From NCBI GenBank assembly GCA_016928975.1, contig JAFGJR010000032.1, positions 1-59,855 on the forward strand: DNA of 59,855 bases, given 5' to 3'. This DNA comes from Sedimentisphaerales bacterium. GTDB lineage: Bacteria > Planctomycetota > Phycisphaerae > Sedimentisphaerales > SG8-4. Each line of letters begins with the position of its first letter. The stretch's first letter is position 1. Made by a program: the position numbers and the translations under genes. Under the pieces are notes generated by a model. The model worked only from the letters and a program-made list of their open reading frames with translations. It was not told the DNA's origin and did not search any database. Below, piece by piece: positions 1 through 59,855 of the stretch.

Positions 1-73
<73 letters not shown>

Positions 74-140
74 GGGATTACTAGAACCCGGTCCTGCCTA
101 TAGGCGGAACCGTGAGTAGTCAGGCACCTTCGCTGCTCAA

Positions 141-203
141 GGCTCACTGTCACTTGTTGAGGATATCTAAGCCCGGTTTTCGGACCGGGCTTTCTTTTTG
201 CGC
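141..203 (+). repeat. 63-bp direct repeat, copy 1 (post-16S terminator block)
   Basis: This block starts at GGCTCACTGTCACTTGTT and runs through the rRNA terminator. It recurs at 1203-1265 in the same orientation with about three mismatches. The two copies bracket the toxin-antitoxin module and its repeats, 1062 bp apart. The rest of 73-390 holds no gene, only this block and a dispersed intergenic repeat. Confidence 0.9.
169..199 (+). terminator. Rho-independent terminator after 16S rRNA
   Basis: The stem is AAGCCCGGT (169-177) pairing with ACCGGGCTT (184-192) around a 6-nt loop, followed by TCTTTTT. It sits about 100 nt past the rRNA end, where the primary rRNA transcript would be expected to stop. 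It explains why no downstream rRNA gene is linked. Confidence 0.93.
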
Positions 204-210
204 CCCCCTT

Positions 211-297
211 CCCTGTCATTCCTGCGGAGCTTGTCCTCGACCTGATCGAGGAGCAGGAATCCACTCCTGTCATTGCGAGCGCAGCGCGGCAATCTTG
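211..297 (+). repeat. Dispersed intergenic repeat
   Basis: CCTGTCATTCCTGCGGAGC, a GTCCTCGACC...GATCGAGGA near-palindrome and CATTGCGAGCGCAGCGCGGC make up a composite repeat often seen between genes in bacterial genomes. Related copies occur in this window at about 911-985 (same strand) and 7931-8060 (opposite strand). No coding capacity is apparent. Confidence 0.75.
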
Positions 298-390
298 CTT
301 CCGTGCCATTCCCTGCCCATGGCCGCGAAAAACGCCGGGTATCGTCGATTCCCCTTGCCTTTTGGGGTGAACCGGGACACAATTTGGGCA

Positions 391-687
391 ATGATCGAGT
401 TCGAATGGGATCCTGAGAAAGCCAAGGCCAATCGCTCGAGACATCGGATCAGTTTCGGCGAAGCGGCCACGGCCTTGCGCGATCCGTTGGGCATCACTGT
501 GTTCGACCCCGATCACTCACAGGATGAAGATCGTTATCTCACTGTCGGCATGTCGGACCGCGGTCGAGCGATGATAGTCGCCCATACGGACCGTGGCGAC
601 AGAATCCGCATTATCAGTGCGCGGGAGTTGACCCGTACCGAGCGAGAGCATTATGAAGAAGAAATCCGCAGAAGGCAGGAACGATGA
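391..687 (+). CDS. brnT: BrnT family type II toxin (98 aa)
   Basis: This is a predicted BrnT-like toxin, a RelE-fold ribonuclease that cleaves RNA and arrests growth until held by its antitoxin. The protein begins IEFEWDPEKAKANRSRHRI and carries F-x-EA near residue 20, RYLTVG near 50 and RIISARELTRTEREHYEE at the C-terminus, the usual BrnT landmarks. I chose ATG 391 because the family starts with F-x-W-D-x-x-K at its N-terminus; the longer upstream reading runs through repeats. The stop overlaps the next gene by 35 nt, a layout typical of toxin-antitoxin pairs. Toxin-first order also matches brnTA. Confidence 0.88.
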   Translation: MIEFEWDPEKAKANRSRHRISFGEAATALRDPLGITVFDPDHSQDEDRYLTVGMSDRGRAMIVAHTDRGDRIRIISARELTRTEREHYEEEIRRRQER

Positions 688-901
688 CCTCCGCCCGCAA
701 TATGACTTGGGCGAGCTGCTCAAGACGGGCGTGCAGGGCAAATACGCCGAGAGATACCGCCAGGGGACAAATCTCGTGTTCCTGGCTCCCGACGTGGCCG
801 ACGCCTTTCCCTCGGCCGAAGCTGTCAATGAGACCTTGCGCCTGGTCCTCCAACTGACCAAGCTGCGTGCCAAAGGCAGGAAACCAGTCAGGAAGTCATG
901 A
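653..901 (+). CDS. Antitoxin partner of BrnT (82 aa)
   Basis: This small basic protein probably neutralises the upstream BrnT and represses the shared promoter. It begins MKKKSAEGRNDDLRPQYDL and contains GKYAERYRQGTNLVFLAPDV then F-P-x-x-EAVNETLR, a pattern found in many small antitoxins adjacent to BrnT, HigB or RelE toxins. The C-terminal half would form the ribbon-helix-helix-like DNA-binding part. It starts inside the toxin gene, in another frame, so translation is likely coupled. The exact antitoxin family is not certain, so I give no symbol. Confidence 0.82.
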   Translation: MKKKSAEGRNDDLRPQYDLGELLKTGVQGKYAERYRQGTNLVFLAPDVADAFPSAEAVNETLRLVLQLTKLRAKGRKPVRKS

Positions 902-910
902 CGGCCATCT

Positions 911-1160
911 CGGCCCCCTTCCCTGTCCTTCCCGCGAAGCCTGTCCTCGACCGGATCGAGGAGCGGCAATCCAGGTGTTCTCACGCAGAGAACTGAAAGG
1001 AAGAAGGTAGGAGCCAACCGACGCTGGCCCCTGACACCCGATCTCCGACCCCTGTTCCTCAATCCGCAATCGGACGGGCCTGCCCGTCCTCCTGCCCCAA
1101 TCATCAATCGTAAATCGGGGCTTCTTTTTTCCACAAGACTGGCTTTCCTGGCACCGCTTG
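911..1160. repeat. Cluster of dispersed intergenic repeats, left side of the R-M operon
   Basis: This stretch holds no convincing gene. It contains a second copy of the CCCTTCCCTGTCCTTCC...GTCCTCGACC...GATCGAGGAG repeat (about 911-985). At 1028-1054 there is an element whose reverse complement matches the doubled GGGGATCGGG-TGTCAGGG element at 7790-7890. The same families therefore lie on both sides of the restriction operon, in opposite orientation. Confidence 0.7.
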
Positions 1161-1202
1161 TCACCTGTCACATATCACTTCCCACTGCGGCCCCCGCCGC
1201 TT

Positions 1203-1265
1203 GGCTCACTGTCACTTGTTTTGGATATCTAAGCCCGGTCTTCGGACCGGGCTTTCTTTTTGCGC
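1203..1265 (+). repeat. 63-bp direct repeat, copy 2 (duplicated rRNA terminator)
   Basis: This is a near-identical second copy of 141-203, including the hairpin at 1231-1254 and the T-rich run after it. On the plus strand it would terminate transcription from the toxin-antitoxin pair. It lies 11 bp from the stop codon of the convergent res gene. Read from the minus strand the hairpin has no U-tract, so it is a poor terminator for res. Confidence 0.88.
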
Positions 1266-1276
1266 TCCGCTTGTGC

Positions 1277-4087
1277 TTACTCCATAGCAGGGGACGCGAT
1301 AAGGTCGGGTAGATCGGAGGGATTCTGCGAAACGGACCACGACCATGCCCCGAAGCCAGCGTGTGCATTCACCGCTTTGACCCATTCATCGAGAAAGGCC
1401 CGCTTGGTCCTATCCTGCTCAGTGTCCTGTCCCTTCGTCTCAAGGATCAGGAACGTGCCGTTCGCCAGCCGGATCAGGAAATCGGGCCGGTACTTCCGTA
1501 TGACGCCGCGATAGGTGTAGAGCACCTCAAAACCCAGGTGGTCATTCTTCGCCCAAGCTGCCACGTTCTCGTTGCGGTCAAGCTGGAACGCTTCGCTGGC
1601 TTCCCACGTGCTATCGAAGACGCAGAAGTTGATATGAGACCGCTCTGTAAACTCGCACGGCCTGCCCGTGTACCACGTTCGCATATCGCCCGTAGAACGA
1701 ATCGGCCGGTCATTGTCGAAGACCGGCTCAAGGGTCTCCACGTTGTCAGGCCGGATAGCATCGGCGATATGTTGAACCACCCGGTTCATGTTCAGGGTGA
1801 TGACGATGCGCTTCCTCAGTTCGTCCTGGTGAAAGAGGGAAGGCGAAACCCGAATCTTGCCGCTTTCGATGAACTGCTCTACAATCCGAAACAATTGTGC
1901 CAGCAGTGCTTCCTTGCTGCCCTTCCAGTTCTTCTGCATTTTCTCATAGTTGTCAAGAGCAACGCGAAACACGATCCGTTGCATCCTGTTCTCGCGGCCG
2001 AGTCGCTCCAGATCGATAGCCGTGATCTTCGTCACATCGGGCTTGCCTTCTACTATTGGGGCCATTTCCGCCAACTGCGCGGTCTCAAAAGCATTCAGTT
2101 CCAAGGGCTTGACCGTCTTGAAATCAAGCGAAAGACGCGGCCGGAACACGCTGTCTATCCGGATGATATTCGGCCAGCGAATCTCGAATTGCCTCTTCTC
2201 CGCGACCGGCTCAATCGCCGTCTTCGGTGGCGGTGGCGGCGGTGGCGGTCCGTCCTCTGACTCATGCGGCAAGAACGTGAACGGCACACCGAAGATGTTG
2301 ACGTACTCGGCTTCCATCAGCCCCGTCTTGGGGTTCAACTCATAAGCGGTACGCCGTAAGCCCCGCCCGACAACCTGTTCGCAAAGCAACTGGCTTGTGA
2401 ACGCACGCAAGCCCATGATATGGGTCACTGTCTTGGCGTCCCATCCCTCGGAGAGCATCCCGACAGAAATCACGTTCTGAACGAACTCCCCATGCTTGCC
2501 TCTCTGCCCTACGGTATCGACGATCTGCCTGAGCAGTTCCGCCATTTTCTGTTTCGTCAGCTTCTTTGTTGGCTGCGCTTCTTCCTCTGCGTCCTCACCC
2601 GGCTCGACCTGGATAGCCAGCGCCTCTTCTTTTGCTTCGGCTTCGTCCAACACTTTCGAGTCGATATGCAACGTTCGCTCCGGATTGCACAACTCACTGA
2701 TTTCGACTTTCTTATGGTCGAAGGCATACTTGATCCGCGCTGCTGTGTGGGTCGTGTTGGCAACGGTTATCATCACAGGCGGTGTGGTGCGGCCCACCTT
2801 CTCCCACTGCTCGGCGGTTTCTTTCCAGTCCGTTCCGAGAAGGTAGTACCCATTGATCACAAGGTCCGGGAGTGGCTCTTCCGGCTCGGCCTTACGGATG
2901 ATGTCGGCGCTCACCGTTGGGTCTCGGTATATGTGATAGAGCTTGGACTTGTAGGTCTTGGCGTCCGGCAGAGCATCGTCTCGGACCACCACGCGCGGAG
3001 TCTTCACAAGCCCCGATTCGATAGCATCGTTCAAGCCAAAGTCACTGACTACCCATCCGAATAATGCTTCCTCAGAACTCTTCTTGCCGGACGGGGTAAA
3101 CGGCGTTGCCGAGAAGTCAAAGCAGTTCAAAATCGCACGCGCCTGATGGATTCGATCCAGACCGCCTATCCAGACAGTCGCTTCTTCGGCGCTGTCCTTC
3201 ATGTCTCGCTGTCTCAGGTATTTGCCGATGGACTCGACATTGATCCGCCAGGCGTGGTGGGCTTCATCATTTATCACCACGATGTTCCGTGCATTCGCCA
3301 TATCGCCCAGGACTTCGCGCACGTAGGCTTCGTTGCTCTTGACGCCTCTCTTATCGACGCCGCGTCTCTTGGCAAGCTGCTCTTCGGTATCCCAGCTTAG
3401 CGTGTGCCAGTTGTGAATGATGATCTTGCCCTGTCTGAGCTTCTCAATCAGGCCAGCCGGGACAAGATTGAACTCATCGTAGTAATTCCCTGCGCCGAAG
3501 GGCTGTAGCACCTGCAAGCGGCTTTTGACCGTCAAGCCGGGTGCAATCACGAGAACGTTCTTGGAGAATCGCGTGTCTTGCGGATATGTCACCTTGTTCA
3601 AGACCTGCCACGCGATGAGCATGGCCATAACGACGGTCTTGCCGGACCCGGTAGCCATCTTGGCGCACAGCCGGACGAAATCCCCGCCGTCTTTCGGCAC
3701 GTCGATTCCCACCTTCTCAGAACCAGGCCCTTCAATCAGCCAGATCAACGTTTCTATCGCTTCCAACTGGCAGAAGAAGAGCGGATACTGCCTCTCCTCG
3801 ATGCTTCGCCAGTGTTCGAGCAGTCTCTTGGTGATGCCCGTGATACCCGGATAGCCCGCCTCTCGCCACGCCTTCACGCGGGGCCGGATTTTGTTCACGA
3901 GCGGCAGCTCGACGAACACGCCAGGATCATCGAAGTCTTGCGAGTCCGGTGTCGCCACCACGTAACCTGCAGGCCGGCGGCCTTCTCTCTTGTCGAAGGT
4001 CCGCGTCTGTCTGTCGTAGTGCCAGTGGCACTTCGGCTCCTCGTAAGGCGAGTTGACGATCAAATGGTCTATCGTAGTACGGCTCAC
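1277..4087 (-). CDS. res: Type III restriction enzyme, Res subunit (936 aa)
   Basis: This is the ATP-dependent translocating endonuclease subunit of a type III restriction-modification system; with Mod it cuts DNA carrying unmethylated sites. It has a superfamily-2 helicase core: Walker A ATGSGKT at about 145-151, DEAH in VINDEAHHAW at 274-277, SAT in FDFSATPF near 326, and a late EGWDAKTV...QVVGRGLRR motif. The C-terminal PDFLIRLANGTFLILETKG is a PD-(D/E)xK nuclease motif. A run of eight prolines precedes the C-terminal third. The start is GTG at 4087, whose last bases form the TGA of the upstream dinD (GTGA overlap). It is the last gene of mod-dinD-res and appears intact. Confidence 0.93.
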   Translation of the reverse strand: MSRTTIDHLIVNSPYEEPKCHWHYDRQTRTFDKREGRRPAGYVVATPDSQDFDDPGVFVELPLVNKIRPRVKAWREAGYPGITGITKRLLEHWRSIEERQYPLFFCQLEAIETLIWLIEGPGSEKVGIDVPKDGGDFVRLCAKMATGSGKTVVMAMLIAWQVLNKVTYPQDTRFSKNVLVIAPGLTVKSRLQVLQPFGAGNYYDEFNLVPAGLIEKLRQGKIIIHNWHTLSWDTEEQLAKRRGVDKRGVKSNEAYVREVLGDMANARNIVVINDEAHHAWRINVESIGKYLRQRDMKDSAEEATVWIGGLDRIHQARAILNCFDFSATPFTPSGKKSSEEALFGWVVSDFGLNDAIESGLVKTPRVVVRDDALPDAKTYKSKLYHIYRDPTVSADIIRKAEPEEPLPDLVINGYYLLGTDWKETAEQWEKVGRTTPPVMITVANTTHTAARIKYAFDHKKVEISELCNPERTLHIDSKVLDEAEAKEEALAIQVEPGEDAEEEAQPTKKLTKQKMAELLRQIVDTVGQRGKHGEFVQNVISVGMLSEGWDAKTVTHIMGLRAFTSQLLCEQVVGRGLRRTAYELNPKTGLMEAEYVNIFGVPFTFLPHESEDGPPPPPPPPKTAIEPVAEKRQFEIRWPNIIRIDSVFRPRLSLDFKTVKPLELNAFETAQLAEMAPIVEGKPDVTKITAIDLERLGRENRMQRIVFRVALDNYEKMQKNWKGSKEALLAQLFRIVEQFIESGKIRVSPSLFHQDELRKRIVITLNMNRVVQHIADAIRPDNVETLEPVFDNDRPIRSTGDMRTWYTGRPCEFTERSHINFCVFDSTWEASEAFQLDRNENVAAWAKNDHLGFEVLYTYRGVIRKYRPDFLIRLANGTFLILETKGQDTEQDRTKRAFLDEWVKAVNAHAGFGAWSWSVSQNPSDLPDLIASPAME

Positions 4088-4974
4088 TTGGTCTCTTCTC
4101 CCTCGCCGAGACCCTTGGCGTCGGGTCCGTCGAGTTCCAGGTGCGGCGTCGACTCCTTCAGTCTCTTTTCGACCTGCTTGATGGGCTCGGCGGGAGCCAG
4201 GCTCTCGGGCATGGTGCCACCGATGCGTTGGATCGCTTGGCGCACCTCTTTGCCGACTTGCCGGTGAGTGTCAATCGCTCGTTGTTGGCCCTTGATGCCC
4301 TCTTTGGCCAGCTTTTCGCGTGTCTGGGTCATACGGAACTGGTTGGCCGCCAGCTCGGTTGTCCCCATGCGGTCCAGGAGGTTCTCGCTGCCTGCAATGC
4401 GCTTACGAGCCTTGATCTGCTCGCTGCCCAGCCCGCCGTACAGACCTTTGTAGCCCGCGTCGTGGAAGACGCCGAACATCGCGCTTTGCACGCCGGCGTT
4501 TCGTGCGGCGCCCGACAACGCTTTGAACTCCTCCGTCGTCTGCTTGCGCAAGTCCAGCCGCTCCATGTCCCGCAGGCGAGCATCGCTGAGCTCCTGGCGG
4601 CGGGTCTGGATCGCGAAGTACTTCTGAGCAAGGGCAATCTCCGGCTTGCGAGGATCGCCGTTCTGGGCAATCAGGTAGCAGGCGAAACGAGACAGCGAGT
4701 AGTCATCCACGTCCCGCTGTCCGCCCTTGCCCAGAACGATCATTTTGCGCGCGCGCGCAAAATGATGCTCCGGATCGTTACCCGATTGCTGGCAAGAGGT
4801 TATGGCCTTGGCGACCGCTTTCTCAAAGCTGCGCCAATGGTTGTAGCCCAGAAGCGGCTGGAGGTCGCGAGCGCTCCAGTATTCCGCGCCATGCTGGTTG
4901 ACAAGCTTCAACTGCTCGAAGCCCGTGTCTTCAGAGCGCCGGCGAACAGGTACGGGAAGGTTCTCTTCAACCAT
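4084..4974 (-). CDS. dinD: DinD-like DNA-damage-inducible protein (296 aa)
   Basis: This gene resembles DinD of Escherichia coli, an SOS-induced protein reported to inhibit RecA filament activity. Visible landmarks are FEQLKLVNQHGAEYWSARDL, LLGYNHWRSFEKAVAKA, DYSLSRFACYLIAQNGD, then FAIQTRRQEL and the basic helical second half. The first 100 residues fit the BRO-N/antirepressor-like fold. It lies between mod and res: 13 nt after mod and overlapping res by 4 nt, so it is part of the operon. That position suggests a role tied to breaks made by the restriction enzyme, which is inference. A 28-bp perfect palindrome lies inside the gene and encodes the FARARKM stretch. Confidence 0.88.
   Translation of the reverse strand: MVEENLPVPVRRRSEDTGFEQLKLVNQHGAEYWSARDLQPLLGYNHWRSFEKAVAKAITSCQQSGNDPEHHFARARKMIVLGKGGQRDVDDYSLSRFACYLIAQNGDPRKPEIALAQKYFAIQTRRQELSDARLRDMERLDLRKQTTEEFKALSGAARNAGVQSAMFGVFHDAGYKGLYGGLGSEQIKARKRIAGSENLLDRMGTTELAANQFRMTQTREKLAKEGIKGQQRAIDTHRQVGKEVRQAIQRIGGTMPESLAPAEPIKQVEKRLKESTPHLELDGPDAKGLGEGEETK
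4739..4766. repeat. 28-bp perfect palindrome inside dinD
   Basis: The centre is alternating GCGCGCGCGC, flanked by symmetric CATTTT...AAAATG arms and one more AT on each side; every base pairs. It lies within the coding sequence and encodes HHFARARKM. The uninterrupted purine-pyrimidine alternation could adopt Z-DNA or a cruciform. It might equally be a protein-binding site. Confidence 0.9.
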
Positions 4975-4987
4975 AAAGGGTGCTCCC

Positions 4988-7612
4988 TCAATCTCGTAAG
5001 TCCACGATCTTCAAGCTCTCGATCCCCCTGTCGTCGATGATCTTGACCGCTGCCCGCTTGTTCTCCCCCGCATCGAACGGCAAGGATACCGTCCCCCGGT
5101 ACGCCTCGATCAGGTCCTCGTCAATCTCGGCTTTCAGGTTCTTCGCCAGTCTCGCCCAGCCATCTTTCTCGCCTGCCATCGGGAAGAAGACCTGCCTTGG
5201 GAACAGACTTCTGCCGTCGTAATCCGTATCCAGCAACCACATGGCGATATTGCCGGTCCCGCCCGATTCGAGATTGCCCGTTCGCGTGTTGAAGTAATCG
5301 AACCCAAGCATTTCGACCTTGTACTTGCCCTTGTCATCCCCTTGCGTGATTCTGTGGAGCTTCACGTCCGGCTGGCCGATCAGCCAGAAGCTCTCGTTGC
5401 TGGCCCGCTTCTTCTTCAAGTCGTCTGTGAGCAAGTCTTCGGTCATCTTGACTTTCAGCAACGTCACACCCGGCCAGTTCGTCTCATCGATATCCTTGGC
5501 CGCTTCCGGGTCGAATTCAAACGCCGCAAACAGAACGATCTTCGGCTTGGGAACCAAGTGCTCCGCTTCCTCAAGGGCCAAGGCCACCTGTCTTTGCTCA
5601 AGCGGCGCATGTTCAGGGCCAAAGGATATGACCACTCTCTCAGGCTTGTCACCTTTGGTCTCCGCATCGGCATGAAGCAGACGCGTCCCGCCCATCGGCT
5701 CGACTCTTGAGAATTCCATCCTCTGGCCGCCTTTACCCCGAATACCTGTCTTGAATAGTTCATCCCGCCATTCGGATTGACGCAGGGTCTCTCCGGAACG
5801 CACGATGGACAAGTCGCCCGCCGGCGCTTCTCCGACCTCATCTAACGGCTTGACCATTGGAGCTGGTACCGCCTCAACCGTGAACGGCCCCGTCACACGC
5901 GTCCTCGAATTGTCCACATGCGGCTGATCATGAAGCGTCTCCTCGCCCGGCGGTTCGCTGGTGGCAACCGATTTCAAGGTGACATGAGGTGCCGTATCGT
6001 ACTTGAAACCACTCCCAACACCTTCAGAAGGATGTGCAAGTTCGTAGTAGTCGAACAGAGCTGCCATAAGCCGCTGCTTAGCCAGCGAGACCGCTATACG
6101 CGATGTATCACACGTAATCCAACGTCTGCCCCACTGCTCGGCAACATAAGCCGTGGTCCCACCGCCGCAGGTTGGATCGAGGACCAAGTCACCAGGCTGC
6201 GTCGCCATCAGAAGACACCGTTGAATGACCTTCTCTGAAGTCTGCACAACGTATGTTGCTCGGTAGGCGCCTTCTGTATCAGTCCAGAAGTTGGTGAGTC
6301 GCGTTATAGGATAGTCATCGAAATATAGGACATAGGTAAGCGCACTGGCTGTCTCATACAGTCTCTTAGCCTTCTTGAGGTTATCCATACCCTCCTTGTT
6401 GGTTCGCCAACTCTTCCCAGCGCCTGGTCGATACCAAGTGCCGTTAAACTCATACTCAAAATCCCCCGTGGCGAAATAGCCGCTCGGCCTCAAGTCAAGG
6501 GGGATGAACACCCGACTGCCTAGAGGGATCAAGTCTGGTGATTCCTTTTCCTCGGCTGTCATTGTCCTGCGACTTCCATCAGGCAGCTCTATATAACTCC
6601 AATGTAGGTCCCCTTTCCAGTGCTTTTGGATGAAGAGGGGATTGAATCTAATTCTTTGTATGTCTCTACCGTACCAGAGTATGTGGTCTCCTATCGTTTC
6701 GAGGAGCCTTGTGTTGCCCATTGTCATTTTCTTCGTCTTGTACGTAATCATGCAGACGAAGTTGGCGTTCCCGAATACATCATCGATAACAGATTTCACA
6801 CGGTGTGCATTCTCATCGGAAATCTGGACGAAACAGGAGCCGGATTCACTGAGCAATTCTCTTGCTATGAGTAACCGATCCCGGAGGTACGTGAGGTATG
6901 AGTGAATCCCGAGTTCCCATGTGTCGCGGAAAGCCCTTATCATTTCCGGTTCTTGTGTAAGGTCTTCATCTTTGCCATCCTGAACACTTCGCTTGTTCAC
7001 AAATGGCTGGAAATTGGAGTTGTAGTTGACGCTATAGGGCGGATCGATGTAGACCATCTGGACCTGTCCGGCCATGCCCTCTTTTTCCAGCAGGCTGTTC
7101 ATCACGAGCAGGCTGTCACCCGCAATCAGCCGGTTCTTCCAGCCGTGGGAGTGTTGATAGAATTCGATGGCTTCGCGAAGCGGTCGTTCTTCGTCGATGA
7201 AGCCGAACCAGCCTTGCTGTTGCTGGCCATTCTTCTTCCTGACCGCCTCGATGATCGTCTTGGGGTCAATGCGCTCATGGACGTGCAGGGAAACGGTGGG
7301 GACTTCAAACGAAGTCCGTTCGGCCTTGCCCGCCCAATTCAGATAAGGCTCCTGTCGCTTCTTCAATTCGGCCAGCGCGGCTTTGGCGTCTTCGGCAGTC
7401 TCGGCAGCCAAGCCGTTGTCGATGATCTTCTCGACTTGGCTCCGCTGCGAATCGAACTGCAAGGCCGGGTCTATGTGCGGGTCGTATCGGTATGTCTTCT
7501 TCTTGCCCGACTCCGGGTCCGTCTCCGGCGTCACCAGTCCCACCGGCGGATTGTTCAACCGCTTCTTGTCCCGATGGTCGTACTGCTCGATAGGCTTCTT
7601 GCCTTTGCTCAT
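4988..7612 (-). CDS. mod: Type III DNA methyltransferase, Mod subunit (874 aa)
   Basis: This is the beta-class N6-adenine methyltransferase that recognises the target for both modification and restriction. The catalytic VQMVYIDPPYSVNYNSN (DPPY at about 190-193) comes before the AdoMet-binding VLDPTCGGGTTAYVAEQWG (about 478-494), the order expected for beta-class Mod enzymes. The target-recognition region lies between them, and its DNA (about 6060-6900) looks more AT-rich than either end. I chose ATG 7612 because MSKGKKPIEQYDHRDKKRLN is the usual N-terminus; an ATG 36 nt upstream in the same frame would add 12 unlikely residues. It is the first gene of the operon with dinD and res. Confidence 0.94.
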   Translation of the reverse strand: MSKGKKPIEQYDHRDKKRLNNPPVGLVTPETDPESGKKKTYRYDPHIDPALQFDSQRSQVEKIIDNGLAAETAEDAKAALAELKKRQEPYLNWAGKAERTSFEVPTVSLHVHERIDPKTIIEAVRKKNGQQQQGWFGFIDEERPLREAIEFYQHSHGWKNRLIAGDSLLVMNSLLEKEGMAGQVQMVYIDPPYSVNYNSNFQPFVNKRSVQDGKDEDLTQEPEMIRAFRDTWELGIHSYLTYLRDRLLIARELLSESGSCFVQISDENAHRVKSVIDDVFGNANFVCMITYKTKKMTMGNTRLLETIGDHILWYGRDIQRIRFNPLFIQKHWKGDLHWSYIELPDGSRRTMTAEEKESPDLIPLGSRVFIPLDLRPSGYFATGDFEYEFNGTWYRPGAGKSWRTNKEGMDNLKKAKRLYETASALTYVLYFDDYPITRLTNFWTDTEGAYRATYVVQTSEKVIQRCLLMATQPGDLVLDPTCGGGTTAYVAEQWGRRWITCDTSRIAVSLAKQRLMAALFDYYELAHPSEGVGSGFKYDTAPHVTLKSVATSEPPGEETLHDQPHVDNSRTRVTGPFTVEAVPAPMVKPLDEVGEAPAGDLSIVRSGETLRQSEWRDELFKTGIRGKGGQRMEFSRVEPMGGTRLLHADAETKGDKPERVVISFGPEHAPLEQRQVALALEEAEHLVPKPKIVLFAAFEFDPEAAKDIDETNWPGVTLLKVKMTEDLLTDDLKKKRASNESFWLIGQPDVKLHRITQGDDKGKYKVEMLGFDYFNTRTGNLESGGTGNIAMWLLDTDYDGRSLFPRQVFFPMAGEKDGWARLAKNLKAEIDEDLIEAYRGTVSLPFDAGENKRAAVKIIDDRGIESLKIVDLRD

Positions 7613-7642
7613 AGTCGTCCCTCGCCCAAAGACCGGACCCAT

Positions 7643-7688
7643 CTGCATTCCATGCAGGATTTATCAGTCAGGAAAGCGGGCCTGTCAA
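7643..7688 (-). promoter_or_regulatory. Predicted promoter and palindrome for mod-dinD-res
   Basis: On the minus strand there is a perfect -35 TTGACA (7688-7683), a 17-nt spacer and a -10-like GATAAA (7665-7660), about 48 nt before the mod start. The palindrome CTGCAT-TCC-ATGCAG at 7643-7657 covers the expected transcription start. Its CTG-N9-CAG form resembles, but does not match, the CTG-N10-CAG LexA box. Confidence 0.6.
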
Positions 7689-7785
7689 GGAAAAACGCGG
7701 CCGTACCCGGCCGTGGCCGGACACGGTCATGCCGGGGGCTCTAACGGGACAGCCGGGGCCTCTGGATTGACTATTGATGGTTGAG

Positions 7786-8165
7786 AAAGCAGGGGTCGGG
7801 GATCGGGGTGTCAGGGATCAGGGCCTTTCCATTGATGATGGAATCTGCGGACGACGAACAGGGATCGGGGATCGGGTGTCAGGGATCAGGCAGTACTTGG
7901 CGTTCTTGGCGTCTCTGCGCGAGGAAAACGAGTGGATTCCCGCCCCCCGATCGGAGCCTGCCCCTGACCAGATCAGGGGTCGAGGGCAAGCTTCGCGGGA
8001 ATGACATGGTTGAAATCTGCGGGAATCGGGAGATTGCCGCGCTGCGCTCGCAATGACATGATCTGCGGATGACAAGAGAACGGATTTTATCTTCCCTCTG
8101 CGATCCTTCGCGACCTCTGCGGTTGAGGAAACCTGGATTCCCGATCAAGTCGGGAATGACATGAC
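7786..8165. repeat. Dispersed intergenic repeats, right side of the R-M operon
   Basis: This gene-free stretch (intergenic 7689-8286) holds two tandem copies of a GGGGATCGGG-TGTCAGGGATCAGG element at 7790-7822 and 7859-7890. After them come TCTCTGCGCGAGG, GTGGATTCCCGCC, GGTCGAGGGCAAGCTTCGCG and GCCGCGCTGCGCTCGCAATGACA at about 7915-8060. These are the families seen at 211-297 and 911-1160, inverted. I see no credible reading frame. Confidence 0.75.
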
Positions 8166-8286
8166 AGTGTGCGGTGCGCACCCTGCAAGATTAGGGTTCA
8201 CCTCCGGTCTACGGGCTATGGTCTTCGGTCTGCGGGTTCTCTTTGGGGAAGTTGAGCCAGGCGAATTCGCCGAAGAGGTCGCGGGC

Positions 8287-10500
8287 TCACTTGGCCACGA
8301 GCTCGTAGTGCATGCACCGGCTCGCGGCACGCAGGTCGAAGGCCATGCCTTCGGAGGTCTTCTGGGCGGGCAGCGTGCCCAGTCGCCGGCCGGAGGAGGA
8401 GAGGCGATAGACCACCATCGGGTCGCGTTTGAGGGCGATGGTCCCGGTCACCGGCTCCATGAGGAACGGCGGCTTGCCGGACTTTGTGATGACGCCGTGC
8501 TGCTCATCGAATTCCATGCCCGACCATTGCGCCCTGGCGGAGGTGGAGACCAGCAGCCGCCTGGCCTGTTGGATCGGCTTGTCCTCGAGGGCGCTGACCA
8601 CGACGACGGCGAACTCGTTCTCGACCTTGAAGGTCACGTCCACCGAGGCCACGGGCTGTCCCTGCGTGAAGCCGACGAGGCCCTGCGTTCGCGGCGAGTC
8701 GATTCGCAGCAGGCCCTGTTGGAGGTCCCAGGACAGCTCGCCGGTGACGGATTCAAACAGGCGCTTGGCCGGATCGGAGGCCTGTTTCAGCAGGTTCGCA
8801 TCATTGAGACGGGTGGCCTCCGCGATATCGGGAAACGCCAGGCCGTACTTGCCGAGCAGTGCGACGCGATTGTGCCTCTGCGGGGCGAACGCCGGATCCA
8901 TGAACTCCCCCGCCGCGATCGGCTCGTAGTACCCGCTCGGGGCCTCCCTGACGTCTCGGCGATGGAACATCAGGGCCGAAGCGGGCAGCAGATTGCTGTG
9001 GGCGGGATCGTACAGCACCATGAACGAGTTGACGTTCTGCGGCTCGTAGTCGATGAAGGCCAGGTACGCGTACTGCATCGGGTGCCAGTCCTGCAAACAG
9101 CCATAAGCCGCCATGAACACCGGGCCCTCCGCGCGGTACGGGTTGGGCAGGCAGTTGTTCCACTCCGAGACGGTGTACGGCCGGCCCAGGACCCGGCGCG
9201 ACGCCAGCCCGCCGATCGTGCCCAGCGAGTCCGCCTTGACCATCGGCGTCGCCGGACTGATCGACTGACCCATCATGTAGTTGTACGTCCCGTGGGGGTG
9301 GGCGTAGTATTCGTGCCGATCCACATAGTCGAAATCCGCATTGAGATGCAGATCGGCCACATCGGAAATCCAGTGGTTGCTTCCGGCGATGGGACACTTG
9401 ACGCGCAGGGCCCGCAGGAACCCGTACATGCGGTCGCAATAGGCCGCCTGGGTCTCGTACAGGAACGCGTACATGTCCAGATTGCGCTGCCGGCTCCAGG
9501 CGGGATCGTGCCGGGCCCGGGAGTCGTACGTGAAGCGGTACGTGAACGCGACGTTGCCCTTCTCCGGGTCTTCCTCATCGCCCAGTCCCCGGCCCTTCTC
9601 GCCGGCCGGCTGCCAGGCCGCGGCCAGCGCCGCGCGCGTCTTGTACTTTCGAAGCAGCCAAGCATTGAACTGCCCTTGCAGCATCCGCTTGTAGTAGTCT
9701 GAGTTCGTGTTGAACCTCGGTTCGGCGCCCAGGAACAGCAGCGAGTCCTCGTTGATCACCTCGGTCATCGCGAGCACAGGATCCTCGGCCAGCGACATGC
9801 GAGTGTAGCGATTCTCGTGCGTCAGAAGCTTGTCGAGGTAGGCCTGCTGGAGCCGGATGAGAAAGTCGTCGAACTCGCCCTCGATCTTGAGGCCGGCGTA
9901 GATGTCGTCGAGCGAGTCCGCCGGCTGCGGGATGCCGTCGGCGGGCATGACCTTGCGGCTGGACAGGTGGCTGAGAAAGATGTAGATGCCTCGCTTCTTG
10001 AGACAGTGCACGAGATAGTCGAAGCGGTCGAGCATCTCCTTGTCGAGCACGCGCGTGGTCTCGGGGCTCTGGCCGCCGAAGAGGTTCCTGCGGACGATGA
10101 AGTCGGTCCAGGGAGCCACGACGTCCAGGTGGTGCATGCGGACGAGGTTGGCGCCCATCATCGCGATCCGCGCGGCCAGCGCCTCCGCCTGCTTGTGCGT
10201 GGGGAAGTTCGCCTCCGCGAAGAGGTTGCCGCCCCAGAAGCGGGCCGCCGTGCCGTCCTCGAAGAAAAACTTGTCCTCCCGGACGGTCAGGAATCCGTGC
10301 TTGCCCGCCGGCGCTTCCAGCAGGAACGACATGTCCAGAGCGGTGCCTTTGAGCTTGCGGATGTCCGGCATCTCATATCGCAGCCACACGGACGTATCGA
10401 CGGTAGCCTTTTGCGGGACCCCCGCGACTCCAGCGTCGCCAGATACCAGCAGACAGAATCCAGCGAACACACACTTCACGACTCGTGCGAAAGGCTTCAT
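8287..10500 (-). CDS. Secreted clan GH-A-like glycoside hydrolase (737 aa)
   Basis: This is probably an exported polysaccharide-degrading enzyme. The first 26 residues form a signal peptide (VKCVFAGFCLLVSGDAGVAG). The body looks like a (beta/alpha)8 barrel: RFWGGNLFAEANFP near 88-100, GANLVRMHHLD near 116-126, an acid/base candidate Glu251 in TEVINEDSLL, and a nucleophile candidate Glu446 in PYTVSEWNN. The DRHEYYAHPHG segment near 395 is a likely substrate-site loop. The C-terminal 200 residues are beta-rich. This layout fits clan GH-A enzymes (cellulase or beta-galactosidase-like), but I cannot fix the family or substrate. It stands alone, with no sugar transporter alongside. Confidence 0.72.
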   Translation of the reverse strand: MKPFARVVKCVFAGFCLLVSGDAGVAGVPQKATVDTSVWLRYEMPDIRKLKGTALDMSFLLEAPAGKHGFLTVREDKFFFEDGTAARFWGGNLFAEANFPTHKQAEALAARIAMMGANLVRMHHLDVVAPWTDFIVRRNLFGGQSPETTRVLDKEMLDRFDYLVHCLKKRGIYIFLSHLSSRKVMPADGIPQPADSLDDIYAGLKIEGEFDDFLIRLQQAYLDKLLTHENRYTRMSLAEDPVLAMTEVINEDSLLFLGAEPRFNTNSDYYKRMLQGQFNAWLLRKYKTRAALAAAWQPAGEKGRGLGDEEDPEKGNVAFTYRFTYDSRARHDPAWSRQRNLDMYAFLYETQAAYCDRMYGFLRALRVKCPIAGSNHWISDVADLHLNADFDYVDRHEYYAHPHGTYNYMMGQSISPATPMVKADSLGTIGGLASRRVLGRPYTVSEWNNCLPNPYRAEGPVFMAAYGCLQDWHPMQYAYLAFIDYEPQNVNSFMVLYDPAHSNLLPASALMFHRRDVREAPSGYYEPIAAGEFMDPAFAPQRHNRVALLGKYGLAFPDIAEATRLNDANLLKQASDPAKRLFESVTGELSWDLQQGLLRIDSPRTQGLVGFTQGQPVASVDVTFKVENEFAVVVVSALEDKPIQQARRLLVSTSARAQWSGMEFDEQHGVITKSGKPPFLMEPVTGTIALKRDPMVVYRLSSSGRRLGTLPAQKTSEGMAFDLRAASRCMHYELVAK

Positions 10501-10776
10501 CCTTCAATCCCCAATTGACAACTATTGCACGTTCCTGGTTCTCCGATCCGGCGCAGAGTGTAGCACGGCCGGCGGTATCCATCAAGCGTGGAGCGGATTC
10601 CGCAAGGCCTGCCGTCACAGCACGATGTGCACCACACGCCCGCATGGCTCTTCGCCGCATTCCACAATCGACGACTCGCCCTTGTCCAGCCCGTCTGCAT
10701 CGGGCATAATCGTCGGCGGAGATGCGCCGCTGGTGAACGTGCAGCGCATAAGAGCCGTGGCCCATTGTGGGCCGGA

Positions 10777-10890
10777 CTGACATGATTAGCGTTTGAATGG
10801 ATAAATGAAATGGCTCACTGGTTAGGTTGCGTGTATGGCAGGTGTCAAAGCGTATAGATCATGTCAGGCTATTTCATTTATCCATTCAAA
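10777..10890. repeat. Interleaved inverted repeats upstream of the DUF1593 gene
   Basis: Two pairs of complementary segments interleave. Segment A (CTGACATGAT, 10777-10786) pairs with A' (10858-10867). Segment B (10792-10814, starting TTTGAATGGATAAATG) pairs with B' (10868-10890) at 22 of 23 positions. The order A-B-A'-B' is that of an H-type pseudoknot in RNA, or of a degraded inverted-repeat element in DNA. B' ends 7 nt before the AGGAGG that precedes the next gene. The rest of 10501-10924 shows no gene. Confidence 0.8.
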
Positions 10891-10924
10891 GGTCGATAGG
10901 AGGCGCAACGGCCTGGGCACAAGA

Positions 10925-12253
10925 ATGAACAAGCATGTTGCAGTGTTGATCGCACTGTTGGGACTCAGCGGCTGCGGAAGATGGTGTAATTCCAGGGAGG
11001 TGGATGCCGCCGGGGTTGAACAGCGGCGCCGGGTGATTGTCTCGACGGACGTTGGCGGCACCGATCCCGACGATTTTCAATCGATGGTGCATCTGCTGGT
11101 CTACGCGGATTGCTTCGACATCGAGGGGCTGATCTCATCACCGTACGGCCCGGGGCGCAAAGAGCACATCCTCAAAGTCATCGACCTCTACGAGCACGAC
11201 TATGCCAGCCTGGCAACCTACTCTGACAAGTACCCCGCGCCCGATGCGTTGCGCGCCATGGCGAAACAGGGCTCCATCCACGGCGCGGGGTTCGAGGGAT
11301 TCGGCTCGCCGACGGAAGGCTCCGACTGGATCGTCCGGTGCGCGCGACGCAGCGATCCGCGGCCGCTTTGGGTCCTGGTGTGGGGCGGGATCGACGATCT
11401 CGCCCAGGCGTTGCACGATGCACCCGACATTGTGGCGAAACTCCGCGTCTACTTCATCGGCGGGCCGAACAAGAAGTGGAGCGTCAATGCCTATCAGTAC
11501 ATCGTGACCCATCATCCACGACTGTGGATCATTGAAGCCAACGCCACCTATCGCGGCTGGTTCGTCGGCGGCAACCAGAATGGTGAATGGGGCAACAAGG
11601 CGTTCGTCGCCGCCCATGTCGCCGGTCGCGGCGCCCTGGGTGATTTCTTCGCCACGCTGCTCGGCGGCACCCTCAAAATGGGGGACTCGCCGTCGGTTGG
11701 CTACCTGCTGCACGGGACGCCCGAAGATCCGTCGCAACCGGGCTGGGGCGGGCAATTCGTCCGGGCGTGGGAGCGGCCGTACGCAGTCTTCCGCCGGCTG
11801 ACCGGCGAGGAGGATCGGATGGAGCAGTTCGGTGTCTTCGAGCTGGTCCTGCCGTTCGGCGACCAGGCGCCAGAGCAGCCGCAGGCAAGCCTGTGGATCG
11901 AGAACCTGGAGTCGGTCGGATTTGTGGACGCCGAAGGCATGATGCGCTTTCGCTTCTGCCCGAAGGATGCCAAGACGTACAGCTACACGATTCGCAGCAA
12001 CGCACCGGCGCTGGATGGCAAGACTGGCGAGTTGACGGCCTTCCGCCCGCCGCCCGATGTGGCACAGCGCCCCTCGCTGCGCCTGCCCAACTGGTGGACG
12101 GACGATCCCTCACCGCAATTCGCCGAGGGCCCACACATCGGCGCCCGCACGGTGAGCCGGTGGCGAGAGGACTTCCTGCGCGACTTCGCCGCCCGCCTGG
12201 ACCGCTGCAAGTCGCCCCGAGTCTCACAGTTGCACGACGCGATGACCTTCTGA
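10925..12253 (+). CDS. DUF1593 / nucleoside-hydrolase-like lipoprotein (442 aa)
   Basis: The N-terminus NKHVAVLIALLGLSGC has a lipobox (LSGC, Cys17), so the protein is probably lipid-anchored. The mature part begins RRVIVSTDVGGTDPDDFQSMVHLLVYAD (TDPDD at 46-50), the aspartate cluster of the inosine-uridine nucleoside hydrolase fold. GLISSPYGPGRKEHI, WVLVWGGIDDLAQAL and YFIGGPNKKWS follow, all typical of DUF1593 proteins found with plant-polysaccharide genes. A beta-sandwich-like C-terminus follows about residue 300. The substrate is unknown. I chose ATG 10925 because the lipobox follows at the right distance. The AGGAGG at 10898-10903 is 21 nt away, so a CTG at 10913 is a possible alternative start. 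Confidence 0.8.
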   Translation: MNKHVAVLIALLGLSGCGRWCNSREVDAAGVEQRRRVIVSTDVGGTDPDDFQSMVHLLVYADCFDIEGLISSPYGPGRKEHILKVIDLYEHDYASLATYSDKYPAPDALRAMAKQGSIHGAGFEGFGSPTEGSDWIVRCARRSDPRPLWVLVWGGIDDLAQALHDAPDIVAKLRVYFIGGPNKKWSVNAYQYIVTHHPRLWIIEANATYRGWFVGGNQNGEWGNKAFVAAHVAGRGALGDFFATLLGGTLKMGDSPSVGYLLHGTPEDPSQPGWGGQFVRAWERPYAVFRRLTGEEDRMEQFGVFELVLPFGDQAPEQPQASLWIENLESVGFVDAEGMMRFRFCPKDAKTYSYTIRSNAPALDGKTGELTAFRPPPDVAQRPSLRLPNWWTDDPSPQFAEGPHIGARTVSRWREDFLRDFAARLDRCKSPRVSQLHDAMTF

Positions 12254-12386
12254 GCCAAAGGGCGATGAAGGCAAGGTGCTTGACGACGGCCGTGGCAAAG
12301 ACTACCATGCCTGTGACTATGGTGGGACTGTTGCTGCTGATCGTGAAATCATCGAGCGAGGACGCCAGGCAAAGGAAGAGCCGTCT

Positions 12387-13478
12387 ATGACGAGCCCAGG
12401 CTATGCCCGGACGCACCAGGGCGCGAGGAGACGAGTCGCCGTGGCGATGAGCGGAGGAGTCGATTCCTCCATCGCTGCCGCCCTGCTCAAGGAACAGGGT
12501 CACGAGGTGATCGGCGTAACGATGTGCTTCAGCCTGCCGGAGCCGACGACCGGACGACCCGCCTGCTGCGGCGCCGCCAGCGTCGCCGACGCCCGCCACG
12601 TGGCGGAAGTCCTCGGGATTCGCCACCATGCGCTCGGCTTCGAGAAGGACCTGGAGCGCCTGGTCGTGGCGGATTTCCTCCGCGAGTACGCCCGGGGCCG
12701 CACGCCCAACCCTTGCATCCGGTGCAACGAGCACCTCAAGTTCGGCCGCGTCCTCGATCTGATGCGGACAATGGATATCGAATTCCTCGCGACCGGACAC
12801 TACGCCAGGATCGTCGAGCACCGGGGCGCGCTCCACCTGGGCAAAGCCGCCGACGGTCGAAAGGACCAGTCTTACTTTCTCTACCGGCTCAACGCCGCCC
12901 GGCTCGCGCACGTCCTGTTTCCGCTGGGCGACTATACCAAGGATCAGGTGCGCGCCATGGCGAAGGAGCGACGCCTGCCCGTGGCGGAGAAGAAGGAGAG
13001 CCAGGAAATCTGCTTTGTGCCCGGCGACCTTCGTTCGTTCCTGGGACGCCGGCTGACAACCCGGCCGGGCGAGGTGGTCGATACCGAGGGCCGCGTCCTC
13101 GCCAGGCACGACGGCGTCCAGCACTTCACGATCGGTCAGCGCAAGGGCCTGGGGATCGGGACCGAGCACGTCCGCTACGTTGTGGCGATCGACGCCGCCA
13201 GCGCCCGGGTGATCGTCGGCCCGCGCCGCCGCGCAATGGCCGGCGCCTGCTATCTGACAGACTGCGTATTCCCCGGCGGGCTGCCGCGAGAGATGCACCT
13301 CGGCGCGCGAGTGCGGTACCGCTCGCCGGAAGTGAAGGCACGGATCAGGACGGAAGGAGACCGAATCCTGCTGGAATTCGAGGAGCCGCAATTCGCCGTG
13401 ACGCCCGGCCAGTCAGCGGTGCTCTACGACGGCGACATCGTGCTCGGCGGCGGCATCATCGACGGCGTCGTGACATAG
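12387..13478 (+). CDS. mnmA: tRNA-specific 2-thiouridylase MnmA (363 aa)
   Basis: MnmA uses ATP and a persulfide donor to put sulfur on C2 of the wobble uridine in Lys, Glu and Gln tRNAs. The PP-loop is SGGVDSS (22-28). The two catalytic cysteines are visible: Cys110 in TPNPCIRCNEHLKFG and Cys209 in SQEICFVPGD. GHYARI near 137-142 and FTIGQRKGLGIGTEH are family signatures, and the length is normal. ATG 12387 follows an AAGGAAG ribosome-binding site and gives the expected short N-terminal extension. It lies 133 bp after the DUF1593 gene on the same strand; a functional link is not evident. Confidence 0.96.
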   Translation: MTSPGYARTHQGARRRVAVAMSGGVDSSIAAALLKEQGHEVIGVTMCFSLPEPTTGRPACCGAASVADARHVAEVLGIRHHALGFEKDLERLVVADFLREYARGRTPNPCIRCNEHLKFGRVLDLMRTMDIEFLATGHYARIVEHRGALHLGKAADGRKDQSYFLYRLNAARLAHVLFPLGDYTKDQVRAMAKERRLPVAEKKESQEICFVPGDLRSFLGRRLTTRPGEVVDTEGRVLARHDGVQHFTIGQRKGLGIGTEHVRYVVAIDAASARVIVGPRRRAMAGACYLTDCVFPGGLPREMHLGARVRYRSPEVKARIRTEGDRILLEFEEPQFAVTPGQSAVLYDGDIVLGGGIIDGVVT

Positions 13479-13511
13479 ACGAATCGGCGTGCCACGCACG
13501 CCTTTCCACGC

Positions 13512-14279
13512 TCAGTCGCCGATCTGGAGCATGTAGCCCAGCGAGAAGACGACCGCACCCGCGTAGCTCTCGCCATCTTCGTCGGTGTCCTTCTGGAGGG
13601 GGACGAACCCGTATTGTCCTCGCACGTCGATGAAGATCTGTTGGCGGTCGCTCAACATGCAGCCAACGCCGAGACCGGCCGCGATGCCCACGTTCACCGG
13701 GTTCAAGCTGTCTTCGACGTCCGTGTTCGCACGAAAACTGACGGGAGGCAGCGGCTGGTCTCCAATGGTCAGCGGGGTCCGGCTCTTGTCCAGGTAGATC
13801 TGACTGTAGCCTCTGGTCCTTTGCTCTGCATTCAGCAGGAAGCCCACGTATGGCCCGCCCTCGGCGAAGCATCGCAGGTGTTTGGACAACGCGACCTGGT
13901 ACTTCGCCAGGATCGGGACTTCGAAGTACTCGAGGATGCTCTTGTTGTCGAAGTCGGCGTAGTAGTACGGTCCCACGGGGTTGGGCGGCAGTCCCGCCGG
14001 TGTCTGGGTGATGGGCTGCAAGCCGTCGCGCTCGCCGCCCTGCACACTGTAGACCGCCTCCACCTGAAGCGACCAATGCTTCGTGAAGAAGTAGTTCACG
14101 AGCAGTCCGAAGTTGGGGGCCAGGATGGACTCGTAGTCGCGGGTGAGCTCGTCGCCCCCGCCGCTGAGCTGGGGCAGGCTGGGGCCGCCTCGCACGCCGA
14201 ACCACAAGTCCCCGGCGCCGACGGCGTGAGCGGTTGACAACGTCAGTGCCAACATCGTGATGCACAGTTCTCGATTCAT
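13512..14279 (-). CDS. Outer-membrane beta-barrel protein, PorT-like (255 aa)
   Basis: After a signal peptide ending near THAVGAG, the sequence alternates short amphipathic strands: LWFGVRGGPSLPQLSGG, FGLLVNYFFTKHWSLQVEAVYS, YFEVPILAKYQV, CFAEGGPYVGFLL, NVGIAAGLGVGC, IFIDVRGQYGFVPL and a last strand VFSLGYMLQIGD. This is the pattern of eight-stranded outer-membrane barrels of the PorT/OMP_b-brl_2 type, which have no known enzymatic role. The start at 14279 has a GGAG 6 nt upstream. It converges on mnmA with a 33-bp gap. Confidence 0.8.
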   Translation of the reverse strand: MNRELCITMLALTLSTAHAVGAGDLWFGVRGGPSLPQLSGGGDELTRDYESILAPNFGLLVNYFFTKHWSLQVEAVYSVQGGERDGLQPITQTPAGLPPNPVGPYYYADFDNKSILEYFEVPILAKYQVALSKHLRCFAEGGPYVGFLLNAEQRTRGYSQIYLDKSRTPLTIGDQPLPPVSFRANTDVEDSLNPVNVGIAAGLGVGCMLSDRQQIFIDVRGQYGFVPLQKDTDEDGESYAGAVVFSLGYMLQIGD

Positions 14280-14469
14280 CGACTTCTCCAGTAACGCGAT
14301 GCGGCTTCTGTCTATGCGGGTGACACAATCCTCCCGCGCCAAGCGCCTGACCAAATGTCCTTTGTCACGAGAATGTCCGGGGCTATTGTAGCCGGACTCG
14401 GGGAGCAGACAAGCCCAAAACGGGAATGCCAGGGCAAACAAAGAAGAGCCGCACGGGCCCAAGCCCGCC

Positions 14470-16341
14470 CTACATGCCGGCGAGCAGGACCACGGCGTTG
14501 AGGAACAGGTCCTTGCCCGCCTGGGTCATCTTCGCCGGCGGCTCGACGAAACCCCAGAGCAGAAATCGTCCCGCCTCCAGGACCAGCGGGTAGTTGTCAT
14601 GGCTGCCGGTGGCGGAGCGACCGAGCGGGATCACCGTCTCGGGGACGGGACGCAGATAGATGTTCACATCCGCCGTCTCGCTGTACAGCGAAAGAATTCG
14701 GTCCGGGCCTATCGCGATCGGGTTCGGCCTCGCAAACAGCGATGCGTTTGGATCGACCACGTAGATACTCTTGTTGCTGGCATGGCCGCCATTCGGATGG
14801 CCGATGGCGAGGCGGAGCTTGCCGAATAGAGCATATCCCCCCTCGCCCAGCCCGATCACCGGCTTGCCCGATTCCTTCACCGTTGTCACGGACTGGTCAT
14901 TGCCCCAGCCCGACAGGTACCCTGTGTCGTTCCCCACTATGACTACGTCACAATCCGCCAGCGTAGAGGTGGTCACGTCCTTCAATGCCACGACGCTGAC
15001 GGAGCAGCCGTGTCCTTCCAGGAGTGACACAAAGCCTTCCGCTGCCTCCGAGTTATTTGAGAAGACATACACCACCCGCGGCATCACAAGCTCCTGCGGA
15101 GTCGCAGACAGGCTGGCCTCTATCGTGCCACCATAAGCGCCCATATTGATCCGCCCGCCATTCGGTTGCGGCTCGTCACCGACGGGACTATTCGGATCGC
15201 CGCCATCGATACAGGGGCTGGTGGCGTCGTCGACAACCCAGCTCTGGCTGTTCGGGTCCCAGCGTCCCGCCTGAGATTTCAGATGATAGTCGCCATCGAT
15301 CCAGATGGCGTTCGGACTATTGGGATCGACAGGGACATTGACGCTGTTCGGGTCTGCCCAATAGCCGACCTTCGCAAAGCACGGGTCCACGTCCACATTG
15401 CCTTCTCCCTGCCAACCTCCGGCGATATTGCTATACGCGATGTCCGGACGGACGGGGTATCCGCCAGCTTCGTTCGGATGATTGCCCCAGAGAATGCAGT
15501 TGGACACAGTGCAGCGGTTGGAGATCGCGCCGGCGTACCCGCCCGAGTTGTTATAGAACGTGCAGTTGATCACCTGGGCGTCGCCACCATAGGTGGCAAG
15601 AGCCCCGCCGCCCCAGCCGGCGTGGTTGTCGGTGAAGAGGCAGTTGGTTATGGTCGGGTTGCCGCCGTAGCTGAGAATGCCGCCCCCCTCGCCTGCCATG
15701 ATGGCGTTCCCGTGAAACCAGCAATTCGTTATCACCGCGTTGGCGTGTGTAAGACGGAGGCCCGGCCCGCCCTGGCCTGCCGGACGTCTCGGGATTGCCG
15801 TATCCCTTCCTCCGGTAATCGCAAATCCATCGAGGACCGTCGCGGCGGTAAGCTCCTCACCTGTGACAACGTGCGAGACGTTGCCCGTTGGGGTAAGTAC
15901 GTCCAGGAGGTCCCTCGGAAACCCTGTGGGGACATCATCGCCGCCGAGATCGCCGCTGAGCGTGCTTCGATACTTGTGAACGTCTCGCACATTGGGATCC
16001 GGCGCCAAAACCCCGGCGTAGCCTCCTCTAAGGACAGCACCCTCCACAAGCTCAAACGTGAAGACGTAGGTCCCATGTTTTTCGCCAACTCGCTCGACAG
16101 TTCGGTCGGGCCTGTAGATGCCTTGTCCAACGCGAATCTCGACAGGCTTTTGGACCGTCCTGGCCAGCGCCAGAGCATCCTGGAGATGGTCAAAGGCGTT
16201 CACCCAGGAGGACCCGTCACCCAAGCCCCTGGCATTATCGTCCACATAGATGATCTTGCCCCGGCTATTGCAGGCTGCCGCCGCCAATATGGCCATGGCC
16301 AGCAGAAGCACTCGCTTTGTCCTGATCGTGTCCCAACGCAT
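14470..16341 (-). CDS. Right-handed beta-helix lipoprotein with GATase-like C-terminal domain (623 aa)
   Basis: A lipoprotein signal (LLLAMAILAAAAC, Cys24) is followed by IIYVDDNARGLGDGSSWVNAFDHLQDALA, the standard opening of planctomycete parallel beta-helix proteins. Repeating rungs with N-C-x-F (VITNCWFHGN, TITNCLFTDNHAGWGGGA, QVINCTFYNN, TVSNCILWGN) form the helix to about residue 290. Calcium-loop-like DPNS segments follow. From about 415 the sequence changes to RVVYVFSNNSEAAEGFVSLLEGHGC and VVIVGNDTG...GKPVIGLGEGGYALFG, which resembles a class I glutamine-amidotransferase-like flavodoxin fold without an obvious catalytic Cys. The role is probably surface polysaccharide binding; the substrate is unknown. 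Confidence 0.75.
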   Translation of the reverse strand: MRWDTIRTKRVLLLAMAILAAAACNSRGKIIYVDDNARGLGDGSSWVNAFDHLQDALALARTVQKPVEIRVGQGIYRPDRTVERVGEKHGTYVFTFELVEGAVLRGGYAGVLAPDPNVRDVHKYRSTLSGDLGGDDVPTGFPRDLLDVLTPTGNVSHVVTGEELTAATVLDGFAITGGRDTAIPRRPAGQGGPGLRLTHANAVITNCWFHGNAIMAGEGGGILSYGGNPTITNCLFTDNHAGWGGGALATYGGDAQVINCTFYNNSGGYAGAISNRCTVSNCILWGNHPNEAGGYPVRPDIAYSNIAGGWQGEGNVDVDPCFAKVGYWADPNSVNVPVDPNSPNAIWIDGDYHLKSQAGRWDPNSQSWVVDDATSPCIDGGDPNSPVGDEPQPNGGRINMGAYGGTIEASLSATPQELVMPRVVYVFSNNSEAAEGFVSLLEGHGCSVSVVALKDVTTSTLADCDVVIVGNDTGYLSGWGNDQSVTTVKESGKPVIGLGEGGYALFGKLRLAIGHPNGGHASNKSIYVVDPNASLFARPNPIAIGPDRILSLYSETADVNIYLRPVPETVIPLGRSATGSHDNYPLVLEAGRFLLWGFVEPPAKMTQAGKDLFLNAVVLLAGM

Positions 16342-17238
16342 CGATCCTCACCTCCTGTTCCGCATCCCGAAACGTGCCCACGAGGATGCCGATAGCTCCG
16401 CCGTGTTCCCTCCCGTGACTATCCTTCTCTCATGGCCTCCTTTTCCCCGGGGGTCATGCCATACAGTATTCAGTGTACAGGGTTGAGCCGGCGGGGTCAA
16501 GCGAATCGGCGCAGCAAGCCGGGTGCCATGTCTACCCTTGCCGCTGCTACCCGTGTTTGTCATCTTGAAAAGGGGCCGGCGGACAACGCCCATTGGCCGG
16601 CTCGCCAGGCAAGAGACCCGGCGCTGTAAGTCCCTGTGCCGCAGGCATTTGCAGATATTATCGCTATCTAACAGAAATTCCTGCAACATGTCGACTCCCG
16701 GAGCGTCTGCAGTATATGGTCTTATGACCAAGTGCTGCCCGAGGTCCGCGAATCCCGTCGGCAGCCAAAAGCATGCAAAACAAAGCCGACCCGGCGATTG
16801 CGGATTTCTGACTGCGGATTGATGGGAGGGGCATCTTGTGCAAAACAAAGCCAATCGCGGCAACTGACACGTTCGGCAGGCGTGGAGGCGTAAGATAATG
16901 CGTCTCTACAGGAGGCAACGCCTTGCGGCGTCACTACGAGCGCATCCGGCTGCATCCCGAGTCTGGTTCGCTGTGCGAAACAAAGCCAATTGGAAGAAAT
17001 GCCATGTAGCACCCCCGCCCTCGGGGGTGATCCCAGCCGGGGGCGGCTGGGCTACATCGTGGCGGACCCGGCGCGCGGAACAAAGCCAATTAGGCGGGAG
17101 TCGGCTGATGTGGATGGGCGGGAGGGATTTGGGATTTGAGATTTTGGATCTGGGATTTACAATCTGGCTGCGCGTCACAGATGACACGCGAGTCTCAAAT
17201 CGTAACAGATGGTAAGTCATAGATCACGAGGGTTAACC
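16342..17238. other. Gene-free 0.9-kb region
   Basis: I find no reading frame with protein-like content here. The right half holds four copies of a short dispersed motif (separate entry). 17015-17060 contains the palindrome-like CCCCCGCCCTCGGGGGT...CCCAGCCGGGGGCGGCTGGG. The left end probably contains the promoter of the minus-strand beta-helix gene, but no clear -35/-10 pair stands out. Confidence 0.5.
16775..17092 (+). repeat. Four copies of a GC(A/G)(A/G)AACAAAGCCAAT motif
   Basis: Copies start at 16775 (GCAAAACAAAGCC), 16840 (GCAAAACAAAGCCAAT), 16975 (GCGAAACAAAGCCAATTGG) and 17075 (GCGGAACAAAGCCAATTAGG). Spacing is about 65, 135 and 100 bp, so it is not a regular array and not CRISPR. 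The intervening sequence differs each time. It looks like a dispersed intergenic element inserted or duplicated repeatedly. Confidence 0.75.
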
Positions 17239-18654
17239 ATGAGCAGTGGCGATGCAAGGGGCACATCACGTCGTGAGTTTCTCAAGAACACCGGGCGGAT
17301 GGCGGCGGGGTCGGCGTTTCTGGCGGCGGTCGGGCCGCGAGTGTATGCGGGCGAGGACAACACGATCCGCGTCGCGCTGGTCGGCTGCGGCGGGCGCGGA
17401 TCGGGGGCGGCGGCTAATGCGATGGCCGTGAAGAGCGCTCCCGTCAAGCTGTTCGCGATGGCGGATGTCTTCGAGGACCGGATCAAGCGCAGCTATGACG
17501 GCCTGATCGAGGCGGCCAGCGAGCCGCGAACGAGCGGGTCGGCGGATACGTGGGTGATGGGCTATCAGGCCAGCCAGATCGACGTGCCTCCCGAGCGGCG
17601 GTTCCTCGGGTTCGGCGCCTATCAGAAGGCGATGGACTGCCTGCGGCCGGGCGATGTCGCGATCTTCGCCACGCCGGTGGCGTTTCGCTGGGTGCATTTC
17701 GGCTACGCGATCGCCAAGGGCATCAACGTGTTCATGGAGAAGCCGGTGGTCGTGGACGGGCCCACCACGCGGAAGATGCTGGCGTTGGGCGAGGAGTCGG
17801 TAAAGAAGAACCTCAAAGTGGGCGTCGGGCTGATGTGCCGGCATTGCAGGGCACGCTGGCAGCTTTACGACCGGATCCAGTCCGGTCAGATCGGCGATAT
17901 CACCATGATGCGCACCTACCGCCAGCAGGGACCGGCAGGCTTCTTGGGACCCAGGCGGGGCGACATCAGCGAGCTGCTCTGGCAGGTCCGTGGCTACCTG
18001 GGCTTCCTGTGGGCCAGCGGCGGGCTGTTCCAGGACGTCGTCGCGCACAACGTGGATGAATGCTGCTGGATGAAGGGCGCCTGGCCGATCAAGGCCCAGG
18101 GCGCCGGCGGACGCACCTATCGCGGCGACGCGGTGGACCAGAACTTCGACCACTATGACGTCGAGTACACCTTCGCCGATGGGGCCAAGCTGTTCCTCAA
18201 CAACCGCCACATGCCGGGCTGCCACGAGGAGTTCGCCAGCTACGCACACGGCACGAAAGGCTCGGCGGTGATCTCCACGTTCATGCACACCCCCGCCAGG
18301 TGCCGGCTCTACAAGGGCCAGAACTTCGTCAAGGAGGACCTCACCTGGTCGTTCCCGCAGCCGGAGCCGAACCCGTACCAACTCGAGTGGGACGAGCTGA
18401 TCGACGCCATCCGCAACGATAAGCCCTTCAACGAGGTCAAGCGCGGCACGGAGGCCGGCCTGGTCACCGCAATGGCCCGCCGGGCCGTCCACACCGGGCA
18501 GGTCGTGACCTTCGATGAAATGCTCCATAGTAAGGAAGAGCTCGCCCCGGATGTGGACAAGCTGACGATGGGCTCACCGGCCCCTCTGCCCGCCGGCCCC
18601 GACGGCAGGTATCCACTGCCAAGACCGGGTATTCTCAAGGATAGGGAGTATTGA
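17239..18654 (+). CDS. Tat-exported Gfo/Idh/MocA family oxidoreductase (471 aa)
   Basis: The N-terminus TSRREFLKNTGRMAAGSAFLAAVG is a twin-arginine signal (RR at 11-12), so the folded protein should be exported with its cofactor. IRVALVGCGGRGSGAA is the NAD(P)-binding Rossmann loop, and VFMEKPVVVDGPTTRKM contains the family's E-K-P motif. The HNVDECCWMKG and YDVEYTFADGAKL segments belong to the C-terminal substrate domain. Planctomycetes carry many such secreted Gfo/Idh/MocA proteins; the sugar substrate cannot be read from sequence. ATG 17239 was preferred because it places the RR motif correctly. Confidence 0.88.
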   Translation: MSSGDARGTSRREFLKNTGRMAAGSAFLAAVGPRVYAGEDNTIRVALVGCGGRGSGAAANAMAVKSAPVKLFAMADVFEDRIKRSYDGLIEAASEPRTSGSADTWVMGYQASQIDVPPERRFLGFGAYQKAMDCLRPGDVAIFATPVAFRWVHFGYAIAKGINVFMEKPVVVDGPTTRKMLALGEESVKKNLKVGVGLMCRHCRARWQLYDRIQSGQIGDITMMRTYRQQGPAGFLGPRRGDISELLWQVRGYLGFLWASGGLFQDVVAHNVDECCWMKGAWPIKAQGAGGRTYRGDAVDQNFDHYDVEYTFADGAKLFLNNRHMPGCHEEFASYAHGTKGSAVISTFMHTPARCRLYKGQNFVKEDLTWSFPQPEPNPYQLEWDELIDAIRNDKPFNEVKRGTEAGLVTAMARRAVHTGQVVTFDEMLHSKEELAPDVDKLTMGSPAPLPAGPDGRYPLPRPGILKDREY

Positions 18655-18733
18655 CGACCGCATAGGATGTTGCTTTCGGCCGCGCTCCAAGCGGGAATTC
18701 CCAGCCTGTACGTGAAATTAACATAGTTCTAAC

Positions 18734-18762
18734 TTGCAGTCGCGTGCGGATTAAGGTATCTT
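18734..18762 (+). promoter_or_regulatory. Promoter of PEP-CTERM cassette 1
   Basis: -35 TTGCAG (18734-18739), 17-nt spacer, -10 TATCTT (18757-18762). It is the weakest match of the four cassette promoters. The conserved leader block begins 7 nt after the -10 box. Confidence 0.6.
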
Positions 18763-18768
18763 AAGTAA

Positions 18769-19038
18769 TGATCTGCGATCACTTGGCACGCACATTGATG
18801 CCCCGTCAGGTATTATGCACATCTGGAGTCTCTGCGTGTCCGTACCTTCCGCGATCAGCGACACAGGGAAGACACGCTTTCCGGCCCCAGCAAGCTGGAC
18901 GGCTCCGCCTGGGTGCATCCTTCTGACACGCGGAACGTGTCGGACGTGGGCAGAGATTAAACGTTGGATGCAGGCGGTCATACAAAGGATGACCTGCGTC
19001 ACCTGATTGATGTGAGATTTGAACAGGAGGATATGATG
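18769..19038 (+). promoter_or_regulatory. Conserved 5' leader of PEP-CTERM cassette 1
   Basis: This untranslated leader of about 270 nt opens with TGATCTGCGATCACTTGGC (18769-18787), the block shared by all four cassettes. ATTGATGCCCC and a GCGTGTCCGTAC segment follow, and further on CCGCCTGGGTG, matching the conserved CTGCCTGGGTG loop of the others. It is the most divergent copy. It ends with AGGAGG (19025-19030). I read it as a structured leader RNA; its ligand, if any, is unknown. Confidence 0.55.
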
Positions 19039-19608
19039 ATGAAGACATTGGCAGTATTTGCTGCCGTGTGCCTCATGACAGGGGCGGCCAGCGCTGCATG
19101 GAACTATGGCACGTGGGAAACCCCCGCCTTTGCAGCCGGCACATGGCAGGAACTCTTCAGTGGCGGCGGTCCGGGCCAGGCCGGCAACGTACTCAGCGGC
19201 GGCAGCGCCGATTGGGGCCTCGCCGGCGCCACACTGGACACCGTGGTACCCGCGGCTGCTCCCTATGCTTGGGAGACCGAGTACGTCGACGGCGTGCTCA
19301 CGCTGAACGCCTCCGGCCCCTGGGCCGGCGCAGGCACGTTTGACATGGGCCCGATCACCGTTCTGAGCACGGGCACCACACTTCCGAACGGCATGCTCGA
19401 GTGGTCTATGTACGGCACAAGCACCACGGGCATGGTCAGCGTCTGGGCCACCTATCAGGGGCCGATGACTCTCCTGCCCGGCGGCGCCGGGCTCGAGGGC
19501 GACGTTACCTGGGCAAAAATCCAGGTTGTCCCGGTTCCCGGAGCGCTGCTGCTTGGCGTTGCGGGCATGGGTCTCGTGGGTTATCTTCGCAGACGCAGGG
19601 CCTTCTAA
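19039..19608 (+). CDS. PEP-CTERM-type sorted secreted protein 1 (189 aa)
   Basis: A short exported protein: a signal peptide (MKTLAVFAAVCLMTGAASA), a Gly/Ala/Trp-rich beta-type body with two WxxY-like segments, and a C-terminal sorting signal VPVPGALLLGVAGMGLVGYLRRRR. That tail has the PEP-CTERM tripartite form (P-x-P-G-A, hydrophobic helix, Arg cluster) recognised by exosortases, so the protein is probably cleaved at the membrane and passed to the surface or matrix. Three in-frame ATGs lie at 19033, 19036 and 19039; the third sits 8 nt from AGGAGG and fits best. No enzyme motif is visible. Confidence 0.82.
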   Translation: MKTLAVFAAVCLMTGAASAAWNYGTWETPAFAAGTWQELFSGGGPGQAGNVLSGGSADWGLAGATLDTVVPAAAPYAWETEYVDGVLTLNASGPWAGAGTFDMGPITVLSTGTTLPNGMLEWSMYGTSTTGMVSVWATYQGPMTLLPGGAGLEGDVTWAKIQVVPVPGALLLGVAGMGLVGYLRRRRAF

Positions 19609-19633
19609 GCCTGGATCTGCGAACCGTATCTTC

Positions 19634-19669
19634 AGGGCTGCAAACGCGCTCGTGCTTGCAGCCCTTTTT
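19634..19669 (+). terminator. Terminator of PEP-CTERM cassette 1
   Basis: GGGCTGCAA pairs with TTGCAGCCC across an ACGCGCTCGTGC loop and is followed by TTTTT. Its stem sequence is nearly the same as those ending the other cassettes. Confidence 0.88.
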
Positions 19670-19775
19670 CATTAGCTGTGCCCGCAGGCCGGGGACAAAA
19701 GCGATCGTAAGTCCTTTCTGTGCAACACCGTGCGTGCGGGGGCCGAGCCGGCGGCGAAAAAAGAGCATACTAATC

Positions 19776-19804
19776 TTGACATCTTGCGGGCGTGCGGGTA
19801 TAGT
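19776..19804 (+). promoter_or_regulatory. Promoter of PEP-CTERM cassette 2
   Basis: Perfect -35 TTGACA (19776-19781), 17-nt spacer, -10 TATAGT (19799-19804). The leader block TGACCTGCGATCACTTGGC starts at 19811. Confidence 0.82.
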
Positions 19805-19810
19805 GTAGGT

Positions 19811-20105
19811 TGACCTGCGATCACTTGGCGAGTGTGTATCAGCGCCCATATCTACTATTGCGCTCCGTGTAGTGCCTCTGTACGTCTATGCCTGTTGGCG
19901 GCTGGAGGAGCCGTGGTTTCTGGGAACGGCCCACCAGCAGCACGGCAAAGGTTCCGGTCTGCGATCGCGATCGGAACAGGAGACGATTCTGCCTGGGGAG
20001 TATGTGTCTGGCGCGCGATAGTCTGGTGTGGGAAACTGGATGTTCGGCTGGAGTCCGGCCGAGCACCCGAACCGTTTCCTCTCAGTGTTCAGTTAGGAGG
20101 ATCAC
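19811..20105 (+). promoter_or_regulatory. Conserved 5' leader of PEP-CTERM cassette 2
   Basis: This leader of about 295 nt begins with TGACCTGCGATCACTTGGC, then TATCAGCGCCCAT and a TGCGCTCC...GCCTCTGTACGTC hairpin. GTTCCG (19951-19956) pairs with CGGAAC (19972-19977) where cassettes 3 and 4 have an unrelated GGCCGC stem, so the pairing is kept while the bases differ. The GATTCTGCCTGGGGAG segment carries the conserved loop. TTAGGAGG lies just before the start codon. Confidence 0.6.
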
Positions 20106-20753
20106 ATGGGACATAGGAAAACGGCTTGCCTGGCGTTGGCGGTGGTCCTGCTACCGTTGAGCAGCGTGAGCCTGGCGGTCCCCGATGTGTACACGGTTGA
20201 CAGCTTCTTCGACGTCTGGGCCGATGTGACGCTGGTCGAGGACTTCGAAGCGGTGACTCCGAAGGACACGGCGTTGCCATCGTTCACCAGCAACGGCATC
20301 ACGTACACAGGGACACAGGCTTCGAACCCGAACGTATGGGTAGCCTCTCCCGGCTACACCAATTTCGGTGTTCCGACGACCACCAGCAGCGTGCTCACGA
20401 GTACCGGACCCGAGGACTTCGTGATTGATCTGAGTGCATTTTCCTACACGGCGGTCTCCTTCGACGCGTACCTCAACAATCTGGGGCCCGTGATCGTGGA
20501 GGTCTACGGCAGTGGCCCGACCCCGATGTTGACCCATGTTGATCTTCGCGGGGCGGGGATGTGGTTCACCGGCTATACTGCCGCAGAACCGATCACCAGC
20601 ATCCACTGGACGAGTGTAGGCGGCGCACAGGTCAACACGGGAATCGACAACCTGAAGCTGGGATACTACGTAGCCCCAGCTCCGGGCGCTGTCCTTCTCG
20701 GGGCGATCGGCACCTGCCTGGTAGGCTGGCTGCGCAGACGAAGATCGCTGTGA
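20106..20753 (+). CDS. PEP-CTERM-type sorted secreted protein 2 (215 aa)
   Basis: It has an N-terminal signal (CLALAVVLLPLSSVSLAVP) and a mature part rich in Thr, Ser and Gly that looks like a beta-sandwich: VEDFEAVTPKD, FTSNGITYTGTQ, SFDAYLNNLGPVIVEVYGSG and GIDNLKLGY. That last pattern recalls PEP-CTERM proteins in which a final I-D-N-L-x-x strand precedes the tail. The tail is APAPGAVLLGAIGTCLVGWL then RRRRSL. Sorting by an exosortase is predicted; none is encoded in the window. It differs in its body from the neighbouring proteins but shares their cassette layout. Confidence 0.82.
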   Translation: MGHRKTACLALAVVLLPLSSVSLAVPDVYTVDSFFDVWADVTLVEDFEAVTPKDTALPSFTSNGITYTGTQASNPNVWVASPGYTNFGVPTTTSSVLTSTGPEDFVIDLSAFSYTAVSFDAYLNNLGPVIVEVYGSGPTPMLTHVDLRGAGMWFTGYTAAEPITSIHWTSVGGAQVNTGIDNLKLGYYVAPAPGAVLLGAIGTCLVGWLRRRRSL

Positions 20754-20778
20754 CCGTCCAGGCAAGCATGAACACCCT

Positions 20779-20810
20779 GGGGCTGCGAGCGCTCGCTTGC
20801 AGCCCCTTTT
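20779..20810 (+). terminator. Terminator of PEP-CTERM cassette 2
   Basis: GGGGCTGCGAGC pairs with GCTTGCAGCCCC around GCTC, followed by TTTT. The same stem motif ends cassettes 1 and 4. Confidence 0.85.
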
Positions 20811-20870
20811 CTGTTGTCAAATCCGCGAAACCATCCCGATAAAAAAGATGGGAAAATCGTACCTTCCCCC

Positions 20871-20900
20871 TTGACAACGCGGGAACGGGATAGGTATAGT
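20871..20900 (+). promoter_or_regulatory. Promoter of PEP-CTERM cassette 3
   Basis: -35 TTGACA (20871-20876), 18-nt spacer, -10 TATAGT (20895-20900). An A-tract (TCCCGATAAAAAA, from 20834) lies upstream and recurs before cassette 4, as an UP-element would. Confidence 0.85.
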
Positions 20901-20907
20901 CTGCTAC

Positions 20908-21206
20908 TGACCTGCGAGGACTTGGCACTCATATCAGCGCCCCCATCGACCGTTGCGCACTTTGCAGAGCCTCTGTGCGTCCATATCCATATGCCGCCGG
21001 GCTGTCGAGGTTTGGGAATGACCGGCGGGATGATGAAGGCCGCAAGTCGCGGCCCGACCAGGCTGGGCGAATCTGCCTGGGTGAGGATTCGTCGGAGGCG
21101 TGATGGACCCGATGGTGGGGAGACTGACGTTCCTTCAGAGGCTACATTACGGGGACATCGAAACCGTATCTCTCAATCAATGACACGGATGTGTCAGGAG
21201 GACAAG
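20908..21206 (+). promoter_or_regulatory. Conserved 5' leader of PEP-CTERM cassette 3
   Basis: This leader of about 299 nt starts TGACCTGCGAGGACTTGGC. Successive hairpins are TGCGCAC...GTGCGT, CCGCCGG (20995-21001) with CCGGCGG (21023-21029), GGCCGC (21039-21044) with GCGGCC (21050-21055), and CGAATC (21069-21074) with GATTCG (21087-21092), the last presenting the conserved TGCCTGGGTG loop. A final TGACAC-GGAT-GTGTCA hairpin touches the GGAGG ribosome-binding site. The upstream start that would extend the protein into this region was rejected because its sequence is not protein-like. Confidence 0.65.
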
Positions 21207-21875
21207 ATGAAGAGATCAAGCAAGTCGATGTTGGCGACAGTAGCCGCAGCCTTGCTGGCCGCTCTGCCAATGTCAGCAGATGCGGTTCCCTCGATCATGC
21301 ACACCGCGAATACGACCGTGGGAAACCAGCACTGGAGCGGCGGGGGATTGACGTTCGACGTCGTCGATCCGGGCGTTGAAGTCTTGAAACTCGGGATATA
21401 TGACAGCGGAGCCGATGGCATTGTCGGCGACAGTACGGTGCTCACGACCGTCCTGTTCGACGCGAACCAGAACGTGATCGCTCAGATGGACTTCACAGCC
21501 GCCGATCCGGGCGTGTTCGATGCCGCGAGCAACTACTGGTTCAAGCCGTTGGAGGAGCCGCTGGCCCTGCCCGTCGGGCAGTACACCATTGTCGGGTACG
21601 GCTGGAACACCGCCAATCTCGAGCACAATAGCTTCCTTGGCGGTCCTGGACCTACGTTCCACAACGACGGGATACAGTTTGTGCAGTCCGTATGGACGGC
21701 CACGCCCGCGGACCCGGCTCCCACCTGGCCGACAGGGACACACGGTCCTACGGCTCCCGATTATTTCGACGGGCCGAACATGATGATCGTCCGAGTCCCG
21801 GCCCCCGGAGCCGTCCTGCTCACTGCTGGAGGCATAGGTCTGGTGGGTTATCTTCGCAGACGCAAAATGTTGTAG
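21207..21875 (+). CDS. PEP-CTERM-type sorted secreted protein 3, paralogue of protein 4 (222 aa)
   Basis: A signal peptide (MLATVAAALLAALPMSADA) is followed by HTANTTVGNQHWSGGGLTFD, VEVLKLGIYDSGADGIVGD, LTTVLFDANQNVIAQMDFT, ASNYWFKPLEEPLALPVGQY and TIVGYGWN. This resembles DUF4082-like beta-sandwich modules found in secreted proteins. It ends VRVPAPGAVLLTAGGIGLVG then YLRRRKML, a PEP-CTERM-type tail. It is clearly homologous to the next gene over its whole length, and the leaders are homologous too, so the pair arose by tandem duplication of a complete cassette. ATG 21207 follows GGAGGACAAG. Confidence 0.85.
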   Translation: MKRSSKSMLATVAAALLAALPMSADAVPSIMHTANTTVGNQHWSGGGLTFDVVDPGVEVLKLGIYDSGADGIVGDSTVLTTVLFDANQNVIAQMDFTAADPGVFDAASNYWFKPLEEPLALPVGQYTIVGYGWNTANLEHNSFLGGPGPTFHNDGIQFVQSVWTATPADPAPTWPTGTHGPTAPDYFDGPNMMIVRVPAPGAVLLTAGGIGLVGYLRRRKML

Positions 21876-21900
21876 GCTCGGCTTGCGACGTGGTATGTGT

Positions 21901-21930
21901 AGGGGTGCAAGCGCCGGTGCTTGCACCCCT
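21901..21930 (+). terminator. Terminator-like hairpin of PEP-CTERM cassette 3
   Basis: AGGGGTGCAAGC pairs with GCTTGCACCCCT around CGCCGGT-type loop bases. It occupies the terminator position of the other cassettes but has no T-run (ACCCTG follows), so termination may be weak and transcription could continue into cassette 4. Confidence 0.6.
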
Positions 21931-21999
21931 ACCCTGATTGTGGAATCCGCAGAGCAAGTCCCGATAAAAAAAAAACATGAGAAAACCGTCCTGTCCCCC

Positions 22000-22029
22000 T
22001 TGACAGTGCCGGAACGGCAGGGGTATAGT
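22000..22029 (+). promoter_or_regulatory. Promoter of PEP-CTERM cassette 4
   Basis: -35 TTGACA (22000-22005), 18-nt spacer, -10 TATAGT (22024-22029). It is preceded by TCCCGATAAAAAAAAAA, like cassette 3. Confidence 0.85.
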
Positions 22030-22035
22030 AAAGAC

Positions 22036-22328
22036 TGACCTGCGAGAGCTTGGCGCGTATATCAGCGCCCCCATCAACCATTGCGCACTTTGCAGAGCAT
22101 CTGCGCGTCCATACCGGTCTGCCGCTGGACAGTCGAGGTTTGGCGATGGCCAGCGGCACGACAAAGGCCGCAAGTCGTGGCCCGACCAGGTTGGGCGAAT
22201 CTGCCTGGGTGACGATTCGTCGGAGGCGTGATGGACCCGATGGCGGGGAAATCGATGTCCCTTCAGAAGTTCCCTGACGGGGACATCAAGACTGTTTCTC
22301 TATGACACGTATGTGTCGGGAGGATGAG
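22036..22328 (+). promoter_or_regulatory. Conserved 5' leader of PEP-CTERM cassette 4
   Basis: This leader of about 293 nt begins TGACCTGCGAGAGCTTGGC. Compared with cassette 3, the first long stem changes from CCGCCGG/CCGGCGG to CCGCTGG/CCAGCGG (22122-22128 and 22150-22156), a compensatory C-G to T-A switch. The GGCCGC stem (22166-22171) keeps pairing through a G-U with GTGGCC (22177-22182). CGAATC (22196-22201) with GATTCG (22214-22219) again closes the conserved loop. The last hairpin, GACAC-GTAT-GTGTC, abuts GGGAGG. Confidence 0.65.
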
Positions 22329-22985
22329 ATGAAGACACTAACCAAGCCGATGTTGGCGATGTTGGCCGCAGCCTTGCTGGCCGCGCTTCCAATGTCGGCG
22401 ATCGCGGTCCCCACTCCTATGCACACCGCGAACACGACCGTGGGAAACCAGGTCTGGGGCGGCGTGGGATTGACGTTCGACGTTGTCGATCCGCGCGTCG
22501 AGGTCCTGGCCCTCGGTATCTACGACAGTGGGGCCGACGGCATCGTCGGAGTTGATACGGTCCTTACGACCGTCCTCTTCGATGCAGCGCAGAACGTGGT
22601 CGCATCGATGACCTTCACGGCCGCCGATCCGGGCACGTTCGATGCAGCGAGCAACTACTGGTTCAAGCCTTTGTGTGACCCGCTCGCGCTGCCGGTCGGA
22701 CAGTATACCATTGTCGGGTACGGCTGGGACTCTTCCAACAAGGAACACAACATGAACCTTGGCGGGCCCGGACCTGATTTCAACAGCGGTGGGATACAGT
22801 TCGTGAAGTCCGTGTGGACAGCATCAAACACGGCTGCCGCTCCGACGTGGCCGACACAGTCCGGCGCTCCGGACTACTTCGACGGGCCGAACATGCTCGT
22901 TCGAGTTCCGGCTCCAGGAGCCATCCTGCTCAGTGCTGTGGGCATGGGTCTTGTGGGGTATCTTCGCAGACGCAGAGCACTGTAG
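22329..22985 (+). CDS. PEP-CTERM-type sorted secreted protein 4, paralogue of protein 3 (218 aa)
   Basis: The organisation matches the previous protein: signal peptide (PMLAMLAAALLAALPMSAIA), HTANTTVGNQVWGGVGLTFD, LALGIYDSGADGIVGVDTVL, NYWFKPLCDPLALPVGQYTI, then VRVPAPGAILLSAVGMGLVG and YLRRRRAL. The body is a DUF4082-like beta-sandwich and the tail a PEP-CTERM-type sorting signal. Most differences from its neighbour are in the loop before the tail (TAAAPTWPTQ versus PADPAPTWPTGT). The predicted fate is cleavage by an exosortase and display in the envelope or extracellular matrix. The ligand or role is unknown. Confidence 0.85.
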   Translation: MKTLTKPMLAMLAAALLAALPMSAIAVPTPMHTANTTVGNQVWGGVGLTFDVVDPRVEVLALGIYDSGADGIVGVDTVLTTVLFDAAQNVVASMTFTAADPGTFDAASNYWFKPLCDPLALPVGQYTIVGYGWDSSNKEHNMNLGGPGPDFNSGGIQFVKSVWTASNTAAAPTWPTQSGAPDYFDGPNMLVRVPAPGAILLSAVGMGLVGYLRRRRAL

Positions 22986-23011
22986 GCTCGCCCCTGCGAT
23001 GCAGTACATCG

Positions 23012-23045
23012 AGGGCTGCAAGGACTCACCCTTGCAGCCCTTTTT
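23012..23045 (+). terminator. Terminator of PEP-CTERM cassette 4
   Basis: AGGGCTGCAAG pairs with CTTGCAGCCCT across a GACTCACC loop and is followed by TTTTG. It also lies between this gene and the convergent efflux adaptor. Confidence 0.9.
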
Positions 23046-23138
23046 GTTCTCACCTTGTCATCAGCCGTTCCAGCAGGTCGTTGTTGCCCCGGTCTCTCCG
23101 CCATCGTCTGCACGTTCCGGCGACGCAGGTCCAACGCT

Positions 23139-24320
23139 CTACTCCTCCCCGGTAGGCTTCTCCAGCTCGGATTTCAGCAGGGAGGCGCCTCGTGTCACGT
23201 ACGCCTGTCCCGGCGTCAGGCCCGACAGCACCTCCACCTGGGTCTCATTGGACCGCCCGGTCATCACGGGTGTGGGCCGGTACCCCTCCGCCGTCTCGAG
23301 GAACACGACGGTCGCGCCCTCCAGGCGCACCAATGACTCCCGGGGCACCAGCACGGGCACGTCCGTCTCCTCCACACACACCTGCCCCGTGACGTAGAGC
23401 CCGGCCCGCCACTGGCCGGTCGGATTGGCCAGGACCACGCGGGCCAGGATCGTTCCCGTCGGCTCGGAAACCGGGCTGCTCACGAAGCCGACCGTGCCCT
23501 GGGCCTGCAAGGAAGGTTCCGCCGAGATTGTCACTTCCTGCCCGGTTTGAATGCGGGCCAGGTCGTTCTGGTGCACGTTCAGATTGACGCAGACGGAACT
23601 CAGGTCGGCGAGGACGAAGCACTCCCGGTCGTCCCTGATCGCCTGGCCGAGCACGATATGCTTGTCGACAATGGTGCCATCTATGGGCGCCACGATCTCC
23701 TGGCGTGTGAACGATTCGCGCGGAAGCCCGGGCAGCTCGGCCATGTACTGTTGCGTGAATCCGAGGGCCTGGAGTCTCTGTTCGCTGACCCGCAGTTCGA
23801 TCTGCGCTTCCGCCAGGCCACGTCGGGCGTCGAGGTACTCCCGCTCGGCGGAGACTCTTCGCTGCCACAGTCCCTCTTCCCTCGTGAAGCTCGTCTGGGC
23901 CAGGTTGACCCGCTCGTGCGCCGCGAGGTAGGCCGCCTTGAGGTCCGCCAGCTCCCGGCTCTCGATCACCGCGAGCAGATCGCCCGCTCTGACCTGGTCG
24001 CCAAGGTTGCGGTACACCTCCGCCGCCACGCCGGGCACTCGCGGCACGATGTGGACGAGCCGATCCGCATTCAGGGTCACCTCGCCGGGCAGCGAGAGAA
24101 ACACCCTGAGGCTGCCCGCCCCGGCCGGCGCCGTCTCAATCCCGAACTCGGCAATGGACTGGTCGCTCAGACGAACAAGGGCCTTGCCGCTCCGCTCGGG
24201 GCGGTTCGGCTCGTCCGCCGCCTCCGCTTGCACGCGCGGCCGCCGGACCGAGTTGATGAACACCACGACCAACACAGCCAGGATCAGCAACGTGATGGCG
24301 TACAGGATCTTACTTCTCAT
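23139..24320 (-). CDS. RND efflux periplasmic adaptor, CzcB/CusB-like (393 aa)
   Basis: This is the membrane-fusion subunit that links an inner-membrane RND pump to an outer-membrane channel. An N-terminal membrane anchor (ITLLILAVLVVVFINSV) is followed by half of a lipoyl motif (VHIVPRVPGVAAEVYRNLGDQVRAGDLLAVIES), a helical hairpin (about 115-185), the second lipoyl half (EIVAPIDGTIVDKHIVLGQAI) and beta-barrel and membrane-proximal domains ending GLTPGQAYVTRGASLLK. Metal-type (Czc/Cus) adaptors are the closest in style. The next gene upstream is a truncated TolC-like gene overlapping by 11 nt; the pump gene is missing here, so the protein may have no partner nearby. Confidence 0.88.
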   Translation of the reverse strand: MRSKILYAITLLILAVLVVVFINSVRRPRVQAEAADEPNRPERSGKALVRLSDQSIAEFGIETAPAGAGSLRVFLSLPGEVTLNADRLVHIVPRVPGVAAEVYRNLGDQVRAGDLLAVIESRELADLKAAYLAAHERVNLAQTSFTREEGLWQRRVSAEREYLDARRGLAEAQIELRVSEQRLQALGFTQQYMAELPGLPRESFTRQEIVAPIDGTIVDKHIVLGQAIRDDRECFVLADLSSVCVNLNVHQNDLARIQTGQEVTISAEPSLQAQGTVGFVSSPVSEPTGTILARVVLANPTGQWRAGLYVTGQVCVEETDVPVLVPRESLVRLEGATVVFLETAEGYRPTPVMTGRSNETQVEVLSGLTPGQAYVTRGASLLKSELEKPTGEE

Positions 24321-24771
24321 TGAGATCCTCCTGTATGGGCGTCCGCGAAGCCGGGTTCAAGGCTCGACCCGTCAGCCGCTCGATATCGGCCCGCGCCTTG
24401 TGATAGGCCTCGATAGAGTCGATAAATCGGGCCTGAAGCTTGAATAATTCGCCTTGCACATCCACCACGTGCAGGCAATCGAGCTTGCCCTGGAGGTAGT
24501 CCTGCCGGACGGCCTCGAAGGCCTGCTGCGCCGCCGGAAGCGCCTCGTTCCTCAGCGCCGTCGCCTCGTCCTGCGAGGCCGCCAGGGCTGCCGCCGCCTC
24601 GGACAGACCTGTTAGGGTCTCGACCCGGACCGCCTCATACCGCTGCCGGGCGGTGGCGAGGTTTGCGACGGCCTCCGCGATGCCACCCTGGTTGCGGTCG
24701 AACAGCGGCAGCGGCAACGCCAGGCCAAAGACAAACGCCGAGTCGTTCGTCATGCCCCCGGGCCGACGCAA
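24310..24771 (-). pseudogene. Truncated TolC/CzcC-like outer-membrane channel (C-terminal about 150 aa)
   Basis: The visible part, SAFVFGLALPLPLFDRNQGGIAEA then ARQRYEAVRVETLTGLSEAA and DYLQGKLDCLHVVDVQGELF, is the second half of a CzcC-type TolC protein, whose usual length is about 400-450 residues. Read upstream in the same frame, homology-like sequence (GLSLRRPGGMTND) continues briefly, then a TAA stop near 24838 interrupts it and nothing recognisable follows. The N-terminal half and signal peptide are gone. It overlaps the adaptor gene by 11 nt, as in an efflux operon. It is probably non-functional unless the missing half lies elsewhere. Confidence 0.78.
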
Positions 24772-25128
24772 CGACAGCCCTGGCCGCAGAGAGAGGCAAG
24801 GTCTTGCGCCTGTGCATTATACGTGACCGGCGCCGTCGGTTCACACCAAATCTCACACCGGGTGTCGAAATGCTCCTGATCCGGCAGGAGAATGCGCCAA
24901 CAAGTGCCGTGGATTTTCAGCGGGATCGGACGGGAGATGCGAGCGCCACAGACGGGCTGTCGCCCCAGGTGTATGAGAAACTGCGCCTGCCTGTGGCGCA
25001 GTGACTTTTCCATGAGCCTGCCGGCCAGACCTCGCAGGCGAGGATGGAACACCTCGACAGGTTACAGGCCGGTGGACAACGAAGCCGCCGGTCCCTATTG
25101 TCTGGAGAATGTCACACGTGAGCGGGGC
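24772..25128. other. Gene-free segment beside the truncated efflux gene
   Basis: No intact reading frame is convincing here. Plus-strand sequence near 25060-25090 reads GYRPVDNEAAG, faintly like the D-N-N-A-A motif of IS66-type transposases, which would fit an insertion that removed the 5' half of the TolC-like gene. The similarity is too short to call. The rest shows no repeat or promoter that I can support. Confidence 0.35.
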
Positions 25129-26778
25129 TCAACTGGCGGCGGTGCCTTTGACTTCTGTTTTGATTCTCTGGATGTGGCCGCGGCCGAGAGCTTTGACCTC
25201 GCAACCCAGCTCGAAGTAGCGACGGATCTTGTCGTCGGACAGGATGCCGAAGCAATCGATCACTGCCAGCGGGCCGCCGGCCCACTTGACCACGTCGTCG
25301 GGGCTGAGCTTCAGGTACGGCTCGTGCGGCACGGCCAGGATGACCGCCTCCGCCCCCTGGACCGCCTGGGCCAGGTCCTTCTGCACGGTCGCGTGCACCA
25401 GGCCATCCTGGTTGCGGAAGAAACGCGACCACGAGTGTCCTGGAGCCGGGTACACGTCCTGTTGCTCCAACTCGTACCAGTGCTCGACGTAGGGATCGTG
25501 GATTCGCATCTCGGCGCCCATTTCCGTGAGCTTGCGGACGACCATTTCGCTGCCGCTGTAGCGCGTGTCGCCGACATCCTGGCGGTAGCTGGCGCCGCAG
25601 ATGAGCACCTCGGCGCCTGCGATATAGCGGCCCATGTTGCGCAGGGCGTCGCGAGTCAGCTCCGCCACGTGCAGGCCGCGAGTGTCGTTGATGTCGATCG
25701 CGGTCGGTGTGATCTTGAAGATATCCTGGCCATCCTCGAACCCGAGGATGTGCTTGTAGGCCCAGAAGCCAAGACCGCCGTCCTTGGGCAGGCAGTACCC
25801 GCCGACGCCGGGGCCCGGGAAGATCATATTGCTGTGCGTCGGGCGCATCTTGATCGCTTTGATCACCTTGATGAGATCGACGCCATTGCGCTCCGCGAAG
25901 ACGCTCCACTCATTCAGGAACGCCAGGATCGTCGCACGATAGGAGTTCTCGACGATCTTCGTCGTCTCGGACTCGATCGGGCGGTCCATCACGGTCAGCG
26001 GGAATTTCTCGGTATTGAGCACCTCTTTGAGGAACTTGACCACGCGCTCGCGGGCCTCCGGTGTGCAGCCGGAGCAGACGCGCCAGAAGTCGCGAATGCT
26101 CGATACGTACTCCCGGCCGGGCATGACCCGCTCGAAACTGTGGCTCAACAGCGGGGTCGCGGTCAGCCCGCGCGTGGCGAAGGCCTTCTTCATGATCGGC
26201 CACGCGACGAACTCCGTCGTGCCCGGGGCTACCGTCGTCTCGATCAGGACGAGACAGTCCGGCCGGATCTTCTCGCCGATGGTCCGCATGGTCGCCTCCA
26301 GGGCGCTCATCTCGGCCTCGCCGCTGCGCATACTGCCCAGCTCGTGCTTGGTGTAGTCACACTGCACGTCCACGACCACGCAGTCGGCCAGTTTCAGGCA
26401 GTCGGCGTTATAGGTCGCTACGAGTGTCTTCTTCTCCTTGACGCAACGAGCGATCATCGGGTCCACCTCGGGGTCTTCCGCCTTGACGGGAGACTGGCCG
26501 CGGTTGAGCATGGGGATCTTCCAGTAACTTCGCGGGCTGGGGCGCTGGCAGCCAATGACGAATTTGCCTGGCTTGCCGGTCTTCTTGTCGACGGTATCGG
26601 CCACGATGGCGGCCATGACCGCGCCAACGAAACCGACGCCCATCACGACGACGATCTCCTTGCCCTCTGCCTTCGCGGCCTGTACGAGGGTTTCCAGACG
26701 CTGGTACTCCTGTGCACCGTCTTCTGGCTTGGGAAGTGTGAATTTCTCACCGGCGGGATTCACTGAATACTGGCTCAT
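25129..26778 (-). CDS. UDP-N-acetylhexosamine / UDP-sugar dehydrogenase, WbpA-like (549 aa)
   Basis: An NAD-dependent UDP-sugar dehydrogenase of the UDP-glucose/GDP-mannose dehydrogenase family, which oxidises C6 of a UDP-sugar to the uronate. It has a Rossmann loop IVVVMGVGFVGAVMAAI (43-59), TTVAPGTTEFV near 181, the Lys in ETTKIVENSYRA (274) and the catalytic Cys329 in PGPGVGGYCLPKDGG. The UDP-binding domain follows (ICGASYRQDVGDTRYSGSE). The WbpA/WecC-type P-G-P-G-V-G-G-Y-C suggests a UDP-N-acetyl-sugar substrate. At 549 residues it is about 100 longer than usual, with a 40-residue N-terminal extension. It stands apart from the main polysaccharide locus but probably supplies it. Confidence 0.85.
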   Translation of the reverse strand: MSQYSVNPAGEKFTLPKPEDGAQEYQRLETLVQAAKAEGKEIVVVMGVGFVGAVMAAIVADTVDKKTGKPGKFVIGCQRPSPRSYWKIPMLNRGQSPVKAEDPEVDPMIARCVKEKKTLVATYNADCLKLADCVVVDVQCDYTKHELGSMRSGEAEMSALEATMRTIGEKIRPDCLVLIETTVAPGTTEFVAWPIMKKAFATRGLTATPLLSHSFERVMPGREYVSSIRDFWRVCSGCTPEARERVVKFLKEVLNTEKFPLTVMDRPIESETTKIVENSYRATILAFLNEWSVFAERNGVDLIKVIKAIKMRPTHSNMIFPGPGVGGYCLPKDGGLGFWAYKHILGFEDGQDIFKITPTAIDINDTRGLHVAELTRDALRNMGRYIAGAEVLICGASYRQDVGDTRYSGSEMVVRKLTEMGAEMRIHDPYVEHWYELEQQDVYPAPGHSWSRFFRNQDGLVHATVQKDLAQAVQGAEAVILAVPHEPYLKLSPDDVVKWAGGPLAVIDCFGILSDDKIRRYFELGCEVKALGRGHIQRIKTEVKGTAAS

Positions 26779-26947
26779 GCGCTATCACCTCATGTACGCC
26801 CATTGGAATCGGATCCGACCGATCGCATCCTGCTGCTGCCTGGGCCTCGGCATGACAGGGCGTTCAGTCTACGCAGCGACGTCAGCCTTATCAAGGCTCT
26901 TGTTGTCTTGACAAGACATCCAATCCAGTGAATCGGCCGCCAAGGCT

Positions 26948-26975
26948 TTGAACTTCGGCTCAGAAATGGTATAAT
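26948..26975 (+). promoter_or_regulatory. Predicted promoter of the LamG/dockerin-like gene
   Basis: -35-like TTGAAC (26948-26953), 16-nt spacer and a consensus -10 TATAAT (26970-26975), about 64 nt before the ATG at 27039. An odd palindrome TGTCTTG-A-CAAGACA lies upstream at 26904-26918, between this promoter and the divergent dehydrogenase gene. Confidence 0.6.
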
Positions 26976-27038
26976 TCAGTGGTTGGTACGTTGGACCGTG
27001 ATGATCGCCTGTCGGTGAGGACGGGCTGGGAGGAACGC

Positions 27039-29318
27039 ATGCCGGATCTTCGCTGGGCAGCATTCGCAGTGCTCCTGATCCTCTGCGCCGCGGCGGTGCT
27101 GCCGGGGGAGACGACCTGGGAGTACCCCGTGAGGATGCTGGACATGCACGGGCCGGACGGCAGTTGCTGGCGCGGTATCGATGCCGACGGCGCCTGGCGA
27201 GGTCCCGGTTCGGAGATTCCCGGACCCGTGTTGCCGCAAGCCTGGCTGGTGGGCCCGCCACCCTCTGAGGTCTCCGCCGTGACGATCCCGGAGGATCATT
27301 GGGTGAACTTGGCCTTTTCGGGCCCAATCGCCAATGGCGACGGCGCGGATATCGTCCTTCTCGAGTCCGGGACGATGGGCGAGCAGGCCCTTGTGTTCCT
27401 CACGGACGGCGCCGATCAGGAATATGTGATCGCGCTGGCACAGGCGGAGCGCACCAACCGGCAGGATATGTCCCGAATCGAAATCGACCTGTCGGATAAT
27501 CCGGCCCCATTCGAGGCCCGCAGCATCCGCATCGTAGCCGTCGACCTGGGCGGCGGCTCCCCCGGCTTTGACCTGGCGAGTATTCAGGCGCGCGTCAGCC
27601 ACGAGTGTGGATTGAAGGCCCGCGACCCGAATCCGCCCGACGGGGCCGTCAATGTTGAGCCTGGTGTTCGATTGAGCTGGACTCCGGCATGTGCGGGGGG
27701 CAGCCAGAGAATTTACCTGAGCGACGTGGAATCGCAGGTCCGATCAGGAGTGGTCGACGCGCTATTATCGGTCCAACCGTCAGACGCGAACCACATCCAG
27801 ACGTGGGTCGAGTTGGCCAAGACGTACTATTGGCGCGTAGACACCGCCCTGGCGGCCGACGCCGACTTCTTCCGCACCGGCGATACGTGGTCATTCACCG
27901 TGTCGGATCATCTTGTGATCGACGGTTTCGAGACCTATCCCGACAGCCGGTTCCTTCAGGATTCCTGGAGATACTGGGGCCCGGGTGGCGTGCATCTTGG
28001 GGATACAAGCTCGCAGACGTGTGATCCCTCCATGAGTTTCGAGTATTCCTGCGACACGACCGCATGGTCGTACGCGTTCCACGAGTTCAGTCCTGCGCAG
28101 GATTGGACGCAAGCCGGCGCCAGATTCGTGCAGGTCCTGCTGCGTGGGACTCTCCCTGATCCGGTGGTCGGAGAGGTGTCTTTCGGGCTCACCGACGGCG
28201 TTCACGAGCAGATCGTGCCCTACGCGGGTGCAAACGACATTGGCCACGATACCGATTGGCGCGCCTGGCGAATCCCGCTGGAGGACTTCAACGACGTCGA
28301 TCTGGGACACGTTCGAGGCATGGCAATCGGCGTTCGTCCCCTCCCAGCCCAGCCGGCTGGACCCTGTGGCGGCGTCATCGACATCACGGACATCAGCCTG
28401 TATCCAGCCGTATGTCTCAGGGATCGCCAGCCTCCTGCCGACCTCAACGGCGACTGTGTCGTGGACTATCGGGACCTGGAGCGGATGGCCGCCGATTGGC
28501 TGCGCACGCGTGTCCGTTCCTACGACGTGACGGAACCGAACGAGCCCCTGCTCTGGTACGCGTTCGACGGCAATGCGGATGACAGCGCCGGCACGGCCCA
28601 CGGCCAGGTCCAGGGCCGAGCCACCTTTGCGCCGGGTGCCTATGGCCAAGCCATCCGCCTAGCGTATCAGGGCGACGCCGTCACGATTCCGGACGCGCCT
28701 GCGGTCTTCGCGCGAATCAGGGAGGCAATCACGATTGCATTCTGGCAGTACGGCGAGAACTCATCTCACCGGAACGACACGATCTGCTGCTCGAACTACG
28801 AGTACGGCAAATCGAATCCGGCGATTTCCATCCATCTCGGCTGCTGGGAGAATCCCGGCCGGTATCGCTGGGACTGCGGCTACCCCTGGTCCCTCGCAGA
28901 CCGCCTCGCCGGTCGGCACCACGGCGAGAAGGAATGGACGGGCCGGTGGAACCATTGGGTGTTCACAAAAGACATCCGCGTCGGTTCCGACGGCAGGAAA
29001 GGCCGGATGGCGATATACCGCAACGGCGAGTTGTACGACAGCCGCACGGGGACCGATTCGCCCGTGACGAATGTCACGTCCTTCGAGATCGGCTCGGGCT
29101 GGTACGGCCGCTATGACGGCCTCATCGACGACTTCCGCATCTACGACTACGCTCTTTCGCCCGCCGAAGTCGCCTGGCTGGCCACGAACAGCACGGGAAC
29201 CATTGAAGATCCTGCTGCCTCACCCGCCGACTTCAATGGCACCGACCGCGTCGATCTCGGTGACTTCGCGATTCTGGCCACTCAGTGGCTTGACGATGCG
29301 CGCTGGCCTGCGCAATGA
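27039..29318 (+). CDS. Secreted LamG-domain protein with two dockerin-like segments (759 aa)
   Basis: A signal peptide (WAAFAVLLILCAAAVLPGE) leads into two beta-rich regions: about 30-190, a galactose-binding-like fold, and about 195-290, an Ig/fibronectin-like segment with PPDGAVNVEPGVRLSWTPA. A further carbohydrate-module-like part follows. DLNGDCVVDYRDLERMAADW near 470 and DFNGTDRVDLGDFAILATQW at the C-terminus are D-x-N-x-D calcium loops of dockerin type I style. Between them, LLWYAFDGNADDSAGTAHG to YDGLIDDFRIYDYALSPAEV is a LamG/concanavalin-like domain. The protein is typical of planctomycete surface or secreted glycan-binding proteins; no catalytic motif is visible. ATG 27039 follows GGGAGG. 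Confidence 0.78.
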   Translation: MPDLRWAAFAVLLILCAAAVLPGETTWEYPVRMLDMHGPDGSCWRGIDADGAWRGPGSEIPGPVLPQAWLVGPPPSEVSAVTIPEDHWVNLAFSGPIANGDGADIVLLESGTMGEQALVFLTDGADQEYVIALAQAERTNRQDMSRIEIDLSDNPAPFEARSIRIVAVDLGGGSPGFDLASIQARVSHECGLKARDPNPPDGAVNVEPGVRLSWTPACAGGSQRIYLSDVESQVRSGVVDALLSVQPSDANHIQTWVELAKTYYWRVDTALAADADFFRTGDTWSFTVSDHLVIDGFETYPDSRFLQDSWRYWGPGGVHLGDTSSQTCDPSMSFEYSCDTTAWSYAFHEFSPAQDWTQAGARFVQVLLRGTLPDPVVGEVSFGLTDGVHEQIVPYAGANDIGHDTDWRAWRIPLEDFNDVDLGHVRGMAIGVRPLPAQPAGPCGGVIDITDISLYPAVCLRDRQPPADLNGDCVVDYRDLERMAADWLRTRVRSYDVTEPNEPLLWYAFDGNADDSAGTAHGQVQGRATFAPGAYGQAIRLAYQGDAVTIPDAPAVFARIREAITIAFWQYGENSSHRNDTICCSNYEYGKSNPAISIHLGCWENPGRYRWDCGYPWSLADRLAGRHHGEKEWTGRWNHWVFTKDIRVGSDGRKGRMAIYRNGELYDSRTGTDSPVTNVTSFEIGSGWYGRYDGLIDDFRIYDYALSPAEVAWLATNSTGTIEDPAASPADFNGTDRVDLGDFAILATQWLDDARWPAQ

Positions 29319-29378
29319 TCCCGGAGACATCAGAGGACACGATCAGAGATGACGGCACGCGATGCCTGCCCGCGCGCC

Positions 29379-30134
29379 CTACCAACCCTTCCTCGCCAGG
29401 AGGACAGGAATCGTCTGGAGGAGGATGTAGATGTTCAAAAGCAGTGATCGCCTCTGAATGTACAGGTAGTCGTACCGGACTTTGTGGGAGGGCTTCAGAT
29501 CGTAGACGCTTCGGACCTGCGCCAGGCCGGTCAGCCCGGGCTTGACCGACAGCCGGACGCCCTGAAGCACCTTGTGGCGTGCCACGAAGTAGGGTCTCTC
29601 CGGTCGCGGCCCCACCAGGCTCATCTCGCCGCACAGAATATTGAACAACTGCGGCAGCTCGTCAAGACGCATTCTCCTGAGAACACGACCGACGGGCGTG
29701 ACCCGCTCGTCGTCTCTCGCCGCCAAGACCGGTCCGACATGTTTCTCCGCATCGTTGATCATGGTGCGGAACTTGTAGAGAGTGAAGACACTTCCATTCT
29801 TGCCGACCCGTTCCTGTCGATACAGGACGGGACCGCGCGACGTCAGCTTGATCAGCAGCGCAACTCCAAGCATCACAGGAAGCGCGAAGAGCAGAATCAC
29901 CAGGGAGCCGACCATGTCAAACAAGCGGATCAACAATTCCGCCGTTCCCTTTGGCGGCTCGCAAACCTCTGCCAGCTCGGCAGGCAGACATGCATCCTCC
30001 TCCGTCGCGCACAGGCGCTCTGCTGCCGGGCGGAGTCTAATCCTCCCTTCCTGCTCCGGCCTTCTCCGTCTGCCGGATATGCCCTCCGTCGCATCCTGGA
30101 TTTGCGCCACGCCAACCTGCACATCGTGCTCCAT
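29379..30134 (-). CDS. Sugar-phosphate transferase initiating polysaccharide synthesis, WcaJ-like (251 aa)
   Basis: It transfers a sugar-1-phosphate from a UDP-sugar to undecaprenyl phosphate at the inner membrane, the first step of repeat-unit assembly. A single hydrophobic hairpin ([25 protein letters not shown]) is followed by [51 protein letters not shown] and [10 protein letters not shown], all hallmarks of the bacterial sugar transferase family. The catalytic Asp-Glu lies in LDELPQ. It lacks the four N-terminal membrane helices of full WcaJ proteins. I chose ATG 30134, 6 nt from GAGG; a longer reading from 30281 is possible. It is the last gene of the minus-strand locus. Confidence 0.87.
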
Positions 30135-30817
30135 ATACTGCCTCGTCTCTCCCGGGCGAGCCCCTGAGGAACCCGGATTCGTCACCGAATCGCGCCCCCC
30201 GGAAGCCGGCTTGGGGCTGATACGCGGCTCCTCCGCTCGCGCAGCAGCCTCCCGGGCCATTATAAGGGACCAAGGGCCCACTGCAAGGCCAAAACCGTCC
30301 GATAACTACGGAAACCGCCTCCGGGGAATTCCCGTGAGGAACCCCACTGTCCTCCAGCGGTCTCCGCCCCTGTATTGGACTCCTGCTCGGTTGCCATCTC
30401 GACAAATGGACTTAACGAACACGTTGTTCGTATGCCTTATATCGGCAGTCAATTCGCACTGATATAAGCCGAATTTTGGACGGGTCCGCCGGTGCATCCG
30501 ATCATGCTCTCGCGCGGCCCCTTGTCGTCTGTTCGCGCTCCCACGGCCCAGGCCCCCCAGCCGACGGTGGAAAACGCGCAATCACTACTGGCAGAGCCTT
30601 TCTGTCAGCGGATCTGGTTCGCACGTCTCGTGCCGCTTCCCGCGCGAACGTCACGTTGGTACAAGGGGACAGACCTCAGGCGCTGTCGGGAAAAAAACAA
30701 GTGGGAAGACCGATAACCCCCCGCGATGGAGCGGCGTGAATCCCAGGCCGGCTGAGGCAGCCGGATCCACGCAACGCCCGCCGTGGATCCATCAGGGAGC
30801 GCGCCTACCCGTAGACG
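30135..30817. other. Gene-free 0.7-kb region with two inverted repeats
   Basis: This separates ugd from the sugar transferase and probably holds the latter's own promoter. ACGAAC-ACGTT-GTTCGT (30415-30431) is an odd palindrome, and CTTATATC (30436-30443) pairs with GATATAAG (30461-30468). Both are candidate operator sites. I see no credible protein. Confidence 0.5.
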
Positions 30818-32167
30818 TCATGCTTGGTCATGCGGGTTGCGGCAAGTCGCTGCCTGGCCTGGCCGCGAAGCTCGGCCGACACAGTGGTACTCCAGTCCGG
30901 CCTGCTCCGCCCTGGCGGGATCGTAGAGATTCCGCCCGTCGAATACGACGGGTCGCCTCAGGCGACTGCGAATCGCCTCGAAGTCCGGCGTTCTGAACTC
31001 TTGCCAGTCCGTCAACACGACCAGCGCGTCACTACCATCCAGCGATTCGTAGGCATTCGTGCAAAGCTGAATCCGGCCGTCGAGGGCCGCCGAGGCAGCT
31101 TGTCCCGCCTCGGGATCGTAGGCTTTGACCTTCATGCCCCAGTCCAGGAATCTGCGGACACAGTACAGGGCCGGCGATTCTCTGACGTCATCCGTGCTGG
31201 CCTTGAAAGCAAGCCCCCATACGGCCAGAGTCACGCGGTTCTCCCGGCCGCTGAAGTACGCTCTCACGCGGTCTGTGAAACGCTCGCGCGCCGCCTGGTT
31301 GACGTGCCACACCGCCCGGACGACGTCCATCGGCAGGCCGTGCGACTGGCCGATGTGGACGAGCGAGCGGATGTCCTTCGGAAAGCAACTGCCGCCAAAC
31401 CCGACGCCGGGAAACAGGAATGCCGACCCAATGCGCGGATCCGATCCCAGACCGCGCCGAACAAGCTCCACGTCCGCACCCATCTGCTCGCACAGCATCG
31501 CGATCTCGTTCATGAATGAGATTCGCGTCGCCAGCATCGCATTGGCGGCATACTTGGTCATCTCGGCCGACATGGGGTCCATGTACAGAATCCTGTTGGA
31601 CTTCCGCATGAATGGCGAGTACAGCTCCGCCATGACCTCCCGGGCACGCGGACTGGCGGTGCCGATGATGACCCTGTTCGGCCGCATGAAGTCCTCCACC
31701 GCCCCGCCTTCCTTGAGAAACTCCGGATTCGCCACATAGTCAAAAGGCACGTCGGTCCGCGATCGCAGTGCCGCGGCGATCCGTGCGTGCGTCCCCACCG
31801 GGACGGTGCTCTTCATCACGATGATGCGGTACTCCTCGATCAGCTCGCCAATCTGCGTCACAACAGCATCGACGAACGACATGTCCGACGAGCCGTCTGC
31901 TGCCGCAGGTGTGCCCACGGCGAGAATGATGATCAGAGATCGACGCACTGCCTCCTTCATGTCCGTCGTGAATCGCAAACGCCCGGACCGCAGATTCCGC
32001 TCCACAAGCCTGTCCAGCTCCGGCTCATAGATCGGGACGATCCCCTCGCAAAGACGTGCGATGCGCCCCTCGTCCTTGTCGACGCAAATCACCTCGTTGC
32101 CCGCCTCTGCAAAACAGGCTCCCGAGACCAATCCTACGTAGCCTGCGCCGATCGTACAGATCTTCAT
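30818..32167 (-). CDS. ugd: UDP-glucose 6-dehydrogenase (449 aa)
   Basis: It oxidises UDP-glucose to UDP-glucuronate with two NAD+. KICTIGAGYVGLVSGACFAEAGNEV is the dinucleotide-binding start, GIVPIYEPELDRLV the family motif, KSTVPVGT (about 119-126) and NPEFLKEGGAVEDF (148-160) the active-site loops, and Cys261 in PGVGFGGSCFPKD the nucleophile. Length is normal. It supplies the glucuronate that the C5-epimerase four genes upstream would act on after polymerisation. A possible promoter lies about 60-90 nt before the start. Confidence 0.96.
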   Translation of the reverse strand: MKICTIGAGYVGLVSGACFAEAGNEVICVDKDEGRIARLCEGIVPIYEPELDRLVERNLRSGRLRFTTDMKEAVRRSLIIILAVGTPAAADGSSDMSFVDAVVTQIGELIEEYRIIVMKSTVPVGTHARIAAALRSRTDVPFDYVANPEFLKEGGAVEDFMRPNRVIIGTASPRAREVMAELYSPFMRKSNRILYMDPMSAEMTKYAANAMLATRISFMNEIAMLCEQMGADVELVRRGLGSDPRIGSAFLFPGVGFGGSCFPKDIRSLVHIGQSHGLPMDVVRAVWHVNQAARERFTDRVRAYFSGRENRVTLAVWGLAFKASTDDVRESPALYCVRRFLDWGMKVKAYDPEAGQAASAALDGRIQLCTNAYESLDGSDALVVLTDWQEFRTPDFEAIRSRLRRPVVFDGRNLYDPARAEQAGLEYHCVGRASRPGQAATCRNPHDQA

Positions 32168-32224
32168 TGACTATCCTCACCATGCCAGTCGTGATACGTT
32201 CTTTTCATGACAGACCGGTCGTCT

Positions 32225-32253
32225 ACATTATCCACTCCACCTGCGAATCACAA
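32225..32253 (-). promoter_or_regulatory. Possible promoter of ugd
   Basis: On the minus strand, TTGTGA (32253-32248), 17-nt spacer and TAATGT (32230-32225), about 58 nt before the ugd ATG. The 302-bp gap 32168-32469 otherwise shows nothing recognisable. The match is moderate. Confidence 0.35.
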
Positions 32254-32469
32254 GCGTCCGTCAAGAGCGAGCACGTGCCGTCCAGTTGCGGCCGGTCCGA
32301 AGAGGTGGAATTGGACTGTCGTCGCAGACCATGACGTGATTTCCGATGACGTGGGACAGACTGAAGCCGGTGGGTGTAGTCGGCGGGTGTGGAATGGCAG
32401 CCAACAGCTACCTGGAAGTGCGTACACAGCATGTGGAAATGGCAGAATGCAGGACAGATGCCTGCATGC

Positions 32470-33825
32470 TCATCGCTGCGCCGGCTCCTGAGCGCCGACG
32501 CCTCTGCGCTCAAGCGACACCTCGTGGGTGCCATCTTCGGCTGCGTCAGCTTTGGGGGGATGCTGGGATGGACCCGACTCTTGAGCATGGCGCTCCGCTG
32601 CCAGCACGGAACGGCCATCGGAAACCACGGAATCGAAGACTCTGACGAGTGCCTTCACGGCCTGCTCCCTCGTATACCCGTTTCGGATCACCTGGGGGTT
32701 GCGATACGCCAGCAATTGCAGACGCTGGTAGTCCCGCATCAGGCGCTCCAGCGCCTGCTCCAGATCCTCCTGATTGCCAGGCCGGTAACACAGGTTCGCG
32801 CCGGTGGATTCGAGGATCTCTTTGCCCTCCCCGGCGACTCCCGCCAGCACGGGCCGGCCCGCAGCCATGCAATCGAAGACTTTGGAAGGGATGGTCCTCT
32901 CGAACACCTTGTCCGGCTGGAGGCTCACCGACAGTGCGTCGGCCTGGGCCATCTCTCTCGCCGCATCCTGGCGGGACACGGGCGGCACGAAGACGACACT
33001 GTTATCCGTCCCCAGGCTCTCTGCCAGTACCTTCAAGTCGTTTTCCACGGCCCCGGTCCCCAGGAGCTTCATCGTCCATCGGCCGTGGCCGTTTCTGGCG
33101 TGGACGTTGGCCCAGGCACGAATCAGCAGGTCAAGCTGCTGCGCCCTGCCGAGATTGCCCGCATAGAGGAGCGTGCGCCCGTCCCGAGGATCGTGATGCC
33201 CATCGGGTCCGTCCATGATGTCCGACGCCCTTGCACCGTTATAGACGACGGTCACGGGCGCCCGCGTCCTGGCACGAATGTACTCCTGCATCGGCCTGGC
33301 CACACACGTGATATGAGTGGCCCGATCGTAAACGTATTGCTCCATCCGCTCGCCGAGCCGGTAGGCTCTTCCCCCGGCCGACAGTTGTCCGGCCCCGACC
33401 GCCGAGGCGGGCCATATGTCCCGGATATCGACAACCAGCGGAATCCGGAAGAGCCGGGAAAGCGCTACGCCGCTGAGCCCCACGAACAACGGCGGCGAGC
33501 TGGCCCAGATCACGTCCGGCTTCCAGTGACGCAGCCGCTGTTTCAGACCGAGCCAAACGCTGCCGACCATAAATGAGGTGTAGTGCTTGATGTAGTTGGC
33601 GAAACCTCCACCGTTGAGGTGGGCCACCCACGTCCGCCGGACACAGGTGATCTGGGAATCATACTCGGCGGTGGAATCGCCATCGACCTGCGACCGATGC
33701 GGCTGCGCGGTGATCACCCGGACCTCATGACCCCCAGCTTCCAGCAGCCGGGCCGTGTCAAAAATCCGGAATGCGGCAGCGGTGATGTCCGGCGGAAAGT
33801 ACTGGGCGACAATCAGGATTCGCAT
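32470..33825 (-). CDS. Glycosyltransferase family 4, WbuB-like (451 aa)
   Basis: A GT-B fold retaining glycosyltransferase that adds one sugar to the lipid-linked repeat unit at the cytoplasmic face. The N-terminus RILIVAQYFPPDITAAAFRI with LLEAGGHEVRVITAQPH is typical of the WbuB/WcaI group. PLVVDIRDIWPASAV, LLYAGNLGRAQQLDLLIRAW and FERTIPSKVFDCMAAGRPVLAG (the nucleotide-sugar site) follow. The last 60 residues (AERHAQESGPSQHPPKADAAED) are a hydrophilic tail outside the fold. The gene ends 302 bp before ugd. Confidence 0.88.
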   Translation of the reverse strand: MRILIVAQYFPPDITAAAFRIFDTARLLEAGGHEVRVITAQPHRSQVDGDSTAEYDSQITCVRRTWVAHLNGGGFANYIKHYTSFMVGSVWLGLKQRLRHWKPDVIWASSPPLFVGLSGVALSRLFRIPLVVDIRDIWPASAVGAGQLSAGGRAYRLGERMEQYVYDRATHITCVARPMQEYIRARTRAPVTVVYNGARASDIMDGPDGHHDPRDGRTLLYAGNLGRAQQLDLLIRAWANVHARNGHGRWTMKLLGTGAVENDLKVLAESLGTDNSVVFVPPVSRQDAAREMAQADALSVSLQPDKVFERTIPSKVFDCMAAGRPVLAGVAGEGKEILESTGANLCYRPGNQEDLEQALERLMRDYQRLQLLAYRNPQVIRNGYTREQAVKALVRVFDSVVSDGRSVLAAERHAQESGPSQHPPKADAAEDGTHEVSLERRGVGAQEPAQR

Positions 33826-33840
33826 GTTCAGGGCCTTCCA

Positions 33841-35328
33841 CTATCGCAACAACCATTTCCGCGCCCTCTTGAGATCCACCACCATGCTCTTGGGGTCCGC
33901 GAAATACAGTCTCCTCCTGGAGAAAGCTCGTCGAAATACGTTTGACAGTCTCTTGTTGGATTTCTCGAACTCCGTTTGCACATGTCCAATCAGTTCCGCG
34001 AGTCGTTCCTCTGAAATGTACGCGCACCGGCGATGCGCATCCGCGAGGAAGTAGTCGACAGGATTGGTCTCGAAGAAATGGGAGTTGTCCACGTCCGCCT
34101 TGACCAGACCCAGCTCCTCGGCCATGGCAAACAGCTTCGTGCCCGGATACGGTTTGTACACGCCGATGGCGGCGTAGGAAGGAGAGAGCTCCCGCATGAA
34201 CTCCAGGGTCCTGACGATCTGATCCTCCTTCTCCATGGGCAGGGCCATCATGAAGTAACCTGTCCAGAATATTCCGTTCTCGCGCAGCAGTTGCACGCCT
34301 TCTCGGATCTGCTGTTTTGTCAATCGTTTGCCGTAGATTCCAAGCATCTCCTCATCACCCGACTCGACCCCCACGCCCACCCGATTGCAGCCTGCCTGCT
34401 TCATGAGTCGTACAAGGCCGGCGTCCAAGAGATCGAGACGGGTCGTGCACTCCCACAGGATGTTCAATCGCTTCTGTAGGATCGCGTTGCACAAATCGGC
34501 CACTCGGCTGCGCCGCAGCGTGAATGAATCATCTTTGAACATGAACTGCCTCGTGCCGAAGTTCCTCTGGACTTGCTCGACTTCCGCCAGGATCTTGCCC
34601 ACGGACTGAAATCGGGTTTTGCGAGTGAAATTGCTGCAATACGTGCAATGGTACGGGCACCCTCGGGAGGTCAGCATCAGCCCCAGGTCCTCGGGGGAGT
34701 AGTCGCCCAGATTCACCAGCGCAGTCCGATCCGGAACGGGAAGACTGTCCAGACACTCGATCTCGGGACCTGGGCGGTCCAGCGCACCCGGATTGTTCTT
34801 CGTCAGCACGCCCGGTATGGTCTCCACGTCCCTCTGATTCGCCTTCAGTCTCTTCACGATCTCCAGGAAGGTCTCCTCGCCCTCTCCCTTGACGACGATG
34901 TCTGTGTAGGGCCAGTCGACCATGATGCGCGGCATGACGCTGGCGTGGGGCCCTCCCATGATCACGACGCAATCCGAGTTCCACTCCTTGACGAGCCGGG
35001 CGGTTTGCAGGGCGGAGGCATACTGAATGGTCATGGTGGTGATCCCGACCACATCGGGCTTGAACGTCCTGAGAGCCTCGCTGAACTGCTTCCACACAGG
35101 GTGACACGGATCGTTCACCCCCTGGAGGTAGCGTGCCATGTTCTCGTGCTGATTCGTGAAGTCCAGGCCGTCGGATGGGGTCGTGCACTTGTCCACATCG
35201 TATACGCTGACTTCAGCGGCATTCTCCTGGTGGGCGACCGCCGCCAGCATGCACAAGCCGATGGGATAGCCCCGCTTGATCAATCCCGTGAATGCATTGA
35301 TGGGCGGCTCGACGAGCAAGATCTTCAT
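33841..35328 (-). CDS. B12-binding-domain radical SAM protein (495 aa)
   Basis: A radical SAM enzyme: Cys224, Cys228 and Cys231 in SRGCPYHCTYCSN bind the 4Fe-4S cluster that cleaves AdoMet. The N-terminal 150 residues (PPINAFTGLIKRGYPIGLCM, DVVGITTMTIQYASALQTAR, VIMGGPHAS) form a cobalamin-binding-type Rossmann domain, although I do not see the D-x-H-x-x-G motif. After the barrel, GVGVESGDEEMLGIYGKRLT is the usual SAM-contact strand. Related enzymes do C- or P-methylation or other difficult chemistry. Here it is flanked by a glycosyltransferase and the C5-epimerase, so modification of a sugar or its lipid carrier is possible, but the reaction is unknown. Confidence 0.85.
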   Translation of the reverse strand: MKILLVEPPINAFTGLIKRGYPIGLCMLAAVAHQENAAEVSVYDVDKCTTPSDGLDFTNQHENMARYLQGVNDPCHPVWKQFSEALRTFKPDVVGITTMTIQYASALQTARLVKEWNSDCVVIMGGPHASVMPRIMVDWPYTDIVVKGEGEETFLEIVKRLKANQRDVETIPGVLTKNNPGALDRPGPEIECLDSLPVPDRTALVNLGDYSPEDLGLMLTSRGCPYHCTYCSNFTRKTRFQSVGKILAEVEQVQRNFGTRQFMFKDDSFTLRRSRVADLCNAILQKRLNILWECTTRLDLLDAGLVRLMKQAGCNRVGVGVESGDEEMLGIYGKRLTKQQIREGVQLLRENGIFWTGYFMMALPMEKEDQIVRTLEFMRELSPSYAAIGVYKPYPGTKLFAMAEELGLVKADVDNSHFFETNPVDYFLADAHRRCAYISEERLAELIGHVQTEFEKSNKRLSNVFRRAFSRRRLYFADPKSMVVDLKRARKWLLR

Positions 35329-35344
35329 TGGAGGACCTGCAATA

Positions 35345-36316
35345 TCAATAATAGAGGAGCTTGAAAACCGCTTTATAGGCCTTGGCGGCCAGGCGGAACG
35401 ACGCCCGTTCGGTGTAGCCCCTCCATCGTTCGGCGTATTCCGCGAACGTCGCGTCGCCGGTCAGACGATGCATCACCTCCAGTTGCACGAGATGGAGCTT
35501 GTGGTAGAAGGGGCTGGCGATGGACTTGATTCGCTGAGGGGTCAGCTCGTACAGCGACCAAATCCGAACATCGTATTTGGGCAGGTTGAACAGGATGGTT
35601 TGGGTATACGCATCGAAAAGCTGCCTCGCCTCTTCACGTCGCGTGAAGAGATGATAGTCCCAGATCCCCCACAGTCCCCAGATGAATCCGTTGAGTATGT
35701 GGGTCGGCGGCTCGACCAGATACTCCTCAATCCAAATGTGTCCGTCCCCATCCGCGTACTGGACTCCTCCCTGACCGATCGGAGTGACCAGAGATCGATA
35801 GACGTGGTCGGCCGCGTCGAGGTATTCGCGAAACCCCGTGAACGCGTGGGCCCTGAGCAGGACCGATAGTCCCTGTCCCTGAGCCAATCCGGAGAACCAG
35901 GGGGCAACGAGCGGCCGAAAGTACTCAAAGTCAAACCGGTGGGGCCAGAGATAGGTCCCGTTCTCCGTCGCCTGGAGATTATCCATCAGCCAGCGAGCGC
36001 CGGCCAGGAATCTGTCGTAGCGACTCGAATCTCCGGCTTGCACGCCCAGGTTGTAATTGCCCAGCGCATATTGTGAGACGGCGATCGGATTGTACTGCCT
36101 GCCGACTTTGCCGCGATAGTCCAGCAGAGGAATGCCCTCGTTGTCAAAGGGACCGGGATAGTCCGCCTTCTGGGCAAATGTCATGTAGTACTGCGTCAGC
36201 TCACCGGTGAATGCCTGCTCATTGAGTGTGGGAACCTCGTGCCAGAAGGTGAGCTGGCTGTTGGTTCTCAGGAGATACGCGCTCAAGACCCGCTGGAGAT
36301 ACGACAGTCGGCTCAT
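35345..36316 (-). CDS. D-glucuronyl C5-epimerase domain protein (323 aa)
   Basis: It belongs to the family that inverts C5 of glucuronate to iduronate in heparan-type chains. Family landmarks are NPIAVSQYALGNYNLGVQAG, TYLWPHRFDFEYF, PWFSGLAQGQGLSVLLRAH, HIWIEEYLVEPPTHILNGFIWGLWGIWDYH, RIWSLYELTP and SPFYHKLHLVQLEVMHRL, in the order of the (alpha/alpha)-toroid C-terminal domain. There is no signal peptide, so it may act in the cytoplasm on lipid-linked sugar, or be exported by another route. The start overlaps the stop of the upstream fusion gene by 4 nt (ATGA). The family match is clear; the substrate polymer is inferred. Confidence 0.85.
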   Translation of the reverse strand: MSRLSYLQRVLSAYLLRTNSQLTFWHEVPTLNEQAFTGELTQYYMTFAQKADYPGPFDNEGIPLLDYRGKVGRQYNPIAVSQYALGNYNLGVQAGDSSRYDRFLAGARWLMDNLQATENGTYLWPHRFDFEYFRPLVAPWFSGLAQGQGLSVLLRAHAFTGFREYLDAADHVYRSLVTPIGQGGVQYADGDGHIWIEEYLVEPPTHILNGFIWGLWGIWDYHLFTRREEARQLFDAYTQTILFNLPKYDVRIWSLYELTPQRIKSIASPFYHKLHLVQLEVMHRLTGDATFAEYAERWRGYTERASFRLAAKAYKAVFKLLYY

Positions 36317-38490
36317 TTACCCGCTTCGCAATAGGCAAGAGGCTCCGCATACTCGCTCGCCAAGGTCACGATCCGACCTTGTTGCGCGGACGTCAGCGCC
36401 GCAATGCTCGCCTGCGTGACAATCAGCAACTCGTCGTATCGAATCAGCGGCTCCCCTCCATGGGCCACTCGATCCAGAAACGCCCGGATCTCAGCCATGT
36501 GCCCCTTGTCCTGGCCACGTGTTCTGAAGGTTCGATCTCGCTTGAACCCATACGTCCGAGTCACGCGGAAATTCTCAAGGCGAATGATGCGCCCATCGCT
36601 GAAGATCTCGAGGGTCTCCTTGGGATATCTCTTGCATCCGTTGGCGAAGTAGTTGACGGTCCCGATTGAGCCGTCTTCAAAGCTCAGGACGATGGACATT
36701 TTGTCGTCGCGCACGGCCGGCCCCCGGCCCACTCGCGCCGCATAGATGGTGGCAATCGGGCTGGCTGCCAGGTGGCATAACAAATCAATGAAGTGGCAGC
36801 CCTCGCCAATGATCCGCCCCCCACCCGCCTGCGGGTCCTGGGTCCAATGGCCGGCAGGAATCTCGCCCGCGTTCACCGTCATCGTCATGCACAGAGGCCC
36901 CGCCCTGCCGGACAACATCGTCCGGATCTTCTCTGTGTGAGCGGCGAAGCGGCGATTGAAGCCGACCATGAGCTGGCGGTCCGGATGTCGCCGAACGGCG
37001 TCCGTTATGCCCACCAGATCTTCTGCACGAATCGCCAGCGGCTTCTCCACGAACACGTGGCGCCCCGCCTGCAACGCCTCGACCACCAAGGACGCATGAT
37101 TGCTGTGACCTGTCACGATGAACACGGCGTCCATTTCGTCGTCGTCAAGGATTTGCCGATGTTCGGTGACGGCATTCTCGAATCCGAATCTCTTGGCCGC
37201 ATGCACCAGCGCGGCACCATTGCGACGGCCGGCAATGCACTTCAAACGGGCCCCAGTCTTGTGCAAGCACGGCAGAATCGTGCCCATCGCAAAGTTCCCG
37301 GCTCCGATGACACCGACTACGGCCTTGCCCACTCCGGCGGACTTTGCCTGAAGGACCGCCATGCGGACGGCACGGTCGACCTGCTCAGGATATTGCAGGA
37401 TCACCCCCAGGGCGGATCCATCGTTCTCGATCGTCTCGTACGCCTGGAAGGCATCACCAAGAGCATATCTGTGCGTGATCAACGGCTCCACGTTGAGGCT
37501 TCCGTTTGCCATGGCGCCAAGCACGGCCTCGAAGTTGCGCCCCTCCGTCCATCGCACCAGACCATAGGGATAGTCCTGCCCCTCCTGTTCGTAGGCTTCA
37601 TCGTAGCGGCCGGGCCCGTAACTGCACGAGACCTGGAACGTCAATTCTTTCTCATAGAAGTCGCTTCGCCGCAGATTCAGCCCGACGACGCCGACCAGGA
37701 CGATGCGGCCCCGCGTGCGACAGCATTCAGCCGCCTGATGGACGATCTCGTCTGTCCTGGCACATGCCGTAATGAGGACGCCGTCTACACCGTGCGCCCC
37801 TGTCCAGGCTCTGACTGCCTCCACAGGATCGCTGTCGCTCGACAGATCGACAGTCCTCACCCCAAGCTGCTCTGCCAGCCTCAGCCTATGAGGATTCGGA
37901 TCGACGCCCAGGACCTCGCATCCACTGGCCCCCAGCAGTTGCACGGTCACCAGCCCAATCAAGCCCATGCCGAAGACCATGATCTTCTCGCCAAGCACCG
38001 GTTGCATGAGCCGTATGCCCTGTAGAGCAATGCTGGAAAGCACCGTGAAGGCGGCGTCTTCATCGGTCACGCCATCCGGAATCCGGGCGACCAAGTTGCG
38101 TGGGACACAGACAATCTCCGCATGGTTGCCGTTGCTCGCGACTCGGTCGCCGGGCTGTAAGTCCGTTACGCCTTCGCCCACATTGAGCACGACACCGGCG
38201 TTACAGTAGCCCAGCGGCAGCGGCTGATCGAGCTTGCGGAACACCGCCTCCAGGGTCGGCAGCAGCCCATCCGCCTTGATCTTATCCAGCACCTGCTTGA
38301 CCTTGTCCGGCTGCTGCCGTGCTTTCCGGATCAGGTTCGCCTTGCTGAACTCCACGAGCATTCGCTCCGTCCCCGCCGAGATCAACGAGGCCTGTGTCTG
38401 AATCAGAACCTGGCCACGTCCTACCTGCGGACACGGGACCTCAGCCAGCTCCATCTGACCGGTCTTCAAATTCTGGAGCACTTGTCTCAT
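36313..38490 (-). CDS. Zinc-type alcohol dehydrogenase / Gfo-Idh-MocA oxidoreductase fusion (725 aa)
   Basis: Two enzymes in one chain. Residues about 1-360 are a medium-chain dehydrogenase: QVLIQTQASLISAGTER, YCNAGVVLNVGEGVTDLQPGD, VMVFGMGLIGLVTVQLLG-like Rossmann segment. From about 390, VGVIGAGNFAMGTILPCLHK and HVFVEKPLAIRAEDL mark a Gfo/Idh/MocA oxidoreductase. This fusion is recurrent in polysaccharide loci, often next to heparinase- or epimerase-like genes. It presumably oxidises and re-reduces a sugar or sugar nucleotide in two coupled steps. The exact reaction is not established. It overlaps the C5-epimerase by 4 nt, suggesting coupled expression. Confidence 0.85.
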   Translation of the reverse strand: MRQVLQNLKTGQMELAEVPCPQVGRGQVLIQTQASLISAGTERMLVEFSKANLIRKARQQPDKVKQVLDKIKADGLLPTLEAVFRKLDQPLPLGYCNAGVVLNVGEGVTDLQPGDRVASNGNHAEIVCVPRNLVARIPDGVTDEDAAFTVLSSIALQGIRLMQPVLGEKIMVFGMGLIGLVTVQLLGASGCEVLGVDPNPHRLRLAEQLGVRTVDLSSDSDPVEAVRAWTGAHGVDGVLITACARTDEIVHQAAECCRTRGRIVLVGVVGLNLRRSDFYEKELTFQVSCSYGPGRYDEAYEQEGQDYPYGLVRWTEGRNFEAVLGAMANGSLNVEPLITHRYALGDAFQAYETIENDGSALGVILQYPEQVDRAVRMAVLQAKSAGVGKAVVGVIGAGNFAMGTILPCLHKTGARLKCIAGRRNGAALVHAAKRFGFENAVTEHRQILDDDEMDAVFIVTGHSNHASLVVEALQAGRHVFVEKPLAIRAEDLVGITDAVRRHPDRQLMVGFNRRFAAHTEKIRTMLSGRAGPLCMTMTVNAGEIPAGHWTQDPQAGGGRIIGEGCHFIDLLCHLAASPIATIYAARVGRGPAVRDDKMSIVLSFEDGSIGTVNYFANGCKRYPKETLEIFSDGRIIRLENFRVTRTYGFKRDRTFRTRGQDKGHMAEIRAFLDRVAHGGEPLIRYDELLIVTQASIAALTSAQQGRIVTLASEYAEPLAYCEAGK

Positions 38491-38601
38491 AAATTCACAG
38501 AGTCACCTGCCATGATGCAGCCGTAGGCCGGATCAGTGCAGAATTGTCCGTTCCGAAGTCAAACGATCTCACGCGCTGTCTCTCCCACTATGGCGGACTA
38601 C

Positions 38602-39405
38602 TCACACCGCCTCCAGGACACTGGCGCATCTTGACTGGGCCATCGCGTTTGCCAGGGCGTCCTTCTCCGCGCGATTCGGGTAGCTGATCAACACCGCCCG
38701 GTAAACCCCCTTGAACACGAACAGGCTCCCGGCGGCGGCTCCGATGATCCCAAAGGAACGAATCAGTTCCCCGACGTCTTTCACGGAACCAGCCCCTCCC
38801 AGCACAGTGATCGGAAGACTGACTGCTTCGCGAACTGCGCGAGCCAACTCAAGATCGTAGCCCTTCATAGTGCCGTCGCGATCAATCGAATTGATGACAA
38901 TTTCGCCGGCGCCGAGTCCTTCTGCACGCTGGGCGAACGCAACCGGACAAACACCTGTTGACCGGGTCGCATTTTGAGTCCACAACTCGTATTCGCCGGG
39001 TCCGGTCTTCTTGACATCCATGACGACGACGATGCTCTGCGCCCCGACCACATCCGCTGCCCGTGCCACCAGCGAGGGGTCACTGATGGCGGCCGCACTC
39101 ATGGCGACTTTCTCCACCCCCAAGCTGATGATTCTCTCCACCTGATCCACCCGCTTCACTCCGCCTCCATAGCACAGCGGCATTCGGCATTCCGCCGCGA
39201 GACTCTTGATTAGAGTGTAGTCCGGATCGCGGCGGAATGCCGTAGCATCGATGTCCACCACGATCAGCTCATCGACTTCCTTCTCGTTGAAGATCCTCAC
39301 CGCATTGATCGGATCCCCCACGTACTTGGGACGGGTGAACTGCACGGTCTTGACAAGCCCACCGTTCTTGACCAACAAACACGGAATGATGCGCGGGCGC
39401 AACAT
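38602..39405 (-). CDS. HisF-like cyclase subunit of an amidino-sugar cassette (267 aa)
   Basis: A (beta/alpha)8 barrel related to HisF but of the polysaccharide type (WbpI/HisF2-like). IIPCLLVKNGGLVKTVQF opens the barrel. The two catalytic Asp positions of HisF appear in ELIVVDIDAT and INSIDRDGTMKGYD, with phosphate-binding GGAGSVKDVGELI. Partnered with the HisH-like gene, it would deliver ammonia to an activated acyl sugar so that an acetamido group becomes acetamidino. ATG 39405 is 2 nt past the HisH stop. The rest of the histidine pathway is absent, so a role in histidine synthesis is unlikely. Confidence 0.86.
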   Translation of the reverse strand: MLRPRIIPCLLVKNGGLVKTVQFTRPKYVGDPINAVRIFNEKEVDELIVVDIDATAFRRDPDYTLIKSLAAECRMPLCYGGGVKRVDQVERIISLGVEKVAMSAAAISDPSLVARAADVVGAQSIVVVMDVKKTGPGEYELWTQNATRSTGVCPVAFAQRAEGLGAGEIVINSIDRDGTMKGYDLELARAVREAVSLPITVLGGAGSVKDVGELIRSFGIIGAAAGSLFVFKGVYRAVLISYPNRAEKDALANAMAQSRCASVLEAV

Positions 39406-39407
39406 GC

Positions 39408-40022
39408 CTACATCTCCGCAAAGTTCTTCAACAGTTGGATACCCCATTGGTGGCTCTTCTCCGGATGGAACTGCACACCAAACACATTTCGCGAGCCCAC
39501 GCTCGATGCATAGAAGCCACCATAATCCGTGACCGCAGAGATATTGTCCCGGTTCTGCGGGACGAAGTAATAGGAGTGCAGAAAGTAGAATCTCGCGCCC
39601 TCCTCAAGATGGCTGAACAGGCCGTCGCCCCCCTGAGGCAGAACATCGTTCCAACCCATGTGGGGCAACTGCATCTTCTGAGCCGACGTCCCGTTGCTGA
39701 ATCTCCTCACCTCCCCCTCGATCCATCCGAGCCCACCCAATCGTCCCTCCTCGCTGCGGTTCGCGAGGATCTGCATGCCCACGCAAATCCCGAGGACGGG
39801 TCTGCCCTGGCTGACCACCAACTCTTCGAGGACGTTTCTCATACCCGACTCATTCAACCGGGTCATCGCCCAATCAAAGGCCCCGACTCCGGGCAGGATG
39901 AGCCTGCGGGAATCGACCAACTCTTCAGCCGAAGCTGCAATACGCACCGGTATGTTCAGACGCTTGTAGATGTTGGCGAACGCTTGAACGTTGCCAAGGC
40001 CGTAGTTAACAATCGTGATCAT
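39408..40022 (-). CDS. HisH-like glutamine amidotransferase subunit (204 aa)
   Basis: The class I glutaminase that feeds ammonia to the HisF-like partner. MITIVNYGLGNVQAFANIYK is the HisH start; Cys80 in PVLGICVGMQILANRSEEG is the nucleophile, and His-Glu of VFGVQFHPEKSHQWG completes the triad. The gene sits between the N-acetyl-sugar amidotransferase (4-nt ATGA overlap) and the HisF-like gene (2-nt gap), the same three-gene order as in acetamidino-sugar operons such as wbpG-wbpH-type cassettes of Pseudomonas O-antigens. Confidence 0.9.
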   Translation of the reverse strand: MITIVNYGLGNVQAFANIYKRLNIPVRIAASAEELVDSRRLILPGVGAFDWAMTRLNESGMRNVLEELVVSQGRPVLGICVGMQILANRSEEGRLGGLGWIEGEVRRFSNGTSAQKMQLPHMGWNDVLPQGGDGLFSHLEEGARFYFLHSYYFVPQNRDNISAVTDYGGFYASSVGSRNVFGVQFHPEKSHQWGIQLLKNFAEM

Positions 40023-41158
40023 CGTTTGCCGCCAAGCTCCAACCCAAACAGTCTCATCGCCGTGGCCCCCACCGCATAGATGCTCTCCTGGGATCGATAA
40101 TCCTTGAACGTCTTGTTTGGAGCATCCAGATAGCCTTGCAGTTCGTCCGTGGAGATCCCGAGCTTCGTGGCCACATATTCGAACTCCTGAGCAATCGTGG
40201 CCTCGTCATAGGGAGGGTGCTTGAGCTTCTCGATGGCCTCTTCTCTTGTCATTTGATTTGTGAGAATCAAACTGGAATACTGCACCCTTCTCGTGTCATA
40301 GCCGAATTTCTTGGGCAGCCAGAAACCCTCGTAGAACTTGGTAAACCGCGACTCGAAGTGCTTCTGAGGATAAGGCTGCCAACCGAACCGATCTACAAGG
40401 AATTTGATCGCCGACTCCTTGACATAGGGAAGGTAGTTCAAAGGCTTGACCACCTTGATGCCTTTGACATACGGCAGGTACACCTTGTGACGCAGGATGG
40501 ACGTGGTCGGGAAAGTGACCAGAGGACGAGAGCCAAATCGCCGATGGATGTCGCGCAACTGAATGGAGTCTGATTGATAGTACATCCACTCGACGGGATT
40601 GCGTATGCATTCCGTCGAGTAGTTGGCGCCTGTCAGGATGTACCTGACATCGTACTGCTCCGCAAACTTGTACATCGTGGCGAAGAATGCATGATCCTGC
40701 GGCGCGTCTACGTGCGGGACACCGGACTTGAAGAAGGCCAGTTGCAGATCGCGCATCTCCTCCCAGTCGATCACCTCCGTGTACAGGTCCAGCCCGAGCT
40801 TGTCGACGAGCTTCTCGATGTTGTTGACGGCTTCCTGCGAATTCCAGCCGGCGTCGACGTGAAACACCAGGGGGCGCAGGCCGAGTTGCTCCTTGGCGAT
40901 GTATGTCAGGTAGGAGCTGTCAATGCCGCCGCTCATCCCGATGATGCAGTCGAAATCCTTCCCCTCGCCCGCGCGTTTGATCTTTCGGACAAGCACCTGC
41001 AACGCCGCCTGTCCGCGTTCATCCGTATGCCAGTTGGGGACGATCTTCTCGTAGAACGTATTGCAGTGATCGCAGACTCCTTTCGCGTCAAAGACGATCC
41101 TCGAGTCCGTCGTATCCATGACACACTTTGTGCAGATCTGGTACTCTCTCTCAGACAT
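40019..41158 (-). CDS. N-acetyl sugar amidotransferase, WbpG/PseA-like (379 aa)
   Basis: A PP-loop ATP pyrophosphatase that adenylates an N-acetyl group and, with HisH/HisF-like partners, turns it into an acetamidino group. The N-terminal zinc site is Cys9, Cys12 (ICTKCVMDTTDS) and Cys29, Cys32 (CDHC). The PP-loop SGGIDSS is at 76-82, followed by FHVDAGWNSQEAVNNIEKL and ILTGANYSTECIRNPVEWM. Length is normal. Target sugars in other bacteria include diacetamido-uronates and legionaminic or pseudaminic acids. With the WbpA-like dehydrogenase nearby a diacetamido-uronate is plausible, but wbpB/D/E homologues are not in the window. Confidence 0.9.
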   Translation of the reverse strand: MSEREYQICTKCVMDTTDSRIVFDAKGVCDHCNTFYEKIVPNWHTDERGQAALQVLVRKIKRAGEGKDFDCIIGMSGGIDSSYLTYIAKEQLGLRPLVFHVDAGWNSQEAVNNIEKLVDKLGLDLYTEVIDWEEMRDLQLAFFKSGVPHVDAPQDHAFFATMYKFAEQYDVRYILTGANYSTECIRNPVEWMYYQSDSIQLRDIHRRFGSRPLVTFPTTSILRHKVYLPYVKGIKVVKPLNYLPYVKESAIKFLVDRFGWQPYPQKHFESRFTKFYEGFWLPKKFGYDTRRVQYSSLILTNQMTREEAIEKLKHPPYDEATIAQEFEYVATKLGISTDELQGYLDAPNKTFKDYRSQESIYAVGATAMRLFGLELGGKR

Positions 41159-41238
41159 CTACCTTTCCTGTTTGCAGCTCGATATTTCGGTGTTCCGCCA
41201 ACCAGCGTCACCGCTGCCGCGGCAGTCAATATGGAGCG

Positions 41239-42447
41239 TCAGTAGAACTTGGCGGCAACGATCTGCATCGACCTCCGCTGGTCAAACATGTTCAGCGCCT
41301 CTTCCGAAGGTGTGTACGCGACTTGTGTCACGGCGTCTGCATACTCCAATGCCTTGTCTAACCACCGACCGTCTGCCAAATCAACGATGAACAGTCGCGC
41401 TCTCATACAGTCCGGGAGAGCTTCAATCCACGGGTTATACGTCACCGCCACACAACAGCCGCAGAAAATCGCCTCATACACGCTTCGCGGCGACGAGTCA
41501 CTCATCGGAATGGATATGGCGAGCTTCGCGGCGGTCAGCATCTCGTACATCTTCGCTCTGGGTAGACGGCCCAAGTCCCGGTCCCCCTGCTTGAACCGTT
41601 GGGTGACTGCTGTCTTGTATCCGTCCTCTTTGAATGGATAGATCAAGTGCAGTCTAGGTTCCCGCCGTGACTGCTCGCGTCCGTCAAGAATCTCAGCGAT
41701 ACGATACAGCGGCGTGAATCCCCGTATGGACACGACATGTTCGCGTGTGCGTACCTCCCGCACGACGCGCAAGATCGCATCGACGTCAATGCCATTCTGT
41801 ACGACCGTGGATTCCCTGCCGCATAGTTCACGAATTCGGTTCTGCATGTTGACTGAATCAACGGTCACGTGCCGAGCAGCCAACAGAGATCGGATCGCAA
41901 AGTGTCTATACAGCCTTGACCTGTTTGGCCGCACCAGGATCTCACTTCCCTGTGGAGTCCCGATGCAGTGAATCCCGGCTATCCAGCAGAGAAACATGTA
42001 GTACATCGTATGTGCATGAAATACGGAGCCAGGATTGTCTCTCGCGACCGCGCGCAATCGCCTCGCCTGCAGAGGGAAAAAGGCAAGTTTGACGAGATTC
42101 CGCCAGATGTTTCCAAGTCTTGACTGGCCCGGCAGCAGCAAGCGGTCGATTCTTAGAAGCTCGGTGATATCGTCATCATCCCGAATCAGTCGTTGGCATC
42201 CTTCGCTGCAAACAAGGTCCGTCACGAAGGCGACCCTTTGGGAGTCACACACTTCCTTGACCGTATGATACCAGTCCATGGCGTGGTAGTCGCGAGCATC
42301 GCCGACAAAGAAGATGCTTGCCAAGCCAGACCTCAGAGGTCCCTCTTTTGCCGGAGATATTCGCTTGTCTCGTGCGAGAGAGCTTACTGCTCCGGCCACA
42401 CGATGATGCCCTTTGTCCGACACGTCCTGAGCCTGAGACGATGCCAT
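41239..42447 (-). CDS. Glycosyltransferase, GT4-like (402 aa)
   Basis: A GT-B-type transferase. IFFVGDARDYHAMDWYHTVK opens the acceptor domain; VFHAHTMYYMFLCWIAG and IGTPQGSEILVRPNRS are mid-domain. The donor domain shows STVVQNGIDVDAI, VVSIRGFTPLYRIAEIL and MSDSSPRSVYEAIFCGCCVAVTYN, where SPRSVYEAIFCG replaces the usual E-x7-E nucleotide-binding motif. Its stop-start junction with the next gene upstream is directly adjacent (TAG then ATG). The first 45 residues are poorly conserved-looking and the true start could be further in. Donor and acceptor unknown. Confidence 0.75.
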   Translation of the reverse strand: MASSQAQDVSDKGHHRVAGAVSSLARDKRISPAKEGPLRSGLASIFFVGDARDYHAMDWYHTVKEVCDSQRVAFVTDLVCSEGCQRLIRDDDDITELLRIDRLLLPGQSRLGNIWRNLVKLAFFPLQARRLRAVARDNPGSVFHAHTMYYMFLCWIAGIHCIGTPQGSEILVRPNRSRLYRHFAIRSLLAARHVTVDSVNMQNRIRELCGRESTVVQNGIDVDAILRVVREVRTREHVVSIRGFTPLYRIAEILDGREQSRREPRLHLIYPFKEDGYKTAVTQRFKQGDRDLGRLPRAKMYEMLTAAKLAISIPMSDSSPRSVYEAIFCGCCVAVTYNPWIEALPDCMRARLFIVDLADGRWLDKALEYADAVTQVAYTPSEEALNMFDQRRSMQIVAAKFY

Positions 42448-43617
42448 CTAAAACCACCCACACAGGACGTCTTCAAACAGCCGTATCATAGCGTCGGCTC
42501 GTCTTTCCATTCTGAACTCACTGGCACGGAGACGCGCTTTTTCGATGGCGAGCGATGCTTCGCTTGGCGTCCGGTTCAACGCTTCCAGCACTGCTTGACG
42601 CAGTGCAGTCGGGTCGTCTGGCCGTACCATGAGAGACTCGGTCCCCGCAACTACTTCCGGGATGCCTTCCACATCGCTGGCCACCACGGGAAGGCCCGCC
42701 GCCATCGCTTCCGCCAGCACCAGTCCGAACCCTTCGATTCGGGTGGGATGAACCAGAAGATCACTGGAGGCCATGAGTCGCGGCACGTCCTTGCGGAAAC
42801 CGAGAAACTGTACGCGATCCTCCCAGTGCTCTTTGGCGATCCGGTCCTTCAGGCGGCGAAGCATTTCCCCCGTGCCGGGAATGTCCTTATCGGGACATCC
42901 CACGTACAGCAGAAAGAGCCTGTGTTCCGCCAGAATAGGTCCCAAGGCATCCAGAAGAGTATCAATCCCCTTATAGGCGGCAAGACGTCCCACATAGATG
43001 GCCAGCCGTGCGTCCGCTGGGATCCCCAGTTCCGCGCGTATCTTGCTCCTGTCGGAAGCTGCCGCAAAGCACTCATCAGCAATTGCGTTGTAGATCGTCC
43101 GTACGTATCGACGCTCAACCCCGGAATACTGAGTCCACTGTTCCGCAGCGTTGTTGGAGACGGCATAGTAGCGGATACGGCGATTGCATCGAGCGGAAAA
43201 CCGCCAGAACTTGTGGGGCCACCGATTCTCACGATCTCCTTTGAAAACCTGATGAAGACCCGCGACATGTCGGGCACGCAGCCCCAGGCCAGCCCAGGAC
43301 ATAAGGACTGTGGGCGAGACCGTCGATGTCTCAATGACATCATATCCCTGTTCACGAATCAGCCGTCGCAATTTCAGAATGGCCGGAATCATGCTCGGGA
43401 GAGGCGGGTGTACGCGCATACCGAGGAAGTGCACGGCGGGGATGCCTCTGCGTAGCAGATTCTGCGTTGCCTCCGCCACACCGGGCAAGTCCTTCGTGTA
43501 CATACTCAGGACATCCGTGTGAATTCCTCGTTTGTTCAGCTCTTCGGCCAGCTCCACGCCCAAACGCTCCGCTCCACCGAGCTGATGAAACTGCGAGGTG
43601 AATACCAGAACCTTCAT
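42448..43617 (-). CDS. Glycosyltransferase family 4 (389 aa)
   Basis: KVLVFTSQFHQLGGAERLGVELAEELNKRGIHTDV is a canonical GT4 start. AIYVGRLAAYKGIDTLLDAL and LLVHPTRIEGFGLVLAEAMAAGLPVVASDVEGIPEVV give the donor-binding domain with the E-x7-E pair. ATG 43617 was chosen because it overlaps the upstream membrane-protein stop as ATGA and starts exactly at the Rossmann strand; an upstream start at 43704 would add 29 unlikely residues. It should add one sugar to the repeat unit. Confidence 0.9.
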   Translation of the reverse strand: MKVLVFTSQFHQLGGAERLGVELAEELNKRGIHTDVLSMYTKDLPGVAEATQNLLRRGIPAVHFLGMRVHPPLPSMIPAILKLRRLIREQGYDVIETSTVSPTVLMSWAGLGLRARHVAGLHQVFKGDRENRWPHKFWRFSARCNRRIRYYAVSNNAAEQWTQYSGVERRYVRTIYNAIADECFAAASDRSKIRAELGIPADARLAIYVGRLAAYKGIDTLLDALGPILAEHRLFLLYVGCPDKDIPGTGEMLRRLKDRIAKEHWEDRVQFLGFRKDVPRLMASSDLLVHPTRIEGFGLVLAEAMAAGLPVVASDVEGIPEVVAGTESLMVRPDDPTALRQAVLEALNRTPSEASLAIEKARLRASEFRMERRADAMIRLFEDVLCGWF

Positions 43618-45128
43618 GCCACTTCCTTCATGACGGCCCATGCCACATGCAGGAGGATCACTAAGGCAAACCAGCCAGCCGCAATAGGCCGCAGGCGCCT
43701 CCACGTGTCTCGGTCCTTGGTATCGGGTATCGCCGCCAGGATGATGAAGGCGGGCATGAACTGCGCCATGTGGCGTTGCTCCAAGGAAGTCACCACGACG
43801 GCCGCCAAGCTCAGCAATAGATATGCCGCCAGGAATATCAGAGGCATCGCGCTCTTTCGATCCTTGCGATACAGGCGGGAGACCATCGAGAACCCGACAA
43901 ACACCAGAGGTAGTACAAGAACCTGATACACACCGTGATATGCCTTGATCAGGTGGTAGTCAATCGCTGCACTTCGTAGATGAGACCACAAGGGAATCGG
44001 CGACACCATCAGCATGCCGATTCCCAAGACAGACCGGATCGGAAGCGGCTGGTTGATGACGAGTCGCATCCCGAGTGAACTGTCCGTGGACGCACGTGCG
44101 GACATCTCATCGTATTGTACCATTCGAACGGCCCGCACCCTCTGCACCAGGTCCACATAGCCAGCAATGTAGCGACTGACAACGGGCAGGGTACAAAGCA
44201 CGATGATCGTGGCCACGAAGCGTGTGACATCCAGCCCTTTCCCCAAATACCAGAACAGGAACACCAGAAGCCACTGCAGGCCGAACAGCGCGACCGCTTC
44301 AAACCGCAGGAGGGCCATGGCACAAGCCGAAACGCTCGTCAAGGATAAGGCAACGAGCAAGCTCACAGGTGTACGGCGCACCAGGAAACGAACGATTCCC
44401 CACAGCACGAGGGCATTCAGGAACGTCGTGAAGCAGTCGCGGATCAAGACTGCCCCGAACAGGATGAACAGGCCGCACAGGGCGAACAGGGTACCCACGC
44501 GTCGAAGACGCCAGTCATCGGCCCCGAACAGCTCGCGAGCGGTCCGCACTGTGATACTGGCCGTCAGGCCCATGACCAGCGAGTTGAACATGACCCCGGC
44601 ATAGGGTCCGAAGTCCAGACCTAGTGCCCAGGTCAGCTTGTAGATCTGCTGCCAGATCAGGACTGGAAGGCCGTTGTCCAAGAGCCCGGGCATGTCCTTC
44701 CACGTCACGAACGGAGGCTGAGAGGATATGCTCGGGAAGAAGGATTTGACTGCATCAACCGTGCTCTGGGGGTTGCTGAACACAATGACGGAATAGCATT
44801 GAGCCAGGCCTGCGACGAAGATGCAGATGACGTAGGTCAGGAGGAACGCTCGCATCTCCGCTCTTCCGCCCGGAAAGAGAACGCCCAGGGCGACCAATCC
44901 ACTGACCAGGAAGAGCAGCGCCACAAGGAACATGTCCGTGGTCCCGTTGGCGTACGCCTGCATGGCTCCACCTGCGAACAAGGTGAGAGCCAGCACACTC
45001 GCCCAGCACAGTCCCTGTGCGGCAAACGAGCAGGCCGAACTTGCGGCACACGGCTCAGTGACACCTGGGCCGTGCGGCACCATCAGCAACGCATCATCGA
45101 CTGGCTGAATCGTCTCAGTGCCTGTCAT
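43614..45128 (-). CDS. Polytopic membrane protein, candidate O-antigen/EPS polymerase (504 aa)
   Basis: About ten to twelve membrane segments are visible, such as WASVLALTLFAGGAMQAYA, MFLVALLFLVSGLVALGVLF, LLTYVICIFVAGLAQCYSVI, FALCGLFILFGAVLIRDCF, FLFWYLGKGLDVTRFVATII and IFLAAYLLLSLAAVVVT. A large loop lies near 330-370 (QRVRAVRMVQYDEMSARAST). No glycosyltransferase or transporter motif is present. Position between glycosyltransferases and the flippase, and the absence of another candidate, make a Wzy-like polymerase the best guess. Sequence alone does not prove it. It overlaps the gene upstream by 14 nt. Confidence 0.6.
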   Translation of the reverse strand: MTGTETIQPVDDALLMVPHGPGVTEPCAASSACSFAAQGLCWASVLALTLFAGGAMQAYANGTTDMFLVALLFLVSGLVALGVLFPGGRAEMRAFLLTYVICIFVAGLAQCYSVIVFSNPQSTVDAVKSFFPSISSQPPFVTWKDMPGLLDNGLPVLIWQQIYKLTWALGLDFGPYAGVMFNSLVMGLTASITVRTARELFGADDWRLRRVGTLFALCGLFILFGAVLIRDCFTTFLNALVLWGIVRFLVRRTPVSLLVALSLTSVSACAMALLRFEAVALFGLQWLLVFLFWYLGKGLDVTRFVATIIVLCTLPVVSRYIAGYVDLVQRVRAVRMVQYDEMSARASTDSSLGMRLVINQPLPIRSVLGIGMLMVSPIPLWSHLRSAAIDYHLIKAYHGVYQVLVLPLVFVGFSMVSRLYRKDRKSAMPLIFLAAYLLLSLAAVVVTSLEQRHMAQFMPAFIILAAIPDTKDRDTWRRLRPIAAGWFALVILLHVAWAVMKEVA

Positions 45129-46359
45129 AGGCCTTGCCTACTGAAGAGAGCAACCCATATGCATGCAGGAGCACCCGCGCTGTCTTGCGACTTGCGTGGC
45201 TTTCCGGCCCAGAGAAATCAACGGACTCCATCTTTCGATAGCACCGTTCGGCAATATCAGTCCATGGGTCATCGCGAAGGTATTTGACTGCAGCCGCCAG
45301 TGCGTTGAACACCCACGCGTCGGACCGAACCATGTAGCCGCCCGGCTGCACGTGTGCCCCATCCCTTTCAAGAACCGCTTCAAAATATTCACCGTTCCAG
45401 GCATGCTCCAGTACCCACATCAGGGTGTGGCGCGCAACGCCCCGATAGGCGGTCGAACACTCCGGAATCACCACACCGGCTTCCAGCATACCTGGGATGA
45501 CCGAGGCGAGCCCCCAGAGGTGGATCTGGCCTCTGAAGAGATTTGGATCGTTTGTGTAAGGAATGATGGTTCGTCGCTCGCTCAGCGCCACGACGTGACC
45601 GGCACCATCTCGAATGATTCTCGCCTGCCCTTCAGCAGGACACGCCTGCTCGGCAAGTGCGTGCATCTCCACTTGCTGCATCTGGTGATAGTAGTCAATC
45701 TTTGTCCGTTTCAGGGAATCCAAATCGTCGCGAGATTGATCCCAGTAGTGCCAGAAACGCCCTGGCAAGTCCGATGCAACCGTCAGGACACTCTCCATAT
45801 AACGGATCATTCGATTGTAGATTCGGCGGAGCCCCTCGTCTCCACCGAACTGCCCCAGGTAACAGCCAAGAGCCCCTGCCGCAAAGGATGTGCCGTTGTA
45901 GATCATGACCTCTTTGACCGTGTGGGGGCTATACGGAATGGCCGCCTTGTCTTCCCCCATGTCGAGGGCGTGCATCCGGATCCACTCCGCCGCACGGACA
46001 GCCGCCGACTGAACATCGCCTCCGCCGAACAGGCGGGCGTACTCACACAGTGCCACAAGCCCGACCAACTCCGGCGAGGTCGATTGGCCCTTCCGATGCA
46101 GGCGCCCGAAATCGAACTCATAGCCGATATCGAACCCGCCGTCGAGCTGCTGAATACGAATCAGAAGCTCTGCCGCCCGCTGTGCGCGGCCTCTCCACTG
46201 CGCCGCGTGCGTAGCCTCCCACATTCGACAGCAGCCCAGCAGGGTCTGGTAGATCGTTTGACTGCAGTGGCGTATGTAAGGCGGCGACAGCACTGTTCTG
46301 CGAGCAAGCTCGCGAAGCAAACGTATTGGGATTGGCGGTGTGGTACTTTCTCTGATCAT
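45115..46359 (-). CDS. Alpha/alpha-toroid protein, distantly C5-epimerase-like (414 aa)
   Basis: Unrecognised at family level. Repeating helix pairs (WRGRAQRAAELLIRIQQLDG, PELVGLVALCEYARLF, GTSFAAGALGCYLGQFGGDE, RGQIHLWGLASVIPGMLEAG) suggest an (alpha/alpha)6 toroid. FWHYWDQS...KIDYYHQMQQVEMHALAEQA resembles the Y-H-x4-Q-x-E-x-H-x-L stretch of the C5-epimerase at 35345 in spacing and residues, so a second uronyl epimerase, a lyase or a hydrolase is possible. No signal peptide. ATG 46359 overlaps the acyltransferase stop as ATGA; a longer start at 46470 would run inside that gene. Confidence 0.6.
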   Translation of the reverse strand: MIRESTTPPIPIRLLRELARRTVLSPPYIRHCSQTIYQTLLGCCRMWEATHAAQWRGRAQRAAELLIRIQQLDGGFDIGYEFDFGRLHRKGQSTSPELVGLVALCEYARLFGGGDVQSAAVRAAEWIRMHALDMGEDKAAIPYSPHTVKEVMIYNGTSFAAGALGCYLGQFGGDEGLRRIYNRMIRYMESVLTVASDLPGRFWHYWDQSRDDLDSLKRTKIDYYHQMQQVEMHALAEQACPAEGQARIIRDGAGHVVALSERRTIIPYTNDPNLFRGQIHLWGLASVIPGMLEAGVVIPECSTAYRGVARHTLMWVLEHAWNGEYFEAVLERDGAHVQPGGYMVRSDAWVFNALAAAVKYLRDDPWTDIAERCYRKMESVDFSGPESHASRKTARVLLHAYGLLSSVGKAYDRH

Positions 46360-47030
46360 GCCTGTGGCGAGAGATTCGATGTCGTGCCTATCTCTCTCGC
46401 AGGAACTCCTCCAACGATTGTATCGTCGGGCACATCCTTGGTAACGACCGCTCCTGCAGCGAGCAAGCAAGATTGTCCCACTGTGACTCCCGCGGTGACA
46501 ACTACGCTGCTGGCGACCCAGGTGCCTCGTCCGATCTTGACTCGCCCTCCTTTGCCAACGGCGAAACGCGCACTCCCGTTCACGAAGCTATGATCACTGC
46601 TTACGATAGTCACGTATGGACCCAGCATCACTTCATCCTCTAAGATGAGTCCAGCTCGCAAGCCGCTGATCCATGAACCGTGTCCAATATATACGTCATC
46701 GCCGACCTCAATGCCACCGAGGTGCTCGAGTTTAGCATGTAACGCTACCTGAAAATTCCGGCCGCACTTCTTGAGAAATGGCCGGTAGAAGGCCCCCCGT
46801 ATCTGACACCCGCACGCATTCTCAGGAAACAACTGCCCGAGTATCTCCAAGAGCCGCAGAGGCATTCCTTTCAGCAGCGTCCAGAGAATGACAATCAGAA
46901 CGACAGGGCCACGAGACAGTATTCTCGTCATCCGAGCAAGTCGCCTTCTCCTCGCACCTGATTCTCTGCGGCTCACGGTGACCTCTGCGGCGAGGCAATG
47001 AAGATTGTCAGTTTCCGTTGGCATGTTCAT
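46356..47030 (-). CDS. Left-handed beta-helix acyltransferase (224 aa)
   Basis: A hexapeptide-repeat O-acetyltransferase, probably acetylating a sugar of the polymer. One membrane-like helix (VVLIVILWTLLKGMPLRLLEIL) precedes the repeats LGGIEVGDDVYIGHGSWISG, LILEDEVMLGPYVTIVSSDH, RVKIGRGTWVASSVVVTAGV and TVGQSCLLAAGAVVTKDVPD, with the catalytic-type SSDH. It ends IVGGVPAREIG, as in WcaF/NodL-like enzymes. ATG 47030 lies 5 nt after the flippase stop; ATG 47024 is also possible. Confidence 0.86.
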   Translation of the reverse strand: MNMPTETDNLHCLAAEVTVSRRESGARRRRLARMTRILSRGPVVLIVILWTLLKGMPLRLLEILGQLFPENACGCQIRGAFYRPFLKKCGRNFQVALHAKLEHLGGIEVGDDVYIGHGSWISGLRAGLILEDEVMLGPYVTIVSSDHSFVNGSARFAVGKGGRVKIGRGTWVASSVVVTAGVTVGQSCLLAAGAVVTKDVPDDTIVGGVPAREIGTTSNLSPQA

Positions 47031-47035
47031 CTCAG

Positions 47036-48526
47036 CTACGCACGGCTGAACAGGACAGCGATCTCCTTGGCTTGGAATCGAATCAGGATAAGGAAGACAC
47101 ACAGCAACGCCGCAAATATCTCCCCGGCCAAAGCTAATGTGATCGGATTCAAGAGCCATGCTGTGATTGCCGCAATCAGAACCACCGCCAGCGAACCCCA
47201 GTATTCAACGGGTGGAGACAAATGCACATTCTTGAGTCTATAACGGATGATGAGGAAAAGGCCAATTTGGCCCGAAACGATGCCTACGGCCCTGCCTACG
47301 ATGACCGCATAGACTCCCAGTTTGTTCAGCAGTGTCAACGTGATGCTCAGTTGGAGACCGATTAGGACAACGCTGTTGGCCAGGAACAGCCCTGTGCGCT
47401 CCTTGGACATGATCAACATGCTACTGACACTTCCCACGACTCCGATCTGTATGGCTGCCGCCAGCAGAAGAAGATAAAGATGGCGTTGAGCATACCACTC
47501 GCCGAAGAGGGCGGCAACCGGACGACTGAACAAGATCAGCAAGAGCGCAAGTGGCGTACTCAGGATCACTGTCAGCCTGCATATCTTGTGGTACGCACGC
47601 CTCAGATTGTCATGATCGCCGACAGCAACAAGGTGGGAAAACGAGGCCAACATCACCTGGCCGATCCGCTGGGGTACAAAAGAGACTAGCTGCGCGCACT
47701 GCCAGAGGATGAAGTAGGCGCCAAGTTCCCTCGTACCGAGAACCGCCAACACAAAAAGCTGGTCGACGCGTTGATAGGCGAAGGTGGAGATCGTGTTCAA
47801 GTGAACAAATCCGGAGAATCGCCAGAAGCCTTCTGGCAAGTACAGGCGAGCAGAAAGCCCAGAGACAGAGGGTATCACACGCCACAGCCCAATCCCGATC
47901 ACACCTGCGTTGGCCACACAAACCGTGGCAGCCAACATGGACATGGCGTGGTGCGTCAACCATTCGCGAAAGAGGAAGAACCCGCACGTCGCCAACGCAC
48001 AGATGAGGACTACCTGCAACTGGCTCAAGAGCGACGACAAACGAAATTCCATCAGCCCCGCCAAGGAGAAGGTGACCATCTGAGACGCCACGATTACGGG
48101 TGTGAGGAGTGAAAAGAGAGGAATGACCCATGTGTCCAAGGGTTTGTGAATCAACACCTTCGTACAACCCGGAAACACGTTGATCAGGACGACGAAGACG
48201 CCTACGGCGACTGCCGAGACAACTAGATAGGCGGAGAGGAACGCCGATTTATCTTCGTTCCGCCGGATCTTGGGCAGGAAGTTGGTGACGGCACTACAGC
48301 CGCCAAATAGGACAAAGGTCGTCACCACCTCCACGAAGAGCTGAACGATCGCGTAGTTCCCGACAACCTCGCCTGCTTCTCCGATTCGCCCCAGGATCCA
48401 ATTGCGGTAGTAGGCCAGTGGGACCGCCGCCAGGGAGGTCAACGTCACCCACACTGCCCCGCGCTTGGCAACATGCTTGATCCGAAGAACATCACGACTT
48501 GAAGTCGCCTCCGAAGTCGATATCAT
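47036..48526 (-). CDS. wzx: Wzx-like polysaccharide flippase (496 aa)
   Basis: A MOP-superfamily exporter that flips undecaprenyl-linked repeat units across the inner membrane. It has about twelve hydrophobic segments; the N-terminal K-x-G-x-x-W-x-T-L-x-x-L (KRGAVWVTLTSLAAVPLAYY), the GGCSAVTNFLPKIRRNEDK loop and the repeated YFILWQCAQLV and LLLILFSRPVAALFGEWYA segments are typical of polysaccharide biosynthesis flippases. I prefer ATG 48526, with AGAGAG 7 nt upstream, to a GTG at 48550 with no clear ribosome-binding site. Confidence 0.88.
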   Translation of the reverse strand: MISTSEATSSRDVLRIKHVAKRGAVWVTLTSLAAVPLAYYRNWILGRIGEAGEVVGNYAIVQLFVEVVTTFVLFGGCSAVTNFLPKIRRNEDKSAFLSAYLVVSAVAVGVFVVLINVFPGCTKVLIHKPLDTWVIPLFSLLTPVIVASQMVTFSLAGLMEFRLSSLLSQLQVVLICALATCGFFLFREWLTHHAMSMLAATVCVANAGVIGIGLWRVIPSVSGLSARLYLPEGFWRFSGFVHLNTISTFAYQRVDQLFVLAVLGTRELGAYFILWQCAQLVSFVPQRIGQVMLASFSHLVAVGDHDNLRRAYHKICRLTVILSTPLALLLILFSRPVAALFGEWYAQRHLYLLLLAAAIQIGVVGSVSSMLIMSKERTGLFLANSVVLIGLQLSITLTLLNKLGVYAVIVGRAVGIVSGQIGLFLIIRYRLKNVHLSPPVEYWGSLAVVLIAAITAWLLNPITLALAGEIFAALLCVFLILIRFQAKEIAVLFSRA

Positions 48527-48619
48527 TGCCAAGCTCTCTGCTCTACTCACAAAGCACTCTATCCGACAGTCGATGCATCAATAGGTGAGTTGGACGGTCT
48601 TCGTTCAACGTGTTCCTCT

Positions 48620-49891
48620 TCACATTCGCTGATCGTGGCTGGGTGCCATATCAGGATCTTCCAGAGGGGCTGAGGAGTACTCCGCCGAGAGCCTCAGCAC
48701 TCCTTCAACGAACCGGCCCCATGAGAATCGCTCCTGTACGTCCTGCCGCGCTCGCTGTGACATCACCGCATAAGCTCGGTCATCAAGCGACAGGATCCAG
48801 GCAATCTTCTCCGCCAACGCCGGCGCGCTTATCTCGTGAGCGACGGCACCTGTCCGCCCATCCCGGATGATCTCGTCTGTCGCCGTCAGAACACGCCGCC
48901 CATCTCCGGCAAATCCCACCGCTGGCGTCCCTGACGCAAGCGACTCCAGGAAGACCTGGCCGAACGACTCCGTCATCGTGGGCAAGACAAAGACCCGGCT
49001 AATCGCATAGAAGCCAGGAAGCAACTCATACTGGGGGCCGGTGAATACGCTGCGGTCAGACAACCCGATCCGAGACGCATAGGCCTTCAGGCGAGCTTCA
49101 TCCCGGCCACTGCCCACGAGCACCAACTTCACGGACCGATCCAGCCGAGCGACTGCGTCCATCAGAATAGGAATATGCTTGGCCGACTCAATTCTACCCA
49201 CATACAGGATGATAGGCTGACCCTGCTGCAATCCGTATCGTTGCCGTATCTGCTCGAAATAACGGGCACCGTTCTCGGGCGAGAACAGATCATCATCGAC
49301 TCCGGGCGGAATGACGTGGCAGGAGGTGTCGCCGTTGGAGAAACCTGCGAGTAACTGACGTCGCATATTCTCACTGAAGACGACGGCTTCACACTCCGAA
49401 GCCAATTCTCGCTCCAATCTCGACGAGACGATGTAGGCGGAGGGCCACAGGGCCAGAAGCATCAGCCGCCTTTTGACAGGCAGTCCGTGCGTCTGAAGGT
49501 AAAGAGCCCGACAGTTCATCCTCGCATTCGTACAGAAAATCTGAATGAGACGGCCTCGATATCCGCCTCGGCGAATTCCCAACCCCACGGACGCGGAGCG
49601 GCACCAGATGGCATCGGGTTGATACTGACGAAGTACTGCTGGAATGCCCTCCTGGGCCGCCGCCACACTCTCGAGAAACTGGGCGTGAGGCCAGCGAGGC
49701 AGCGTGTGCCGATGACGAATGATCTCGATCCCTTCGTGCTCCATGCGCAGTGGTTCGTCCGGAGAGATCTGAAAACAAAACACCTTGACTTCGTGCCCGC
49801 TATGAAGCAACTCCCGCCCAATGAACCGAAGGGAGTTTTCCACACCTCCGATCTGAGGATATGCAGTGCTGTTTGCAAGCAGGATTCTCAA
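48620..49891 (-). CDS. Glycosyltransferase family 4 (423 aa)
   Basis: A GT-B glycosyltransferase: RILLANSTAYPQIGGVENSL (glycine-rich acceptor loop), CHVIPPGVDDDLFSPENGAR, IILYVGRIESAKHIPILMDA and VLPTMTESFGQVFLESLASGTPAVGF with the E-x7-E pair. The start appears to be TTG at 49891: it gives a complete first strand, the next in-frame ATG is 49 codons later, and a TGA lies two codons upstream. Role: one linkage of the repeat unit. Confidence 0.88.
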   Translation of the reverse strand: MRILLANSTAYPQIGGVENSLRFIGRELLHSGHEVKVFCFQISPDEPLRMEHEGIEIIRHRHTLPRWPHAQFLESVAAAQEGIPAVLRQYQPDAIWCRSASVGLGIRRGGYRGRLIQIFCTNARMNCRALYLQTHGLPVKRRLMLLALWPSAYIVSSRLERELASECEAVVFSENMRRQLLAGFSNGDTSCHVIPPGVDDDLFSPENGARYFEQIRQRYGLQQGQPIILYVGRIESAKHIPILMDAVARLDRSVKLVLVGSGRDEARLKAYASRIGLSDRSVFTGPQYELLPGFYAISRVFVLPTMTESFGQVFLESLASGTPAVGFAGDGRRVLTATDEIIRDGRTGAVAHEISAPALAEKIAWILSLDDRAYAVMSQRARQDVQERFSWGRFVEGVLRLSAEYSSAPLEDPDMAPSHDQRM

Positions 49892-49894
49892 CGG

Positions 49895-50005
49895 TCACCG
49901 CCGGAATACCAACGCATCATAGTCACGTACGACAGGCCCTCCCGCCAGGGACGAGGCGTCCGGGAAGTAATAGTCAGCCACACCGGCCGCTCTGGCGCGA
50001 GACAT
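49895..50005 (-). CDS. Short reading frame or gene remnant (36 aa)
   Basis: Within the 207-bp gap between the GT4 and the Wzz-like gene, ATG 50005 opens a 36-codon frame with protein-like content in its last 26 residues (ADYYFPDASSLAGGPVVRDY then DALVFRR). It ends at TGA 49897-49895, in frame with and 3 nt before the TTG of the GT4. It could be the C-terminal remnant of a lost gene or a leader peptide that couples translation. I do not recognise the sequence, and no ribosome-binding site is clear. Confidence 0.3.
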   Translation of the reverse strand: MSRARAAGVADYYFPDASSLAGGPVVRDYDALVFRR

Positions 50006-50098
50006 CCGGACCAACTTTCTTCATCGAGCCCCCACAGTGGTAGGTTGCGATCGGGCCGGGGACTGCCATGACACGCGCCCCGTCGCCTCAAGACTTGG

Positions 50099-51109
50099 TC
50101 ACGAAGTCCCCACCCCCGCCCCCTCAACCGGCCCATGCTGCTTCTGCCCGTCGCCACTAGGTGTATGGATTTTGCCGTTGCCGGCGGCTTTCCTGCGGCG
50201 AGTGGCCCGCTCGAATTGCCGGGCCAGGCCGGCCTGCTTCGCCTCCTCGAAATACTCAAGATTGAATGCCACGAAGATTCCAACTATCAAGGCGGCAATG
50301 CCAGCCGCCATGCTCTTTTTGATCGTCCCGCGCGCTACCGGCAGCTCAGGCACCTCGGCCTTGTCGAGGACCTGGATTGTTGGCATGCTCCGGGCCTCCT
50401 CAATCTTGGCCAATTCAAGCTCCCGGATGAGCAACTCGTAGAGCATCTCCTGAACCTGTGCCTCGCGCGCGGGGATCGTCTCGATTCGGCTGAGTTTCCC
50501 CTCGACCTCCTTCAGACGGTTTTCCAGGAAGAGTCTCTTGCTGGTTGCCTGGCCGGCGGATAGCCTTTTATTCTGTTGATCCAGCCTCTCCACATAGGCC
50601 TCGGCCATGGCAGCGGCCCGGTTGGGGTCGAGATCCGTGACGGCGATCTTCACCGCCCCTTCTTTGGTCATCTCGATCCTCGTATTCCTCTTGAGCAGCT
50701 TCGTCGCCTGCGTTCGGTATTTGATGTCCTTGTAGACCTCCATCAGACGGAACTTGTCGATGATACTGTCAGCTACTTCCCGGCTATTGAGGATCTCCAC
50801 ATACATCTCGGCGATGCTGCCGCTATCAATGATGTCGCGGAGCATCGATTTGCCCATGGCACCCAGTCCACCGACGCCGACCTCTTTCTGGAGGATCTCC
50901 AGCGGCGGCACGATCGTGACATTCGCTTCATAGCGCCGAGGACTCATGAAGACAACGCTGCCCGTCAACATCGTGACAACCACCGATAGGACAAGAATCA
51001 TCCAGCGGCGGCGCCAGATCACCCGGACGTAATCGAACAGATTGACCTCTTGCTCGTCGACTGGGCCAGAACCAGGCCCCCAGGATTGCATGCGTTGATT
51101 CGTCACCAC
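50099..51109 (-). CDS. Wzz-like chain-length determinant, no kinase domain (336 aa)
   Basis: Polysaccharide co-polymerase of the inner membrane. The N-terminal EVNLFDYVRVIWRRRWMILV leads into membrane segment 1 (about 30-54). RRYEANVTIVPP and the long helical periplasmic part (about 70-255, with SRIETIPAREAQVQEMLYEL) follow, then a proline-containing KAEVPELPVARGTIKKSM and membrane segment 2 (AGIAALIVGIFVAFNLEYF). The cytoplasmic tail is short and basic, with no Walker motif, so no tyrosine kinase is fused. GTG 51109 follows AGGAG at 9 nt. It lies 21 nt after the Wza-like gene. Confidence 0.9.
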   Translation of the reverse strand: MVTNQRMQSWGPGSGPVDEQEVNLFDYVRVIWRRRWMILVLSVVVTMLTGSVVFMSPRRYEANVTIVPPLEILQKEVGVGGLGAMGKSMLRDIIDSGSIAEMYVEILNSREVADSIIDKFRLMEVYKDIKYRTQATKLLKRNTRIEMTKEGAVKIAVTDLDPNRAAAMAEAYVERLDQQNKRLSAGQATSKRLFLENRLKEVEGKLSRIETIPAREAQVQEMLYELLIRELELAKIEEARSMPTIQVLDKAEVPELPVARGTIKKSMAAGIAALIVGIFVAFNLEYFEEAKQAGLARQFERATRRRKAAGNGKIHTPSGDGQKQHGPVEGAGVGTS

Positions 51110-51130
51110 TGTCTACTCCTTCCGCAGAAG

Positions 51131-53704
51131 TTATATGGCGAACACGACTCCGGCGGCGACGGCGATCTGGAAGATGATCTGCGTCAGGTCCTTGGTCGTC
51201 CTGAGCCACAAGAGGCGATCGATCTTCCTGGGCACGACGATCGAGTCGCCCGGCTGCATCTCCATGCTCATGAAGCCGCCGAAGAACCAGGACTTCTGCT
51301 CGGAGTCCCAGAAGACCAGCTTGCCGCGATTGCCCTGCTCGGAGCTGATGACCGAGCCGTCCGCCTTGACGACGCTCACCTGCTTCTTGTCGGCCTCTTT
51401 GGTCATCCCACCGACCCGTCGCAGGTAGTAGCTGACCGTCCGGCCCTTCTCGTATTGCAGTGAAGTCGCATTGAACACTTCGCCGATGACGTGCACCACG
51501 CCCGGCGTGGTCGGGATCGTCAGCACATCATTGTCCTCCAGTTCGAAATCGTACTTGGAGCCTTTCATCTCGTCCGGGGCGGCCAGTTTCACGACGACCC
51601 GCCCGGTCACCTGGGCCGTCCGCAGCTTCGCGAGCAGCGCCCTCTTGGCCACCATCGCCGCCTCCTCCCCCTTGACATCGTCGGCGCTGAGAGCGCCGCT
51701 GGTCCCCTGCTCCGCACTGGTCAACATCGACTGCTCAATCTCGGAGATCATTTTGTCCAGCCGCTCCCGCTGGATCTTCCTGGCGCTTTCACGGGTGAAG
51801 ACCGCTCCCTTGAGGTACGCCTCCTCGCTATAGCCACCGGCCCGTTCGATGAGCGAGCTCAACATCTCGCCCTTGGCGATCGGATAGCTCCCGGGGAACC
51901 GTACCTGACCTTCGATCGTGGCACTGCGGCTGAAATCCAGCCCTGGAATGGGACGGACGATCAGGCGATCATGATCTTGCAGGGGGATGTTCTGCGTGGG
52001 ATCGCCCGCCATCGCCTTCCCCAGATCGATATCGATTTCCTCAGTGACCATTCCATCCTGGCTAATATGGCTCCGGGTGATCTCCGCCTCGCGAAGGTAT
52101 GCCGTTTTCTGGAGCCCTCCGGCCAACTCGATCAAGTCGCTGACCCGCATGCCTTCGATGAGCCTGTACTCGTTGGGCTCGTAGACCAGCCCACTGATGG
52201 TGACGCTGCGTTTGCCTTTCTCGTCCCAGCGGAACAGGCGAACGCGGTCCAGACGGAACAGTTCGAGGTCCGCCGAGACGTCGCCCCTGAGGACCTTGCC
52301 GGGCTGGAAGGGAATGACCACCGGGTGCTTGTCCGGCGGCACAAGACGCTCGATCTCCCCGTATTCGAGATTCACTTGCGGCAGGAATGCATCATAGTTG
52401 AGCACATCGGAGAGCCTCATGCCGGGTTTGAGCTCGTACTTGCCCGGCCGCATCACGTGCCCCTGCAACTCGACAATGTTCTCCGCAGGCTCGATCACCG
52501 GGAACACTTTCACCATGTCGCCATCACGGACAATCGTGTCCATCGCGTCCCGCCGCTCCGTCGGAGTCGTCCCCTCGGACAGATCGAAGTCCACGACGAC
52601 CCGCTTCTGGTGGTCCTCCACACGCTCGACCTGGACCCGCTGGAGCCAGCCGGCAAAGGTGATCCCACCTGCCAGATCCAGCACCTCCTGCAACTTCATT
52701 GGCTGGATCATCTCGTAGATGGCAGGCCTCTTGACGTTGCCGGCGACGCCGGCCACCTCGCCGATCACTGGGATGAAGATCGTATCCCCATCCTGCAGGC
52801 GCGGGTCCGTCCCCTTGTCGCCGCCCAGGAGGAACTTGTAGAGATCGACGGACGCCGGATCGGCCCCGTTGCGCAGCAATCGGATTGCCCGCAGGCTTCC
52901 GTTCTTGGAAGGCCCTCCCGCCGCAAAGAGCGCGTTGATCACCGTCGACAGCGAGCTGATCGTATAGCCGCCCGGCGTAGCTGCCTCGCCAACGACAAAC
53001 ACCCGAATCGTGCGAAGCCGGTCCATCGTGACCGACATCTTGAAGTCCGTGAACTTGCGAGAGAGCTCATGCTGAAGATAGCCATGCAACTCGCCGAATT
53101 TCATCCCCCACACCTTGAGCACTCCCACCTCCGGCAGGACGATCTGCCCATCCCGGTCCACCTGCAACGGGTACTGAGCGTCGACGCGCCCCCACAAGGT
53201 CACGGTAAACGTATCCCCCGGCCCGATGACGTAGTCCGGCCCGACCGGGACGTTGGTCACGGGGGCAAACGTGCTGACGGGCATGCTGAAGACGTCGTAG
53301 CCGAACTGGTGAAGGCTGGTGGACACTTCGCTCGGCATCTTGCCGGCCAGCAGCAGCTCCGTCGTGGAGGGCCCGGACGGCGCCGGCGGCGGCGTCACAG
53401 TGACCGGCTCCGGCGGCTGAACCGCCGGCTGCTGCTCCCGAGCCTTCAAGACCGCCTGGATCTGGTCGGCAGTGAGACCGGTGGCGGATGTCGGCCCCTG
53501 CCCCAGAACCGAATCCTGCGCCGTGGCTGGACAGCTCGCGACAACAAGGGCCGATAATATCGCAATAAGGAGAAGATGTCCGGCGCGCGGGCGGCGCGCG
53601 GGTAGAAGCGTGATGGACGCCGCGTGCGCGCGGCGACGTGCGATGAGTCTGATCCAGCCGCAGTCTCTACCACTCACCACAGTCCAAGGGCCAGCGTGAT
53701 TCAT
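51131..53704 (-). CDS. Wza-like polysaccharide export protein with multiple SLBB domains (857 aa)
   Basis: Outer-membrane or periplasmic export protein. The signal (GHLLLIAILSALVVASCPATA) may carry a lipobox-like Cys. A Pro-rich linker (QQPAVQPPEPVTVTPPPAPS) precedes the polysaccharide-export domain DYVIGPGDTFTVTLWGRVDA...GQIVLPEVGVLKVWG. At least five SLBB-type units follow: VFVVGEAATPGGYTISSLST, VAGNVKRPAIYEMIQPMKLQ, LQGHVMRPGKYELKPGMRLS, IEGQVRFPGSYPIAKGEMLS and VIGEVFNATSLQYEKGRTVS. A last hydrophobic segment ends VAAGVVFAI. At 857 residues it is over twice the length of E. coli Wza. ATG 53704 follows AAGGA. Confidence 0.88.
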   Translation of the reverse strand: MNHAGPWTVVSGRDCGWIRLIARRRAHAASITLLPARRPRAGHLLLIAILSALVVASCPATAQDSVLGQGPTSATGLTADQIQAVLKAREQQPAVQPPEPVTVTPPPAPSGPSTTELLLAGKMPSEVSTSLHQFGYDVFSMPVSTFAPVTNVPVGPDYVIGPGDTFTVTLWGRVDAQYPLQVDRDGQIVLPEVGVLKVWGMKFGELHGYLQHELSRKFTDFKMSVTMDRLRTIRVFVVGEAATPGGYTISSLSTVINALFAAGGPSKNGSLRAIRLLRNGADPASVDLYKFLLGGDKGTDPRLQDGDTIFIPVIGEVAGVAGNVKRPAIYEMIQPMKLQEVLDLAGGITFAGWLQRVQVERVEDHQKRVVVDFDLSEGTTPTERRDAMDTIVRDGDMVKVFPVIEPAENIVELQGHVMRPGKYELKPGMRLSDVLNYDAFLPQVNLEYGEIERLVPPDKHPVVIPFQPGKVLRGDVSADLELFRLDRVRLFRWDEKGKRSVTISGLVYEPNEYRLIEGMRVSDLIELAGGLQKTAYLREAEITRSHISQDGMVTEEIDIDLGKAMAGDPTQNIPLQDHDRLIVRPIPGLDFSRSATIEGQVRFPGSYPIAKGEMLSSLIERAGGYSEEAYLKGAVFTRESARKIQRERLDKMISEIEQSMLTSAEQGTSGALSADDVKGEEAAMVAKRALLAKLRTAQVTGRVVVKLAAPDEMKGSKYDFELEDNDVLTIPTTPGVVHVIGEVFNATSLQYEKGRTVSYYLRRVGGMTKEADKKQVSVVKADGSVISSEQGNRGKLVFWDSEQKSWFFGGFMSMEMQPGDSIVVPRKIDRLLWLRTTKDLTQIIFQIAVAAGVVFAI

Positions 53705-53948
53705 TCCACAATCCTTTGTGTTCGACTCGATCGGCTCTGTCACCAGATTACCCAAGGGGTGTAAGCTCTCCACCCCGCCGACATCCGATCTGTACCGTGT
53801 TTCCTTCTCTCCCCCCTCCCGGCGGTGTTCGTTGCATATTACGTCACCACATGACCCTGTCAAGGTCTTTTTTCAACCGCGGGCCGCCCGGCGACATCGG
53901 CGGCTCGGGCGCTCAGCTCGTGCCACGACGCCGCTGCGGAACCAGGCG

Positions 53949-54881
53949 TCAGACCAGCCCCGCTCTCATGGACCGGTACAACTCCCGAAGCATATCCATC
54001 GGGCGATCATATCTATCGATAAGCCGATCCTGGAGCCGATCCAGGAACTGGTTGTACCGCTGCTCCTCCACGCCGGCTCGCGTCAGGCCGATCCGGACAA
54101 CCTCGATGTGTCTGCGCACGGTGTCCTCATAACGCTTCTTCCACCGCTGGTACTTGAACAGGCGCCGCTTGAGGATGTGGCCCATCGTCGTGATATAGCC
54201 CGGAGGGAGCCCCGCGTACGTTTTGAAGAACAGCGGCTCCGGAATTTGAAAAGCCCTGAAACGAGCCAGGACATGGACGATCTGAGCGATGTCGAGCCCG
54301 ACGACGACAAAACGGTCGGCCACATCTCGAAACGCGTCCATCGTCTCGCGGACGACCGGCCGCCTCCACAGGCCGTAGATCACGTTGGCCTTGTGGGAGT
54401 ACTCCGACAACAGCATGTAGTTCGACACCCGTGTGAACGGGTCCTCGTCAGCGAGAAACGACATCCGGGGAAAATGCCGCATCTTCAGAGGTGCATATCT
54501 CCTTGACAGCACCCAGTACCCGGTACAGGCCACCGCGATTCCTGGCTCCCGTTCCAGCACCGACAAACATCTCTGGATGAACTCCGGATGCCAGTAGTCA
54601 TCGTGTGCCGCCCACATGAAATACTCGGCGCGCGTCTCACGAAGAACGAAACGGAAGTTCCGCGCCGGGCCCAGATTGGCCGGTTGCCGGATGTATCGAA
54701 CTCGCGCGTCGCGAGCGGCATACTCGCGACAGATCTGCTCCGTCGCATCCGTCGAGGCGTTGTCTGAGATCGTCAATTCAACGTTCGAGAAGGTCTGTGC
54801 CAGCAGGGAGTCAATCGCCTTGCGAATCGTCTCTTGCCCGTTGTACACAGGCATCCCGATGCTCACCTGGGGAACGTCCAT
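53949..54881 (-). CDS. Glycosyltransferase family 2 (310 aa)
   Basis: A GT-A inverting glycosyltransferase: VSIGMPVYNGQETIRKAIDS, VELTISDNASTDATEQICRE (nucleotide-binding D-N-A-S-T-D), the metal-binding site in FMWAAHDDYWHPEFIQRC, and a C-terminal helical region rich in Arg/Tyr (RLQDRLIDRYDRPMDMLREL). Soluble. It lies upstream of the wza-like gene by 244 bp, a gap that may hold an internal promoter. Confidence 0.9.
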   Translation of the reverse strand: MDVPQVSIGMPVYNGQETIRKAIDSLLAQTFSNVELTISDNASTDATEQICREYAARDARVRYIRQPANLGPARNFRFVLRETRAEYFMWAAHDDYWHPEFIQRCLSVLEREPGIAVACTGYWVLSRRYAPLKMRHFPRMSFLADEDPFTRVSNYMLLSEYSHKANVIYGLWRRPVVRETMDAFRDVADRFVVVGLDIAQIVHVLARFRAFQIPEPLFFKTYAGLPPGYITTMGHILKRRLFKYQRWKKRYEDTVRRHIEVVRIGLTRAGVEEQRYNQFLDRLQDRLIDRYDRPMDMLRELYRSMRAGLV

Positions 54882-54931
54882 CTCCTTATGCCAGTCGCAG
54901 ACGTCTCACCGTGCATGCCTAACGAATCCCC

Positions 54932-55699
54932 TTATCGCTGGCGTCGGAGCCATGCGTCGGGCCAGTACGTCACGTTCTCGCTGAGCTTGCTCTCGTTGAA
55001 GGGCCAAGGCGGCTGCTCAATAACGAAGTCCGGGTGGCCCCGGGTGAATTCCACCGCTGCTGCGGCCGGGTTATCTGACGCCCAGTCGGCCCTGCCCCGC
55101 GGCACGTCGTGAAGATCTCTCATGATGCCGTCGGTCGCCACGATATACGATCCGGGCGTCACCAGGCCGTGGTACGCCTCCAGCTCGGTTAAGACGTGTT
55201 GCTTGGTGTGGTTCGAGTCCAGGAAGATCAGCGTCGTTTCGCTGGACCCGACCAGAGACCGAACCTGCTTCACGACGCGGCTGTCCGTCGAGCTGCCTTC
55301 GATGAGCGTGATCAGGGCGGACAGCTCATGATCCTCTAGTGCCTCGCGGTTCTGAGGCCGAATCTCGATATCCACGCCGACGACCCGGCCCTTGCCCATG
55401 GCCTTGCATAGGCTCGCGTAGAAGACGAGCGAGCCGCCATGTGCGACGCCGGTCTCAATGATCACGTCGGGCCGAATGCGATAGACCACCTCCTGCACGC
55501 GGATCAGGTCTTCGGGGTTCTGAATGACGGGCCGCCCCATCCAACTGAACGCATATGCGTACCTCTCGTTCCACCCCACTTTCAACCAAGCCTGCGACAG
55601 GATCTCAAAGGCCCGAGTCGAATAGAGATCCACTCGGTCCTCATGACCTTCGTGCTCCTGTACCAGGACTCGTGCATCCGTATCAATCGTAATTCTCAT
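54932..55699 (-). CDS. CmcI-like (cephalosporin hydroxylase family) AdoMet enzyme (255 aa)
   Basis: A Rossmann-fold AdoMet-dependent protein of the CmcI family, members of which hydroxylate or methylate small molecules and often occur in sugar-modification loci. Landmarks are WMGRPVIQNPEDLIRVQEVV, VIIETGVAHGGSLVFYASLC (AdoMet loop), GKGRVVGVDIEIRPQNREAL, LIFLDSNHTKQHVLTELEAY and GSYIVATDGIMRDL. It ends NVTYWPDAWLRR. It overlaps the methyltransferase upstream by 4 nt (ATGA). Probable role: O-methylation of a rare sugar; not proven. Confidence 0.85.
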   Translation of the reverse strand: MRITIDTDARVLVQEHEGHEDRVDLYSTRAFEILSQAWLKVGWNERYAYAFSWMGRPVIQNPEDLIRVQEVVYRIRPDVIIETGVAHGGSLVFYASLCKAMGKGRVVGVDIEIRPQNREALEDHELSALITLIEGSSTDSRVVKQVRSLVGSSETTLIFLDSNHTKQHVLTELEAYHGLVTPGSYIVATDGIMRDLHDVPRGRADWASDNPAAAAVEFTRGHPDFVIEQPPWPFNESKLSENVTYWPDAWLRRQR

Positions 55700-56886
55700 C
55701 GTATTTGCCGCCAGTCAGCGGGATCAATCATGGCCAGGTCCAGTCCCGCCTCGCGCACGAGGCGCATGTTCTCAGCCACATAGTTTGGGTTCATTGGGAT
55801 CGCGATCTTCACCTGTAAAGCCGGTATCGCCTTGTAGTCCACGATCGGATGGCCGGTACCGGGCAGAAAACATCCTTGTTTTCGCGGATTGAGATCGACC
55901 ACGCACGCCACAAGCTCTCTGTCCGGGTCCACAAGATTTGCCAGCGTCACGCCCTTGGCGCCCGCCCCCCACAGGGCCACAGCACCGACGCGCGTCAACT
56001 CCGCCAGCTTCGTCCGCCAGTTCTGCACATAGGACGCTTCGACGGCCGCGAACGCCCGACACAGCGAGACCATCTCGTCGCCGGACCCCAATGGCCGCAC
56101 GGGTGCGTGGGATGCAGGCGTCGCCTCGAGCCAGAGGTACTGATCGCCGAAAACATGGCGCAGCGACTGTGGCTGCAAGCCCGCCCGTTCTGCGGCGATC
56201 CCCAGCGAGCCAGCGGCGAAGTAGGAGCAATGCTCATGGTAGAAGTCCCAGACCACCCGGTTCCTCAGAATCCACCCCACACAGGGCGTCTCAAGAGCCA
56301 CCAGCGGCTCCGTTGCCCCCGACAGCGTCCGAGACATTAGCTGCAACAAGGCCACGGGGTCAGGCAGATGTTCGATCACGTGTCGGCACACAACCGTGTC
56401 CGCATGGATATCTGCGGTCTCGGCGGTGTAGAGACACTTCTGGAAGTTCAGCCGACCGCCGAGGTCCACTTCCGGCCCGACATAGCTCGGGTCATAGCCG
56501 TACCCGACATTGCCGGCTCGCTCGTCCTCGACCAGCTTGCGAAGGAAGTACCCTTTGCCGCAGCCAACCTCGACAATTCTCCTGTGGTGCAACCGCCTCT
56601 CGGACAGGAGATGGGCCGCACGCTCATCCACGTAGGACGCAAAATGAGGCGAGCAGGTCTGCGTGTTGTCGTAGTCGGCATTGTAGTCCATTTTCGTCTG
56701 GTCGAATGCGGCGTTGAACACAAAACCGCAACGGCTGCAGACCGCCAGAGCCAGGCTGCCCCTCTTCGCATTCGTCGCGTCACTCTGCCGACGGAACAGC
56801 ATGTTCTGAAAGACCGGCATGTTCTCCCGGTGCAGGAACGAAACGACATCCGCCAACTCACAGATTGGGCAATGCGCTTTATTCAT
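55696..56886 (-). CDS. AdoMet-dependent sugar C-methyltransferase with N-terminal zinc site (396 aa)
   Basis: N-terminal zinc ligands HCPICELADVV and VCSRCGFVFN (C-x2-C twice) mark the NovU/TylC3-like group that adds branching methyls to dTDP-keto-sugars. RRIVEVGCGKGYFLRKLVED is the AdoMet motif, VVCRHVIEHLPDPVALLQLM the post-motif helix, and DFYHEHCSYFAAGSL the Y-H-E-H-x-x-Y-F signature. The C-terminal GAVALWGAGAKGVTLANLVD is a second Rossmann-like domain. It overlaps the epimerase gene upstream by 8 nt. Its domain layout matches the gene at 58342. Confidence 0.87.
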   Translation of the reverse strand: MNKAHCPICELADVVSFLHRENMPVFQNMLFRRQSDATNAKRGSLALAVCSRCGFVFNAAFDQTKMDYNADYDNTQTCSPHFASYVDERAAHLLSERRLHHRRIVEVGCGKGYFLRKLVEDERAGNVGYGYDPSYVGPEVDLGGRLNFQKCLYTAETADIHADTVVCRHVIEHLPDPVALLQLMSRTLSGATEPLVALETPCVGWILRNRVVWDFYHEHCSYFAAGSLGIAAERAGLQPQSLRHVFGDQYLWLEATPASHAPVRPLGSGDEMVSLCRAFAAVEASYVQNWRTKLAELTRVGAVALWGAGAKGVTLANLVDPDRELVACVVDLNPRKQGCFLPGTGHPIVDYKAIPALQVKIAIPMNPNYVAENMRLVREAGLDLAMIDPADWRQIR

Positions 56887-57802
56887 GACCCTCCGGGCCC
56901 TGCGATACCCACCATTGTATCGTGCGCCACAGTCCCTCGCTGAGCGTATGGCCCGGCGTCCAACCCAGTTGTCTCAATCGATGGTTGTCCCCGCAGATGA
57001 AGGGCGGCTCCCAAGCCCGATACGGCTGAGCACCGATCTGGACGAGGCTCTCGCGGCCCATCAGCCTGCCGATCATCGCCAGAAGATCCCGAACGGCCAC
57101 CGGCTCGCCGGAGCAGATATTGAAGACGCCCGTTGCACGTCTCTCCGTGAGCAAACAGAAGGCGGCGGCCACATCCTCGACGTGGATGTAATCACGAATC
57201 TGCTCGCCGGGCGTTGAAGGGAACGGTCGGCCCCGCTGCAATGCACAGATGGCCGCGGGCACGAGCCGCCGACAGTCCTCTTGGGGTCCGTACGGATAGA
57301 AGATCCGAGCCCACGCAAACGCCATCTGCGCCTGTGCAGCGATCTGTTCGCCCAGCAGGCAACACGACAACTTGGCGGCGGCGTAAAGTGTCTTGGGGCG
57401 AGTCACCGTCTCCTCTCGGAGCAAGCCGAAATCCGTGTCGTACTCCGCGCAGGTGCCGGCGATGACGACGCTGCGGCACTCCACATGGGTGAGTTCCTTC
57501 AACAGCGTGAGACTCGCCATCAACGAGTTGATATTCTCGGGCGAGTGGAGATACGCCCCGGGCTCAGCATACCACGCCAGATGAACGCAGGCCTCAGGAA
57601 GAAAGCTCGCCAGCGAGGACCGCAGATTGTCCGCATCATTCAGCATCCCGGTCACCAGCGACAACCGGCCTGCCTCATTCCGTAGTCGCCACAGCGGATC
57701 ACCCGGCATGGCCAGCGCCATCACCGAATGCCCTCGGGACAGCAATGCCCGCGTCACGTGCGCGCCGATAAAGCCGGAGGCACCTGTGATGAATACCTTC
57801 AC
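56879..57802 (-). CDS. NAD-dependent sugar epimerase/dehydratase, extended SDR (307 aa)
   Basis: KVFITGASGFIGAHVTRALL is the G-x-x-G-x-x-G cofactor loop. VHLAWYAEPGAYLH, VIAGTCAEYDTDFG and the active-site Tyr-x3-Lys in LYAAAKLSCCLLG follow, where Y-A-A-A-K is the canonical catalytic pair. VRDLLAMIGRLMG and the C-terminal substrate domain are intact. I chose GTG 57802 because it overlaps the RfbC-like stop as GTGA and starts one residue before the Rossmann strand; the ATG at 57868 would begin inside the upstream gene. Product: a keto- or epimerised nucleotide sugar, likely a deoxysugar. Confidence 0.88.
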   Translation of the reverse strand: MKVFITGASGFIGAHVTRALLSRGHSVMALAMPGDPLWRLRNEAGRLSLVTGMLNDADNLRSSLASFLPEACVHLAWYAEPGAYLHSPENINSLMASLTLLKELTHVECRSVVIAGTCAEYDTDFGLLREETVTRPKTLYAAAKLSCCLLGEQIAAQAQMAFAWARIFYPYGPQEDCRRLVPAAICALQRGRPFPSTPGEQIRDYIHVEDVAAAFCLLTERRATGVFNICSGEPVAVRDLLAMIGRLMGRESLVQIGAQPYRAWEPPFICGDNHRLRQLGWTPGHTLSEGLWRTIQWWVSQGPEGHE

Positions 57803-58335
57803 AGGCGTATCCGCCACTTCGGGTGGGTCAAGTCCCTTTGCGAGATCACGACCGGCTCCAACGGCCATGTGATTCCGAAGCCCGGATCATCCCAGAGAAC
57901 GCCCCGGGCGCTTTGCGGATCGTAGAACTCCGACATCTGGTAGAAGACTTCCGTGTGGTCGGCCAGCGTCTGAAAGCCGTGCGCGACGCCTTCGGGGATG
58001 TACAGCATCGTGCGGTTCTCGGCCGTCAACTCCACGGCCACCCACTGCTTGAATGTCGCCGAGTCGCGGCGAAGGTCCAGCGCCACGTCGTACATCGCGC
58101 CCATCGTGCATCGCACCAGCTTGGCCTCCGCGTGCGGGGCCACCTGATAGTGCATCCCGCGCACCGTGCCCTTGCGTTCGTTGAGCGAGATGCTGCACTG
58201 GACAAGCCTCGGATTCAGGCCGTGGGCCTCGAACTCCCTTTGGCACCAGGTGCGTGCGAAGAAGCCACGCTCATCCTCGATCCGCTGGGGCTCGACGATG
58301 AACACGCCTTTGAGTCTGGTTTCGGTGAAGAGCAC
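57799..58335 (-). CDS. rfbC: dTDP-4-dehydrorhamnose 3,5-epimerase family protein (178 aa)
   Basis: Cupin-fold epimerase of nucleotide keto-deoxysugars. RGFFARTWCQREFEAHGL, QCSISLNERKGTVRGMHYQ with catalytic His62, YIPEGVAHGFQTLAD (His119) and FYQMSEFYDP with Tyr132 cover the active site. The length matches RmlC. With two C-methyltransferases and SDRs around it, it could be a 3-, 5- or 3,5-epimerase of a branched deoxysugar pathway rather than of rhamnose itself; RmlA, RmlB and RmlD are not in view. Start GTG 58335; 6 nt after the methyltransferase stop. Confidence 0.9.
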   Translation of the reverse strand: MLFTETRLKGVFIVEPQRIEDERGFFARTWCQREFEAHGLNPRLVQCSISLNERKGTVRGMHYQVAPHAEAKLVRCTMGAMYDVALDLRRDSATFKQWVAVELTAENRTMLYIPEGVAHGFQTLADHTEVFYQMSEFYDPQSARGVLWDDPGFGITWPLEPVVISQRDLTHPKWRIRL

Positions 58336-58341
58336 CGTCGC

Positions 58342-59580
58342 TCACACCACTCGCAGTTCGGGGATCGGAATGATGACCTTGCCGCCCTGACGGCGGTACT
58401 CGGCCTGCTGGCTCAGGATCTCCTCGGCGAAGTTCCACGCCAATAGCAGCACGTAGTCGGGCTTCGTCTCCAGCAGCTTCTGCGGCGAGCAGATGGGCAG
58501 ATGAGTGCCGGGGGTGAAGCGCCCCTGCTTCACCGTGCTGCGATCCACCACGTAGTCGAGCGTCTCCGGACCGATGCGATAGTAATTGAGCAGGGTCGTG
58601 CTCTTGGCCGATGCGCCGTAGACGGCGATGCGCTTGCCGTCGGCCTTGAGCCGATGCAGCAGTGCCAGCAGGTCGCGGCGCAACTGCTCGACCCTGGCGC
58701 CGAAGGGGCGGTACGAGGCGAGGTCGTCCACGCCCCAGGCGGCCTCTTCTTCCAGCAATTGGCGTACGCGGGCCGCCCCCCGGCTCTCGCGCGAGCGGGG
58801 GCCGTCGGTCCGCTGGAAGAAGACCCGTAGCGAGCCGCCGTGGATCGGAAGGTGTTCCACATCGACCAGGGTCAGACCGTGTGGTCGGAACAATCGCTCG
58901 AACGAAGTTACCGAGTAATAGCAGAGGTGCTCGTGGTAGATGGCGTCGAACTCCACGTGATCGATCAGATCCCGCACGTAGTGGTTCTCGATCACCGCCA
59001 CGCCGTCCGGCTTCAACAGAGCCGCGATGCCGGCGATCGCGCCGTGCAGGTCCGCCACGTGCGCCATCACGTTGTTGGCGTGGATCACGTCCGCCGGTTT
59101 GCCCTCTGCGGCCAGCCGCCGGCCCACCGTTTCGTCGAAAAACTCGCAGATCGTGGGAATGCCCCGCTCCTGCGCGACCCTGGCGACATTCTGCGCCGGC
59201 TCGATTCCCAGCACGGAAACGCCGTGTGCCTGGTAGTTGCACAGCAGATATCCATCGTTGCTGGCGATCTCCACGACCAGGCTCTCTTTGCTCAAACCGA
59301 TCTGCCGAATCAGTCGCTCTGTGATCTCCCTGGCGTTCTCCAGGACAGTATCCGAGAACGAGGAGAAGTAAAGATACTCCCGAAACAGCTTCTCGGGCGG
59401 CACGGTCTCGGTGATCTGGACCAGTGTGCAATGCGGACAGAACACCAGATCGAGCGGGAAGGTCTCCTGCGGCTGTGACAACTGCCCGGCGGTCAACAAC
59501 GCGTTCGCCAGCGGAGTGCGCCCGAGCGACAGCACGAGCTGCAGCTCCGGCCGGCCGCAGGACCGACACGCGGCAGACAT
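58342..59580 (-). CDS. AdoMet-dependent sugar C-methyltransferase, NovU/TylC3-like (412 aa)
   Basis: Zinc-binding [16 protein letters not shown] and [10 protein letters not shown] at the N-terminus, then [20 protein letters not shown] (AdoMet motif), [38 protein letters not shown] (family Y-H-E-H signature) and a C-terminal [20 protein letters not shown] domain. These enzymes methylate C3 of 4-keto-deoxysugars with inversion, giving branched sugars. ATG 59580 starts one residue before the zinc ligands. It precedes the RfbC-like gene by 6 nt and follows a sugar dehydratase, so all act on one nucleotide-sugar pathway. Confidence 0.92.
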
Positions 59581-59585
59581 CCCGT

Positions 59586-59855
59586 TCAAACAGGCTCCTC
59601 CAGGAACTGACGATACCACGCGATGGTCGCTCGCAACCCCTCCTCCAGACTGAACAAGGGACGCCAGCCCAGGGTCTCCCTCGCCTTGGCGGCGCTGAGG
59701 TACTGATGAGGTATCTCGTTGACGACCTCGTTGCGGATCTCCGGTGTCAGCCGTGAGTCCATAAGTCTGAGGATTCGCTCGACCAGCTCCAGCACGGTAA
59801 CCTGCAACTCGTTGGAGAAGTTGAAGGCCTGTCCGCGCAGTTGCGGCTGGACCGC
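59586..59855 (-). CDS. Extended SDR sugar-nucleotide dehydratase/epimerase, C-terminal part
   Basis: The reading frame continues past the right edge; only the last 89 residues are seen. [20 protein letters not shown] and [20 protein letters not shown] then [15 protein letters not shown] are the C-terminal substrate-domain pattern of nucleotide-sugar 4,6-dehydratases and epimerases. The F-N-F-S-N-E wording recalls CDP- or GDP-sugar dehydratases, but the catalytic part is outside the window. It ends 5 bp before the C-methyltransferase start and presumably supplies its 4-keto substrate. Confidence 0.8.

What the first reader, a model, noticed from the sequence alone, without database searches (positions are those of the whole stretch)
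18734..23045. Four tandem promoter-leader-PEP-CTERM-terminator cassettes with a shared long untranslated leader
Each of four PEP-CTERM genes has its own sigma70-like promoter (TTGACA/TATAGT in three), then an untranslated region of 270-300 nt beginning TGAYCTGCGANNNCTTGGC, then ATCAGCGCCC-like and CTGCCTGGGTG blocks, and ends with a GGGCTGCAAG-type hairpin. The bodies of proteins 1 and 2 are unrelated to those of 3 and 4, yet the leaders are recognisably the same. Conservation of a leader across unrelated coding regions suggests selection on the RNA or DNA itself. I know of no described regulatory RNA with this consensus; that is memory, not a search.
Basis: partly seen in the sequence, partly recalled or inferred. 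Interest (0 to 1): 0.8.

Follow-up and report, generated by a model that had tools for sequence, protein, structure and literature searches.

The report
Shared leader of surface-protein gene cassettes
Four neighbouring genes for cell-surface proteins in an unnamed planctomycete-like bacterium each begin with the same roughly 300-letter untranslated stretch, which in the closest pair changes only half as fast as the DNA around it, so it is probably a working control region, but one that looks private to this lineage rather than a widespread new RNA class.

Summary
Four tandem PEP-CTERM-like genes each have a sigma70-like promoter, a 264-299 nt leader and a hairpin; a model of any three leaders finds the fourth (worst E 8.9e-9), while genes 1 and 2 match 3 and 4 clearly only at the C-terminal anchor. 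Between the closest pair the leader differs at 46/293 sites; fourfold synonymous sites (36/104) and upstream intergenic DNA (21/63) differ twice as much. That favours purifying selection on the leader. A conserved fold is suggested but unproven: a held-out test fails once transition bias is allowed. No Rfam match. No convincing relative elsewhere: a strict pattern over 84,980 genomes gave two matches inside coding sequence; a profile gave 0 of 397 and 0 of 89 genomes at its thresholds; a 61% identical protein in G413 has an unrelated leader. Other genomes show the same arrangement with other leaders, e.g. 10 copies in G013, none in 60 others. Verdict: a real, probably functional, lineage-specific leader family, not a broad new cis-regulatory RNA class.

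The parts
18734..18762 (+). cassette 1 promoter-like site, TTGCAG-17-TATCTT (weak)
   Evidence: read; position of the -10 box; not among the sites called
18769..19032 (+). leader 1 (264 nt)
   Evidence: alignment; leave-one-out E 8.9e-9
19033..19608 (+). gene 1, 191 aa, signal peptide (by eye), VPVPGA...LRRRR tail
19635..19664 (+). terminator-like hairpin GGGCTGCAA...TTGCAGCCC followed by a T run
19776..19804 (+). cassette 2 promoter-like site TTGACA-17-TATAGT
19811..20105 (+). leader 2 (295 nt)
   Evidence: leave-one-out E 8.4e-22
20106..20753 (+). gene 2, 215 aa, APAPGA...LRRRR tail
20779..20806 (+). terminator-like hairpin
20871..20900 (+). cassette 3 promoter-like site TTGACA-18-TATAGT
20908..21206 (+). 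leader 3 (299 nt)
21207..21875 (+). gene 3, 222 aa, VPAPGA...LRRRK tail
21901..21930 (+). hairpin AGGGGTGCAAG...CTTGCACCCCT without T run
   Evidence: read
22000..22029 (+). cassette 4 promoter-like site TTGACA-18-TATAGT
22036..22328 (+). leader 4 (293 nt)
22078..22086 (+). 5' strand of the proposed long-range helix of leader 4 (CCATTGCGC); partner at 22226-22234
   Evidence: A3 columns 45-53 with 206-214: 94.4% of cells paired, 2 of 9 pairs changed on both sides, 4 on one side, 3 never vary
22226..22234 (+). 3' strand of the proposed long-range helix (GCGTGATGG)
22329..22985 (+). gene 4, 218 aa, VPAPGA...LRRRR tail; 61% identical homologue in genome G413 over residues 12-218
23011..23042 (+). 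terminator-like hairpin

Best explanation
Each gene is its own transcription unit for an exosortase-type surface protein. The approximately 300-nt leader is a transcribed, probably folded 5' untranslated module that one ancestral cassette carried; tandem duplication copied it, the protein bodies were then replaced or diverged beyond recognition, and the leader was kept by purifying selection because it sets the output of these mRNAs (stability or translation), most likely through a factor in trans that reads the 5' block CUGCGANNNCUUGGC and the GCCUGGG block and so controls all four genes together. Shown here: homology of the leaders, bodies 1 and 2 unlike the others, promoter-like sites in one fixed place, slow evolution of leader 3/4 relative to its flanks. 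Inferred: transcription from those promoters, the fold, the trans factor and the regulatory effect. As far as the searches reach, the leader is private to this lineage; related genomes use other, unrelated leaders for the same kind of gene.
For: Leave-one-out homology. Leader 3/4 divergence 46/293 = 0.157 against 36/104 = 0.346 at fourfold sites (Fisher p 1.1e-4), 21/63 = 0.333 in the intergenic DNA upstream of -35 (p 0.0022), 6/18 in the promoter spacer and 19/56 after the stop codon: slow evolution starts near the predicted transcription start. 15 of 19 columns of the first block are invariant in the four, against 3 of 17 in the promoter spacer and 5 of 29 upstream of -35. Fold: 42 pairs, 93.1% of 160 cells paired, 12 pairs changed on both sides against at most 5 when slid (the structure came from this alignment, which favours it); with the structure re-derived on 500 column shuffles, energy 1/500 and compensatory pairs 4/500; four MAFFT settings z -2.2 to -2.5 for energy. 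Similar arrangement elsewhere: five G013 genes on five contigs with leaders 87-95% identical over 310 nt, one of them (L148) alike to the others in protein only at the ends; of 10 copies in G013, 6 stand before a PEP-CTERM gene and 2 before a gene with the same signal peptide that runs off the held stretch.
Against: Gene conversion confined to the leader would also make leaders 3 and 4 alike. Columns kept between leaders 1 and 2 are not the ones kept between 3 and 4 (odds ratio 0.91-1.22, p 0.35-0.67). The RNAalifold covariation term alone is ordinary (51-117 of 200 shuffles reach it), and so is the fraction of cells paired in the re-derived test (74/500). A structure derived from leaders 3+4 alone is kept in leaders 1 and 2 better than under uniform substitution (reached by 87-194 of 5000 simulations with all pairs, 121-542 with confident pairs) but not under a transition-biased null (861-3244 of 5000), and 33 of 46 leader 3/4 changes are transitions. 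Single-sequence folds are mixed (z -1.2, -2.3, -0.4 and -3.0 for leaders 1-4). No consistent hiding of the ribosome-binding site (unpaired 0.49, 0.65, 0.93 and 0.04). The nearest protein homologue found has another leader.
Confidence: 0.5

Rival explanations
1. Passive inheritance: the cassettes arose by tandem duplication with exchange of the middle of the gene; the leader is simply older shared flank with no function beyond an ordinary 5' untranslated region.
For: Tandem arrangement; genes 3 and 4 are duplicates (76% protein identity); no convincing leader homologue in other genomes; no site-by-site agreement of constraint between the pairs 1/2 and 3/4; no covariation beyond transition bias in the held-out test.
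Against: Between cassettes 3 and 4 the leader diverges at half the rate of the neighbouring intergenic DNA, promoter spacer, 3' flank and fourfold sites; leaders 1 and 2 remain recognisable although their bodies do not.
Confidence: 0.27
2. Recombination module: leader at one end and anchor plus terminator at the other are homologous arms kept alike by gene conversion, so that surface-protein bodies can be swapped between cassettes; leader similarity serves or results from DNA exchange, not RNA function.
For: The anchor-coding 90 nt also stay alike between genes 1, 2 and the rest (58-76% against 40-47% in bodies); in G013 dispersed genes share leader and signal peptide while some bodies differ.
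Against: The slow stretch begins near the predicted transcription start, and the 3' flank of genes 3/4 diverges like the other flanks (19/56), although it should be an arm as well. No recombinase or exchange between strains was looked for.
Confidence: 0.15
3. DNA-level control: the conserved blocks are binding sites of a transcription factor or of sigma-54 within the leader.
For: The first leader holds a sigma-54-like site with one mismatch at 18784-18799; the window as a whole has 40 such sites with up to 2 mismatches against 28, sd 4.9, in shuffles.
Against: No such site with up to 2 mismatches in leaders 2-4 (GG-to-GC spacing 13, 13, 11 and 11 in leaders 1-4 instead of 10, read); TTTACA of the proteobacterial motif 1 is absent from the region; conservation spans some 200 nt downstream of the promoter-like sites.
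Confidence: 0.08

Closest known systems
Upstream element of proteobacterial PEP-CTERM genes (motif 1 + sigma-54 motif 2, PrsK/PrsR; Haft et al. 2006, PMC1569441; passages, section 7)
   Same: Mostly single-gene units for sorted surface proteins, more than 200 nt of non-coding DNA in front, one shared element in front of many genes, exopolysaccharide genes nearby
   Different: There a DNA element of two 17-nt motifs with a -24/-12 promoter, shared only among Proteobacteria; here a sigma70-like promoter followed by a conserved, presumably transcribed region, without those motifs in 3 of 4 copies
Bacterial cis-regulatory leader RNAs in Rfam 15 (riboswitches and similar)
   Same: A conserved leader of about 300 nt between promoter and start codon, possibly folded
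   Different: No match at gathering score in the region. At E up to 5 only two hits, 18.2 and 15.5 bits against gathering 59 and 70, both outside the leaders. No wide distribution, no visible switch
   Same: Promoter-like site plus about 320-nt leader shared by genes with partly differing bodies; found in one genome only (1 of 61)
   Different: Unrelated sequence, dispersed over contigs, 87-95% identical among five copies, no fold or covariation signal in the same test

Membership tests
PEP-CTERM / exosortase substrates | C-terminal sorting domain scoring above the TIGR02595 or PF07589 cut-off | tested here: not met
   Gene 3: TIGR02595 14.8 bits against 16; gene 1: PF07589 18 against 20.7; genes 2 and 4: neither listed
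PEP-CTERM / exosortase substrates | Tripartite tail: P-x-P motif, hydrophobic stretch, basic end; signal peptide in front | tested here: met
   P-x-PGA, hydrophobic stretch and LRRR in all five rows of A2 (four genes and the G413 homologue); a match to this tail in 19 of 31 genomes around G413 at E <= 0.001; signal peptides judged by eye only
PEP-CTERM / exosortase substrates | Exosortase in the genome | not testable with these tools
   No whole genome is held for the window; the window itself was not scanned for one
Proteobacterial PEP-CTERM upstream element (Haft 2006) | Sigma-54 -24/-12 motif 2 in front of the gene | tested here: not met
   One-mismatch site in leader 1 only, none with up to 2 mismatches in leaders 2-4
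Proteobacterial PEP-CTERM upstream element (Haft 2006) | Motif 1 ending in TTTACA | tested here: not met
   The window has TTTACA at 1646, 17156 and 55814 only
Rfam cis-regulatory RNA | Match to a curated covariance model | tested here: not met
New cis-regulatory RNA class | Homologues in other genomes in front of PEP-CTERM genes | tested here: not met
   metagenome contigs not searchable here
New cis-regulatory RNA class | Significant covariation | tested here: inconclusive
   for: (compensatory pairs); against: covariation term
Riboswitch | Ligand binding and an expression platform | tested here: inconclusive
   No consistent hiding of the ribosome-binding site; ligand binding not testable

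The most novel reading that the evidence does not exclude
Planctomycete-like bacteria give their sets of exosortase-anchored surface proteins a species-private, structured 5' leader, a kind of RNA regulon tag that is copied with each new cassette, kept by selection within a genome and replaced between related species, so that unrelated surface proteins are switched together after transcription.
Probability: 0.2. Interest if true: 0.72.

Novelty: new variant of a known kind. Interest (0 to 1): 0.45.

Why it matters
Large intergenic regions in front of PEP-CTERM genes were noted in 2006 and given a shared motif only for Proteobacteria (PMC1569441, passages and section 7). This case suggests that in planctomycete-like genomes part of that space is a transcribed leader under selection, shared by genes with unlike bodies, with different leaders in different genomes. 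It gives a concrete, testable target for how sets of surface proteins are coordinated, and a caution: leader conservation inside one genome does not mean a widespread RNA class.

Tried and rejected
Sequence-only model R1 in the order of G262: 13 of 114 genomes at E <= 0.01, best 4e-4. The four of these that I saw aligned score 19-21 bits and start past the first block; rejected as chance. R1 in the class of G046: 0 of 397 at E <= 1e-4, with only about 3 candidates scored per genome; family of G413: 0 of 89 at E <= 1e-3; 39 genomes around G413 with laxer filters: 7 of 39 at E <= 0.05, best 0.0038, taken as chance without looking at each. These sets overlap. No genome with a known copy was available as a positive control for R1; the G013 DNA query only shows that a search of this kind finds close copies. 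First block with up to one mismatch in 161 genomes of the order of G413: 57 genomes, 81 matches by my count of the list, all with one mismatch, at most 3 per genome, G413 none. The backward-pattern control has fewer (32 by my count), so the forward pattern is somewhat enriched; several matches are the same string in different genomes, which suggests conserved genes, but I did not check their context. 30 of the 81 are held as loci, and none is among the 20 best matches of a profile of the four leaders over all 305 loci held (best E 0.0045, taken as chance). IMG/VR: 90 stretches hold the first block, near what chance gives by my own estimate, none with extended similarity beyond chance.

Apparent conserved leaders in front of PAPGA clusters of G252, G387 and G423 turned out to lie in the coding end of a neighbouring gene; for the other genomes in that group I infer the same from similarity. 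Apparent cross-genome similarity in G013/G046/G111 was in part the anchor-coding end of a preceding gene (by reading). Ribosome-binding-site hiding: not consistent. Sigma-54: not met in three copies. A conserved reading frame through the leader: rejected by reading, since leaders 1 and 2 carry 1- and 2-nt indels within conserved blocks. Placing the organism by MnmA gave at best 51% identity.
Full report
What is there. Four single-gene units lie in tandem on the + strand between 18734 and 23042. Each has a sigma70-like promoter (for three; the first, TTGCAG-17-TATCTT, read), a leader that begins with TGAYCTGCGANNNCTTGGC 6-7 nt after the -10 box, a Shine-Dalgarno site, a gene of 191-222 codons with a signal peptide (by eye) and a P-x-PGA sorting tail, and a GC-rich hairpin. 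The hairpin after gene 3 lacks a T run, and the scan calls only those after genes 2 and 4. Polysaccharide genes lie further on in the window (Pfam matches to SLBB/Poly_export, Wzz, Bac_transf and Polysacc_synt_3), as described for exosortase systems (PMC1569441, passages).

Is the leader similarity real? Models of any three leaders find the fourth in the window with E 8.9e-9 (leader 1), 8.4e-22, 6.4e-56 and 1.6e-59; the best unrelated match has E 0.08. Proteins 3 and 4 are duplicates (76% identity over 222 positions); 1 and 2 match the others clearly only in C-terminal stretches of 25-44 residues, besides one marginal match of 2 to 3 (E 0.005).

Is it under selection? Between cassettes 3 and 4 the leader differs at 46 of 293 sites (0.157). 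Fourfold degenerate codon sites differ at 36 of 104 (0.346; Fisher p 1.1e-4), intergenic DNA upstream of -35 at 21 of 63 (0.333; p 0.0022), the promoter spacer at 6 of 18 and the stretch after the stop codon at 19 of 56. Four neighbours thus agree on about one third, and the leader alone is half that. This rests on one pair of cassettes, and gene conversion restricted to the leader is not excluded. A further test went against constraint on fixed sites: columns identical in leaders 1 and 2 are no more often identical in 3 and 4 than the others (odds ratio 0.91-1.22, p 0.35-0.67 over three alignments).

Does it fold? The consensus structure (long-range helix 45-53/206-214 of A3, a branched inner domain, and a hairpin that includes GCCUGGG) keeps 93.1% of 160 cells paired, with 12 of 42 pairs changed on both sides; versions slid by 1-3 columns give 0-5, though the structure came from the same alignment. 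With the structure re-derived on 500 column shuffles, the energy is reached once and the 14 compensatory pairs 4 times, while the fraction of cells paired is ordinary (74/500). Over four MAFFT settings the energy is reached by 5, 0, 2 and 4 of 200 shuffles, but the covariation term alone by 90, 117, 51 and 93. A structure taken from leaders 3+4 alone is kept in leaders 1 and 2 only as well as transition-biased substitution would keep it (861-3244 of 5000 simulations reach the observed count; uniform substitution 87-542 of 5000), and 33 of the 46 leader 3/4 changes are transitions. Single leaders fold with z -1.2, -2.3, -0.4 and -3.0. I call the fold likely but unproven. There is no shared hiding of the ribosome-binding site.

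How far does it reach? Rfam has nothing at gathering score, and at E up to 5 only two hits outside the leaders. A two-block exact pattern that leaders 2-4 satisfy was run over 84,980 species genomes: 2 matches, both read as coding sequence. The profile R1 found nothing convincing in 114, 397, 89 and 39 genomes (overlapping sets, limited numbers of candidates scored). The first block with one mismatch in 161 genomes of the order of G413 gave 81 scattered matches (my count) against 32 for the backward control, no exact one and at most 3 per genome. No match in plasmid or phage records with leader 4. The telling case is G413, which encodes a 61% identical homologue of protein 4 over residues 12-218: it too has a promoter-like site, a leader of about 190 nt and a hairpin (read), but no stretch of it scores above chance against R1 with filters off, and no two upstream regions of the G413 genes tested match each other.

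The same arrangement with other leaders. In genome G013, five PEP-CTERM genes on five contigs have leaders 87-95% identical over 310 nt; one of the proteins matches the other four only at the ends, others are related along their length (24-74% identity). A DNA query with one of these leaders finds 10 places in G013 (itself included) and none in 60 other genomes; 6 of the 10 stand before a PEP-CTERM gene, 2 before a gene with the same signal peptide cut by the end of the stretch, and for 2 none was seen. This family gives no fold or covariation signal in the same test (energy 49/150). In G426, two genes (L244, +2495 and -709) have leaders 86% identical over 224 nt and proteins that match only over the last 34 residues; part of that leader recurs before two genes of G434. 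The 310-nt figures for G426 count masked N and are not used. That set gives energy 2/150 but no compensatory pair. None of these leaders matched the window's in the all-against-all comparisons. So leader families confined to one or two of the genomes compared recur, which speaks for a shared way of building such cassettes rather than for one conserved RNA.

Mechanism. I take the leader to be a transcribed control module kept by selection and copied with each cassette; a trans-acting factor is the simplest reason for one leader to serve unlike genes. That step is inference. Rivals are passive inheritance after duplication (0.27), recombination arms (0.15) and DNA-level control (0.08).

Literature. 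Five searches of the PMC library listed no paper, among the titles and abstract beginnings shown, that describes a leader RNA of PEP-CTERM genes; the library holds open-licence papers only, the lists were cut at 12-20 rows, and one search returned mostly unrelated papers. Haft et al. 2006 (PMC1569441; passages, section 7) is the precedent. A paper on an RpoN-dependent PEP-CTERM gene in Aquincola (PMC9850573) was seen in a search listing only.

Noticed in passing
   Followed up: partly
window 21103-21183 and 22231-22305: In leaders 3 and 4 an ATG shortly after GGAGG opens a frame of 26 and 24 codons (MDPM...) that ends 23 nt before the main start codon; I saw no counterpart in leaders 1 and 2 by reading.
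   Followed up: partly
   Followed up: partly
L244, L245 (G426) and L236 (G434), upstream of PAPGA genes: By eye, the shared leaders of G426/G434 hold a stretch resembling the end of that neighbouring gene but with stop codons, as if the leader had arisen from its decayed 3' end.
   Followed up: no
window 16513-16528, - strand: The only exact sigma-54 consensus match of the window (TGGCACCCGGCTTGCT), about 170 nt upstream of the gene 14470-16341 on the - strand.
   Followed up: no
genomes around G413: 19 of 31 genomes have matches to the P-x-PGA tail model, a sorting-tail variant that scores below the curated PEP-CTERM cut-offs in the window genes; it may deserve its own model.
   Followed up: partly
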